DNA from: Bacteroidia bacterium
GTDB taxonomy: Bacteria > Bacteroidota > Bacteroidia > Bacteroidales > JAPLDU01
Assembly: GCA_026391255.1 (NCBI GenBank)
Contig: JAPLDU010000025.1
Location: 1 to 48,514, forward strand
DNA: 48,514 nt
Direction of reading: 5' to 3'
Shown: in pieces, positions 1 to 48,514 of the stretch
How positions within the stretch are numbered: the stretch's first letter is position 1
Layout of the letters: every line of letters begins with the position of its first letter
The notes under the pieces: model-generated
What the model was told of the DNA's origin: nothing
Seen by the model: the letters and a program-made list of their open reading frames with translations, nothing else
Databases searched by the model: none
Program-made: the position numbers and the translations under genes

Positions 1-1
1 A

Positions 2-877
2 AAGGACGAACCTGAATGTTTAGTAAAAGGAATACATCAGCCAATTATCAGCGAAGAGACCTTTTATGCTGTACAAGACGTGTTAAGTGGTAAGAAAGCA
101 AATAGAAAGATTAAAATTAATGGGAAGAAATCTGATCTTCCATTAAGGGGTTTTCTTGAATGTCCGCGTTGTGGTAAACTCTTAACCGGCAGTGCTTCTA
201 AAGGACATGGAGGCAGGTATTTTTATTATCATTGTTCTTTAGGTTGTAAAGAACGATTTCGGGCTACTCTGGCAAATGGAAAATTTGTGGAACTCCTTCG
301 GGAAATAAAACCAAGGGATGAGATAAAACCCCTGTACGAAGCAATATTGAAAGACCTGTTACTTGAATGTGAAACCGGAAGGAAAGAAGACGTGAAGTCT
401 GCAGATTCAGAAATAAAAAAGATACAGACAAGGCTGGAGAGCTTACAGGATAAGCTGGCTGATAATCAAATCGGTGTCGGTGATTACACAGCCATGAAGC
501 GACGGTATGATACAAAATTGAAAGAATTGAATGAAAGAAAAAAAGAGTTGGTATATATGAGTAAGGAGGTTTATGAACAATTAATCTTCAGTTTTTCTTT
601 CCTTAAAGATTTACCGTGTTTTTTTGCAGAAGCCACAGTAGACGTGCAACAGCGGATAATAGGTTCGATTTTTCCGGAAAGATTACAATTTTTTGAAAAT
701 AATTATCGAACCCAAAGATTGAATTCGGTAGTTGAGCTGATCACTAATATTAACAAGCCTTTCGGAAATAATAAAAACGGACAGTTCAGTAAAAAAACCG
801 AAAAGTCCGCTCAGGTGATCCAGGCAGGAATCGAACCTGCGACCCACAGCTTAGAAGGCTGTTGCTCTATCCCCTGA
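2..877 (+). CDS. Serine recombinase family protein, C-terminal part (5' end outside window)
   Basis: The frame is open from base 2, so the gene is truncated by the window edge; the GTG at 80 is only an internal codon. The visible part begins with the end of a recombinase domain (KGIHQPIISEETFYAVQ). A zinc beta-ribbon follows (CPRCGKLLTGSAS, then YHCSLGCKERF), and then a long charged helical coiled-coil region, the usual C-terminal order in large serine recombinases. The catalytic N-terminal domain is not visible, so activity cannot be judged. Such proteins integrate and excise mobile elements or invert DNA. The frame stops only at 875-877, inside the tRNA-Arg gene on the opposite strand, so the last ~20 residues are encoded by tRNA complement and may be a junction product rather than native sequence. 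The family call is firm; the true C-terminus is not. Confidence 0.85.
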   Translation, partial: KDEPECLVKGIHQPIISEETFYAVQDVLSGKKANRKIKINGKKSDLPLRGFLECPRCGKLLTGSASKGHGGRYFYYHCSLGCKERFRATLANGKFVELLREIKPRDEIKPLYEAILKDLLLECETGRKEDVKSADSEIKKIQTRLESLQDKLADNQIGVGDYTAMKRRYDTKLKELNERKKELVYMSKEVYEQLIFSFSFLKDLPCFFAEATVDVQQRIIGSIFPERLQFFENNYRTQRLNSVVELITNINKPFGNNKNGQFSKKTEKSAQVIQAGIEPATHSLEGCCSIP

Positions 878-888
878 GCTACTGGACC
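816..888 (-). tRNA. tRNA-Arg (anticodon TCT)
   Basis: Read on the minus strand this folds as a complete 73-nt cloverleaf. The acceptor stem is GGTCCAG/CTGGATC with one G-T pair, the D-arm stem is GCTC/GAGC, and the anticodon stem is ACAGC/GCTGT. The loop CTTCTAA gives anticodon TCT. The T arm is GCAGG-TTCGAAT-CCTGC and the discriminator base is A. CCA is not encoded. The 3' half overlaps the end of the recombinase reading frame on the other strand. Confidence 0.95.
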
Positions 889-1014
889 TCTTTTCGAGCT
901 GCAAAGGTAACAGTTTCGTGAATAATTACAAGTGGCGTTAAGTGACTGTGTGACGAAGAGACTATTTACTATTCACTATTCACTCCACCTCAGGCGGATC
1001 ACCGTTTCACTTCA

Positions 1015-1836
1015 TTACAGATCCACAATCGTGGTTAATTTCAGGTCATTCAGAATCAAATTGACTATGTTGATCCGTGCCTGCGCGAAGTCGATGTTAT
1101 TTTTATCAGTTGACTGTATGCAATTAGCAAAATAATATACATTATCACTGGTCTCAATATAACCGACATACCATCCAATTTCTTTGTTTTCCTGTTCAGC
1201 CATGCCCGTCTTTGCCCTCATAATATAACCAAGAGTGTCTTTTGAGATCATGATCTTTTTTACAATATCCATTGTCCGTTGTGAAAAAGGGAGTTTATTA
1301 AGGTGTAAGCGAATCAAAAAGTCAATTTGCTGTGACGGGGTAATACGAAGTCCGCCTGATAACCAGAATTTGTCTGTTCCGCCTGTTGTATCAGCATTAC
1401 CATAATTTACCCTGTCAAGCCAGTATTTCATCTTTTGTCCTCCTACCCTTCTTGCAAGCTCCTGGTAATACCAAACGGTGGAATTTTTAAAAGCTGTTTT
1501 TAAATCCTGGTCATGGTTCCATGCCGGATTTTGCCTTATTACACCATCCCAATGAATTATAAAATTCTCATCTTTAATAATTCCGGTTTCCAAACCTATT
1601 AAAGAATTACAGATTTTAAAGGTTGAAGCAGGAATGAAGGGCTTTTTGAACTGTGACTGATTACAAAAAATAAACTTGTTATTATTCTGATCATAAAGTA
1701 CAAATGAACCTTCCACTTTATACCGGTCGTAATACTTTTTAAAATCATCCCGGAATTCAGTCCGCTGTTTGTGTTTGCATGCCGTACAACTTAATATTAA
1801 CAATATGCAAAAAAAGAAAGCTCGTGAAAATGTCAT
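1015..1836 (-). CDS. Class D (OXA-type) beta-lactamase, lipoprotein
   Basis: This gene encodes a serine beta-lactamase of class D, which hydrolyses beta-lactams through an acyl-enzyme using a carbamylated lysine. All family motifs are present (numbering from the ATG at 1836): STFK at 71-74 with nucleophile Ser71 and Lys74, S-T-V at 119-121, YGN at 145-147, KTG at 209-211, and the WYVGY segment from Trp222. The N-terminus is a hydrophobic signal with cysteines at 17 and 20 (ILSCTAC), suggesting a lipoprotein anchored in the periplasm. The frame could extend 8 codons upstream to a TTG at 1860, but the ATG is the better start and gives 273 residues, the usual OXA length. It stands alone on the minus strand, with no regulator or mobile element beside it. 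The motif spacing fits a working enzyme; the substrate range is unknown. Confidence 0.93.
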   Translation of the reverse strand: MTFSRAFFFCILLILSCTACKHKQRTEFRDDFKKYYDRYKVEGSFVLYDQNNNKFIFCNQSQFKKPFIPASTFKICNSLIGLETGIIKDENFIIHWDGVIRQNPAWNHDQDLKTAFKNSTVWYYQELARRVGGQKMKYWLDRVNYGNADTTGGTDKFWLSGGLRITPSQQIDFLIRLHLNKLPFSQRTMDIVKKIMISKDTLGYIMRAKTGMAEQENKEIGWYVGYIETSDNVYYFANCIQSTDKNNIDFAQARINIVNLILNDLKLTTIVDL

Positions 1837-1980
1837 AATAGATTTTGTGTAATAATTCAATGTTTATTTATTATCTAATACAAATTGAACGCGGATGACG
1901 CTGATTGTTATGATTATTTAAGATTTAGTGTTTGTCAATAAATTTTTATTTTTTTTATTTAGGTAATACCATGTGTTTTC

Positions 1981-4900
1981 TCATTTACGAATAACACCGG
2001 CCCATTTGAGGACCTTCTCGCCAGCACCGTCTGCCTTGATATGAATGATATATACTCCGCCTGCTATTTTCCTGCCAGCCAGATTATTTAAATTCCAATC
2101 CTGGTAGCTGAGCGCGTTATTCTTCTTTATCCTGTTTATCAGAGCGCCATTGATACTGTAAACTGAAATAGTACATTTTGTCGGTAGGTTTATGATTTTG
2201 ACAATATTATCAAACTCGCTTGTTTCATATTCGGAATAACCGAAATAAGGGTTAGGAACAATGGTGACAGAATCGAGTGCGGAATATAACTGACCGTTTG
2301 CAGGCTGCTGGTAAGCAATTCCTTTGGTAGTGAACCAGTAACGGGGAAAATTCAGCTTAACTGTATTACCATAAGTATCCTGAGTCAAAACATCATAATC
2401 ACTATTATAAGTCACAGTATTGGAAATTGGATTTGACATCCGAAGGCGAATCCTGACATCGCTTTTTTGCAATGAAGCATCAAAACCAGTACCTGTGTAT
2501 GCCGGGTTCAATAAAGGTATGCAAACCCACATGACATTTCTGTAAACATTCATTTTGAAATGTTTTTCATTCACAGTTCCACTATGACTGAATCGTGTTA
2601 ACCTGTTATGAATATACCAACCCCCGTCATATCCCGGCATATAAGGAAATTGGGAACTCAGGCTGTCTATAGGTTCAAAGTTGTGACCCATGATATAGAC
2701 ATAATGCTTACCCCCGAAAAGCGCTTCCTGGAAATTAGAGAAGATATCTGCTGTAGGGTTCCATTTCATGTCCCGTCCATTACATGAAGGAAGCTGAGAA
2801 GCTTCACCGAATATAATATTCAGGCGTTCGCCGGATTCAACATTAATGGCATATCCGGGGAACCATCCCATTCCTTTATCGGAAATATAATTGGCAGCAT
2901 TAATATCGCTACCCGATCCTGAACCGGGAGCAGCAGGATTGCCTTCCTTATCAACCGAAGGAGAACGTCTGAGGTCGAATTTATAAGCTCCACCCACAAC
3001 CTGAAATCCGGGAATCGGATCTCCTGAATTGTTGGTATCGTTTTCGCTTGTTTCTACCACGCAAGACCTTGTCCATTTTGATTTATCGGAAGTGATGATC
3101 AGGTCAACACTGGCAAGCCGTTCAGCACTAAAATCCATAAGCTCCTGGCAACCCGTTGAATCATAAGCAGGGCCGTCAATGTAATGTGAAACCAATTTGT
3201 ATGGGGCAAATGTACCAGATAATATGGACTCAAAAACCTGGTTCTCATCATATTGGCTGGTCGAAGTGGTAATATAATAATCGTTATAATTTTTAATATT
3301 CGGATCGTTCCTGGTACCGGAACGTATCCAGTTTTGTGCATCAGCATTATCTCCATCCTGTAAAAATGAAAGCCATTTGTTTGTGCTATCGGAATATTCA
3401 ATGCCAGCCGACAGGAACCCCAGGCTATCACTGACCTGGCCGTTAGGGAACTTTACTATTTCAGCCGTTACCGACAGTCCCCATTCCGGGAAAATCTCTT
3501 CTGTACCTGAACTGATCCATGATTCCGACCAAACAGTATCAGGAGCAGAATGGTAAACAGTCAGGCTTTTGGGATCATGCAGTCCTGTTGTTCCGTATCC
3601 TCCTGAATGACCGGTACTATTCTGATGTTCATTATTAACAGCAATAGGATACCTGACAACATAAAATTTAGCATCGTAAATATTATGTGAATACTGGTTA
3701 TAATTTACAGAGCAGAATTGAACCATATAATTACCTTCCGGCAGGTTCAATGGATCAATCACTTTTACCCTGATCGGGCCCCAGCCACTCTTATATACAG
3801 GCGCTACTGCCTTCCATGGTGAACCAGACATGATTTCGCTTATCGTTGCGTCAGTAAGCTCCAGTATATTCCTTGCCCCGCTCATTCCGTGAACCTGTGT
3901 GATTTCCGGTTCCTGTCCGTATGAAGCATGGTTGTTTTGATTTCCCGAGGAGTGAGGCATCGCCATAAAGACCTTCAGAGGTCCGCTCACAGACCTCTTT
4001 CCGACAAGGTAGGGCGTTTTCTGACCATTGTATGACCAGGGATCAAGATTGTTGTAAGTCTGATAATTGTTATAGGCATAGGCAACCGGCATGTAATAAT
4101 ACTTCCGGTAATTAGCCAGTCTGCCACCGGAAAACATATCATTTTTAACTGAAAATGAATGACTGATGCCTTTATTGGCGCCTTCCACTTTTATCGTGGG
4201 AACAATCGTTTTCAGATCAGACGACCATTCATAATTAATGATCCTGCTGACCCCGTTTTTGATGTCACACTGGAATGCAAGCCTTGCATAATCAGTGTTC
4301 CAGAGGTCATCAATTCCAATGGTCGAATCTTTAATCTGGAAAACCTGGTAACCTTCAAAACGGTAATATTTATTCACTGAATCAACTGTTCCGTTAAAAT
4401 CAGTATCCACATTCACAATAGTATAATCCTGTTCGTGATAACTTTCCAGGTAATTATTGGATGCAGGGATATTATAAATATTAAATGCCAGTTCTTTATT
4501 CAATCCGATGATCTTCAGTTCCGGTGCATCAGGGCCTGTTATGTTTTTCATACAATGATCGAAAAGTTTCTGCACCTTATCATCGTCAGATTTCAGGACT
4601 TCCACCGAAGTAAAGTTATCTCCTGTCATGGCCCTGGACCAGATTGCCCCTATCAGGAAATCGTTTACCTGGCCGGGTTCAAAAGTAAACGGGCCGGTTG
4701 ATGTGACGAATCTGCGGTCACCCGGAGGATTGTGTAAAGTGATCTCGGACCAGGGTGGCTGCGGTAGGCCGCCGGTTCCCCATCCGCAAGGATCAGAATC
4801 TCCCGGGAACATAAAAGCTGAAATAATATTCGTCGAGTCGGGATTGGAATAATAGCCATATCCACCGTAGAACAAGGGAGTGCCGTCAATCCACAATCCT

Positions 4901-6192
4901 TTCAGGTAATTATAATACTGGTAATCTTCCTGCGGGTCGCACATACTACCGGAAGAGCAATTATTGAAATATTTGAAATGAGTCATGCCCCAGCGTTCAT
5001 TATCCACAATTCCATCACCAAATCCCTGGCCGTCTATATTGCCGTTCATAATGTTTCCATCACAGTTCAGGTGGCCGGTAAGTGTATCCCAACTGGAAGG
5101 GTTGTCCTGGTAATCTGCATCCTGGTAAGGGCCAAGCAGAAAATCAATCCCAACGGCGGGTGGAGGAGGTTCAGGACCTCCATAGGCATAGGGCTGACCA
5201 GAACCATCAATGGCTTTCCCATTATACAAATAGCCAAGTCCGCGGCTGACATCACATCCCACGTAATCATCAAAGGGATAGCCCAGGTCAGCATCCGTCC
5301 AAAAGCCAAGGTATGTGGATGAATATGCAATATTTGAACGGTTGATCATCTGGTATTGATAAAATGTGCAATTATTCAGCACATCGCTGCTCACATAGGC
5401 AAAAGCCTGTGCCCTGAATTCCAATCTCATGGCATCGCCGGTGGGATCAGTATGAATATTCCCATTATCGTTGAACACCCACCATAATGTCTGGTCACCT
5501 TCAAGTATCACTTTGTGATTTTCACGGGTCGTTTTGCATAAGACTTCATTATTAAAATCATAATCGGGATAATCTCCTTTCTGTGGATTATATACACCGT
5601 CGCCGTCCGCATCGTAAAACGGGGCCAGGAACTGGTCGTAACCTGCCGCAGCATCACCATTGCCCGGCCAGTGAAGAATTGCATCCGGGATGATATATCC
5701 GGCATATTTGGTCTTCCTGACATCCGCACTTGACTTGAACCAGTCACGAAAAGTGACAACGTCCGACTTGTTGATCTTAAATACCTTATCATATTTAAGG
5801 CATTCCTCACCGGTTGTTGAACCTTGCAGCGGACCATTGGTAATTAAGGGGCCTGTCCAGTAATCAGTGCCTTTTTCCCTAAACCTGATGGCACAAAGAT
5901 GCAACTGTTCATTGGCATCCTGTCCACCCATCCATATTCCTCCACAAAATAAAGAGGTTTTACCTGAACCTGCCGGAACTTCATATTCTGATTTTCCTTT
6001 CAGGTCCCACCACATGTCACCGCCGGACTGTATCAATGCCCTGACATTGTTGATGTCGAGCTCGGCAGATGAAGCGGGAATAATGCAACCTTCAGTAATT
6101 GACTTTGTTGATTTATGCTCCTGTGAAAATGCATAACAGTGAAAAAAACAGGGAAGAAATAAGACTATTAAGAATTGTCCTGCTGTTTTCAT
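1981..6192 (-). CDS. Large T9SS type A sorting-domain secreted protein
   Basis: A 1403-residue exported protein. Residues 1-24 form a clear signal peptide ending in AFSQ. The body is rich in Asp, Gly, Tyr and Trp, and I do not recognise an enzyme domain in it. A DADGDG calcium-loop-like motif lies at 194-199, within a segment (FYDADGDGVYNPQKGDYP) that recurs in Bacteroidota surface proteins. The last ~80 residues match a T9SS type A C-terminal domain: a VPNPY start, strands around TISVYSINGALI, and the ending GGVYIIHIKADG...KVLKWAGVIRK. It should be moved across the outer membrane by the type IX system and its tail removed or anchored. It is transcribed alone; the spacer before its start (6193-6361) holds a copy of a dispersed repeat. 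The substrate or ligand is unknown. Confidence 0.85.
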   Translation of the reverse strand: MKTAGQFLIVLFLPCFFHCYAFSQEHKSTKSITEGCIIPASSAELDINNVRALIQSGGDMWWDLKGKSEYEVPAGSGKTSLFCGGIWMGGQDANEQLHLCAIRFREKGTDYWTGPLITNGPLQGSTTGEECLKYDKVFKINKSDVVTFRDWFKSSADVRKTKYAGYIIPDAILHWPGNGDAAAGYDQFLAPFYDADGDGVYNPQKGDYPDYDFNNEVLCKTTRENHKVILEGDQTLWWVFNDNGNIHTDPTGDAMRLEFRAQAFAYVSSDVLNNCTFYQYQMINRSNIAYSSTYLGFWTDADLGYPFDDYVGCDVSRGLGYLYNGKAIDGSGQPYAYGGPEPPPPAVGIDFLLGPYQDADYQDNPSSWDTLTGHLNCDGNIMNGNIDGQGFGDGIVDNERWGMTHFKYFNNCSSGSMCDPQEDYQYYNYLKGLWIDGTPLFYGGYGYYSNPDSTNIISAFMFPGDSDPCGWGTGGLPQPPWSEITLHNPPGDRRFVTSTGPFTFEPGQVNDFLIGAIWSRAMTGDNFTSVEVLKSDDDKVQKLFDHCMKNITGPDAPELKIIGLNKELAFNIYNIPASNNYLESYHEQDYTIVNVDTDFNGTVDSVNKYYRFEGYQVFQIKDSTIGIDDLWNTDYARLAFQCDIKNGVSRIINYEWSSDLKTIVPTIKVEGANKGISHSFSVKNDMFSGGRLANYRKYYYMPVAYAYNNYQTYNNLDPWSYNGQKTPYLVGKRSVSGPLKVFMAMPHSSGNQNNHASYGQEPEITQVHGMSGARNILELTDATISEIMSGSPWKAVAPVYKSGWGPIRVKVIDPLNLPEGNYMVQFCSVNYNQYSHNIYDAKFYVVRYPIAVNNEHQNSTGHSGGYGTTGLHDPKSLTVYHSAPDTVWSESWISSGTEEIFPEWGLSVTAEIVKFPNGQVSDSLGFLSAGIEYSDSTNKWLSFLQDGDNADAQNWIRSGTRNDPNIKNYNDYYITTSTSQYDENQVFESILSGTFAPYKLVSHYIDGPAYDSTGCQELMDFSAERLASVDLIITSDKSKWTRSCVVETSENDTNNSGDPIPGFQVVGGAYKFDLRRSPSVDKEGNPAAPGSGSGSDINAANYISDKGMGWFPGYAINVESGERLNIIFGEASQLPSCNGRDMKWNPTADIFSNFQEALFGGKHYVYIMGHNFEPIDSLSSQFPYMPGYDGGWYIHNRLTRFSHSGTVNEKHFKMNVYRNVMWVCIPLLNPAYTGTGFDASLQKSDVRIRLRMSNPISNTVTYNSDYDVLTQDTYGNTVKLNFPRYWFTTKGIAYQQPANGQLYSALDSVTIVPNPYFGYSEYETSEFDNIVKIINLPTKCTISVYSINGALINRIKKNNALSYQDWNLNNLAGRKIAGGVYIIHIKADGAGEKVLKWAGVIRK

Positions 6193-6361
6193 ATTCTTAT
6201 ATTTATAAATCAGATGTAAATATAAGAAATTTTCAGACAGTTTGTACTACATTTTTGTAATAATTGAAAACAAATTATTATATAATCTCTCTGCAGTCAG
6301 AAATAAAACGCTGATGACGCTGATTGTTATGATTATGTATGATATTCGTCAATAATCCGTG

Positions 6362-7546
6362 TTATGCTGAATTAATAACTGCGGTTTTGTTACCCAGAAT
6401 TCTGAGCATGCTGGCGTGTTTGCGGATTGCCCTGAAAAAATTAGTCTCAACATGATATGGAAGGTCGTACTTCAGGGCTGTGCTTTTCACGATATTTGAA
6501 ATGTTCCTGTAATGAATATGACAAATATTTGGAAATAAATGATGTTCCACCTGGTAATTCAATCCTCCCACCCACCAGAAAAACACACGGCTTTTTGGTG
6601 AATAATCTGTGGTAGTTAAAAGTTGGTGGATAGCCCAGTTATTTTCCATATTACCCTGTTCGTCGGGCAATGGGTATTCTGAGCCTGGCATTACGTGTGC
6701 TGACTGAAAAATGACGGATAATATCAGGCTGCTCGTAAAATGCATAGCGAGGAACGACAATAAGATCCATGACCATGAAACTGGCAGCAATATCATGGGA
6801 ATTACCAAGAAAATCATATAGTATAATATTTTTGACAGGATAAGATTAAACTTTAAACGTCTGAAGGATTGATGTCTGTCCAAATTCGCTCCTTTTCTTT
6901 GATACAAGTACAGCTTCCGGAAATCTTTAATGGTTATCCATGATAATGTCAGTAAACCATAAAAAAACCATGCATACAGATATTGATATTTATGGATCTT
7001 ATGCAATGGTTTATGAGGTGAAAACCTGAGAAAACCAATAGGGTCAATATCTTCATCCTGACCGTCAATATTGGTAAATCCATGATGAAGGGTATTATGC
7101 TGATATTGCCAGGTAGGAGGGAAACCACCCAGAAAATATAATGAATAAGCAAGTAATTTATTTATTTTCCGGCTTTTTGAATAAGTCCCGTGATTGGCAT
7201 CATGCATAAGCACCATACCGACACCAGCCATACCAATTCCCATCAAAATCCAGTTTAAAAAAATCCAGGTAAGTGATTCAATTACGCCTGACATCATCAA
7301 AATATAAGGTGTCAGGTAAACAGAGACCATAATAACTGACTTTACCGCCATGCCTGCATTTCCATATTTTGAGATATTGTTCGTTTCGAAATACAATTCC
7401 ACCCTCTTGCGTAATTCATTGATGAAATCAGGTTTCTTTTGTACGGGGAATTTAATTTTGTATTTTATTCCGCTTACCCTTTTGTTCATATCTTCAAGAG
7501 TCTTTAATCCTGAAGGCACATCTGTACTATTTATAATAAATGTCAT
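6362..7546 (-). CDS. Membrane fatty acid desaturase (acyl-CoA/acyl-lipid type)
   Basis: A 394-residue di-iron membrane desaturase that introduces a double bond into a fatty acyl chain, using O2 and an electron donor. The three histidine boxes are intact: HDANH at 115-119, HNTLHH at 150-155, and QVEHH at 332-336. The QxxHH third box is typical of the front-end/linoleoyl-CoA desaturase-like branch, but no fused cytochrome b5 domain is present, so a separate ferredoxin or cytochrome must supply electrons. Hydrophobic segments near 68-115, 190-207 and 236-285 fit the usual four-helix topology. The start lies 12 bp after the stop of the radical SAM gene, which implies cotranscription. Regioselectivity cannot be read from the sequence. 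Confidence 0.9.
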   Translation of the reverse strand: MTFIINSTDVPSGLKTLEDMNKRVSGIKYKIKFPVQKKPDFINELRKRVELYFETNNISKYGNAGMAVKSVIMVSVYLTPYILMMSGVIESLTWIFLNWILMGIGMAGVGMVLMHDANHGTYSKSRKINKLLAYSLYFLGGFPPTWQYQHNTLHHGFTNIDGQDEDIDPIGFLRFSPHKPLHKIHKYQYLYAWFFYGLLTLSWITIKDFRKLYLYQRKGANLDRHQSFRRLKFNLILSKILYYMIFLVIPMILLPVSWSWILLSFLAMHFTSSLILSVIFQSAHVMPGSEYPLPDEQGNMENNWAIHQLLTTTDYSPKSRVFFWWVGGLNYQVEHHLFPNICHIHYRNISNIVKSTALKYDLPYHVETNFFRAIRKHASMLRILGNKTAVINSA

Positions 7547-7558
7547 TCTGTTCAGAAA

Positions 7559-9055
7559 TTAATATATATTATTCCCCCGTATTCCAAATACTGTTCTGAA
7601 ATGATAACCGTACACTGCGAAGGTCATTGCATCGGTAAATGAGCCGGGGCGTCTCAGAATCGTCCATATTAGAAATTTCCAGTATTCGCGTCTTCCTTTG
7701 TTTGCAATACCAATAATGATTATTATTTTGATAAATGATAAAACTTGTGAAAATTCAATTTTCTCATGTCTGATCTGTTTATTCCTGTAATTTAATAAAA
7801 ACCGGCGTATTCTTTTATAATATGGTTTTGTGGTATAAATATTCTGAATGATTGTTTTATAACCCTTCAGCAGTTCCTGGGAATTCATTTTGGGAATAAA
7901 GTTCATGGAAAAATCAGTATTGTCACCGGTTGCATCATCCATTAACCTGTTTTCTGACTCAAGCCGCTGATAAAGCCGGGTATTTTTGGGCGCATTTAAC
8001 AACCCGACCATGGCAGAGACAATTCCGCTTTGTTGAATAAAATCAATTTGTCGTTGAAAAACGTTTGATGAATCGCTGTCGAAACCTACGATAAACCCGC
8101 CTGATACTTGTATCCCGGCCTTTTGTATCTTGATTACACTTTGTAACAGGTCCCTGTTTTTGTTCTGAACCTTGTTACAATCCTGAAGAGATTCCTCCAC
8201 AGGCGTCTCAATACCAATAAAAGTGGAGATAAATCCTGCATTAATCATCATTGACATTAATTCCTCATCATCCGCAATATTAATAGAGGTCTGGGTATTA
8301 AAGACAAAGGGGTAATCGTGAATTTGCATCCATTCTGTCATGGCCGGAAGAAGGTTGTCTTTTATTTCTTTTTTGTTCCCGATAAAATTATCGTCAACAA
8401 TAAACACTGGTCCTCGCCAATTAAGCTGATAAAGAGTATCAAGCTCGTTTAATATTTGTGTTGTATTTTTCATCCTGACTTTGTGGCCCAAAAGTGAGGT
8501 TATTTCGCAAAAATCGCATGCAAAAGGGCATCCCCTTGACACCTGAATAGTAATGGATGCATAGGTTTTCATTGACAACAAATGGTAATCGGGTACCGGG
8601 GTCAAAGTTATATCAGCATATTCACCGGTTTTGTATATTCTTTCAGGGCTATTACCGTTTTCTAAATCCTTCAGGAAAAGGGGTAAAGTAATTTCCGCTT
8701 CATTTAAAATAAAATGATCAATTTCAGGATAATCATTGAAATCCTGGGTAAAGAGAGGGCCGCCTGCCACTATTTTTTTCTTCTGCCTGACACATTCCTT
8801 AATCACCTTGTTTACAGATTCTCTTTGCACATACATGGCGCTGATAAAAACGAAATCAGCCCAGGCGATATCACTGATCAGAAGATCAGAAACATTCAGA
8901 TCCACTAATTTTTTCTGCCATGTTGCCGGAAGCATGGCCGATACGGTTATCAGACCCAGAGGAGGCACGGCAGCTTTCTTGGAAATGAAACGCATAGCAT
9001 GCCTGAAACTCCAGTACGTATCGGGATATTTAGGATATACCATTAAAATATTCAT
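7559..9055 (-). CDS. B12-binding domain radical SAM protein
   Basis: This 498-residue protein begins with a Rossmann-like cobalamin-binding region (MNILMVYPKYPDTYW, then VPPLGL at about 30). A radical SAM core follows, with the cluster motif CPFACDFC (Cys176, Cys180, Cys183), preceded by the SRG common in this class. The C-terminal ~140 residues look like the DUF4070 extension found in HpnP-like and related B12 radical SAM enzymes. Members typically methylate unactivated carbons or rearrange lipids and natural products. It sits 12 bp upstream of a fatty-acid desaturase on the same strand, so a lipid substrate is a reasonable inference, but hopanoid methylation is not supported because no hopanoid genes are in view. 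The start ATG at 9055 lies just after a dispersed repeat. Confidence 0.88.
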   Translation of the reverse strand: MNILMVYPKYPDTYWSFRHAMRFISKKAAVPPLGLITVSAMLPATWQKKLVDLNVSDLLISDIAWADFVFISAMYVQRESVNKVIKECVRQKKKIVAGGPLFTQDFNDYPEIDHFILNEAEITLPLFLKDLENGNSPERIYKTGEYADITLTPVPDYHLLSMKTYASITIQVSRGCPFACDFCEITSLLGHKVRMKNTTQILNELDTLYQLNWRGPVFIVDDNFIGNKKEIKDNLLPAMTEWMQIHDYPFVFNTQTSINIADDEELMSMMINAGFISTFIGIETPVEESLQDCNKVQNKNRDLLQSVIKIQKAGIQVSGGFIVGFDSDSSNVFQRQIDFIQQSGIVSAMVGLLNAPKNTRLYQRLESENRLMDDATGDNTDFSMNFIPKMNSQELLKGYKTIIQNIYTTKPYYKRIRRFLLNYRNKQIRHEKIEFSQVLSFIKIIIIIGIANKGRREYWKFLIWTILRRPGSFTDAMTFAVYGYHFRTVFGIRGNNIY

Positions 9056-9066
9056 ATGAGGAAATA

Positions 9067-9291
9067 TTTAGTGTTTTTCATTAAAGTCATTCTTTTGGAT
9101 TTAAGAACAAGGATTACTCACGAACATTTTTTATTTTATAAGGTGTTCATGAGATCGCTTCGCTAAGTTTACGATTTATGATTTATGAAGTACGTGTAAT
9201 CATCTGACTTAATGATAACATCAAAAATCTAAAATCGTTAATCGATATTCGTCAATCAAGATACTGAAAATTATAGACAGAAACTATTTTA
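9067..9291. repeat. Dispersed non-coding repeat, copy 1; rest of the 9056-9423 spacer has no gene
   Basis: This stretch shares long near-identical blocks with 38933-39091: TTAGTGTTT near the left end, GATTTAAGAACAAGGAT, GTGTAATCATCTGA, TAATGATAACATCAAAAATC, and AAATCGTTAATCGATATTCG at the right. Copy 1 has about 60 extra bases in the middle. Both copies have the same orientation and lie immediately upstream of a minus-strand start codon. Shorter pieces of the same vocabulary occur at 1888-1935 and 6305-6352. No reading frame is visible. The remaining bases up to 9423 show nothing recognisable. Confidence 0.8.
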
Positions 9292-9423
9292 TGGAGCAAA
9301 GGTACATCCTCAAATACCTGAACTGATATTAAAAGGGATTAACAGGAAATAATCAGTGGCAAAAAATACAAACTGAGGGTCAGTATCAAAACAACAGGAT
9401 GGGTAGTTTTCGCCCCTGGCGAA

Positions 9424-10266
9424 CTATATGGCCTCTTTCAGTTTCACCAGATATTGAAGTGAGACGGGGATTTGCTCACTGTATCCCTTTATTGTCAACC
9501 AGTGATTGTGATAATTTCTATCGAGCTTTTCAATATAATGCCGGTTGACTATACAAATTCTGTGGCAACGGATAAAATTGGAATATGGCCTTATTTGCTG
9601 CTCAATATTCTTCAGGGTATTTCGTATCAGTTTCTTTTTAAAATGATCTCCTTCTTTAAATACGATCTCCACATAATTATCGGCAGATTTTATAAAAGCA
9701 ATGTCTGCAATCAGGAGATTCAGATTCTCGGCACTGTTCTCCGAAACAAACTCAATGGATTTATTCAGGTAATCTTCTTCGTATTTTTCGACGTGCTTTT
9801 GAATAACCTCTTTTTCCCTGATGAGCGATTCGTTTTGTTGCCTCAAACCGTTTAATGCATCATAGAGCCATAAGGCCAGCGAAGGAGCAATACAAATGAT
9901 CACCACTTTAAACATGACATAAAAAGAAATACTTACAAATCCTACATAATGCAGATAAAATGCAAAAGCAACCGAACTCAGTACCAATATACTAAAATTA
10001 AGGATGTAGGAGGGCAGGTATTGCTCGTGTTTGCTTTGGTCATAGTCATTTATAATCCATGGTAAAACTGTACGGATTAAAACCATAAACAAAAAGACTA
10101 TTGCTGCTAACCCGGCAATGAATAACAAACGATTGTTAAAATCAAAGCTGTCAAGTGAAAATGGTTGAAAAAAAAGAATAAATAAAAACACTCCGAAACT
10201 AATACTGAGTAAAAGTCCCAGGTCTTTTTTCAATAAATCCCATAAAAGATTCATTTTTTTATTCAT
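9424..10266 (-). CDS. Membrane-anchored LytTR-family DNA-binding regulator
   Basis: A 280-residue protein with about four hydrophobic segments in the N-terminal half (near 16-31, 47-72, 87-108 and 112-135). A short coiled linker follows (NESLIREKEVIQKHVEKYEE), then a C-terminal LytTR domain (about 180-280) containing IKSADNYVEIVF, RNTLKNIEQQ, FIRCHRICIVNRHYIEKL and PVSLQYLVKLK. LytTR domains bind direct repeats in promoters. Here the receiver domain is replaced by a membrane region, an arrangement common in Bacteroidota, so the signal probably comes from the membrane rather than phosphotransfer. Its ATG overlaps the stop of the upstream His-Asp repeat ORF (ATGA), so translation may be coupled. 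Targets are unknown. Confidence 0.88.
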   Translation of the reverse strand: MNKKMNLLWDLLKKDLGLLLSISFGVFLFILFFQPFSLDSFDFNNRLLFIAGLAAIVFLFMVLIRTVLPWIINDYDQSKHEQYLPSYILNFSILVLSSVAFAFYLHYVGFVSISFYVMFKVVIICIAPSLALWLYDALNGLRQQNESLIREKEVIQKHVEKYEEDYLNKSIEFVSENSAENLNLLIADIAFIKSADNYVEIVFKEGDHFKKKLIRNTLKNIEQQIRPYSNFIRCHRICIVNRHYIEKLDRNYHNHWLTIKGYSEQIPVSLQYLVKLKEAI

Positions 10267-10466
10267 TCCTGAAATTCTGAGTATTTAATGATCGTTCTCT
10301 TGCCAGTCACATCAATTATCCGGCAACCAAAATTACAGCTTTTTTGCGAATTTACAAAAGGATAACCGGTATCAGGAATATCGTCATGAGCGTCATGTAC
10401 GTCATGAACGTCATGAGCGTCATGTACGTCATGAACGTCATGAGCGTCATGTACGTCATAATTCAC
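10263..10466 (-). CDS. Possible small His-Asp repeat ORF upstream of the LytTR gene
   Basis: A 67-codon frame whose first half translates the 9-bp tandem repeat into alternating VHD and AHD triplets; the second half is unique (DIPDTGYPFVNSQKSCNFGCRI...). Its TGA overlaps the ATG of the LytTR gene by the ATGA arrangement, which favours real translation and coupling. Because the repeat period is a multiple of three, any in-frame ORF across it would be repetitive, so the pattern alone is not evidence of coding. If made, the peptide would be acidic and histidine-rich and could bind metal. I see no strong ribosome-binding site and would treat it as tentative. Confidence 0.35.
   Translation of the reverse strand: MNYDVHDAHDVHDVHDAHDVHDVHDAHDDIPDTGYPFVNSQKSCNFGCRIIDVTGKRTIIKYSEFQE
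10382..10462. repeat. 9-bp tandem repeat (CGTCATGAG / CGTCATGTA / CGTCATGAA)
   Basis: About nine consecutive 9-mers, all starting CGTCATG. Three variants cycle in fixed order, giving a 27-bp higher-order unit repeated nearly three times; the last unit is degenerate. There are no unique spacers, so it is not a CRISPR. It is embedded in the small ORF upstream of the LytTR gene. Confidence 0.95.
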
Positions 10467-10733
10467 AAGACCCGGTTATACTATGACGATTATCGTGTTT
10501 GTAACCCTGGCCTACGACTCAATACCTGTGACTTGTAATCCATCATTCTTATCACTGTCACTTCTTGTGACCGTTGACGTTCATGAAATTCTGTCTAAAA
10601 ATCCGCTGACATTTCTGGTAATTTTTTATTTTTGTCTTACAAGAAAGAGAAACATATCGAGAAAATTAATATTTTAGGAATGCAATAATAATCCTCAAAT
10701 TTTCAAATTTTCAAATCTTCAAATTATTTAAAT

Positions 10734-11510
10734 ATGAATCTGAATAGCAGGTCAATTGTACATATTTGCATATTGCTGGCTGTGATATACATTTTTACAG
10801 ATTGTTCCGGGTACAAAAAACTGAATAATGCAATATCAAATCCTAAAGGTGTAACAGAATTGAAAATCATGTATGGCAAGCTTTACAGGCTTCCGCCTGA
10901 CATAAAAAAACTTACAGATTTGCAAACACTTTATTTATTTAAAAACCAATTAGATTCAATACCCAATGAGATCGGGGATCTTAAAAATCTGGAAACACTT
11001 GTCATCAGCAGTAATCACCTGAGGATACTGCCATCAACCATCGGACAGCTGACAAAACTTAAAAAATTATCGTTAAGACATAATGATATCCGGTCAATAC
11101 CTCCTGAAATAGGCAATCTGGCTGAACTGAAGGAACTTCACCTGGAATATAATCACATAGAAAAACTGCCTCCTGAAATCGGAAAGCTGAATAATCTTGA
11201 ATTTCTCTACATTGACGACAATAAATTACAAGCTCTTCCTGCGGAGATAGGAAACCTGACTAACCTGAAATTCCTGGTAATAGGCAAAAACAGCCTCAGC
11301 TCCCTGCCTGATGAAATAGGTAATTTAACCAATTTATCAGAACTTGATATTTCATATTGCAGTCCCATGGTGAAAATTCCGGAAACAATAAGAAATTGCA
11401 GACATCTTGAATATCTTTATATTGACAACTCAATGGAAATACCTTATTCAATAACAAATAATAATCCAAGGTTAAAAATAATCATGAAAGAAAAAGGAGA
11501 TATTAACTGA
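10734..11510 (+). CDS. Leucine-rich repeat protein, exported
   Basis: A 258-residue protein with a hydrophobic N-terminal segment ending near Cys24 (YIFTDCSGYKK). It may be a lipoprotein, but Asp before the Cys makes the lipobox weak. From about residue 40 there are roughly eight 23-residue leucine-rich repeats of the form LxxLxxLxLxxNxLxxLPxEIGxL, for example NLETLVISSNHLRILPSTIG and ELKELHLEYNHIEKLPPEIG. This gives a curved solenoid for protein or ligand binding rather than catalysis. The start is the ATG at 10734, directly after an 8-bp TTCAAATN repeat tract. It is followed on the same strand by two secreted T9SS proteins 49 and 20 bp apart, suggesting a common surface role. Confidence 0.88.
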   Translation: MNLNSRSIVHICILLAVIYIFTDCSGYKKLNNAISNPKGVTELKIMYGKLYRLPPDIKKLTDLQTLYLFKNQLDSIPNEIGDLKNLETLVISSNHLRILPSTIGQLTKLKKLSLRHNDIRSIPPEIGNLAELKELHLEYNHIEKLPPEIGKLNNLEFLYIDDNKLQALPAEIGNLTNLKFLVIGKNSLSSLPDEIGNLTNLSELDISYCSPMVKIPETIRNCRHLEYLYIDNSMEIPYSITNNNPRLKIIMKEKGDIN

Positions 11511-11559
11511 CATAATAATCAGGAATGAATACATTTGAAATAAATAAAATATTCCTGTT

Positions 11560-12456
11560 ATGAAGACAATTATTATTACTGCATTTATCATATTTTTTTC
11601 TTTAAGATTTGTACAGGGACAGACATATCATCCTTTGGTAAAAGAAAGTTCTGTGTGGAATGTTACTGTTGTCAATTATTCATTGTATCCATGGGAACAA
11701 GATACATATTCCACCACAAGCTGGCTCATACTGGGTGATACAATGATAAATTCAATCAATTATAAGAAATTATCCACAGGAATTTATTGTAATGATACAT
11801 CTTCAGATATTTCAAATTTCACTTATACCGGAGCGATACGGGAAGATTCAACAAAAAAAGTATTTCTATTAAAGGATAGTACTGAGTATATTCTATATGA
11901 TTTTTCACTGAATACCGGAGATACATTTATTTACCAGCCAGGATATTATTCGAACTGTTATCATCTTATTATCACCGGACTTGATTCAGTTTTAATTAAT
12001 GGCGAGTACCATAAAAAATACATCATTCAACCTGATTTCAATGGATGGACCTATGATTGGATAGAAGGTTTAGGCAGCCTGACTTCTTTAATTGATTATG
12101 TTTATCCCTGGGGAAATTTCGATGTACATTTAAGCTGCTATTTTGAAAATTTACATAATACCGATTACTCAGGATCATCGGGATCAGATTGTTGTATGAA
12201 CTCATTAAAAATAAACAATGTGAAAGTACCAGCCAAAACTATGCAGTTATTGCAAGATCCTATATCCGGAAAATATCATATCATCAATAACATTACTGAA
12301 ATTACAAAAATAATTGTGACTGATGTCAATGGAAGGCTAATCAAAATACTCCGGAATATCAATGAGATATATATTCCAAATTTGAATGCAGGAATTTATT
12401 TTGCCGATGTTTATTGTAAAAATGATAACAAGGTATTTAAACTGATATTATTTTAA
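11560..12456 (+). CDS. T9SS type A sorting-domain secreted protein
   Basis: A 298-residue exported protein with a signal peptide ending in VQGQ at about 21. The central region begins YHPLVKESSVWNVT and is Tyr/Trp/Asp-rich, a pattern seen in many uncharacterised Bacteroidota secreted proteins; no catalytic motif is recognised. The C-terminal ~70 residues resemble a T9SS type A tail (ITKIIVTDVNGRLIKIL, then LNAGIYFADVYCKNDNKVFK), ending in the hydrophobic residues ILF. It lies between an LRR protein and a beta-helix protein on the same strand. The function is unknown and the tail is somewhat divergent. Confidence 0.8.
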   Translation: MKTIIITAFIIFFSLRFVQGQTYHPLVKESSVWNVTVVNYSLYPWEQDTYSTTSWLILGDTMINSINYKKLSTGIYCNDTSSDISNFTYTGAIREDSTKKVFLLKDSTEYILYDFSLNTGDTFIYQPGYYSNCYHLIITGLDSVLINGEYHKKYIIQPDFNGWTYDWIEGLGSLTSLIDYVYPWGNFDVHLSCYFENLHNTDYSGSSGSDCCMNSLKINNVKVPAKTMQLLQDPISGKYHIINNITEITKIIVTDVNGRLIKILRNINEIYIPNLNAGIYFADVYCKNDNKVFKLILF

Positions 12457-12476
12457 TTTGTAATTCCGAACTAAAA

Positions 12477-13907
12477 ATGAAAACATTTGTAACTATTCTG
12501 ATAATATTATCATTAATTTATTCGAAAGGAATTTGCCAGACAATCATAGTACCTGATGACCAGCCAACGATACAGGCAGCAATTAATGTTGCGGTTAATG
12601 GTGATACAGTCATTGTAAAACAGGGAACATATTTCGAGAATATCAACTTTACAGGAAAAGATATCATCGTAGCTTCAGATTTTTTAATATCCGGTGATAC
12701 TTCTGTAATCAGTCAGACGATTATTGACGCCGACAGTCTGGGAGCTGCGGCAGTATTTGCTTTAGGTGAGACAAATGCTGCAAAGCTGATCGGTTTCACT
12801 CTCACACATGGAACAGGCAATGATGTTGCCAATCTAAAATACGGTGGGGCCATTTATTGTTCCGGATCAAGTCCTGTCCTTGATCACCTTCATATCACCG
12901 GCAACGGTGCAACGGGCATGGGCAGCGGTTGTGGAGGCGGGGTTTATTTTATCGCCTCGCAGGCAATTCTGTCTAACTCAATTGTGATGAATAATAACGC
13001 CTACTATGGCGGAGGCATCCGTTGCGATCAATCTGAAACAACCATTGAAAATTGTTTAATTAAAAACAATTCTGCTATATCGGGTGGCGGATTAATGTAC
13101 TATATGTGTTTTTCTTCATTTGTCAGAAAATGTATTTTCACCGGTAATACGGGCATATATGGCGGCGCTATGTGTTGTACGGAAAGTAATCCCGTTATTG
13201 ACAAAACCACATGCTTTAAAAACAAAGGATTGTATGGTGGTACCATCAATATTGGTGTCAACTCAGGTGCTAGCATCATAAATTCGATTTGCTGGGATAA
13301 TACCATGCATCCCCCGGCAGTGAAAGAAATTTACCTTTCCGGGGGTAATTTTACTTCTGCTTACAACGATATTCAGGGAGGACAGGATTCTGTTTATGAT
13401 GAAACCAACGGGATCATATATTGGCTTGCCGGAAATATTAATATCTATCCTGATTTCACGGATTCGGCCAGCCCTGACCTTCACCTGAACCCGGCTTCTC
13501 CATGTATTGACGCAGGAATAGCATTATTCATAAACGGAACGGATACTCTTACAAATATTCAGGATTATTACGGCAATGCACCCGATATGGGCGCTTATGA
13601 GTATCAGCCGGATAATGGAATTCATCCGGCGACTCATGTTTCATCCGGGAATTATGTACAAATTGTTAATAATAATCAAACCGGTGAAAATTCAGTTATT
13701 CTCCATGTTGCGCATGATGAACTCATTGACCTTTCTGTTTTGGATATGCTGGGAAGAACTGTAAATGTTTTAGTACACAAGATATTTAATCAGGGAGTCT
13801 ATTATCTTGATATCCCATCATCAGAATTCCGCAAGGGCGCTTACCTGCTGAGGTTACACTCGACATCCGGCACAATCACCAAGAAATTTGAAAATTTGAA
13901 AATTTGA
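12477..13907 (+). CDS. Right-handed beta-helix protein with T9SS sorting tail
   Basis: A 476-residue protein with a signal peptide (to about 20, GICQ). The segment TIIVPDDQPTIQAAINVAVNGDTVIVKQGTYFE, read in parts, is the classic opening of a pectate-lyase-like parallel beta-helix: VPDDQPTIQAAI followed by GDTVIVKQGTYFENI. Repeating coils follow, such as GGGVYFIASQAILSNSIVMN and GGGIRCDQSETTIENCLIKN. The segment SPCIDAGIA followed by DMGAYEYQ matches the choice-of-anchor Q end often found in such proteins. The last ~75 residues form a T9SS-like tail (SVLDMLGRTVNVL, then FRKGAYLLRLHSTSGTITKKF). No polysaccharide-lyase catalytic residues can be assigned, so binding rather than cleavage is equally possible. 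Confidence 0.86.
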   Translation: MKTFVTILIILSLIYSKGICQTIIVPDDQPTIQAAINVAVNGDTVIVKQGTYFENINFTGKDIIVASDFLISGDTSVISQTIIDADSLGAAAVFALGETNAAKLIGFTLTHGTGNDVANLKYGGAIYCSGSSPVLDHLHITGNGATGMGSGCGGGVYFIASQAILSNSIVMNNNAYYGGGIRCDQSETTIENCLIKNNSAISGGGLMYYMCFSSFVRKCIFTGNTGIYGGAMCCTESNPVIDKTTCFKNKGLYGGTINIGVNSGASIINSICWDNTMHPPAVKEIYLSGGNFTSAYNDIQGGQDSVYDETNGIIYWLAGNINIYPDFTDSASPDLHLNPASPCIDAGIALFINGTDTLTNIQDYYGNAPDMGAYEYQPDNGIHPATHVSSGNYVQIVNNNQTGENSVILHVAHDELIDLSVLDMLGRTVNVLVHKIFNQGVYYLDIPSSEFRKGAYLLRLHSTSGTITKKFENLKI

Positions 13908-13911
13908 AAAT

Positions 13912-14118
13912 GAGGCAATGTGACAATGTGGTAATGTGTCAATGTGGTAATGTGATAATGTGATAATTAATTGCAATAATATTTGATTCGATTGTTCAAT
14001 TGTTCGTTTGTTCGTTTGTTCGTTTGTTCGTTTGTTCGATTGTTCGATTGTTGCACCTTTTCACACATGCCATGGGTGACTACACATCCTGATACCTGAT
14101 ACTTGCTACCTGATACTA
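13912..14118. repeat. Short tandem-repeat cluster (three different units)
   Basis: The spacer between the beta-helix gene and kdpE is almost entirely short repeats. First come variants of TGACAATG/TGGTAATG (8-bp period, 13912-13966). Next are copies of GTTCGTTT/GTTCGATT (8-bp period, about 13989-14053). The third tract is TACCTGATAC-type units (about 14088-14118). Unit sequence changes abruptly between tracts. The two flanking genes converge here. No terminator hairpin is obvious. Confidence 0.85.
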
Positions 14119-14122
14119 CCTT

Positions 14123-14800
14123 CTAATACCCAAACCTGTAACCTATCCCCGATTCGGTGTTAAGTATCTTAGGTTTTGCAGGATCGTCTTCGATTTTTTT
14201 GCGCAACTGGGCAATGAATACTCTCAGGTATTGGGTTTGTTCGACGTAAGCCAATCCCCACACTTCTTTTAAAATAAACTGATGCGTCAGTACCCTGCCT
14301 TCGTTTTTAGCCAGCAAAGCCAGCAATGAGAACTCGGTAGAAGTAAGTTTTAATAATTCGTCATTTTTACGTGCTGTATGATTGGCCAGATCAATGATTA
14401 ATGCCCCTGATACAATGACCGGATTTTCAGAAATGTCCTGGTTATGCCGGATTGCCACCCTGATCCTTGCCAGTAATTCACCGGTACGAAAAGGTTTGGT
14501 AAGATAATCATTTGCCCCGTTGTCGAGAGCTCGGACAATATCATCTTCAGAATTTCTGACCGAAAGTACAATGATGGGTTTCTGGTACCATTCACGGAGT
14601 TTTTTTAAAATTTCCTGTCCGTCAGTATCAGGCAGACCCAGGTCGAGAATGATTAATGCAGGCTGATGTGTGGCTGCCAGAGCAATACCTTCTTTTCCGG
14701 TTGACGCTTCTGATATCTTATAGCCATTTGCTGAAAGGGTGATCTCAAGTAAACGGCGTATCTGCACCTCGTCATCAATTATTAAAATGAATTCCTGCAT
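14123..14800 (-). CDS. kdpE: KdpE response regulator
   Basis: A 225-residue OmpR/PhoB-family regulator. The receiver domain has the acidic pair Asp9-Asp10, phospho-acceptor Asp53 in LIILDLGLPDTDG, and the lysine of LTKPFRTGEL. The C-terminal winged helix contains LTSTEFSLLALLAKNEGRVLTHQFILKEVWG (read in parts) and ends GIGYRFGY. The LRVFIAQLRKKIEDDP segment is highly typical of KdpE. It partners KdpD, encoded just upstream across a repeat-filled 194-bp spacer, and would activate kdpFABC at low K+ or high osmolarity. It is the last gene of the Kdp locus. Confidence 0.95.
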   Translation of the reverse strand: MQEFILIIDDEVQIRRLLEITLSANGYKISEASTGKEGIALAATHQPALIILDLGLPDTDGQEILKKLREWYQKPIIVLSVRNSEDDIVRALDNGANDYLTKPFRTGELLARIRVAIRHNQDISENPVIVSGALIIDLANHTARKNDELLKLTSTEFSLLALLAKNEGRVLTHQFILKEVWGLAYVEQTQYLRVFIAQLRKKIEDDPAKPKILNTESGIGYRFGY

Positions 14801-14820
14801 ATCAGTTAAAAGTTTATAAA

Positions 14821-14989
14821 GTTCGTAGAGTTCGTAAAGTTCGTAAAGTTCATAAAGTTCATAAAGATTATAAAGATTATAAAGTACACATTATCACATT
14901 GACATATTATCACATTGACACATTACCACATTGACACATTACCACATTATCACATTGACACATTATCACATTACCACATTATCACATTA
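14821..14989. repeat. Two abutting tandem-repeat tracts in the kdpD-kdpE spacer
   Basis: 14821-14884 holds seven 9-mers drifting from GTTCGTAAA through GTTCATAAA to GATTATAAA. 14887-14989 holds about a dozen 8-mers of the type ATTATCAC / ATTGACAC / ATTACCAC. The second tract runs to within a few bases of the kdpD stop codon at 14995. Confidence 0.93.
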
Positions 14990-14994
14990 TTTAA

Positions 14995-17661
14995 TCAAAC
15001 CTGTGTGATTGTTTTCACGGGGATATTAATGGAAAATATGGCGCCGCCGTTTGTACGGTTCCGTGCAATTACAGTTCCCTGTTGGGCTTCCACAAAACCT
15101 TTCACTATTGACAATCCTAAACCGGTACCTCCCGCTTTTGCATCTTTTCCCCGGTAAAATTTATTAAAAACCGAAGAAAGTTCGTGTTCCGGGAAGCCAT
15201 TCCCTCTGTCCATTACCTGGATTATCAGAAAACCGTTGTCGAAAAAAAACTTGAGCCTGATATTGCTGCCAACCGGTGCATTCTGAGTTGAATTCAGGAT
15301 AAGATTTTGCAGAACCTGTTCCATCAGCCCAAAATCGATATTCACAAGAGGCATATCGGGAGGAATGACTACTGATAATTTAAATGGCTGCAATTCCTGC
15401 TCAAGCAATTCAGATACTTTATTCGCTAAATCATGAACGTCGCACCAGTCAAGGTGCGGGGTGATACGTCCAGATTCGAGACGCGACATATTCAACAGGT
15501 TTTCGATTAGACGGTTCAGTCTCACTGAGGCTATGCTGATCTCCGAATAGAGTCTTTTCCTGGTTTCTTCAGGGAAAGCCTGAGAAAGCAGGGTATCAGA
15601 AGCTCCCATGATCGTTGCAACCGGAATGCGCAACTCATGAGATATTGAATTGAAAAGGGTTTTGTACAGTTTATCCGATTCATTCAGAATATCTGCTTTT
15701 TTGGCAGAAGTACGTAAAAATTCCCTCTCAAATTTACCGGATATCTGGGAAATAAACGCTTCCCAGAATTGCTCTTCACCCTCTGTAAAAACATGCGTGT
15801 GTTCGACTGCAATGACCCCTGTGTTAAAATTATTACCGGCAAGGGGATAAAATGTATATTCGGTAGACGGCAATGTATCGGTGTATTTCCCGGCTTTGGA
15901 TGAATGACGGAATACCCAGGCCGCAATGCTGTACTCGTTTTCCGAAAGTTTTATTTTTGTTTCGTGGCTTATCTTATTTTCAAGCTGGTTTAATTCATTT
16001 TTAAGAATAATCGCACACTCCTGGCCGAAATATTTTCTGATATCCATCACAGCTATTTTTGATACCTCATCAATCCCTGAAGCCATTGTAATTTCACGTG
16101 TAAACTGATATAATGCATGGGTACGTTCTTCCCTGACCCTGATTTTTTTCTCCTGGTGGCGCACCCTTGATGTTAAAATTCCATTGAGTAATGCAATGAT
16201 AAAAAACATTGCAAGCATGAGCATATCAATTGGTTTCTCAATATGCAGGGTAAATTGCGGGGGAATGAAAAAATAATCCCAGATGATGGCGCTCAGAGTT
16301 GCAGCAAGCAGAATTGGGCCGGTACCATAGAAAAGAGCAAGAATGGACACTAAAAACAACAATATAAAAGATACTACCTGGTAACCTATAAAATCTTTTA
16401 TGAGGTAACTGACAATAGCTGAAATGATGACAAAAATGGAAATTACCAGGTATTGCCTGAGGTTAGAAGTAAATGATGGGATTGAGACCTTTCGCTTAAA
16501 ATAGTCTTTAGCCTGGTTATCAGAGCCAAGTATGTAAACATCGATGTTCCCGCTATAACGGATTAATCTGTTGATTAAATTCCCGAGCCTGAACATTGAC
16601 AAAACGTTGCGAACACGGGGTTTGCCAACTATTATATGAGTCACATTTTCTTTCTGGGCAAAATCGACTATAGCCTTTACAATATCATAATTTGTAATGA
16701 TCCGGAATTTAATTCCCAGTTGTTTGGCCAGTTTGAAATTCTTTTCCAGTTGTTCGCGCTCTTTCGGTGTCAGGTTATGTTGAGTTTCGACATAAATACC
16801 CTGAATGTTTGAGCCCATTGAATATGACAGGTTTTTTGCCCAGCGCAGCAACCTGGTTGATTGTGGTTTATAATCGATGGCAACCAAAAGGTGCAGTCCC
16901 GATTTCCAGGGGCCGCGAATGCGTTTGTTCTGCAGGTAATCATGCAGTTGTTTGTCCACCCGGTCAGCAACTATGCGCAGCGCCATTTCACGGAGAGCAG
17001 TGATATTGCCCTTCCGGAAAAAGTTTTCTACCGCTTCTCTCGAGCGTTCGTGTGAATAGACTTTACCTTCAGATAGTCTTTGCAGCAATTCTTCGGGTGG
17101 CAGATCGATCAGTTCTACCTCATCAGCATGTTCAAAAATCTCATCGGGGACTGTTTCCCTGACAATAATACCGGTAATCTGGGCTACGGTTTCGGAACGG
17201 CTTTCAAGATGCTGCACGTTTAAGGTTGTATAAACATTGATGCCGTTTTCGAGTATCTCCTGAACATCATGGTAGCGCTTTGTATGCCTGCTTCCGGGGG
17301 CATTGGTGTGGGCCAGTTCATCAACCAGCACGATTTGCGGTTTCCGGGAAATGATGGCATCCAGATCCATTTCCTCGACAGGCGTAGATTTGTATAAATA
17401 GTGTTTGCGGGGAATCAGTTCAAAACCTTGTATCAAATCTGCAGTTTCCTTCCGATTGTGGGTTTCAACAAATCCAATGATAATATCAATATCTTTCAGC
17501 TTTTCAGTCTGTGCAGCCTTCAGCATGTTAAAGGTTTTGCCCACACCTGCACACATACCGAAAAATATTTTCAGTTTGCCCTTTTTGCTTTTTTCTTCTT
17601 CATTTATCAGTGAAGCTAACAATTCATCAGGGTTGGGTCTTTCTTCATTATAAATATTCAT
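14995..17661 (-). CDS. kdpD: KdpD K+/osmo-sensing histidine kinase
   Basis: An 888-residue full-length KdpD. Order of parts: the KdpD N-terminal domain with Walker A GMCAGVGKT (35-43), VDELAHTNAPGSRHTKRY (from about 113) and the Walker B-like region; a USP-like domain (about 254-380); a four-helix DUF4118 membrane region (about 404-495); a GAF-like linker (about 515-640); HisKA with phospho-acceptor His675 in SISHELRIP; and HATPase with N box NLILNSTQN, G1 DRGNGFP and G2 GGTGLGL. It senses K+ limitation and phosphorylates KdpE. The start ATG at 17661 follows a 9-bp hairpin (17695-17716). No missing domain is seen. Confidence 0.96.
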   Translation of the reverse strand: MNIYNEERPNPDELLASLINEEEKSKKGKLKIFFGMCAGVGKTFNMLKAAQTEKLKDIDIIIGFVETHNRKETADLIQGFELIPRKHYLYKSTPVEEMDLDAIISRKPQIVLVDELAHTNAPGSRHTKRYHDVQEILENGINVYTTLNVQHLESRSETVAQITGIIVRETVPDEIFEHADEVELIDLPPEELLQRLSEGKVYSHERSREAVENFFRKGNITALREMALRIVADRVDKQLHDYLQNKRIRGPWKSGLHLLVAIDYKPQSTRLLRWAKNLSYSMGSNIQGIYVETQHNLTPKEREQLEKNFKLAKQLGIKFRIITNYDIVKAIVDFAQKENVTHIIVGKPRVRNVLSMFRLGNLINRLIRYSGNIDVYILGSDNQAKDYFKRKVSIPSFTSNLRQYLVISIFVIISAIVSYLIKDFIGYQVVSFILLFLVSILALFYGTGPILLAATLSAIIWDYFFIPPQFTLHIEKPIDMLMLAMFFIIALLNGILTSRVRHQEKKIRVREERTHALYQFTREITMASGIDEVSKIAVMDIRKYFGQECAIILKNELNQLENKISHETKIKLSENEYSIAAWVFRHSSKAGKYTDTLPSTEYTFYPLAGNNFNTGVIAVEHTHVFTEGEEQFWEAFISQISGKFEREFLRTSAKKADILNESDKLYKTLFNSISHELRIPVATIMGASDTLLSQAFPEETRKRLYSEISIASVRLNRLIENLLNMSRLESGRITPHLDWCDVHDLANKVSELLEQELQPFKLSVVIPPDMPLVNIDFGLMEQVLQNLILNSTQNAPVGSNIRLKFFFDNGFLIIQVMDRGNGFPEHELSSVFNKFYRGKDAKAGGTGLGLSIVKGFVEAQQGTVIARNRTNGGAIFSINIPVKTITQV

Positions 17662-17671
17662 ATCTATATAT

Positions 17672-17739
17672 TTACCACATAGTCACATAGTTGCACATAG
17701 TTTTTCTAAACTATGTTCCCTATGTGCCAATGTGGTTAA
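17672..17739. repeat. ACATAG-type repeats with internal hairpin, kdpC-kdpD spacer
   Basis: Repeated words CACATAG and CTATGTG lie in opposite orientations and form a perfect 9-bp stem, ACATAGTTT (17695-17703) / AAACTATGT (17708-17716), with a 4-nt loop. The same family occurs at 43697-43765. The stem sits between two cotranscribed genes and has no U-tract, so it may influence mRNA stability or partial termination; this is inference. Confidence 0.75.
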
Positions 17740-18308
17740 AAATTATCCAAGGTCAAATTTAACATTAAAACATTTATTCTTTTTTCACCGAGACAGAAAA
17801 ACTGCGGATATTCTGTAAGTTCATTGATACATTTGATCAGTTTTTGCTTTTGCGAGATGTCAAAATTCCGGGCCCTGGCAATTCTTTCAACCTGTAATAA
17901 AGCAGCCTCAGGCGAAATATGAGGGTCGAGTCCACTGGCAGAGGCGAAAATCATCTCCTTAGGAATAGCTGTTGTATCTGGTACCAGGTTCTTTTCCGCA
18001 AATACCTTACGTCGTTGCACCACCTGTTTTTTTAATTGTGCGCTGGTCGGCCCAAAATTAGAAGCGCCGGAAGGTACAGGATTATAATCAATGGCTGATG
18101 GCCTTGACCAGAAATATTTTATGCTGTCCGATTTCTGGCCGATCAATTCGGAACCTATGATTTTACCATCTCTTTTCAACAGACTCCCATTGGCTCTATA
18201 AGGAAAGATCAACTGGGCCAATCCTGTCATACACAAAGGGTAAATGATCCCTGTCAGAACGGTCATGATCAGTAAAATCTTTAATGCCGTAATTGTTTGA
18301 GTTTTCAT
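17736..18308 (-). CDS. kdpC: KdpC subunit of the K+-transporting ATPase
   Basis: A 190-residue KdpC with an N-terminal membrane anchor (ALKILLIMTVLTGIIYPLCM) and the periplasmic signatures of the family: YFWSRPSAIDYNP, SGASNFGPTSAQL and ASASGLDPHISPEAALLQ. KdpC stabilises the KdpA-KdpB complex and raises nucleotide affinity. It normally follows kdpB directly; here 580 bp of non-coding, hairpin-rich DNA lies between them. The stop is 75 bp before the kdpD start. Confidence 0.96.
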   Translation of the reverse strand: MKTQTITALKILLIMTVLTGIIYPLCMTGLAQLIFPYRANGSLLKRDGKIIGSELIGQKSDSIKYFWSRPSAIDYNPVPSGASNFGPTSAQLKKQVVQRRKVFAEKNLVPDTTAIPKEMIFASASGLDPHISPEAALLQVERIARARNFDISQKQKLIKCINELTEYPQFFCLGEKRINVLMLNLTLDNF

Positions 18309-18451
18309 ATTATAATAATATTATGTGTTTTGAATTTTTAAAAAGTTCAAGTTATTGATACATTTGTTTTCTACCCGCCCTATCCCCTCTCTGCGAGCAG
18401 GGCTACTCTTTATACACATCTTTTCAGTATTACTCTAAGATATTGATTATT

Positions 18452-18880
18452 ACTTTCTTTTGCAACTACCAAAAGAAAGTAATCAAAGAACTAAGCGAAG
18501 CGTTCTCATGAGAGCCCTGTTCGACAGGGGTCGAGTAAAAGTCACCGCTGCAGATGAATTTGCTGAATTCTACAGAAAATTTGTCTTCACACACAAATTT
18601 TCTTTGAATTCTACGCAAATTAATCTGAGGCGGTTTCCATGGTGCCCGATGTGATTTGCAATAATTTGGGTTAGCTGAAAAAGTCAAATCTTTTTTACAA
18701 ACTAAAATATTTGAATGCGAAGCATAAAATATAAAATTCCTTATCAACGAATTGCTGTTTGAGTGAAGTCGAGGAACGAGACGGAACGAGTTCAATTCGT
18801 TAAGTCTTTTTTGCTTACTTTTTATGACGACAAAAAGTAAGAAGAAAAAAATGTAGAGAATCATCTGGTAAAAATTCATA
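18452..18880. repeat. Hairpin-rich intergenic element inserted between kdpB and kdpC
   Basis: The 580-bp gap 18309-18888 contains a block bounded by two perfect hairpins: ACTTTCTTTTG/CAAAAGAAAGT (18452-18480) and CTTACTTTTT/AAAAAGTAAG (18814-18841). Inside are further inverted pairs, AGAAAATTTGT/ACAAATTTTCT near 18575-18605 and AACGAATTG/CAATTCGTT near 18747-18810. Its right-hand words (GCGAAGCATAAAATA, and AATCATCTGGTAAAAATTCA) recur at 31090-31135 beside another hairpin block. A 137-codon minus-strand ORF runs through it but looks accidental. It resembles a non-autonomous mobile repeat; no transposase is present. Confidence 0.75.
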
Positions 18881-18888
18881 ACAGTTAC

Positions 18889-20988
18889 TTAAACTAAATG
18901 TATAATAACCAGCAACATATCAATCAGTTTTATTCCGAAAAAGGGAATGATAATTCCTCCGATTCCATAAATCAGCATATTCAAAGCAAGTACTTTATTG
19001 GCTGATATGGGACGGTATTTAACACCACGCAAGGCAAGTGGTATCAAAGCGATGATGATGAGTGCATTGAAGATTACAGCGCTTAAAATTGCACTTTCAG
19101 GAGTTGCCAGTTTCATAATATTGAGGATGCTTAAAGGAGCAATCCCGGTGGAAGTGACATACAATAATGTAGCAATGGCAGGAATAATGGCGAAATATTT
19201 GGCAACATCGTTAGCAATGCTGAAGGTTGTAAGCGCGCCCCTGGTCATTAGTAACTGCTTGCCTGTTTCCACGACTTCAATCAGTTTTGTCGGGTTGCTG
19301 TCCAGGTCGACCATGTTACCGGCCTCACGGGCAGCCTGGGTACCGGTATTCATTGCCAGGCCTACATCCGCCTGGGCTAAAGCCGGCGCATCATTTGTAC
19401 CATCTCCGATCATCCCTACCAAATGACCATTTGCCTGTTCCTCACGTATCCGCCGCAATTTATCTTCGGGTTTTGCCTCGGCCATAAAGTCGTCGACTCC
19501 TGCTTCGGCTGCAATAGCAGCAGCGGTTAACGTGTTGTCACCCGTGATCATCACGGTTTTAATGCCCATTTTCCGCAATTCGGCAAACCGTTGTTTTATA
19601 CCACCTTTTACAATGTCTTTAAGATGAATGACCCCGAGAACCCTGTTATCTTCGGCAACTACCAGGGGTGTTGCCCCCTGCCGGGCCAGCTCTGAAACAA
19701 TGTCCCGGATATTTTTCGGATAAAAACCATTGTTGTTTTGCACGAAAGAACGGATAGAATCTGCCGATCCTTTTCGTATCTGGTGCAATTTACCATCATG
19801 TGTTCTTATATCCACTCCGCTCATCCTGGTTTGGGCCGAAAATGGGATAAATGAAGCCTGCAGATCATGAACTTCACGTCCCCGGATATTAAATTTTTCT
19901 TTAGCAAGAATAACGATAGAACGTCCTTCCGGAGTTTCGTCCGATAAGGATGAAAGTTGAGCTGCATCTGCCAGTTCTTCAATAGTGACCCCGTCATCAG
20001 GGATAAAATCAGTTGCCATCCTGTTGCCCAGCGTGATTGTGCCGGTTTTATCAAGAAGTAAGACATCTGTATCGCCTGCTGCTTCAATTGCTTTACCACT
20101 GGTAGCTATCACATTCTTGCGCAATAACCGGTCCATACCGCTTATCCCGATTGCACTCAGTAAACCTCCGATCGTTGTCGGGATCAGGCATACCAGCAAT
20201 GATACAAGAACAGGCAAAGTCAGGTTTTGATTGGCAGGTAAGCCTGAGGCTTTCAGACTGTACCCAAAATACGCCGGCATGCAGACAACCACTAACAGGA
20301 ATATAATGGTTAGGCCAGATAAGAGGATGATCAAAGCAATTTCATTCGGCGTTTTCTGACGTTTTGCCCCTTCAACAAGGGCAATGATACGGTCTAAAAA
20401 TGTATTACCCGGTTCAGATGTCACCTTAATAACGATCCGGTCGCTGATTACTTTTGTTCCGCCTGTCACTGCGCACCTGTCACCACCGCTTTCCCTGATG
20501 ACCGGGGCTGATTCCCCTGTAATAGCTGATTCATCAACACTGGCAATACCTTCAACAACATCCCCGTCGGCAGGAATTATTTCCCCTGCTTCACAAACCA
20601 CCATATCTCCCTTTCTCAGAGCTGTCGCAAGCACCACCTCTTCTTTATTATGTAATAGTTTACGGGCTTTTGTCTGGGTGCGGCTTTTACGCAAACTGTC
20701 TGCCTGCGCTTTTCCTCTGCCTTCGGCAACTGCTTCGGCAAAATTGGCAAACAGTACAGTGAACCAAAGCCATATGGTTATCTGAAAATTGAAGGATGAA
20801 AAATGTCCTGAAAAAATATTCAGAAATACCACGACAGTTGTCATCAGCGCACCAATCGCCACTATAAAAATTACGGGATTTTTGACAAGAGCTTTCGGGT
20901 TCAGTTTAATAAAGGAATCTTTTATGGCCTGCACTGCAATTTCCCTGGTAATCAGGCGGCTCATATTTCTTTTTTCCATACTATTCAT
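18889..20988 (-). CDS. kdpB: KdpB P-type ATPase subunit
   Basis: A 699-residue P-type ATPase catalytic subunit. Visible motifs are TGES at 157-160, the KdpB-specific [15 protein letters not shown], phosphorylation Asp313 in DKTGT, MITGDN, and the hinge [22 protein letters not shown] (read in parts). [22 protein letters not shown] near the C-terminal third is diagnostic of KdpB. It hydrolyses ATP to drive K+ uptake through KdpA. It begins 12 bp after the kdpA stop, so the two are surely cotranscribed. An alternative start at codon 4 (MEKRN) is possible. Length and motifs are normal. Confidence 0.97.
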
Positions 20989-21000
20989 CTCAGAAAATTA

Positions 21001-22686
21001 TTAAAACGTTACACCCAGATTCATTAATAAATGTTCCACTACCGGGCCCAAAGCAAGCGGAGGGAAAAACGTCAGGCCTCCAACGATAAGAATCACGCTT
21101 AACAACAACAGTACAAATAACCAGTTATCGGTTTTAAAAGTACCGGCTGAAACAGGGGTGATCTTTTTCCTGGCCATGCTTCCCGAGATAGCCATCACAG
21201 GAATGATAACTCCAAAACGGCCAATGAGCATGCCGAATCCGATCATCAGGTTATAAAAAACTGTATTGGCGTTGAGCCCTGCAAAAGCGCTTCCGTTGTT
21301 TCCTGCAGCAGAACTGAAAGCGTACAGAATTTCAGAAAAACCATGAGGTCCGGCATTATTGAGGCCCGCCAGACCTGCAGGTATCGAGCAGGCAATGGCC
21401 GAGAACAATTTGATGACAACACTTGGCGCCAGTACTGCAATTATGGCCATTTTAACTTCAAACGCTTCTACTTTTTTGCCCAGGAATTCAGGCGTTCGGC
21501 CAACCATCAGTCCGGCAATAAATACCGTAATAAAAATGAAGATGATAATGCCATATAAGCCTGAACCTACTCCTCCGAAAATGATTTCACCGAGCATCAG
21601 GTTGAACATGCAAACCAATCCGGATAAAGGAGATAAACTATCATGCATGCAGTTCACTGCTCCGCAGGAAGCATCGGTGGTGACTACGGAAAACAATACA
21701 CTGTTGGCCACCCCAAAACGGGTCTCTTTTCCTTCCATGTTGCCCGAAACATTCAACACATTATTATGACTGTATTCTGACCATAGAGATATAGCAAGTC
21801 CCGCAGCAAACAGAATAAACATGGTAATAAATATCGCCCATGCCTGGCGTTTGGATCTTGCATAATAACCATAAGTAAATACCAGGCCGGCTGAAATGAT
21901 GAGGAGGGCAAACATTTCTAAAAAGTTGGTGAGAGGTGTCGGGCTTTCGAATGGATGAGCAGCGTTGGCATTAAAGAATCCTCCTCCGTTGGTGCCAAGT
22001 TGCTTGATAGCGCTTTGTGAGGCTGCCGGGCCGAGTGGGATTACCTGTTCGGTTCCCAGCAAAGTGGTTGCTCTGGCATAATGTGAAAATGTCTGTACGG
22101 CTCCCTGGCCGACAAAAATCATAGTTAGAACAATAGATAATGGCAACAGCACATAAACCACACAGCGGGTGATATCAACCCAGAAGTTGCCAATTTTTTC
22201 TGTGGTCTTCCTGGTCAGCCCCCGTATCATGGCTATTGCTACTACGATACCGGTTGCTGCGCTGAGAAAATTCTGTACTGTCAGCCCTATCATCTGTACC
22301 AGGTAACTCAGGGTATTTTCTCCGCTATATGACTGCCAGTTGGTATTGGTTGTGAAACTGGCAGCAGTATTGCATGCGAGATGCCACGGAACATTTGGTA
22401 ATTTCTCAGTGTTCAAAGGTAAATATGCCTGCAGCATCTGAATCAGGAATAAAAACACCATGCCAAACAAGTTGAACAGAAGGACTCCGTACAAATAAGT
22501 CTTCCAGTTCATCTCTTCTTCTCTGCTTATTCCGGATATCCGGTAAATGATTTTTTCAAGCCAGCCAAAAACAGGCTTCATGAAATGATTCTCACCCATG
22601 AAGACCTTTGCCATGAACTTTCCTATTATAGGTGCAAGGGCTACCAGCACTGCCATGAAAAGAATCAGTTGAATTGCCTCATTCAT
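21001..22686 (-). CDS. kdpA: KdpA K+-channel-like subunit
   Basis: A 561-residue polytopic protein of the SKT superfamily that binds and translocates K+. The four selectivity-filter-like regions are recognisable: FTTNTNWQSYSGE, LGTNGGGFFNANAAHPFE, TTDASCGAVNCMHDSLSPL and AAGNNGSAFAGLNANT. Length matches the family (~560). It starts with ATG at 22686, about 236 bp downstream of the porin gene; that spacer contains repeat tracts of CTGTAGGC and AATTACG words. It is followed at 12 bp by kdpB. Confidence 0.97.
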   Translation of the reverse strand: MNEAIQLILFMAVLVALAPIIGKFMAKVFMGENHFMKPVFGWLEKIIYRISGISREEEMNWKTYLYGVLLFNLFGMVFLFLIQMLQAYLPLNTEKLPNVPWHLACNTAASFTTNTNWQSYSGENTLSYLVQMIGLTVQNFLSAATGIVVAIAMIRGLTRKTTEKIGNFWVDITRCVVYVLLPLSIVLTMIFVGQGAVQTFSHYARATTLLGTEQVIPLGPAASQSAIKQLGTNGGGFFNANAAHPFESPTPLTNFLEMFALLIISAGLVFTYGYYARSKRQAWAIFITMFILFAAGLAISLWSEYSHNNVLNVSGNMEGKETRFGVANSVLFSVVTTDASCGAVNCMHDSLSPLSGLVCMFNLMLGEIIFGGVGSGLYGIIIFIFITVFIAGLMVGRTPEFLGKKVEAFEVKMAIIAVLAPSVVIKLFSAIACSIPAGLAGLNNAGPHGFSEILYAFSSAAGNNGSAFAGLNANTVFYNLMIGFGMLIGRFGVIIPVMAISGSMARKKITPVSAGTFKTDNWLFVLLLLSVILIVGGLTFFPPLALGPVVEHLLMNLGVTF

Positions 22687-22726
22687 ATTTTTTAAATTAA
22701 AATTCTAAATGAAATATTGTTATAGT

Positions 22727-22880
22727 ACAGGTTGTTTAGACTGTAGGCTTTTAGACTGTAGACTATCAGGAATTACGAATTACGAGTTACGAATTACAAT
22801 TAATAAATCGGATACTAACATTTTCAAATTTTCAAATCTTTACATATCTTGATACCTGATACTTAATACTTGATACATGT
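22727..22880. repeat. Tandem-repeat cluster between porin gene and kdpA
   Basis: Three short-unit tracts are adjacent: GACTGTAGGCTTTTA-type (about 22735-22765), 7-bp AATTACG/AGTTACG units (about 22771-22798), and TTTTCAAAT plus CTGATACTTG units (about 22818-22878). No promoter or gene is visible. Confidence 0.8.
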
Positions 22881-22922
22881 TATTTTCCAGGCCAGTTATG
22901 CATATCAAACAGTTTTAACAAC

Positions 22923-24290
22923 TTATAATCTGAATAATAAAGCAAGGATAATCCTGTTTTCTGATTTGACCAGGTCGGGTCTCCAGTTCGGATCTAACGG
23001 AGTAGTAGAATATCCTGTCTGGGATGTTACACCTCCGCTTCCTGCAAAATAAGGAACACTTGATTGTCTGTGAACAAATTCAATACGAAAAGTGATGCTC
23101 TGGTTCGGCATAAAATCAAAATTTGTTGAGCAATCCCAGGCCTGAAATTTATCACCTGGATTAGCGCTGAATGGAAATGCCCCTTCAGTTTGGGTAGGAT
23201 TATTTGGATTTGGTAATGGACTTGCCAGTCCTGTCGGATATAACACTAAATATCTTCCGGGGTTAGTCATTACACCTCCGCCAATTGTCCATGCAAATTT
23301 GTTTTTAGCAAACCACACACGATTATAAAACATAGCGCTGGCAAAGTATTGTGCCGGTCCCTGAATACTATCGCCATTTTTGAAACCATTAACACCACCA
23401 CCTTTCTCAAAGCCTATATCAGCTGTTAAAGTAAATGCCATCATGCTTATTCCATCAGATTTCGGGTTATTCAGATATCTGATCAATAAGCTGTTGTCCG
23501 AATGAAAACGCTTTCTATCGGGGATTCCGGCTGCATCAGTTCCGTAATAATCATTTGTTAATAACTTTATATTACTATTTTGGGGCATCCAGGTAATATT
23601 TCCTCCAAAACCTGGCATATTATTGAACATTCCATAACTTTGCCAGCCATTGATAAGCCAACCTTCAATTTTTATGTATTTTGTCGGGAAAACCTGGATG
23701 CGCATTCCATTAAAAAACCATGGTGTATTATCAGAAGTAAATGATGCCTGGTATTCCCAATTTTCAGGTTGATAATAAGAATTTAAACCAATGTATGACA
23801 TAAATATGCCTGCATCAATATTGATTCCGTACCATTTATTGAAATGATAACCTGCATTTGCTTCACTGAGGTAACGATACACATTAGCCAATTGGTACTG
23901 TCCGTGATATGGGCTAAAGTCATTCCGGGGAACAACTATTGAACGCATTCCGAACTGTGTCATGAATCTTGCTCTTGCTCCGTAATAACTAAAATCTCCG
24001 CCAAAATGCATAGCATTTAGCTGAATCTCATTGTCGCGGGCCAAAGCGGTTGAACCGACTACAGTGTTATCATTTGGATTATTAAACGAATGGGTATAAG
24101 CTATATCCATTAATAAACCGGGAGTAAAGAATTTCATTTTATTAAATACGGATGAATCTCTACGGTCGCATCCGTTTTGCCATGTCATATCTATTCCGTC
24201 AAATGGAATTTTTTCGGGCTGAACTGCTTGTTGTGCAAACAGATTAATACTAATTACAGTTATTATGAAAAATACAGTAATTGTTTTCAT
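22923..24290 (-). CDS. OmpL/Bbp2-type outer membrane beta-barrel porin in the Kdp locus
   Basis: A 455-residue protein with a signal peptide ending NLFAQQ (about 20). The mature part is rich in alternating aromatic and polar strands and ends in a C-terminal aromatic/hydrophobic strand, ...NRIILALLFRL, as in outer membrane barrels. The GIDMTWQNGCDRRDSSVF opening, the FLMTQFGMRS-like strands and the C-terminal QSITFRIEFVHRQSSVPYF fit the putative OmpL-like beta-barrel porin-2 family. Lying between kdpF and kdpA on the same strand, it probably lets K+ or small solutes across the outer membrane when the Kdp system is induced. That role is inferred from position; specificity is unknown. Confidence 0.82.
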   Translation of the reverse strand: MKTITVFFIITVISINLFAQQAVQPEKIPFDGIDMTWQNGCDRRDSSVFNKMKFFTPGLLMDIAYTHSFNNPNDNTVVGSTALARDNEIQLNAMHFGGDFSYYGARARFMTQFGMRSIVVPRNDFSPYHGQYQLANVYRYLSEANAGYHFNKWYGINIDAGIFMSYIGLNSYYQPENWEYQASFTSDNTPWFFNGMRIQVFPTKYIKIEGWLINGWQSYGMFNNMPGFGGNITWMPQNSNIKLLTNDYYGTDAAGIPDRKRFHSDNSLLIRYLNNPKSDGISMMAFTLTADIGFEKGGGVNGFKNGDSIQGPAQYFASAMFYNRVWFAKNKFAWTIGGGVMTNPGRYLVLYPTGLASPLPNPNNPTQTEGAFPFSANPGDKFQAWDCSTNFDFMPNQSITFRIEFVHRQSSVPYFAGSGGVTSQTGYSTTPLDPNWRPDLVKSENRIILALLFRL

Positions 24291-24329
24291 GTTTAATCAT
24301 TAATTGTTATTTATTTTGTAACTATTCAG

Positions 24330-24490
24330 GTTGTTTAGGCTATAGACTGTCAGGCTTTTAGGCTGTAGACAGTTAGTTATTTAGAAAATCAATTATTTCA
24401 CTCACTATAATTACTTTTTTCCAGTTACCTGATACCTGATACTTAAATTAAAAATCCTTACAGTCTAAAAGCCTACAGTCTAAAGGCCTG
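24330..24490. repeat. CTGTAGGC-type and CTGATAC-type repeat tracts
   Basis: The porin leader region contains degenerate repeats of GGCTATAGACTGTCAGGCTT-like words at 24332-24372, ACCTGATACCTGATACTT at 24427-24445, and CAGTCTAAAAGCCTACAGTC at 24461-24480. The last is the reverse complement of the first family, so the two tracts could pair. Confidence 0.75.
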
Positions 24491-24501
24491 AGTAGTTACC
24501 T

Positions 24502-24636
24502 TCAATATAATTTGTTGTTATTTTGTTTTTGTTCATAATATTTATCCAATTTGAAAAGATGGCCAAGCAGCCATCCAAGCGCTAAGATGATAAATACACC
24601 GGCCAAAAATTCCACTATGAATAAGATCTCAGCCAT
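24502..24636 (-). CDS. Small single-span membrane protein in the Kdp locus
   Basis: A 44-residue frame, ATG at 24636 to TGA at 24504-24502, between kdpF and the porin gene. It starts MAEILFIVEFLAGVFIILAL and continues GWLLGHLFKLDKYYEQK before a polar tail rich in Asn and Lys. There is one strong transmembrane segment (about residues 4-27) with a positively charged and aromatic tail. It lies 13 bp after the kdpF stop on the same strand. I do not recognise the family. The size, topology and position resemble KdpF, which stabilises KdpFABC, so it may be a second accessory subunit; this is inference. Confidence 0.6.
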   Translation of the reverse strand: MAEILFIVEFLAGVFIILALGWLLGHLFKLDKYYEQKQNNNKLY

Positions 24637-24649
24637 AGCTGTTCAATAA

Positions 24650-24787
24650 TTAGAATTTTTCGGGCTTGACAAGTGTATAAATGAGGTATCCGAAAATAAA
24701 CAGAGCTATGACAGCTCCAATAATGTACCCTGAGGAAACATCCGTTTCAAAAGGTTTCGACGTGACTATTAAAATTGTTGCATTCAT
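24650..24787 (-). CDS. kdpF: KdpF small membrane subunit
   Basis: A 45-residue frame, ATG at 24787 to TAA at 24652-24650. The C-terminal half, YIIGAVIALFIFGYLIYTLV followed by KPEKF, is the hallmark of KdpF: one transmembrane helix ending in Y-x-L-[VI]-x-P-E-x-F. Homologues sit at the head of kdp operons, bind lipid at the complex interface and stabilise it. The extra ~18 N-terminal residues (MNATILIVTSKPFETDVS) are longer than in E. coli, whose KdpF is about 29 residues. It is the first gene of the Kdp locus on the minus strand, so the operon promoter should lie just to its right (24790-24870). Confidence 0.85.
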   Translation of the reverse strand: MNATILIVTSKPFETDVSSGYIIGAVIALFIFGYLIYTLVKPEKF

Positions 24788-24883
24788 ATCGTATTTTTTT
24801 ACGGTACAAAAATGCAACGGTATTTATAAGGGTTTTATAAGGAATATCTAATGCAGTATAAAGATTTTAAAAAGATAAGTCTG

Positions 24884-25082
24884 GAATGTGACAATGTGGT
24901 AATGTGATAATGTGACAATGTGATGAAGAGATGAAGTGATGAAGAGATGAAGTGATGAAGTGATGAAGTGATGCTAAAGTCCCACTGATAAAAGAGGTGT
25001 GATTGTTTTATGTATGATCGTAATTTTCAAATCTTCAAATTTTCAAATTCTCAAATTCTCCAGGTTCGATTGTTCAATTGTT
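24884..25082. repeat. Tandem-repeat cluster upstream of kdpF
   Basis: Tracts in order: TGACAATG/TGGTAATG units (about 24886-24922), 8-bp GATGAAGT/GATGAAGA units (about 24923-24973), then TTTTCAAAT/TCTCAAAT units (about 25022-25058) and TTGTTCAATTGTTC. The last reaches the 3' end of the next minus-strand gene. The first tracts lie upstream of the presumed kdp promoter. Confidence 0.85.
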
Positions 25083-26906
25083 CTTCTTTCTTCCGGATTT
25101 GGAATGAACCTGATGAAATCCAAACCTGTAGTGAAATCCTACCGATATATTGTTCTTTGCATCATATCTGCTCCTGAAATTGCTGATTAACAAAGCTTCT
25201 GCAAGGATCTGGTCATTCACGGGAATGATGGCATTTCCATAAAATCCTCCGGCAGACCATCCCGCCCTGATACATGTTCCGTCAACCTTACCAAGTCCTG
25301 TTCCCAGGCCAATCTGGTAATCCATCAATGGCGTTACGGGCTTATAAAAACCTGCCAGCGACATATCCATGTAAAAAATATCGTATGGACCAAACCTGAA
25401 CGATAATTCAGGAAATGCCGCAAGATCTTGCACCGTATGGTTATAATCACCGATTTTATTTACCTTTTCATAGATATCGGCAAACCGCAGGTTTCCGAAA
25501 TGAAGTCCAAAAGCAAACCCGAACCACCTCGAATCCGAACTGAATGACGGGTTGATATCAATAATGTTGTGACGGACATCAAAAACGGTATCAATACCTT
25601 TCTCATATTCGCTGCCAAAACTGGCATGAATGCCGAAAGCATTTCTTTTAAACCGGTCAAATTGCTTTTTTCTTGAAATGCCAATGCTGCCTATTACATA
25701 ACTATGTTCTATGTTGTGAGGATTACTGAACCAATATGTGTTAAAACAACTTTGGTCATAATCGGTTGCCTGGCTCACCTGCTTGTAATATCTTCCGATT
25801 GCCGTTCCAAAGTCGAATTCATTATATGCAATGGCGTCTTTATTATTACCGGGAATATATGTCTGGCTCATGAGCAGGAAGGCTGACAGGGAAACCAGGG
25901 CAGTCATGATACGGAAGCCTGGCAGTGTAAGTCGTTTCCAGGCATTCCAGCCGGTAATAACAGTTGCAGGAACAAGAATAAGACAGATGGCTGTCTTTTC
26001 AAAAATATCGAACCAACGCCCGGCTGACCTGAAGACCAGGATCAGAAACAGGACAAGTAAGACTGAACGATAAACCGGCGCTTCTTTTGAAATTGAACTG
26101 TGAAATATATTTCCTGCTTTTCTTTCCCTTAACACCAGAATGATGAGCAGGATAATCCTGGTAAATATCAATAGCCACTGTGCATTTTTCAGACTGAGGA
26201 ATTCACCGGCCGGAGAGTTATTGGCAGCCGGGTCACGCAGAAAATCAAGGAAAAACCTGAAAAAACCGTAAAGAATAATTGCAAAAATAAGCAGACTGCC
26301 ATTTGCTTTCCAGGAATTCCTGAAACGGTAAACCAGTAAAATAACAAAGAGACAACTGATAATATCATAAACCGGCCATGGATGTACTGGCAGAGAAACC
26401 GTATCATAGCTGTGTACCAGGTTCCTCTCAAGCTGGGCCTGAAAAGCGTCAGAGCCGGCGGAATACTGAACCGACCAGGGAAGTTGTGCCGGAGCGCCAA
26501 AGCAACAGCCTGAAAACAGGCAACCTGTACGCTGAATGATCATTGCTAAAGGAAATGCAAAGGCAAAACCACGGGTGATATCTCCCCTGAACCTGAGCCA
26601 ACGGGAAGAAAACAAAACAAAAATAAGCCCGAGAAATACTCCAGAAGCAACTTTCCCCTGAGCCGGTGGTAAAGAAAAAGATTTCAAAGCATAAAACCAC
26701 TCTGAAACCGGGATAGTAAAGGCTTTAATACCTGCAATACCAAACAATATCCCTGATGCAGCCAGCAACCAGATTTCCTTCACCGGATAATTCCTGCGGT
26801 AACCATCAATGATAACAGATACACTGATGACCATCATTGCAAGCAGAAATGCCAGCGGAAAATATTTACCGGTCACAGCAGGATTGATGAATATGCTGCT
26901 TATCAT
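25074..26906 (-). CDS. Lgt-family polytopic membrane protein fused to a beta-rich C-terminal domain
   Basis: This 610-residue protein has two unlike halves. Residues 1-260 resemble prolipoprotein diacylglyceryl transferase: several transmembrane helices, QRTGCLFSGCCFG (Arg126) at the position of the Lgt RIGNFINGE signature, VHPWPVYDI (from about 174) matching the HPSQLYE-type motif, and YGFFRFFLDFLRD matching RFLVEFFR. Lgt transfers diacylglycerol to lipobox cysteines. Residues 275-350 add more helices. Residues 360-610 are soluble-looking and beta-strand-rich, with alternating patterns (RWFGFAFGLHFGNLRFADI, NISVGFHYRFGFHQV) like an outer-membrane or carbohydrate-handling barrel, though I cannot name a family. 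Three cysteines replace the Asn/Glu of canonical Lgt, so it may be a paralogue with another substrate rather than the housekeeping enzyme. Confidence 0.75.
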   Translation of the reverse strand: MISSIFINPAVTGKYFPLAFLLAMMVISVSVIIDGYRRNYPVKEIWLLAASGILFGIAGIKAFTIPVSEWFYALKSFSLPPAQGKVASGVFLGLIFVLFSSRWLRFRGDITRGFAFAFPLAMIIQRTGCLFSGCCFGAPAQLPWSVQYSAGSDAFQAQLERNLVHSYDTVSLPVHPWPVYDIISCLFVILLVYRFRNSWKANGSLLIFAIILYGFFRFFLDFLRDPAANNSPAGEFLSLKNAQWLLIFTRIILLIILVLRERKAGNIFHSSISKEAPVYRSVLLVLFLILVFRSAGRWFDIFEKTAICLILVPATVITGWNAWKRLTLPGFRIMTALVSLSAFLLMSQTYIPGNNKDAIAYNEFDFGTAIGRYYKQVSQATDYDQSCFNTYWFSNPHNIEHSYVIGSIGISRKKQFDRFKRNAFGIHASFGSEYEKGIDTVFDVRHNIIDINPSFSSDSRWFGFAFGLHFGNLRFADIYEKVNKIGDYNHTVQDLAAFPELSFRFGPYDIFYMDMSLAGFYKPVTPLMDYQIGLGTGLGKVDGTCIRAGWSAGGFYGNAIIPVNDQILAEALLISNFRSRYDAKNNISVGFHYRFGFHQVHSKSGRKKNN

Positions 26907-26954
26907 ATTGTATCAGGAATAATGATTTGTATGTAAAGATAGAAAAATAAATCA

Positions 26955-26992
26955 AAATGTGACAATGTGACAATGTGACAATGTGGCAATGT
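26955..26992. repeat. 9-bp TGTGACAA-type tandem repeat
   Basis: Four successive ATGTGACA(A) words with a final ATGTGGCAATG. Same family as the tracts at 13912 and 24886. Confidence 0.85.
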
Positions 26993-27005
26993 AAAAATTT
27001 GAGGA

Positions 27006-27036
27006 TTTGAGGATGCAAGTAAGTTTTATAATTTTG
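27006..27036 (+). promoter_or_regulatory. Bacteroidota-type promoter of the mntA/hepT pair
   Basis: TTTG at 27006-27009, a 19-base spacer, then TAATTTTG at 27029-27036 matches the TTTG-N19-TAnnTTTG consensus of Bacteroidota primary sigma factor. The expected transcription start falls at or next to the GTG start codon at 27041, so the message is probably leaderless. Confidence 0.65.
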
Positions 27037-27040
27037 CACT

Positions 27041-27352
27041 GTGAATTTGATTGAAGAAAATAAAGATAAGTTAAAAGAACTTTGTGATAATCATAAGGTA
27101 AAAGAATTGTATTTGTTTGGTTCTATTCTTAATGATCAATTTAATGATTCCAGTGATATTGATATGTTAATTCTATTCAATCAGGTAAATTTGCTGGAAT
27201 ATTTTGATAATTATATGGATCTTAAAGAGAAATTAGAATTGTTATTTCATAGACCCGTTGATCTAGTGGAGAATCAGGCAATAAAAAATCCAATATTCAG
27301 AAAGGTAATTGAAAGGGAAAAAAAGCTAGTGTATGAACGAAAAAGTGCTTAA
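27041..27352 (+). CDS. mntA: MntA-type nucleotidyltransferase antitoxin
   Basis: A 103-residue minimal nucleotidyltransferase. The catalytic pattern is intact: Gly27-Ser28, ten residues, then Asp39-Ile-Asp41 (FGSILNDQFNDSSDIDMLI), plus a later acidic residue in RPVDLVEN. In MntA/HepT modules this protein AMPylates a tyrosine of the HEPN toxin to silence it. The start is GTG at 27041, supported by the promoter immediately upstream and by MNLIEENKDKLKEL being a normal N-terminus. It overlaps the downstream hepT start by 20 bp, the usual order. The partner is broken, so this antitoxin may be relict or may act in trans. Confidence 0.88.
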   Translation: MNLIEENKDKLKELCDNHKVKELYLFGSILNDQFNDSSDIDMLILFNQVNLLEYFDNYMDLKEKLELLFHRPVDLVENQAIKNPIFRKVIEREKKLVYERKSA

Positions 27353-27667
27353 ATGTTTATATGACATTAAATTATCAATTGATGAAATTGATTCGTACTT
27401 TGTTGGTCATCATAAGGATTTAAAGAATATTCAACAAATATACTTCTGAAAAGGGCTGTAGAAAGAAATTTAGAAATAATTGGAGAAGCCATGAATAGAA
27501 TTCTCAAAGAAGATTCTGAATTTCCCATTGAAAATGCTCATAGGATCGTTGGATTAAAAAATCAGATAATTCATGGATATGATAATGTGTCTGATGAAAA
27601 TATATGGGGCATTTTGGATAATCATATTCCGATGCTTAAAAAAGAGATCAACAGGTTAATAGGATAA
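27333..27667 (+). pseudogene. hepT: HepT-like HEPN toxin, frameshifted
   Basis: The frame opens at ATG 27333 (MNEKVLKCLYDIKLSIDEID) and stops after 38 codons at TGA 27447-27449. In another frame from about 27443 the family continues clearly: LLKRAVERNLEIIGEAMNRI, then VGLKNQIIHGYDNV, ending at TAA 27665-27667. Joining the frames needs the equivalent of one missing base near 27440, and gives about 111 residues, the normal HepT length. The HEPN ribonuclease motif R-x4-H reads K-x4-H (KNQIIH), so the catalytic arginine is also replaced. Both changes point to an inactivated toxin. A sequencing error could explain the frameshift but not the substitution. Confidence 0.85.
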
Positions 27668-27743
27668 GCGTTGTACTCAACGGAATCAGACTGCACAAGA
27701 AAACTAATAAGCTAAAAGCCTACAGCTTGTTAGCCTGAATTAC

Positions 27744-28962
27744 CTATTCCCTGATAAACTTTCCAAATTCCGTGTTTTCATGATCCATTATCCTGATAAA
27801 ATAAATACCCTTTGTGAGAGAACTAATATTTATTTCAGAAATTGAACCATCCAATTGCTGCTTGATTAACTCCTGGCCATTCAATCCGTAAACAGAGACA
27901 GAACTCATTGATTTATTATAGAATTCCGGCAGTTCAATATGTATATAATCTGTGGCAGGATCTGGAAATACTTTAAACTCTGCAGATGTTGTGTTTCCAA
28001 TTCTTTCGGCGGTAAATCCTCCATTTGATGTTCTTAATATGGTACCATTGGCGCCTACTGCATATCCATGAACAGAATCAGTAAAATATACTGAATATAA
28101 ATCATTTGATGTTCCGCTGGCTGTTGTAGTCCAATTATTGCCGCCATCAGTTGTTTTTATGATTGTACCATAGTTGCCTGCTGCATACCCGACATTTACA
28201 TCCGGAAAATATATGGAGCACATTAAATCAGGGTGTGAGCCTGATATGTAAACATAATTCCAGGTAATACCTCCATCAGTGGTCTTTGAAATTCCACCGG
28301 TACACCAGTTAATATTGCATCCGCCAAGAGCAATATATCCAACGGAGGAATTAGTGCAGAATACTGAATGCACGTAAAATGCTGTCTGATCAGTGGAAAA
28401 ATTATTATTCCAGGTAATTCCGCCATCCGTAGTTTTAAGAATGGTCTCAAATGTAGTCGTACCAGCGATTCCAACCACAATACCTGTATCAGCATCAATA
28501 AAACAGACTGACATCAGGTTATTTAAAGTTCCGGAAAATTGACTGTTCCAATTTGAACCATTATCGGTGGTCTTAAGAATTGTTCCATTATCACCTACAA
28601 TATAACCTGTATTTGCATCAGGAAAACAAACAGACCGGAGATTGGAGGTAGTTCCTGAAGGTATTGTCAGCCATGTGATTCGTTCCATTTTCACCTACGG
28701 CAAAAATAAAGTTTGAAGAATTAATATAAATATCTTTAAGATTCTGTGTCGATTGTGAAATGAGGTTTACCCAGCTTATTCCTGTATCGGAGCTTTTTAA
28801 AATGGTGCCATAATCACCAACCGCGTATCCCGTATTTTCATTGGCAAATTTCACAGATAACAAGTTCAAATTTGTTGGTACTGTAGTGATTACTTCCCAT
28901 TGTGAAAATGAATAAGGTACTGAACATACCAATGTGATTAAAAGTAAAAATGCATTTTTCAT
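27744..28962 (-). pseudogene. BNR/Ycf48-like repeat protein with T9SS tail, broken by an internal deletion
   Basis: The gene starts at ATG 28962 with a signal peptide (MKNAFLLLITLVCSVPYSFS) and repeats of the form VGDYGTILKSSDTGISW. At about 28678-28686 the frame changes: FAVGENGT is followed out of frame by ITWLTIPSGTTSNLRSV. Comparison with the other repeats (GTILKTTDGGxxW) shows that the codons for about eight residues, ILKTTDGG, are missing, with a length that is not a multiple of three. The downstream part (open from 28694) has four more repeats, then a T9SS type A tail starting FKVFPDPATDYI and ending TEFGKFIRE. Ycf48-like repeats form beta-propellers. The signal peptide and sorting tail are now in different frames. 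Confidence 0.82.
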
Positions 28963-29319
28963 TATAATGATGGTTAAAATTCTTTTTTCAATTTGTCGGC
29001 TAATACGTGTTGCCACAATTATTTGACTTGTCCGGATAAAAATAACTTCCAGTTGATTTGTAATGAACTGTGAAGTTTTCTCCGGAAATGGCTGCCTATT
29101 CAGAGCATATTTCATTTGCATGTATCCCTGAAGCCATGGTTACATCCGGTACATGCATATGAATAGTAAACATAAGAACCGCAGTCATGCGTTTAATAAC
29201 ACTTGAAAAGAACAATAGTTCTGACTTATATGATGCAGATGATCCTTACGGCAGCTTTTAACTAATTTTTATAGAATACCACGAATAAGAAGACTTCAGC
29301 CTATGCTACCTGAATAATC
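28963..29319. other. Spacer without a convincing gene
   Basis: The frame of the broken BNR gene stays open upstream to 29121, but its 53 extra codons look non-coding and the signal peptide begins at 28962. No repeats of the families seen elsewhere and no RNA gene were recognised. Confidence 0.5.
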
Positions 29320-29661
29320 CTATTGTCTTATGAAATGTTTGATATCAAAAGGAATCTCAGAGCTTATTTCAATATACCCTTGATATTCTCCATTTACATA
29401 CCAGGGTTTCTGTATTATGATTTTTTTCACTCCTTTCTTTTCTATTGTGTAGGCATTGGTTTGCCGGTTCTTCATCATTTCTGCCAGTGTAGAACGGGCA
29501 GGTTCAGGATGACAATCGAGTAACTTCTGACCGACTAGTTTTTCTCCACCGTACTTTTCAAATGTTTTTTGAGATTTAAGATTCATGTATAAAATGGTCC
29601 CATTATGATCACAAACCGTCACTGCGGCATCCAGTTCATTCAAAAAATCAGTTGTTATCAT
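29320..29661 (-). CDS. Stand-alone PAS domain protein
   Basis: A 113-residue cytoplasmic protein that is a single PAS fold. It has the N-terminal strand pair DAAVTVCDHNGTILYMNLKS, helices with FEKYGGEKLVGQKLLDCHPE, and the closing strands IIIQKPWYVNGEYQGYIEISSEI. CHPEPAR is typical of a small PAS group in anaerobes, possibly ligand- or heme-binding through the histidine, but no cofactor can be assigned. There is no attached kinase or DNA-binding domain, so it would act by protein contact. It is monocistronic between the broken BNR gene and a T9SS gene. Confidence 0.82.
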   Translation of the reverse strand: MITTDFLNELDAAVTVCDHNGTILYMNLKSQKTFEKYGGEKLVGQKLLDCHPEPARSTLAEMMKNRQTNAYTIEKKGVKKIIIQKPWYVNGEYQGYIEISSEIPFDIKHFIRQ

Positions 29662-29711
29662 GTTTGTTTATTTTATGTTTTGAGGTTGTTTAGGCTGTAG
29701 ATTATTAGTAT

Positions 29712-29909
29712 GTTATTTCTAAAATCTTGACGTTTTTTGGCAAAAAATTCCAAAAAACAAATCACAAAAAACAAATAAAAAAACAATACCAAAATTTCAA
29801 ATACGAAACAAACTATTTTGAATTTGTCATTTTGTTGATTGATATTTATTTGTTATTTGTATTTTGAGATTTGTGATTTCTTGTTTGGTTCTGGCTCGTT
29901 AAGGTCAGG
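29712..29909. repeat. Dispersed palindromic-like repeat, copy A
   Basis: About 198 bp reading (plus strand) from TTCTAAAATCTTGACG through TTTGGCAAAAAATTCCAAAA to TTGTGATTTCTTGTTTGGTT and CTGGCTCG. It is matched in reverse orientation by 46914-47217. The arms AAACAAATCACAAA and TTTGTGATTTCTTGTTT are partly complementary, so each copy can fold back on itself. No coding potential is seen. Confidence 0.85.
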
Positions 29910-29947
29910 TTGTCAGCTATTCATCTGCAGCCTGAAAGCCTGAATTG

Positions 29948-30820
29948 CTACTCCCTGATAAACCTTGCCAGTCCCTGTTTTCCCTGCTGATTAGTGATCC
30001 GTAACAGGTAAATTCCCCCGGTAAGACCGGAAATATTAACGTTCCGGTATTCTCGTGTTTCCAGCACTTTCTGCCCGGTGATGTTATAAATTTCCACTTT
30101 GACAGGGGATGAAAATTCCGGTGGAAGATTAAAAGAGATTGTGTTACCGGCGGGAACCGGATAGACGGAAAAATACGGGCAGGATATCGGTTTTACAAGT
30201 CCTTCCTGTTGCAGGATAGTGGAATCGCCGAAGGCCGCCCAGAATACATACACGGTATCCGATCCATTCATATAATGATAGACATTATGATTGAAAACCA
30301 CCGAGTCCTGATCTTTAAGAATAGCCCTGAAACCGCCTGTATCCCACCATCCGCCGGGGTGAACACTGGTAAATACGCTACCGTTTCTGCAACTGTTATT
30401 AAATAAGGACTTAATCCATCTGGCTGTCACAGGATATTGTGCATGCACGATATCTATTTCAATCACGGGGAAATAATATGAGGCGCTGTCAGTGCCACAA
30501 AAATCCGGTACAAACTGTGTTTTTGTATTGAAAGGATTTTCCTGGGCAGTACCATACCAACCGATTTGTTTCATATAAACATTGGAAAACCTCACATCCA
30601 TAGTGTTTGAATAAGCCTGCTGGATGATATTGCCTTCACCAAAACCAGGATCAATGGTATCTGTTGCACCCGTACCGTAACCCAATACCAGGCTGTCCTT
30701 AATTCCGGCAGCATCCTTGAATTGAAGGGTATAACTGAACTGCTGGGTAAAGCCCTGAATAGTCAATAATATCACGAACCCGGTAACAACCAGGTTTCTA
30801 AAGTTAACTGGCCAAATCAT
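29948..30820 (-). CDS. T9SS type A sorting-domain secreted protein
   Basis: A 290-residue exported protein with a signal peptide of about 26 residues (LVVTGFVILLTIQGFTQQ). Residues ~30-205 begin FSYTLQFKDAAGIKDSLVLGYG (read in parts), a beta-sandwich-like region seen in other Bacteroidota secreted proteins without assigned activity. From about 218 the T9SS type A tail is clear: YFSVYPVPAGNTISFNLP, VEIYNITGQKVLE, LTGGIYLLRITN, ending in GLARFIRE. It stands alone on the minus strand. It should be a T9SS-exported, possibly surface-anchored protein; its ligand is unknown. Confidence 0.85.
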   Translation of the reverse strand: MIWPVNFRNLVVTGFVILLTIQGFTQQFSYTLQFKDAAGIKDSLVLGYGTGATDTIDPGFGEGNIIQQAYSNTMDVRFSNVYMKQIGWYGTAQENPFNTKTQFVPDFCGTDSASYYFPVIEIDIVHAQYPVTARWIKSLFNNSCRNGSVFTSVHPGGWWDTGGFRAILKDQDSVVFNHNVYHYMNGSDTVYVFWAAFGDSTILQQEGLVKPISCPYFSVYPVPAGNTISFNLPPEFSSPVKVEIYNITGQKVLETREYRNVNISGLTGGIYLLRITNQQGKQGLARFIRE

Positions 30821-30893
30821 TAAATTTCATTTAATGGATTATTAGAAACTGTTTTTAATTTTAAAATATCTCTATTATATCATTCATATTCAA

Positions 30894-31135
30894 CTTCTTT
30901 TGAATGCCCAAAAGAAGCAAAATGGCACCACGAACGAGAATACGACATGCACTTTCGCACAGGCCAACGCTATCGGGTCTGTGCATGTTGTATTCCACAC
31001 CGTTCGTGGACTTCCAACGCACAGGGCTTTCATGGTCACATTTATTTAAAATGTATATGGGGAAAGTCATTTTATTCAAATACTTTTAATAAATGGTTAC
31101 GAAGCATAAAATACAGATAATCATTTGGTAAAAAT
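30894..31135. repeat. Hairpin block with long imperfect inverted repeat
   Basis: CTTCTTTTG (30894-30902) / CAAAAGAAG (30909-30917) forms a perfect short hairpin. It is followed by a large inverted repeat: CCACGAACG (30928-30936) with CGTTCGTGG (31001-31009), and GAATACGACATGCAC (30938-30952) with GTGCATGTTGTATTC (30981-30995), pairing at 14 of 15 positions plus one G-T. The right flank (CGAAGCATAAAATA, AATCATTTGGTAAAAATTCA) matches the right flank of the element between kdpB and kdpC. The rest of the 406-bp spacer 30821-31226 holds nothing recognisable. Confidence 0.8.
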
Positions 31136-31226
31136 TCAAAACAGTTTCTTAATACTTGGATAATAGATGGTAATAATTAGTTTATGTTCTAACAATTTTA
31201 ACGGTTAAATTAATTATTCCGATTGA

Positions 31227-34200
31227 TCAATGAATGATGTACATCATTTTAGAAATGGAACCATCAGGTGTAATCAATCTCAGGGAATATACACCTGATG
31301 CCAGTTTACTGCCATCAAAACTAATACTATGTTTCCCTTCAGGCAATAATGTTTTTATTAATTCATATGTGCGATCACCTATCATATCATATATTGACAA
31401 ATTGATTTTGGCTTTTTCCGGTTGATAGAAACTGATTTCGGTAATCTCATTAAAGGGATTTGGAAAAACATTTAATGTATAATAATTAATATCAACAGCA
31501 TCAATAGAATTTGGCTGAGTAATATGCACTGAAGAAGATATTATACAGCCATTCGAATCGGTAACAGTTACATAATACCAGCCAGCAAACAGATTATTCA
31601 GATCCTCTGTTGTCTGTCCGTTATTCCAATGATAGGAATAAGGTGAAATTCCACCGGTCACAGTAATATCAATTGATCCGTCGGAACCACCGGAATTTGT
31701 CACATTAGACTGATTTACATTAATTATTAAACCTGACGGTATAATCAAATTAAAAGCTTGCACTATATTACAAGCATTGAAATCTGTTATAGTCACCGTG
31801 TAATTTGTTACTGACAAACCGGATATATTCTGATTAGTCGAACCATTCGACCAATGATAATTATATGGTGAAGTACCGCCAAACACTGTAATGTCGATTG
31901 AACCATCACTTCCATTTGCACAACTGATATTTGTCTGTGTAAATGTCAGCGATAATGCTGAATCCGGCTGAGTAACAGTAATACTACCGCTTACAGTACA
32001 GTTGTTATTATCTGTTATTATGAAATTGTAATTACCGGCTATTAAATTATTTATGATTTGATTTGTTTCGCCATTCGACCAAAGATATGAATAACTACCG
32101 GTTCCACCTGTAACTGTAACCCCGGCTGACCCATCAGAACCACCCATGCAGTGTACATTCAAACTGTCTTCGGTAACAACGATTTGTGGCGATTGATCAT
32201 AAATATATGCTGCGGATAATACACAGTTTGCATCACTCACCGTTACATTATAAGTTCCGGGAGTAATATTACTGATATCTTCGGTTGTGGCGTTATTTGA
32301 CCATAGAAAAGAATACGGGGACGTTCCATTTGTTACTGTCAGATCAATGTACCCGTTTGACATTCCATAACATCCTCCATTACTGTTATAGGAAACATTA
32401 AACAGATACTGGGCAGTAATCGTAATAGAGTCAATAACCTTAAAGGAATTTGCATCAGTGACAGAAACATAATAAGTTCCGGCTGATATATTGCTAAGAT
32501 TCTGAGTAGTCTGACCATTCGACCAGTTATAGGTATATGGAGATTTACCACCACAAACTGAAAGATTTATCCATCCGTTATTATCTCCTGTACAAGTAAC
32601 ATTACCCACATCCGGGATTAAATAATAGGCTGATAATTGTCCTTTAGTTACAAAAATATCATAACCTCCATTATTTGTGACTATACATGAATCAAAACTG
32701 ATTGAAGCTGAATTGAACCAGCCCGCAGTATACACTGTACCTGAATTATCAATTGCAACCGCACTTCCCACATCTGTACCACTGCTACCGGCGTGCGCCA
32801 TAGCGGCAATATTTCCTGATGGATAAAATTTTGCAACATAAACATCAGAATTACCACCACCCGAAGAGATATAATTATCATAATTGATCTGATCACTGGT
32901 ATAAAGATATCCTACATATTGACCTGTAATGTATAAAAACCCATCACTTCCGAATCTGACACTTTTTCCATAATCACCGGAGTTGCCTCCGAATCCGCCT
33001 GTAAACAAGTAACTCCCGGAATTACTGTATTTGACCATAAATACATCATAAGAACCATTACTAAAAAGATTATACGGCGCTCCCTGTACCATTAGTAATT
33101 CATTTGTAAATTCCCCCACAGTCCAGACATTGTCGTTATTATCGCATGTAATGCTGTTGCAGTTAACGTAAACATACAAACTACCAGTTATCTTATTACC
33201 CCACTGAGTAGCTCCGTTGCTATCATATTTTACAATAAAGCCTGAACGAAAGTCGCTTCCGTAATCAGATAATGTCATCCCGTCGGAACTGAATGTTGAT
33301 CCGTCAAATGTTCCGCATATAAACACATTTCCGTTTGTGTCACAGGCAATGCCATTACCGTAATCAGCGCCACTACCGATTCCTGCTTTTACCCAGACAA
33401 TCGTTCCATTCGTGTTAAACTTAGCTGTGAATACATTGGGTGGTGTACTGCAGCTTAGCACAGTACTTCCAAAACTCACTGAAGTACTGCTGTAATTACC
33501 CGTAATAAATACAAAACCGGAATTATTACATGCAATATTGTTACAATTATCAGCCCCTGCTCCACCATAGCGTTTAGCCCATATTACATTCCCGTTGGTA
33601 CTGATTTTAGCCAGAAAAATATCATAGTTTCCATTGGTTGTTAATGTTATCGTATCAAAAGTTATGGTACTACTATTAAAATGACCACAAATAAAGATAT
33701 TGTCATTATTGTCTATAGTAATTGCTTTACTAAGATCATCACCTGTACTTCCGTAACTTCTTGCCCATATCACATTACCGGCACTGTTGAATTTGATAAG
33801 GAAGATATCCCGTGAACCGTTATTTATTAATGTGTCAGTATCAAATGATAGAGCAGGACTATAATAATTTCCGGTGATATATACATTTCCGGAATTATCA
33901 GTAATTATTCCACTGACCTGGTCATCAAGTGAACCACTGCTTTGAGAAGCAAAACAATGAAATGGCTGCTTGCTTAAATAGTAATTTGAAATACTTATTG
34001 TTTTAGTACAGGAATTTGAATCCGTTACAGTACATGAATAAACTCCCGGGGATAAACCTGACGCATATACGCTGTTTTGCCCGTCATTCCATAAGTACGA
34101 ATAAGGAGTAGTGCCTCCTGTTACAATAAGGCCGATATTCTCATTACCACAATCAGATAACTGGAAATCTGTCACCGTGCTATTAATTGATATTGCTGTT

Positions 34201-35219
34201 GGCTGAGTGATGAAAAAGACACCTGTTTCAGAATAATTCAGTGAATCTTTTACCGTTACAAACCTTCCACCATATGGCAAACCAGATACATCCTGTGTGG
34301 TTGCACCATAAGTCCAGTAATATGTAAAAGGTGGTGTTCCTCCTGTCACATTAAGGTCTATACCACCGTTTGAACCATTATTACATGAAACTGATGTAAT
34401 GTCACCTGTTAATATCATCGGACTTGCTGTTCCGGTATATCCGTCGGTAAAACTACCAGCTTCCAGAAAAACACCTGTATCAGTTGTATTATCTCCCCCA
34501 TCAGCAATTGCAAGTTTCATATGATATGTCTGATTAGGAACCACATTTGCAGTGGCAATCAGTACAGTTGTAAAACCATCATATTCTATAGCTTCATTGT
34601 TCGGGCTTGTCCCGTTACCGTTTGAATGATAATATATAGCATTTGTATCTGGATTAATTGTACAAACGCTGATATAAGTTGAAGTTCCCGGCACTAAGGC
34701 AATATTCTGACTGGCATAATTACCGCCTACAGGATTTTGGCCAGTCAGAAAGCATGCAAAAACATCATTGTATGCAGAATAAACAGTTGGATATTCGTCT
34801 GATGCAAAAACAAATCTAAACTGGATGGTATTTGTTTTCGGAACAAAATCAAACTGCACCACCGATGCGTCATATGTTGTCTGACCAGTTAATGTATTCA
34901 AATTAACATCTCCTGTAGTACCAACATTAGTATTTGTACTGGAATTATCATTTGGACCTGAGGCATTTGTTGCTGAACCGTTAGTCATTAGAAATCCACC
35001 GCTCATTAATGTATCAAATGATGACACGTTGGAAAAAAATGAGTAACACTGATCACTGCTATAAGTGGTCACAACATTAGTAACTGTGATACCCCCGGCT
35101 TTGAAATAATTAGTAAAAAACTGGGAAGCAGTAACCAGTGTATTAATGTTTATTGGTTGGCTATAAACGGTCATCACGAATAGAACAGACAGATAGAAAA
35201 ACATATAAATCTTTTTCAT
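31227..35219 (-). CDS. Giant adhesin-like protein: choice-of-anchor L, SprB and SBBP repeats, T9SS tail
   Basis: A 1330-residue protein with a signal peptide (to about 21, VYSQ). Residues ~25-265 form a choice-of-anchor L domain (FASDEYPTVYSAYNDVFACF, then LAIADGGDNTTDTGVFLEAG). Two SprB-type repeats follow (about 272-330 and 350-405, GGTPPFTYYWTYGATTQDVS type). Next is a block of about seven SBBP repeats (about 425-870, GNVIWARSYGSTGDDLSKAI type; predicted propeller), then five more SprB repeats (GGTSPYNYHWSNGSTNQNIS type). The T9SS type A tail starts LNVFPNPFNEITEISF. SprB repeats occur in the gliding adhesin SprB. This protein could serve in adhesion or motility, but no gliding genes are in view. 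Confidence 0.88.
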   Translation of the reverse strand: MKKIYMFFYLSVLFVMTVYSQPININTLVTASQFFTNYFKAGGITVTNVVTTYSSDQCYSFFSNVSSFDTLMSGGFLMTNGSATNASGPNDNSSTNTNVGTTGDVNLNTLTGQTTYDASVVQFDFVPKTNTIQFRFVFASDEYPTVYSAYNDVFACFLTGQNPVGGNYASQNIALVPGTSTYISVCTINPDTNAIYYHSNGNGTSPNNEAIEYDGFTTVLIATANVVPNQTYHMKLAIADGGDNTTDTGVFLEAGSFTDGYTGTASPMILTGDITSVSCNNGSNGGIDLNVTGGTPPFTYYWTYGATTQDVSGLPYGGRFVTVKDSLNYSETGVFFITQPTAISINSTVTDFQLSDCGNENIGLIVTGGTTPYSYLWNDGQNSVYASGLSPGVYSCTVTDSNSCTKTISISNYYLSKQPFHCFASQSSGSLDDQVSGIITDNSGNVYITGNYYSPALSFDTDTLINNGSRDIFLIKFNSAGNVIWARSYGSTGDDLSKAITIDNNDNIFICGHFNSSTITFDTITLTTNGNYDIFLAKISTNGNVIWAKRYGGAGADNCNNIACNNSGFVFITGNYSSTSVSFGSTVLSCSTPPNVFTAKFNTNGTIVWVKAGIGSGADYGNGIACDTNGNVFICGTFDGSTFSSDGMTLSDYGSDFRSGFIVKYDSNGATQWGNKITGSLYVYVNCNSITCDNNDNVWTVGEFTNELLMVQGAPYNLFSNGSYDVFMVKYSNSGSYLFTGGFGGNSGDYGKSVRFGSDGFLYITGQYVGYLYTSDQINYDNYISSGGGNSDVYVAKFYPSGNIAAMAHAGSSGTDVGSAVAIDNSGTVYTAGWFNSASISFDSCIVTNNGGYDIFVTKGQLSAYYLIPDVGNVTCTGDNNGWINLSVCGGKSPYTYNWSNGQTTQNLSNISAGTYYVSVTDANSFKVIDSITITAQYLFNVSYNSNGGCYGMSNGYIDLTVTNGTSPYSFLWSNNATTEDISNITPGTYNVTVSDANCVLSAAYIYDQSPQIVVTEDSLNVHCMGGSDGSAGVTVTGGTGSYSYLWSNGETNQIINNLIAGNYNFIITDNNNCTVSGSITVTQPDSALSLTFTQTNISCANGSDGSIDITVFGGTSPYNYHWSNGSTNQNISGLSVTNYTVTITDFNACNIVQAFNLIIPSGLIINVNQSNVTNSGGSDGSIDITVTGGISPYSYHWNNGQTTEDLNNLFAGWYYVTVTDSNGCIISSSVHITQPNSIDAVDINYYTLNVFPNPFNEITEISFYQPEKAKINLSIYDMIGDRTYELIKTLLPEGKHSISFDGSKLASGVYSLRLITPDGSISKMMYIIH

Positions 35220-35528
35220 ATCATGAGTTTTTTTAAATTAATTCTAAAAGTTCAATTTTCATGTGTAAAACTAAACATTTTGTTCATCTGTTTATTCAAA
35301 TTTATATCTAATTTTTCATGTTCTTTAATATCAAAGGAAGCTGTACATCCCAAATCAAGCATGGCAGCATATTAATTTGTCGCCTGGTGCAATTCCTCTT
35401 TTGATCTGGGATTGAAGATTGAATTATAGATAGGTATTCTTTTGCGTCACTTGCGTTTAAAAATTTAATGCAAATGTTGTAAGGGAAACAACTGTATGCA
35501 AATAATTTTCTATTATTACTCCAAATTT

Positions 35529-36194
35529 ATGAATATGGAACTGAGCAGGCAAATACTTGATTTTCTTTCTGATCTGAAAGAAAACAATAACAGGGAATGG
35601 TTTCAGGCCAATAAATCAGCTTACGAAAAAGCACGCATTTCCTTTGAGGATTTTATCAATAGTATGATCCCGGAGATTGGCCGTTTCGACAAAGGGATCA
35701 GGAATATCACCGCCAGGGATTGTGTTTTCAGGATTTACCGTGACGTCAGGTTTTCGGGAGATAAATCACCTTATAAGTTAAACATGGGCGCATACATGGT
35801 AAAAGGTGGCCGTAAAGGTCAATATGCCGGGTACTACTTACATGTTGCGCCCGGAGAATCCCTGCTGGCCGGGGGTATTTACATGCCATCACCCGAAGTG
35901 CTCAAAATCATCAGGACTGAGATTTTTGAAAAGATTGATGAATTCATCGAAATCATTGGCAACAAAGAATTTATCAGGCTTTTTGGAGAGTTATCCGGAG
36001 ATAAACTGAAAGTAGCTCCCAGGGATTTTCCCAGGGATTTCCCCCATATTGATCTGTTAAAATTCAAAAGCTATTGTCCCGTGCATATGCTTAAAGACGG
36101 GGATTTGCTAAAGCCTGACTTCAGCGCCAATGCCCTGAAAATATTCGAGGCCATGCTGCCACTGAACAGGTTTCTGAATGATGCTATTGAATGA
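35529..36194 (+). CDS. DUF2461 family protein
   Basis: A 222-residue protein of the widespread DUF2461/TIGR02453 family. The signature is intact: FLSDLKENNNREWFQANKSAYE near the start, then FRIYRDVRFSGDKSPYKLNMGAYM, GYYLHVAPGESLLAGGIYMPSP and RDFPRDFPHIDLLK (all read in parts). No catalytic role is established for the family. The frame is open to an ATG at 35496, but family members begin close to SRQILDFL, so the ATG at 35529 (or 35535) is preferred. It is monocistronic and converges with the OB-fold gene, with only two bases between the stops. Confidence 0.88.
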   Translation: MNMELSRQILDFLSDLKENNNREWFQANKSAYEKARISFEDFINSMIPEIGRFDKGIRNITARDCVFRIYRDVRFSGDKSPYKLNMGAYMVKGGRKGQYAGYYLHVAPGESLLAGGIYMPSPEVLKIIRTEIFEKIDEFIEIIGNKEFIRLFGELSGDKLKVAPRDFPRDFPHIDLLKFKSYCPVHMLKDGDLLKPDFSANALKIFEAMLPLNRFLNDAIE

Positions 36195-36196
36195 TA

Positions 36197-36637
36197 TTAT
36201 TTCACAATGGTGCATTTATCCAGCCCGACACACTGAAAGGTATCGTCAAAACCTGAACAAATGCCTTTAATCTTAACCTCCGATCCATTGGCAAGGGAGT
36301 TAAGCATGGTTTTATTTTCATTAAAATATTTGGTGTCCATCGCACAATTTATTCCTTCCATCTGGTTCTCAAGCACGATGGTCAGGCCAATATTTCCATT
36401 ATGTGAAAGGTCTGCAATTTTACCCGTGACAATGATTACTTTGTCAAGATATTTTGCATTGCAGCTTTTCTGATCGTTTACGTACTGCTTCACCAGATCG
36501 GCCGCAACCATCGTAAAATCAGCTTTTGCACCTGCAATATCACGGTGAGGTTTATGGTACATATAATAAACAATTGAAAAACCAATAATTATCCCGGCTG
36601 CAATTATTATCAGAACAATTTTCCATGCTAGTTTCAT
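36197..36637 (-). CDS. OB-fold (tRNA_anti-like) membrane-anchored protein
   Basis: A 146-residue protein with one N-terminal transmembrane helix (about 5-27). The extracytoplasmic domain has the pattern AADLVKQYVNDQKSCNAKYLDKVIIVTGKI, NIGLTIVLENQMEGINCAMD and GSEVKIKGICSGFDDTFQCVGLDKCTIVK (read in parts), which is the Bacteroidota tRNA_anti-like OB fold. Cysteines at four or five positions could form disulphides. It is the last gene of the minus-strand group cytochrome - cytochrome - DUF5777 - YceI - OB, and such OB proteins often accompany this set. The function is unknown. Confidence 0.82.
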   Translation of the reverse strand: MKLAWKIVLIIIAAGIIIGFSIVYYMYHKPHRDIAGAKADFTMVAADLVKQYVNDQKSCNAKYLDKVIIVTGKIADLSHNGNIGLTIVLENQMEGINCAMDTKYFNENKTMLNSLANGSEVKIKGICSGFDDTFQCVGLDKCTIVK

Positions 36638-36639
36638 GA

Positions 36640-36735
36640 GTTATGAATTATGAGTGATGAGTGATGAGTGATGAATGATGAATGATGAAGCTGACATTAT
36701 TTTCAAATCTTCAAATTTTCAAATCCTCAAATTAC
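36640..36735. repeat. 7-bp and 8-bp tandem-repeat tracts between the OB-fold and YceI genes
   Basis: GAGTTATGAATTATGAGTGATGA and onward form 7-bp GAGTGAT/GAATGAT units (36638-36690). They are followed by TTTTCAAAT/CTTCAAAT 8-mers (36700-36732). Confidence 0.88.
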
Positions 36736-36746
36736 CTTATGTGCAG

Positions 36747-37301
36747 TTACTTCATGGGATCAAAAGTCATATCTACGTTGACTTCCATTTCTTTTGCAAT
36801 TTTTTCGCGCACCAGGCCGGGTATGATAATTTTAAAATCTTCAGGAGCCACATTAAATTTACTCGTTACCATCAGTTTTCCGTCTTTAACTTCAATAGTC
36901 CCGTCGGTTTTTATCTTTTTAACTTCACCGTGAACAGTCAGGTCGCCTTCCACTGTAGCTTTATATTTACCATCCTTTGCAAGATTTATGTCTTTCATAT
37001 TTGTGATTGTGCCTTTGAAACTTCCTTTGGGGAATTTGGTTGATTCCACATAATTTTCGTTGAAGTGTTCCTGCATTAATGCTTTCGGAAACTCAAAAGA
37101 TTTCATGAGCACGGAAATGATGATATCCCCGGTTTTGGAATCGATGATACCTGCAGCCTGATGATTATGGGCGTCAATATTTTCCATGGGTGTGGCGCCA
37201 TAAAACCAGATGTGGCCAGTCTTGGTAATATATTTTCCCTGGGCAAGTCCTATGCCGATGATTCCATGCACTAACAAAAAAACTACAATTAATCTTTTCA
37301 T
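36747..37301 (-). CDS. YceI family periplasmic protein
   Basis: A 185-residue exported protein of the YceI family, which forms a lipocalin-like barrel that binds isoprenoid or other hydrophobic ligands. The signal peptide ends at GIGLAQG. The family pattern is visible: KTGHIWFYGATPMENIDAHN, DIIISVLMKSFEFPKALMQEHFNENYVESTKFPKGSF (read in parts), the VEGDLTVHGEVKKIKTDG segment, and an ending with VNVDMTFDP. The frame is open to an ATG at 37313, but the ATG at 37301 (MKRLIVVF) gives the better signal peptide. Its neighbours are the DUF5777 barrel upstream and the OB-fold protein downstream, so an envelope electron-carrier or quinone-related role is possible. Confidence 0.88.
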   Translation of the reverse strand: MKRLIVVFLLVHGIIGIGLAQGKYITKTGHIWFYGATPMENIDAHNHQAAGIIDSKTGDIIISVLMKSFEFPKALMQEHFNENYVESTKFPKGSFKGTITNMKDINLAKDGKYKATVEGDLTVHGEVKKIKTDGTIEVKDGKLMVTSKFNVAPEDFKIIIPGLVREKIAKEMEVNVDMTFDPMK

Positions 37302-37313
37302 TGAATATCTCAT

Positions 37314-37646
37314 TTAAATTTGTTTATTAACATTTAATTTCAACAGTTGTTTAACAAATAATGAACCAAAGTTATTTTTTCTGTACAGGATGTTTAGACT
37401 ATAGGCTGAAAGGCATTAATGAGTTATGAGAATAAGTTGAAAGTTTATTAAGTTTGTAAAGTTCGTAAAGTTTGTAAAGTTTGTAAAGTCCGAATTACAC
37501 ATTAACACATTATCACATTAATCCATTATCAAATTAACACATTAACACATTATCAAATTATCACATTATCACATTATAACATTTCCGCCTACCTGATACT
37601 AACACTAATAGCCTACAGTCTAATAGTCTGATTTGTAACTAAGTTT
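37314..37646. repeat. Repeat-filled spacer between the DUF5777 and YceI genes
   Basis: Contents: GTTTAGACTATAGGCTGAAAGGC words (about 37388-37412), 9-bp AGTTTGTAA/AGTTCGTAA units (about 37443-37488), a long tract of ACATTATCAC/AAATTAACAC 9-mers (about 37496-37580), and CTACAGTCTAATAGTCTGA (37613-37631). No gene is visible. Confidence 0.85.
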
Positions 37647-38525
37647 TCAAAGTGCGAATGTGCGGTTTATATTAAATCCGAAATGAATTATCTTATATTT
37701 CCAGCGGCCGGTTGTTTCGCCAATAAATCCTTTCTCAATCATTGCCAGTGAATTGGTCAGATGAAGTTGAAAAACATGTCCTCCGGTTTCGAGATCAAAA
37801 CCAAAAGACAATGGATTGATGATTTCTGTTCCAAAACCCGCAGGTTTTGCCACATAATAATATTCAGCATTAAATGAAATACGTTTTGTTAATTTTATTC
37901 TCCCTCCTATTCCCAAAGCATACAGGTCGTTCATAGAAATAGCCGTTGCCACATAATTACGGTGCACTACAGTGGGAGATAATTGTAACGAAAAGTAATC
38001 ATTAAATTTCCTGCCAATGAGGATTTGATTGCAATAAGAAAGCCTGTTTGTGTAAAAATGGTTTAATTCCGGATCATCAAGTGAGTTAATGGCGATGGTT
38101 GAAATATAAACCACAGAGACCGGTCTGTTTATCATGCCTGAAGATTGCCTCATCAATCTGAATTTTACAAACCCGTCAAATGTTTTCTCATAAGTACCCC
38201 TTCCCACGCCGATGTTAAGCCAGTCAAAAATTCCATAATCCAGACTGAAATGAATATTTGCCTGGTCGAGACCCCACAGGTTATATGCCCCCATATCAAG
38301 AGTACCGAAACGATGAGATATTCTGAACTCAAGGTTCTTATGCTTCAGTAATTCAATTGAATGGCCATTCAGAATCCTTGTATTCTTAAAAGTAGCAAAT
38401 GTATAATCAGGCTGCTGGGTAATATTACTGTTGAGCAGCTTTTCCAGGTCTTCCTGTGCATTCGCTTTTATGACAACAGTTGAGAAGACAACTGCAACCG
38501 CAAGGATATATAAATTGATTTTCAT
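37647..38525 (-). CDS. DUF5777 family outer membrane beta-barrel protein
   Basis: A 292-residue protein with a signal peptide ending KANAQ (about 24). It has the hallmark DUF5777 sequence TFKNTRILNGHSIELLKHKNLEFRISHRFGTLD (read in parts), then repeated amphipathic strands and a C-terminal strand, KIIHFGFNINRTFAL. It is predicted to form an outer membrane barrel. Its start is 10 bp from the stop of the one-heme lipoprotein gene, so the two are cotranscribed. In many Bacteroidota this family sits next to cytochrome c and YceI genes, suggesting an electron or ligand path across the outer membrane; the exact role is unproven. Confidence 0.88.
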   Translation of the reverse strand: MKINLYILAVAVVFSTVVIKANAQEDLEKLLNSNITQQPDYTFATFKNTRILNGHSIELLKHKNLEFRISHRFGTLDMGAYNLWGLDQANIHFSLDYGIFDWLNIGVGRGTYEKTFDGFVKFRLMRQSSGMINRPVSVVYISTIAINSLDDPELNHFYTNRLSYCNQILIGRKFNDYFSLQLSPTVVHRNYVATAISMNDLYALGIGGRIKLTKRISFNAEYYYVAKPAGFGTEIINPLSFGFDLETGGHVFQLHLTNSLAMIEKGFIGETTGRWKYKIIHFGFNINRTFAL

Positions 38526-38535
38526 ACTTTTTTGG

Positions 38536-38913
38536 TTAATTATTAATTGCCCCTTTGTTTATCCATGCTTTAATCTGGTTGATATTGCAATCGCTCAGCG
38601 AAGCAGAGTTTTTGGGCATAGGAGAGTAATTGGGAAGATGAACAATTCCACCAAGAAGTTTACCATTATCAACATTCGTCTTCACGTCATTATAATTATC
38701 AAGCCTGATATTTCCCCCGTCTACCTGATATCCGGAACCATGACATCCGAGACAGTAAGAATTAAGGATATTGTAAATGGTACCGGAATATGAAACATTG
38801 GTGGTATCACAGTTAATACTCAGTTCAGGAAATAATTCTTCTTTATTATCATAATAACAACCCATGATCAGGGCAATTGTAGCAATAACCAATAACAGAA
38901 AATATTTTTTCAT
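38536..38913 (-). CDS. Small c-type cytochrome lipoprotein (one heme motif)
   Basis: A 125-residue protein with a lipobox, LIMGC (Cys19). One CXXCH heme-c site, C54-L-G-C57-H58, lies in YNILNSYCLGCHGSGYQVDGG. The downstream segment NYSPMPKNSASLSDCNINQI supplies a methionine at the place expected for the distal ligand, followed by the helix IKAWINKGAINN. The fold resembles the cytochrome domains of the preceding 462-residue gene, especially its last domain (QCQINQITLWVNNGG), so it probably arose by duplication. It is followed at 10 bp by the DUF5777 barrel gene. Confidence 0.88.
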   Translation of the reverse strand: MKKYFLLLVIATIALIMGCYYDNKEELFPELSINCDTTNVSYSGTIYNILNSYCLGCHGSGYQVDGGNIRLDNYNDVKTNVDNGKLLGGIVHLPNYSPMPKNSASLSDCNINQIKAWINKGAINN

Positions 38914-38932
38914 CTCTGCAGACTATTAATTA

Positions 38933-39091
38933 TTTAGTGTTTGTCTTTAAATTCATTCTTTTTGATTTAAGAACAAGGATTTACGATTTATGAAGTATGT
39001 GTAATCATCTGATTTAATGATAACATCAAAAATCAGAAATCGTTAATCGATATTCGTCAATCAAAATATTGAATATTATGGATAGAGTCTA
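38933..39091. repeat. Dispersed non-coding repeat, copy 2
   Basis: Same family and orientation as 9067-9291 (shared blocks GATTTAAGAACAAGGAT, GTGTAATCATCTGA, CGTTAATCGATATTCGTCAA), lacking the ~60-bp middle segment of copy 1. It fills the spacer between the two cytochrome genes and ends at the stop codon of the larger one. Confidence 0.8.
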
Positions 39092-40477
39092 TTTGTTGTT
39101 ATTTCCTCCATTATTGACCCATAGTGTGATCTGATTGATCTGGCACTGGGTAAGTGCATTGGTTGGTGGCATAAGTGGTTCGGGACTTTGATGCGTAATC
39201 GTTCCCACCAGTTTTCCACTGACGGCCACTGTTTTTACATCAGTATAATTAGTCAGGGAGACACTCCCCGATGGTGTGGCGCCGCTATGACAACCGGTAC
39301 AATTGTTCTGAATGACCGGCCATACAACTCCCGAAAAAGTTACATTTGATAAATCACAGGGTTGTGAGGAACAATCCCGGTTCAATGCTCCTTCCGAAAT
39401 CCATTGGCTGATAATTGCAATCTGTGACTGAATCAGTGAGGTTCTTGGAGGTGGAGGCATTTGATCAGGACCTACATTTGAGGTGGCAATGATCACCTTG
39501 TAAAGAAGGCTGTTCAGGGGATCATGCGGTATGACAGTTAAGGTAGCCATGGTGGAACTGTAGTCGAGGAATATATAGCCCGATGCATGAGTGGCATTAT
39601 CATGACAACCCGACATGGCACAATTTGAGGTAAGAACAGGCAGCACCTGCTCTTTGAAGCAGATTGAATCGTTATGAACAACAACAGAATTGGAACTTAT
39701 CCAGATTCGTGGATTTTCAATACTATCATGACAGGAATTACATGAACCCAGCGTATTCAACTGTGGCATAAATACCGAATCATTTTTAGTTCCGATAACA
39801 AGCGGATAAAGACCGGAGCCATAATTAATTGCAGCGGTGGTATAGAAATTTCCCTTACCATCCACAGGAATTGTGGCCACCAGATTACCCTGTCCTTTCA
39901 ATCCTGTATATAATTTTACCGTTGCATTCGGATATGGTTTGATTTTGGTCGAATCGTAAACTGTTCCCGCAACGGTGAACCATGCATTGGATGGTCCTCC
40001 GGTTACATGACAAATTTGACAGTTCTGACCCACGTTATGACTTACCATGCCTCCGTAAGTGCTGATTGCCGTGATACTATGAGTGGTAGTATCATTGGTG
40101 CAGATAGTATCGGCGCCCTGTAAAATCCACAACCGGATAAGTGTTCTTAACTCCTGAGGTAACGGCCTGTTTGGCGGCATCCTGTTTCCCCATACACTTG
40201 TAATTGCTGTATAAACACTGCTATTATCTGGTTTACCCGGAACGACACCTTTCATGATTCCCTGGTAGGTGGTCAGTTTCAGTCGTCTGTCATCTGTGTC
40301 ACCATGGCAGCCGCTCATAGTACAATTAGAGGTAAAAATCGGAAGTACCTGCTTAACAAAGCAAATCTTTGGAAATTTAGCGATATCAACTGAATCATGT
40401 TTGCATGACACAACGATCAGTAAAGAGCATATCATTGCAGGCGCCAGACTGATCATTAGTCTGATTACATTTTTCAT
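39089..40477 (-). CDS. Multi-motif c-type cytochrome lipoprotein
   Basis: A 462-residue exported protein with a lipobox ending VVSC (Cys25). It carries five heme-c-like motifs: C52-TMSG-C57-H58, C153-QI-C156-H157, C246-NS-C249-H250, C286-AMSG-C291-H292 and C393-TG-C396-H397. The first and fourth are CX4CH rather than CX2CH. Domains 1, 4 and 5 share a PILxSNCxxxxCH...MPP...QIxxWIxxGA layout, so the protein is a chain of related cytochrome domains; NRMPPNRPLP and DQMPPPPRT supply likely Met ligands. Residues ~165-235 form a beta-rich carboxypeptidase-regulatory-like insert. It heads the envelope redox gene group. Whether all five motifs carry heme is uncertain. Confidence 0.86.
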   Translation of the reverse strand: MKNVIRLMISLAPAMICSLLIVVSCKHDSVDIAKFPKICFVKQVLPIFTSNCTMSGCHGDTDDRRLKLTTYQGIMKGVVPGKPDNSSVYTAITSVWGNRMPPNRPLPQELRTLIRLWILQGADTICTNDTTTHSITAISTYGGMVSHNVGQNCQICHVTGGPSNAWFTVAGTVYDSTKIKPYPNATVKLYTGLKGQGNLVATIPVDGKGNFYTTAAINYGSGLYPLVIGTKNDSVFMPQLNTLGSCNSCHDSIENPRIWISSNSVVVHNDSICFKEQVLPVLTSNCAMSGCHDNATHASGYIFLDYSSTMATLTVIPHDPLNSLLYKVIIATSNVGPDQMPPPPRTSLIQSQIAIISQWISEGALNRDCSSQPCDLSNVTFSGVVWPVIQNNCTGCHSGATPSGSVSLTNYTDVKTVAVSGKLVGTITHQSPEPLMPPTNALTQCQINQITLWVNNGGNNNK

Positions 40478-40717
40478 ATTAATTGGACTTAATCATTCTA
40501 CAAATATATTTTAAATAAAATATTTGATGAACAGCCTGAATTTACAAATAGGTCACAGATCAGTAATTCAGAATTATTCTAAATAAATATTTTCAATAAG
40601 ATAGTCATTAGGAATGTTTAGGTATTTTTGTATCCTCATTTTATCAAACCGAAATTTATTGATTATATGAATATTGTTTAATACGCAAAATATCATTTTA
40701 TTATATTCGTAAATCGT

Positions 40718-40732
40718 TCCGCCTCCGGCGGA
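40718..40732. repeat. TCCGCC/GGCGGA palindrome
   Basis: TCCGCC-TCC-GGCGGA, a GC-rich hairpin standing out in a very AT-rich spacer upstream of the YitT gene. A related perfect 14-bp form occurs at 47130-47143. Confidence 0.6.
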
Positions 40733-40766
40733 TCGTAATTATAAAATTAATATAATATTTCAGATT

Positions 40767-41615
40767 ATGAAAAAATCAAAATTCAGATCCTACGTATTCA
40801 TCACCATTGGGTTATTCATTTTTGCCTTTGGATGGTGTGCCTTCCTAATACCGGCAAAGATCATCGGAGGAGGTGTAACGGGCATCTGCACCCTGCTTTA
40901 CTTTGCCACAGGTTTCCCGATAGGGATCAGCGTACTGATCGTCAATCTGGTTCTTGTGCTCATTGCAATGCGTATACTGGGTGCTGAATTTGGTCTGAAT
41001 ACTATTTATGGCCTGGTAGTCGGCGCTTTCTTTTTTCTTGTTTTACAGAAACTGATCACCAAACCCATTGTAAATGAACAGTTCATGTCGGCTTTGCTGG
41101 GCGGTATTATCGGAGGCGCTGGCTTAGGAATTGCATTCTCACACGGTGGAAATTCAGGCGGTACAGATATCATTGCGCTTATCATCAATAAATACCGGAA
41201 TATCAGCCTTGGAAGGACTATCCTTGTCTCCGACGTAATTATCATTACCTCTTCATTCATCGTCTTCAGGTCGATTGAAAAGATTGTTTACGGTTATGTG
41301 GTAATGACAGTGGCATCATACACGATTGACCTGGTATTCGAAGGAGCCAAACAATCTTACCAGATCATAATTATTTCAAAGGACTACCATGCCATAGCTG
41401 ACAGGATTGGCAACGAGATCGGGAGGGGTGTCACTTTTCTGAAAGCAAAAGGATGGTATAACAAACAGGACACCGAAGTGCTGATGGTGATCGCCCATAA
41501 AAATGACAAACAGAATATTCTCAGGATTATCCGGGATACCGATGATAAAGCGTTTATCTCGGTGGCAAAGGTGATGGGGGTTTTCGGGGAAAACTTTGAT
41601 AAGATAAAACTATAA
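40767..41615 (+). CDS. YitT family membrane protein (DUF161/DUF2179)
   Basis: A 282-residue protein with five or six transmembrane helices (about 8-185), including the family signatures FLIPAKIIGGGVTGICTLLY and FSHGGNSGGTDIIALIINKY. A cytoplasmic DUF2179 domain follows (about 200-282: YHAIADRIGNEIGRGVTFLKAKGWY). YitT proteins are putative transporters of unknown substrate. The ATG at 40767 lies after an AT-rich leader. It is not in an operon with a neighbour on either side. Length and signatures are normal. Confidence 0.9.
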   Translation: MKKSKFRSYVFITIGLFIFAFGWCAFLIPAKIIGGGVTGICTLLYFATGFPIGISVLIVNLVLVLIAMRILGAEFGLNTIYGLVVGAFFFLVLQKLITKPIVNEQFMSALLGGIIGGAGLGIAFSHGGNSGGTDIIALIINKYRNISLGRTILVSDVIIITSSFIVFRSIEKIVYGYVVMTVASYTIDLVFEGAKQSYQIIIISKDYHAIADRIGNEIGRGVTFLKAKGWYNKQDTEVLMVIAHKNDKQNILRIIRDTDDKAFISVAKVMGVFGENFDKIKL

Positions 41616-41818
41616 AAACCAATTAGAAAATTTGAAAATGAGACAATTTGAAAATATCACAAAATAATGTGTTTTTCTCTGTGATACACTGTGCACAACT
41701 CTGAGTAACTCTGTGGTTATTAATTTCAGAAACCGATAGTGAAATATTAATCAGAAATATTTCTAATAGTTATCAAAACCTTTTGTATCTATATCAGAAA
41801 ATATTATTGATGAATTTA

Positions 41819-41847
41819 TTGTTTAGTACTGATTTACTGTACATTTG
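41819..41847 (+). promoter_or_regulatory. Bacteroidota-type promoter of the yefM-like gene
   Basis: TTG at 41819-41821, an 18-base spacer, and TACATTTG at 41840-41847 match the TTG-N19-TAnnTTTG consensus. The transcript would begin near 41852, giving a ~20-nt leader before the ATG at 41872 with AGAAAG as a weak ribosome site. Confidence 0.65.
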
Positions 41848-41871
41848 CAAAATGAATTTATTATCAGAAAG

Positions 41872-42159
41872 ATGATTGAACTTTCAGTAAATAACTTTAG
41901 AGCAAACCTTAAATCCTTTGTTGACAAAGTGATTGATGAACACCAGGCAATTCGGGTAAAACGCCGGACTGGCAGGGATTTTATAGTGATCAGCGCCGAA
42001 GACTGGGATCGTGAACAGGAAACTTTGTATGTACTTCGGAATAGTTCTTTGATGAAACAGATTGCTGAATCAGAAGTGATGTATAAGAATTCAGCAGGTT
42101 ACAAACCCACCGGCAGGGAAATGGATAAGATCAATTATCCTTTTCATTTGCGCTTTTAG
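41872..42159 (+). CDS. Phd/YefM-type antitoxin, no adjacent toxin
   Basis: A 95-residue protein with the Phd/YefM fold. SVNNFRANLKSFVDKVIDEH is the DNA-binding N-terminus and IRVKRRTGRDFIVISAEDWD the core. The segment ETLYVLRNSSLMKQIAESE matches the toxin-binding neck of YefM (ETAYLLRSPANARRL-like). The longer frame from TTG 41845 would start inside the promoter, so ATG 41872 is preferred. The usual YoeB/RelE-type toxin should follow, but the next 78 bp to the convergent radA hold only a terminator-like hairpin. It is therefore an orphan antitoxin, possibly a repressor or a protection factor against other toxins. Confidence 0.85.
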   Translation: MIELSVNNFRANLKSFVDKVIDEHQAIRVKRRTGRDFIVISAEDWDREQETLYVLRNSSLMKQIAESEVMYKNSAGYKPTGREMDKINYPFHLRF

Positions 42160-42160
42160 C

Positions 42161-42193
42161 GTCTCTTGCGTTAAAAAATTAAACGCAAAAGAC
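42161..42193. terminator. Bidirectional hairpin between yefM-like gene and radA
   Basis: GTCT-C-TTGCGTT / AACGCAA-A-AGAC forms an 11-bp stem with one mismatch and an A/T-rich loop, centred between two convergent genes. This suits a shared terminator, although the T-tract is short. Confidence 0.55.
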
Positions 42194-42237
42194 ACAAGTG
42201 ACGCAATTGCCAAATAGTTTTTGATAAATAAAATTCA

Positions 42238-43596
42238 TCAAAACAACAGCTTCACCAGATCTGCCACCTTGCCTGCATAACTGATCCCGATTTTAAATCT
42301 TGAAAAATCAAGGCCTTTCTTATTATATTTGGAAATAACGATCTCTTTGAATCCAAGTTTTTCGGCTTCGGCAATACGTTGTTCAATACGGCTCACGGGT
42401 CTTATCTCGCCGGTAAGCCCCACTTCGCCGGAAAAACAAACGTTCTTATCAACGGCAATATCCTGTTCCGATGACAATATTGAGCAAATAACGGATAAAT
42501 CAACGGCAGGATCGTTGATCTTCAACCCCCCGGCAATATTCAGGAAAACATCCTTTGATCCGAGCCTGAAACCTGCTCTTTTCTCAAGAACAGCCAGCAG
42601 CATGCTCAGCCTGCGCAGGTCGAAACCTGTGGAAGAGCGCTGCGGAGTACCATAGACTGCAGAGCTCACCAATGCCTGCACTTCAACCAGGAAAGGACGT
42701 ATACCTTCGATGGTAGCTGCAACTGCCGTTCCGCTCAAGTTTTCGTCGTGGTGGGCAAGCAGAAGTTCCGAAGGATTGGTCACCTCACGTAAACCCTTTG
42801 ACTGCATCTCAAAGATACCGATCTCCGAGGTTGATCCGAAACGGTTCTTGACAGCCCTGAGAATGCGGTACATATAATTCTGATCACCTTCAAACTGCAG
42901 CACGGTATCTACGATATGTTCCAGCACTTTTGGCCCGGCCAGGTTACCTTCTTTATTGATATGACCAATCAAAATGACCGGCACTGACGATTGCTTGGCG
43001 TACCTGAGCAATTCTGCCGTACATTCTCGCACCTGACCCACGCTGCCGGGCGATGACTCAATACGGTCGGTATACATTGTCTGGATGGAATCAACGATCA
43101 CAAGTCCCGGGTTGGTTGAACTGATATGGTACATTGTATTTTCGAGCGAAGTCTCGTTGAGAAGCAGGCACTGGTCGCCGTTAATGCCCATACGTTCTGC
43201 CCTGAGCCTGATCTGGGAAAGACTCTCTTCACCGGAAATATACAAAGTGGTAATGTCTGGATTTTTTAATGCAATCTGCAACACCAGCGTGGATTTGCCT
43301 ATGCCCGGTTCACCGCCGATAAGTACCATAGAACCGGGAATAAGCCCTCCGCCCAGCACACGATTGAGTTCATCGCTGTGCAGATCAATCCTGGTTTCAG
43401 CCTGGGAACTGATCTCAGAAAAACGTTTTGGCGATGAGTTGGAAACCCTTGTGCTGACAGAGGGATTTGATGGTTCTTTGGTGATAATCTCTTCCACGTA
43501 TGTATTCCATTCATTGCAGGAAGGGCATTTACCGATCCACTTGGGCGCCGAAGCGCCGCAGTTTTGACAAATATAGGCAGTCCGTGTTTTTGACAT
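42238..43596 (-). CDS. radA: DNA repair protein RadA (Sms)
   Basis: A 452-residue RadA, a RecA-like helicase that drives branch migration in recombination and repair. Parts in order: an N-terminal zinc finger with Cys10, Cys13, Cys24 and Cys27 (YICQNCG, KCPSC); Walker A GGEPGIGKST at 94-103; Walker B LVIVDSIQTM; the RadA-specific KNRFGSTSEIG; and a Lon-protease-like C-terminal domain (DLSVICSILSSEQDI, GEVGLTGEIRPV) that lacks protease function in this family. The start is the ATG at 43596. It is monocistronic and converges with the yefM-like gene. Confidence 0.97.
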   Translation of the reverse strand: MSKTRTAYICQNCGASAPKWIGKCPSCNEWNTYVEEIITKEPSNPSVSTRVSNSSPKRFSEISSQAETRIDLHSDELNRVLGGGLIPGSMVLIGGEPGIGKSTLVLQIALKNPDITTLYISGEESLSQIRLRAERMGINGDQCLLLNETSLENTMYHISSTNPGLVIVDSIQTMYTDRIESSPGSVGQVRECTAELLRYAKQSSVPVILIGHINKEGNLAGPKVLEHIVDTVLQFEGDQNYMYRILRAVKNRFGSTSEIGIFEMQSKGLREVTNPSELLLAHHDENLSGTAVAATIEGIRPFLVEVQALVSSAVYGTPQRSSTGFDLRRLSMLLAVLEKRAGFRLGSKDVFLNIAGGLKINDPAVDLSVICSILSSEQDIAVDKNVCFSGEVGLTGEIRPVSRIEQRIAEAEKLGFKEIVISKYNKKGLDFSRFKIGISYAGKVADLVKLLF

Positions 43597-44006
43597 AGCT
43601 AAAAATATTTTACGAAAATACGAATTCTAACTGTCAACCGGCGTGAGTTGCATCCACATTTTAAAAATATGCAGGTTTCATTGTTAAATTGTTAACACAT
43701 AGTATCATAGACTACATAGCCACATAGTAATTTCAAATCAGGAATAACTATGTGCCACTATGTGACTATTGTGGTAATATTTAATTTTGAATTACTTCGT
43801 GAATTCCTTTGAGTCCTTTGTGTTAAATAAAGCTCTTCCTTAACCACAAAGGAAAACCAAAGGTTGCACAAAGTTACACGAGGAAAAGAAAATATTTTAT
43901 TTAAATCAAATCTTGTACTTTATAAACTTTATAAACTTTACGAACTTTTGACTATCGACTATAGACTATTGACTGAATATTTATCTTTACCGCTAAAATA
44001 AATAAG
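43597..44006. repeat. Repeat-rich divergent spacer between radA and gltX
   Basis: Contains CACATAG/CTATGTG words in opposite orientations (about 43697-43765, same family as the kdpC-kdpD spacer). An inverted pair CCTTTGTGTTAA (about 43814) / TTAACCACAAAGG (about 43840) follows, then TTTATAAAC 9-mers (about 43919-43940). GACTAT words (about 43950-43972) lead into a possible TATCTTTA -7 box at 43982-43989, 18 bp before gltX. No gene is visible. Confidence 0.75.
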
Positions 44007-45536
44007 ATGTCCGAGAAACATATTCGTGTGCGCTTTGCACCCAGTCCGACCGGCCCTTTGCACATGGGCGGAGTCAGGACAGCCCTGTTTAATTATTTGT
44101 TTGCGAAGAAAAACGGTGGAGATTTCATTTTAAGGATTGAAGATACTGATCAGAACCGTTATGTGACGGGTGCTGAGGAATACATCATTGAATCGCTGAA
44201 GTGGTGCAGTATTGAATTCAACGAAGGAGTAGGAATTGGCGGCCCTCATGCTCCTTACCGCCAGTCGGAAAGAAAAGAGATTTACCGCCAATATGCCGAA
44301 AGGCTTGTCATTTCGGGGAATGCTTATTATGCCTTTGATACGGCGGAAGAACTGGAAAACATGCGTAAAAAACTGGAAGCTGAAAAGGCTCACAATACCA
44401 GCTATTGCGCTGCTACACGAATGACCATGAGAAATTCGTTTACCCTGCCTCAAACTGAAACACAGACGCTAATCAGGTCTGGTCATCCTTTCGTAATACG
44501 TTTTACCATGCCTGCTGACAAAGAAGTGACATTCCACGACCTGATCAGGCAGTCGGTAACTGTAAATTCCTCGACACTCGATGACAAGGTGCTGTTCAAA
44601 TCCGACGGCATGCCCACCTATCACCTGGCCAACGTGGTGGACGATTACCTGATGAAGATCAGCCACGTGATCAGGGGTGAGGAATGGCTTCCGTCGGCGC
44701 CACTGCATGTTTTGCTATACAAGGCGCTGGGATGGGAAAGTGACATGCCTCAGTTTGCTCACCTGCCCTTGTTGCTAAAGCCTGATGGCAAAGGGAAACT
44801 GTCGAAGCGCGATGGCGACAGACTGGGTTTCCCTGTGTTTCCCATTCAATGGAAGGATACTGCTACCGGTGAAATATTTTCCGGTTACCGTGAATCCGGT
44901 TATTTTCCCGGGGCATTCGTTAACATACTGGCCTTGCTTGGCTGGAACCCCGGAACAGAGCAGGAAATCTTAAGCATGGATGAGCTTGTTCAACTATTCT
45001 CTCTTGACAAAGTACAAAAGGCAGGTGCCAGGTTCGATCCTGAAAAAGCAAAGTGGTTCAACCAGCAATACATGAAAGCCTTGAGCAGCGAAGAGATCAC
45101 TACTCTGTTAATGCCCATGATTGAAGAATTGAAAATTAATGTCTGCCATGATTATGTAAAAAAAGTAGTGGATGCTATCCGAGACAGGACGGTATTTCTG
45201 AAGGATTTCATATACAACGCCAGATATTTTTACTCCAGCCCGGAAGAGTATGACGCACAACTTGTGGCAAAGAAATGGAACAGCGTTACTCCGGGATTAC
45301 TTAAATCAATTGCCGGTGTAATGGAACAGTTGGAGGATTTTACTGCATCAAACCTTGAAACTAAAGTGAAAGAATGGCTTGAATCCAATGGCATAGGCGC
45401 CGGACAGGCCATGAATGCCCTCAGACTGGCCATGGTCGGGTCGAACAATGGCCCGGGTATTTTTCTCATCATGGAAATCATAGGAAAAGAAGAGACGTTG
45501 ATCAGGATTGAGAATGCATTAAACAGATTAATGTGA
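44007..45536 (+). CDS. gltX: Glutamate-tRNA ligase
   Basis: A 509-residue class I aminoacyl-tRNA synthetase charging tRNA-Glu. The first signature [19 protein letters not shown] carries the HIGH-type motif HMGG at 19-22, and KLSKRDGD near 262 is the KMSKS-type loop. [13 protein letters not shown] and the all-helical anticodon-binding C-terminal half complete the family picture. The length is normal for Bacteroidota GltX. The start ATG at 44007 begins [14 protein letters not shown]. It appears monocistronic; the next plus-strand gene begins 150 bp later after a TGAGAATG repeat tract. Confidence 0.97.
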
Positions 45537-45687
45537 TTAAGGAAAAAGTTAATTTGAGAATGTAAAAATTTGAGAATGTGAGAATGTTTAACTTGATATT
45601 TTTTCAATTTATTACTTGGAATTAATACTTTCCGGTCAGCAACTTATGACTCGTCACTTTGTCACTTTATCACTCTATCAAAATAAT

Positions 45688-46833
45688 ATGAAAAAAATCA
45701 CAATCCTTGGTGCAGGAATGGTTGGCAGGGCAATGGCCATCGATCTTTCCAGATCTTTTAATATCACTTCTGCAGATATGGATGTTAAAGCTTTGGAATT
45801 ACTCGTGGCAAAGCATACGGTGAAAACAGTAATGGCTGACCTTTCAGATACTTCTGTCCTTACAAGCCTGATCAGCGATGCCGACCTTGTGATATGTGCT
45901 TTGCCCGGCCATATGGGATTTAAAGCAATAAAGACCGTCATTGAGGCAGGAAAGGACCTGGTGGATATTTCTTTTATGCCCGAGGATTATATGGTACTGA
46001 ATGATCTTGCTCTTGAAAATAATGTGACAGTCGTGGCTGATTGTGGCGTTGCGCCCGGGATGCCCAATCTGCTGGCGGGATTTCACAACGAAACCATGCA
46101 GATCACGGATTTCTTTTACATGGTAGGAGGACTGCCCCTTGAGCGTAAATTTCCTTTTGAATATAAAGCTCCTTTTTCACCAGTGGATGTGGTGGAAGAA
46201 TATACCCGCCCCGCCCGCTATGTGGAGGATGGTAAGGTTATTATTAAACCTGCGATGAGCGATCCCGAACTTGTATTTTTCCAAGGCATCGGCCACCTGG
46301 AAGCCTTTAATACTGATGGTCTGAGATCACTGATACTTACAATGAAACATGTTCCAAACATGAAGGAAAAGACGCTTCGTTATCCCGGCCATATCAGGCT
46401 GATACAGGCATTGCAAAACTCAGGCTTTTTCAATAATGATCCCATACAAGTCAAAGGCGTTGATATTATTCCTTTCGACTTTACCACAAAACTTCTCTTC
46501 AAAGAATGGAAACTCGGAATCAATGAACCGGAATTTACGGTGATGAGGATACAAATTTCAGGAACAGAAAACGGCCAGCAAAAAGAGGTCATTTACAATT
46601 TGCTCGATCGTTTCGACCCTGAAACCGGTATTTCTTCCATGGCCAGAACCACCGGATATACTGCAACTGCAACGGCCAACCTGATTTTAGGCAATCATTT
46701 CAATAAAAAAGGTGTATTTCCTCCTGAGTCAGTCGGCAGTAATAAGAACTCCACGAATTTTATACTCGATTACCTTAGTGAAAGAGGAATTAATTATGTG
46801 AAAACTGAGAGATATCCTGACGAAAATGTTTAG
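45688..46833 (+). CDS. Saccharopine dehydrogenase family protein
   Basis: A 381-residue NAD(P)-dependent oxidoreductase. The Rossmann motif GAGMVGRAM lies at residues 8-16, then the nucleotide strand ITSADMD and ADLVICALPG, DLVDISFMPED and DCGVAPGMPNLL, which match saccharopine reductase/LYS9-type enzymes. PVDVVEEYTRPARYVEDGK and the C-terminal catalytic domain follow. The family interconverts saccharopine with lysine or aminoadipate semialdehyde, but many members have other amino-acid substrates. The frame is open to a TTG at 45616, but the ATG at 45688 (MKKITILGAG) places the nucleotide motif at the normal position. No other lysine genes are nearby. Confidence 0.88.
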   Translation: MKKITILGAGMVGRAMAIDLSRSFNITSADMDVKALELLVAKHTVKTVMADLSDTSVLTSLISDADLVICALPGHMGFKAIKTVIEAGKDLVDISFMPEDYMVLNDLALENNVTVVADCGVAPGMPNLLAGFHNETMQITDFFYMVGGLPLERKFPFEYKAPFSPVDVVEEYTRPARYVEDGKVIIKPAMSDPELVFFQGIGHLEAFNTDGLRSLILTMKHVPNMKEKTLRYPGHIRLIQALQNSGFFNNDPIQVKGVDIIPFDFTTKLLFKEWKLGINEPEFTVMRIQISGTENGQQKEVIYNLLDRFDPETGISSMARTTGYTATATANLILGNHFNKKGVFPPESVGSNKNSTNFILDYLSERGINYVKTERYPDENV

Positions 46834-46880
46834 GCTGTCAGGCTGTAGACTATTAGTCTGTTAGGAGTGATGAGTTATGA
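46832..46880. repeat. GGCTGTAGACTATTAG / GAGTTATGA repeat tracts
   Basis: Words GGCTGTCAGGCTGTAGACTA and TTAGTCTGTTAGGA, then 7-mers GAGTTAT/GAATTAT (about 46866-46890), directly after the saccharopine dehydrogenase stop codon. Confidence 0.75.
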
Positions 46881-46913
46881 ATTATGAGTTGTTTCCTTAT
46901 GCCTAATGCCTAA

Positions 46914-47217
46914 CCTGAACGAGCCAGAAACAAACAAGAAATCACAAATCACAAAATACAAATAACAAATAAATATCAATCAACAAAATGACAAATTCAA
47001 AACCGATGTAAGATTAAGAAGATTTACTTTTAAGTTTGCAAAGCGAGTAAGGTTATATATAAAGAAACTTCCAAATAATATATTGAATATTGAAAAATCA
47101 AAGTAGTTTGTTTCGTATTTGAATTATTGTCCGCCGCGGCGGATTGTTTATTATTTGAGATTTGTTTTTTGTTTTTTGGAATTTTTTGCCAAAACGCCTC
47201 AAGATTTCAGAAATAAG
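46914..47217. repeat. Dispersed palindromic-like repeat, copy B (reverse of copy A) with ~105 bp insert
   Basis: This is the reverse complement of the family at 29712-29909 (GAGCCAGAAACAAACAAGAA at the left, TTTTTTGGAATTTTTTGCCA at the right). Between the shared words ACAAATTCAAAA and TAGTTTGTTTCG it carries about 105 bases (about 47001-47104) absent from copy A. It also has a perfect GC palindrome, TCCGCCGCGGCGGA (47130-47143), where copy A has AT-rich DNA. Non-coding. The rest of the 549-bp spacer holds CTACAGTCTATC-type repeats and the AT-rich leader of the next gene. Confidence 0.85.
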
Positions 47218-47382
47218 CACCTAAATACCTAATAGTCTACAGTCTATCTACCTGATTAGTTTTTATCTGAGAAATCAGATTAAAATTCTGTTAATTCCCG
47301 TGATTTTTCTGTTTCTGTTTTCAACCTTTAGCTATAAAATGGAGTCTAATCAGCAATTAAGACAATAAAACAATTTACAAAA

Positions 47383-48198
47383 ATGAGAAAAATTGCAATT
47401 GTAGTTCTATTGGGCGTATTTGCCCTGAGTTCCTGTACAAAGGAGAAACTCATGACAGGCAACCAGCAGAATGTTGGTGCATCCTCCCTTCCAACACAGA
47501 CAAAAGAGTATGTTGACAACAACTATCCTGATGCTGTGATAACCAATGTGTCTCTGTATAACTCCGGTACTGCAAGATATGTGGTCAAACTCAATACTAC
47601 TGAAATCCTTGCATTTAATACTGCCGGCGGATTTTTATGTGACAGTACTGCTATTGACAGTATTCCCTCTGATTCTTTTGGAATGCACGGATTTCATTGG
47701 TTTCACTGGATTCACTGGCATCATGGACATCCAGGGCATTTCGGTCCCGGTTGCGGTGGTCCAGGACATGGTACCGAGCCCGGATTTGGACATGGTCATG
47801 GTCATGGAATCCCCTCTGATTCACTGGCCCAGGCTATCGTAAACTATGTTACAGGCAACTACCCCGGCTACATCATCGAACATGCCAATATTGACAGTCT
47901 CTGCCAGTTTGGAAATGTTACGGAAGTTGTAGCTGATGATAGTATTGGTCATGTAAAACTGTATTTCGATGCAAGCAATAATTACCTGATGAAAGATAAC
48001 AGGATTAATTATTCCGCCATTCCCCAGGTTATTACTGCATATGTTACATCAAATTACTCAGGTTATTTTCCATGTTTCAGGGCGATTAAGTTCACACTGG
48101 CCGATGGAAGCATTGAGTACATGGTATTCCTTAAAGGCAATCATGCCCACAAACGTGTGACCTTCAAAGAAGACGGCACTTTTGTCTGTGAGCAGTAA
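47383..48198 (+). CDS. PepSY-like lipoprotein with His-rich linker
   Basis: A 271-residue lipoprotein: the signal ends ALSSC (Cys18). It contains three copies of a PepSY-like (DUF2874-type) helix-strand unit: LPTQTKEYVDNNYPDAVITN (about 36), LAQAIVNYVTGNYPGYIIEH (about 147) and IPQVITAYVTSNYSGYFPCF (about 218). Each is followed by beta strands such as ARYVVKLNTTEILAFNTAGG. Between units 1 and 2 lies a His/Gly/Pro-rich stretch (about 101-142: HGFHWFHWIHWHHGHPGHFG, then GHGHGHG). That stretch looks able to bind metal ions. Monocistronic, with its own terminator. The family role (often inhibitor-like) is unproven here. Confidence 0.82.
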   Translation: MRKIAIVVLLGVFALSSCTKEKLMTGNQQNVGASSLPTQTKEYVDNNYPDAVITNVSLYNSGTARYVVKLNTTEILAFNTAGGFLCDSTAIDSIPSDSFGMHGFHWFHWIHWHHGHPGHFGPGCGGPGHGTEPGFGHGHGHGIPSDSLAQAIVNYVTGNYPGYIIEHANIDSLCQFGNVTEVVADDSIGHVKLYFDASNNYLMKDNRINYSAIPQVITAYVTSNYSGYFPCFRAIKFTLADGSIEYMVFLKGNHAHKRVTFKEDGTFVCEQ

Positions 48199-48221
48199 GC
48201 TTCTTTTTTTTAAATTCCCAG

Positions 48222-48262
48222 AGCCGTTGCAAATATTGATTCGTTTGCAGCGGCTTTTTTTT
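48222..48262 (+). terminator. Rho-independent terminator of the PepSY-like gene
   Basis: AGCCGTTGCAAA (48222-48233) pairs with TTTGCAGCGGCT (48244-48255) in a 12-bp stem with one G-T pair and a 10-nt loop, followed by a run of T. It is 24 bp after the stop codon. Confidence 0.9.
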
Positions 48263-48514
48263 AATACATAGTGAAGGTCAATTGAAAATAATCAAATGAA
48301 AATCCTAAAATTGAAAATATTTCCCCGATACAAATAACTATTATTTTTAAGATTCATTCAAAATTTCATAATATCAGAACTCCTGACTTCTTGATGTTAA
48401 ATATAGGGGTTTACTGAATATTATCGCAATCTGGAAAAACGGCATATTCTAAAATATTAAGCAATTAACATGCATTATTGCGATATATTTACACATTAAT
48501 ATACAATGCTTTAC
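48263..48514. other. AT-rich end of window, no gene seen
   Basis: No reading frame, RNA gene or repeat of the families described elsewhere could be recognised; a gene starting beyond the window may have its promoter here. Confidence 0.5.

Follow-up and report, generated by a model that had tools for sequence, protein, structure and literature searches.

What a single gene can encode when one half resembles an inner-membrane enzyme and the other a barrel, and where the two halves come to rest, is the question raised by a gene at 25074-26906 of the window (the whole 48,514-nt stretch analyzed here). A sequence-only reading had placed it at exactly these coordinates and described its product as an inner-membrane protein like prolipoprotein diacylglyceryl transferase (Lgt) joined to a barrel-like domain. 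The coordinates stand, although it is the minus strand that carries the gene, as a single open frame of 610 amino acids; the plus strand over the same interval has many stops. The fusion is real and widely conserved, but “joined” is probably not its final state, the last helix before the strands being signal-peptide-like. In the reading we consider probable, the gene encodes a two-compartment polyprotein that would be cut at an internal Q-rule signal peptide, parting an outer-membrane barrel from an Lgt-like protein of the inner membrane. The full-length AlphaFold2 model, built from a 23-row alignment (pLDDT 80.5), has ten membrane-spanning helices followed by about 12 strands. Features are listed in Table 1.

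Table 1. Features of the fusion gene, with positions in the window.
Feature	Positions	Strand	Basis
Whole gene, 610 aa, one open frame	25074..26906	-	ORF translation
Lgt-like domain, residues 2-269, 7 predicted TM helices	26100..26903	-	Pfam LGT 66.2 bits; VIA-align Z 14.5 to 5azb
GCLFSGCCFG, residues 128-137, at Lgt signature position (E. coli 145-154)	26496..26525	-	Alignment; C129, C134, C135 invariant
TM8 and TM9, residues 278-325, two extra TM helices; E303 invariant	25932..26075	-	Alignment and predicted model
TM10, residues 329-347, proposed internal signal peptide ending LLMS	25866..25922	-	Sequence pattern
Gln348, proposed new N-terminus after signal peptidase I (Q-rule)	25863..25865	-	Sequence pattern; PMC5837995
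Predicted 12-stranded beta-barrel, residues 359-599	25110..25832	-	Predicted models, structure alignment, strand amphipathicity
Cys387, barrel; invariant in 23/23 aligned fusions, present in distant fusions	25746..25748	-	Alignment

Distribution of the Fusion

No stop or frameshift separates the halves at this locus, and at 22 other loci, too, the frame runs uninterrupted through the fusion. Altogether, 23 full-length or near-full-length copies with this layout (600-640 aa) were aligned across the Bacteroidota; all align over their whole length except one that begins at a contig edge (L004). A first scan of genome contigs with a single protein as query found no fusion, while searches of relatives and of the phylum gave the same layout in four other genomes and an alignment-based scan of genome contigs gave about twenty more. 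Carriers belong to the Bacteroidales, Lentimicrobiaceae, Prolixibacteraceae, Flavobacteriaceae (Seonamhaeicola, Mangrovimonas, Aestuariibaculum), and several Hymenobacter; the last four genera named are cultured. Two distant fusions come from a Myxococcales MAG (L133) and an unplaced MAG (L094), and profile comparison supports the homology of their barrels to those of the main set (E 6e-7 over 76 columns). The fusion is rare: the order sample has it in two of its 98 other genomes and the phylum sample in two of 394. None of the copies found was plasmid-borne.

Identity matrices of the two halves correlate (Mantel rho 0.46, 0 of 2000 permutations). Both halves are under purifying selection, with dN/dS of 0.09-0.34 in either half where computable. 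Since the fusion recurs in 23 aligned genomes, isolates among them, and its halves co-vary under these dN/dS values, an assembly chimera or frameshift was rejected. Around the fusions there are no conserved neighbor genes except within Hymenobacter, so an operon partner was set aside as a clue to function. A stand-alone copy of the barrel was likewise absent from the host genome and from the eight fusion genomes where the barrel profile finds a barrel, a profile that missed two distant fusions (G492, G493). With neither conserved neighbors, Hymenobacter aside, nor a further barrel copy in those eight genomes, the fusion gene looks self-contained.

The Barrel Half

Strands had been proposed for the C-terminal 250 or so residues, and about 12 are predicted there; no Pfam or NCBIfam family, of those in either collection, covers this region. 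Residues 359-599 are predicted to form a 12-stranded outer-membrane beta-barrel. Folded alone, the C-terminal part gives a model of about 12 strands (pLDDT 85.4, pTM 0.80) whose best structural match is BrkA (Z 15.1), followed by EspP, Hbp, NalP, the COG4313 channel, and FapF; the strand half of the full-length model matches autotransporter-type barrels at Z 14.7. Foldseek matches are mostly to outer-membrane barrels. Across known 12-stranded outer-membrane barrels (the autotransporters BrkA, EspP, and NalP, the COG4313 channel, KdgM, LpxR) the predicted fold is alike, with Z from 11.9 to 15.1, but no sequence relation was detected to them, and here the barrel is fused behind a multi-pass inner-membrane protein. 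Most strands alternate between a bulky hydrophobic face and one of Gly, Ser, His, and Arg, with a mean contrast of 3.26 vs 1.82 +/- 0.25 when shuffled (0 of 1000 shuffles). So strict an alternation fits what is expected of a barrel within a lipid bilayer and, together with the quality of the barrel model, led to rejection of chance beta-like sequence. Most members end near YRFGxK; the 610-aa protein has a basic tail past its last strand and no classical C-terminal aromatic residue.

Barrel relatives also occur on their own. Those in two genomes (G246 and G399) have signal-peptide-like N-terminal stretches where TM10 stands in the fusion, and match the fused barrel by hhalign (E 1.7e-7), and in Hymenobacter amundsenii a barrel-like gene that starts with such a stretch adjoins the fusion. 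At L140 272-3379 (G399:C1), four or more related small barrel genes with signal-peptide-like N-termini stand in tandem; they are distant kin of the fused barrel.

The Junction and the Proposed Cleavage

E. coli Lgt has seven TM helices and an N-out topology. If this topology is kept, the three helices added in the fusion would bring the C-terminus into the periplasm. The last of them, TM10, ends here in LLMS|Q, which resembles the Q-rule signal peptidase I pattern of the Bacteroidetes: a hydrophobic helix with a preceding basic residue, a small residue at -1, and Gln at +1. By its sequence features, what precedes the barrel looks like a signal peptide in an internal position. Of the 23 members, 21 have [AGSTC]Q close to where TM10 ends (the exceptions are L022 and L062); for each of the other nine helices only 0-3 members do. 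Nearly all members have a basic residue before TM10. Among signal peptidase I substrates of Bacteroidetes, an average of 71% have Gln exposed by the cut (Bochtler et al., 2018; PMC5837995). The Myxococcales relative does not belong to the Q-rule phylum and shows, at the corresponding position, a classic RAVQA|DA site. A signal peptidase I gene is present in the host genome. Counting against cleavage, the -3 residue of the proposed site is Leu, which is not ideal, and the conserved junction Gln could have another role.

Given this resemblance of the joining helix to an internal Q-rule signal peptide, the two halves probably part and end up in different membranes. In the mechanism we propose, the inner membrane would hold the seven-helix, enzyme-like Lgt fold and two more helices, while helix 10 would insert N-in/C-out as an internal signal peptide and deliver the downstream chain to the periplasm. 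Signal peptidase I would cut after Ser347, the exposed Gln348 would be cyclized, and the freed chain of about 263 residues would be assembled by BAM into a 12-stranded outer-membrane barrel. A single chain cut in two would yield its products 1:1, and both presumably serve one pathway.

The protein might instead stay whole, with the barrel-like domain held in the periplasm by its inner-membrane tether and binding, for example, a lipid or the product of the Lgt-like domain. All members are single ORFs, as this would have it, and lipocalin-like chains (3bdr, 4tq2) also align to the barrel, at Z 8.8-8.9. Against it are the amphipathic strands, like those of lipid-embedded barrels, the outer-membrane barrels as best structural matches, the conservation of the signal-peptide-like junction, and the resemblance of the stand-alone relatives to secreted barrels. 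The linker from TM10 to strand 1 has only about 11 residues and could not cross the periplasm, so that an uncut protein could not place one half in each membrane. We regard an uncut, tethered protein as unlikely.

The Lgt-Like Half and Its Possible Activity

The N-terminal half does have the Lgt landmarks attributed to it by the sequence-only reading. Residues 18-258 match Pfam LGT above the gathering score (66.2 bits vs a cut-off of 24.9), and in the predicted model residues 2-269 align with E. coli Lgt (5azb) over 248 residues (Z 14.5, rmsd 4.5). Equivalents of E. coli H196, Y201, R239, and R246 are found in the fusion, where H175 and Y180 are kept; R239, which is R217 here, is kept in 27 of 28 fusion sequences. 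C129, C134, C135, and H175 are invariant across the fusions and R217 nearly so.

The Cys-rich GCLFSGCCFG is indeed at the place of the usual signature, but it is not peculiar to this protein. The pattern GRxGCxxxGCCxG is common in single-domain Lgt homologs of the Myxococcota, Planctomycetota, Hydrogenedentota, and others. These share the three-cysteine signature with the fusion, but many retain R143, most have Tyr at the position of H103, and they are often adjoined by lspA (named by eye from its sequence). In Tautonia sociabilis, in an assembly of unstated completeness, the only Lgt homolog found is Cys-rich. Given that many single-domain Lgts carry the signature with R143 kept, some of them beside lspA, the signature alone is no mark of novelty, and the idea that the single-domain Cys-rich homologs are generally a new enzyme family was rejected on the proximity of many to lspA and the sole copy found in Tautonia. 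Bacteroidota relatives also have another group of Lgt-like proteins, 390-416 aa long (L007, L009, L011, L014, L016, L017, L019, L020), in which N146 is replaced by Cys, E151 by Gly, and H103 by Tyr.

In the mechanism proposed here, the Lgt-like half may act by transfer onto a thiol or lipid, by way of C129/C134/C135/H175 and R217, and not by ordinary prolipoprotein diacylglycerylation. A new lipid-modifying activity, as the sequence-only reading had suggested, is possible but unproven. One version of it would make the gene an enzyme-substrate polyprotein: Cys387 of the barrel would receive a lipid, or some other modification, from the Lgt-like half of the same chain, either ahead of the internal cut or following it. 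This cysteine is just after strand 1 and is invariant in the 23 aligned fusions, and a cysteine is seen by eye at the matching place in L133, L094, L074, and L085; some stand-alone barrels have a similar cysteine without an Lgt fusion. We think such self-modification rather unlikely; if true, it would mean a Cys-modified outer-membrane barrel and a way of attaching lipid that does not go through the lipobox.

A second working prolipoprotein Lgt, to which the barrel is fused incidentally, is a still poorer prospect. It would account for the Lgt fold with R217, H175, and Y180 kept, for R126 at the place of R143 in the 610-aa protein itself, and for the Cys-rich signature of the only homolog found in Tautonia. 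However, H103, R143, and E151 of E. coli Lgt are intolerant of mutation, and R143K is inactive (Mao et al., 2016; PMC4728403). The H103 equivalent is absent in all 28 fusion sequences, those of E151 and N146 are Cys in all 28, and the R143 place has R (9 sequences), C (8), K (6), T (3), S (1), or Q (1), so that R is replaced in 19 of 28. The NCBIfam Lgt equivalog scores are far below their cut-offs (44.2 vs 334 bits, 30.2 vs 118.9 bits). The separate canonical lgt whose presence was in question exists on another contig of the host genome (G000:C42:42379-43107, 235.8 bits, 270 aa) and has an ordinary RTGNLMNSE signature, and every fusion genome checked has an additional, separate, and stronger LGT match. 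With H103 and E151 lost, R143 not conserved in the family, and this separate match, the Lgt-like half is unlikely to be a second ordinary prolipoprotein Lgt.

Two overlapping genes, with the barrel translated from its own internal start, are highly improbable: in Hymenobacter sp. BRD67 (L085 4900-5200, complete genome) a frame break does fall within TM10, and what follows is a barrel frame with an ATG of its own and a signal-peptide-like beginning, but this single exception looks like a frameshift, and internal initiation is made unlikely by the presence of an ATG in the needed stretch in just 5 of 23 members, none with a Shine-Dalgarno-like sequence.

Comparison With Known Systems

To our knowledge, an inner-membrane enzyme with several membrane passes and an outer-membrane barrel are not encoded together in any other conserved single ORF, and a literature search found nothing relevant on Lgt fusions or on internal signal peptides linking inner- and outer-membrane proteins. 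A signal-peptidase-processed polyprotein is known in FbcH (cytochrome b-c1) of Bradyrhizobium, where, as proposed here, one ORF with an internal signal peptide gives two products. Both FbcH products remain in the inner membrane, whereas one of those considered here is expected to reach the outer membrane. Cleavage of the internal signal peptide, if it occurs, would show the Q-rule signal peptidase pathway at work within a polytopic protein, linking the supply of two membranes. That the halves are strictly paired also implies an uncharacterized Lgt-like reaction in the service of an outer-membrane barrel, an idea open to direct test in cultured Flavobacteriaceae and Hymenobacter.

Other Genes in the Window

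Three other regions of the window may be mentioned. At 27744-28694 and 28618-29121 (minus strand), a YCF48-like BNR-repeat protein that has a T9SS sorting tail seems to be divided between two overlapping frames, through a frameshift or an assembly error. At 27041-27667 (plus strand) there is a small MNT-like nucleotidyltransferase followed by short frames (27333-27449, 27491-27667) that might, as a guess, be a broken HEPN partner. At 17742-24290 (minus strand), frames for kdpC, a KdpB-like P-type ATPase, and a KdpA-like protein are followed on the same strand by a BBP2 porin-2 barrel gene.
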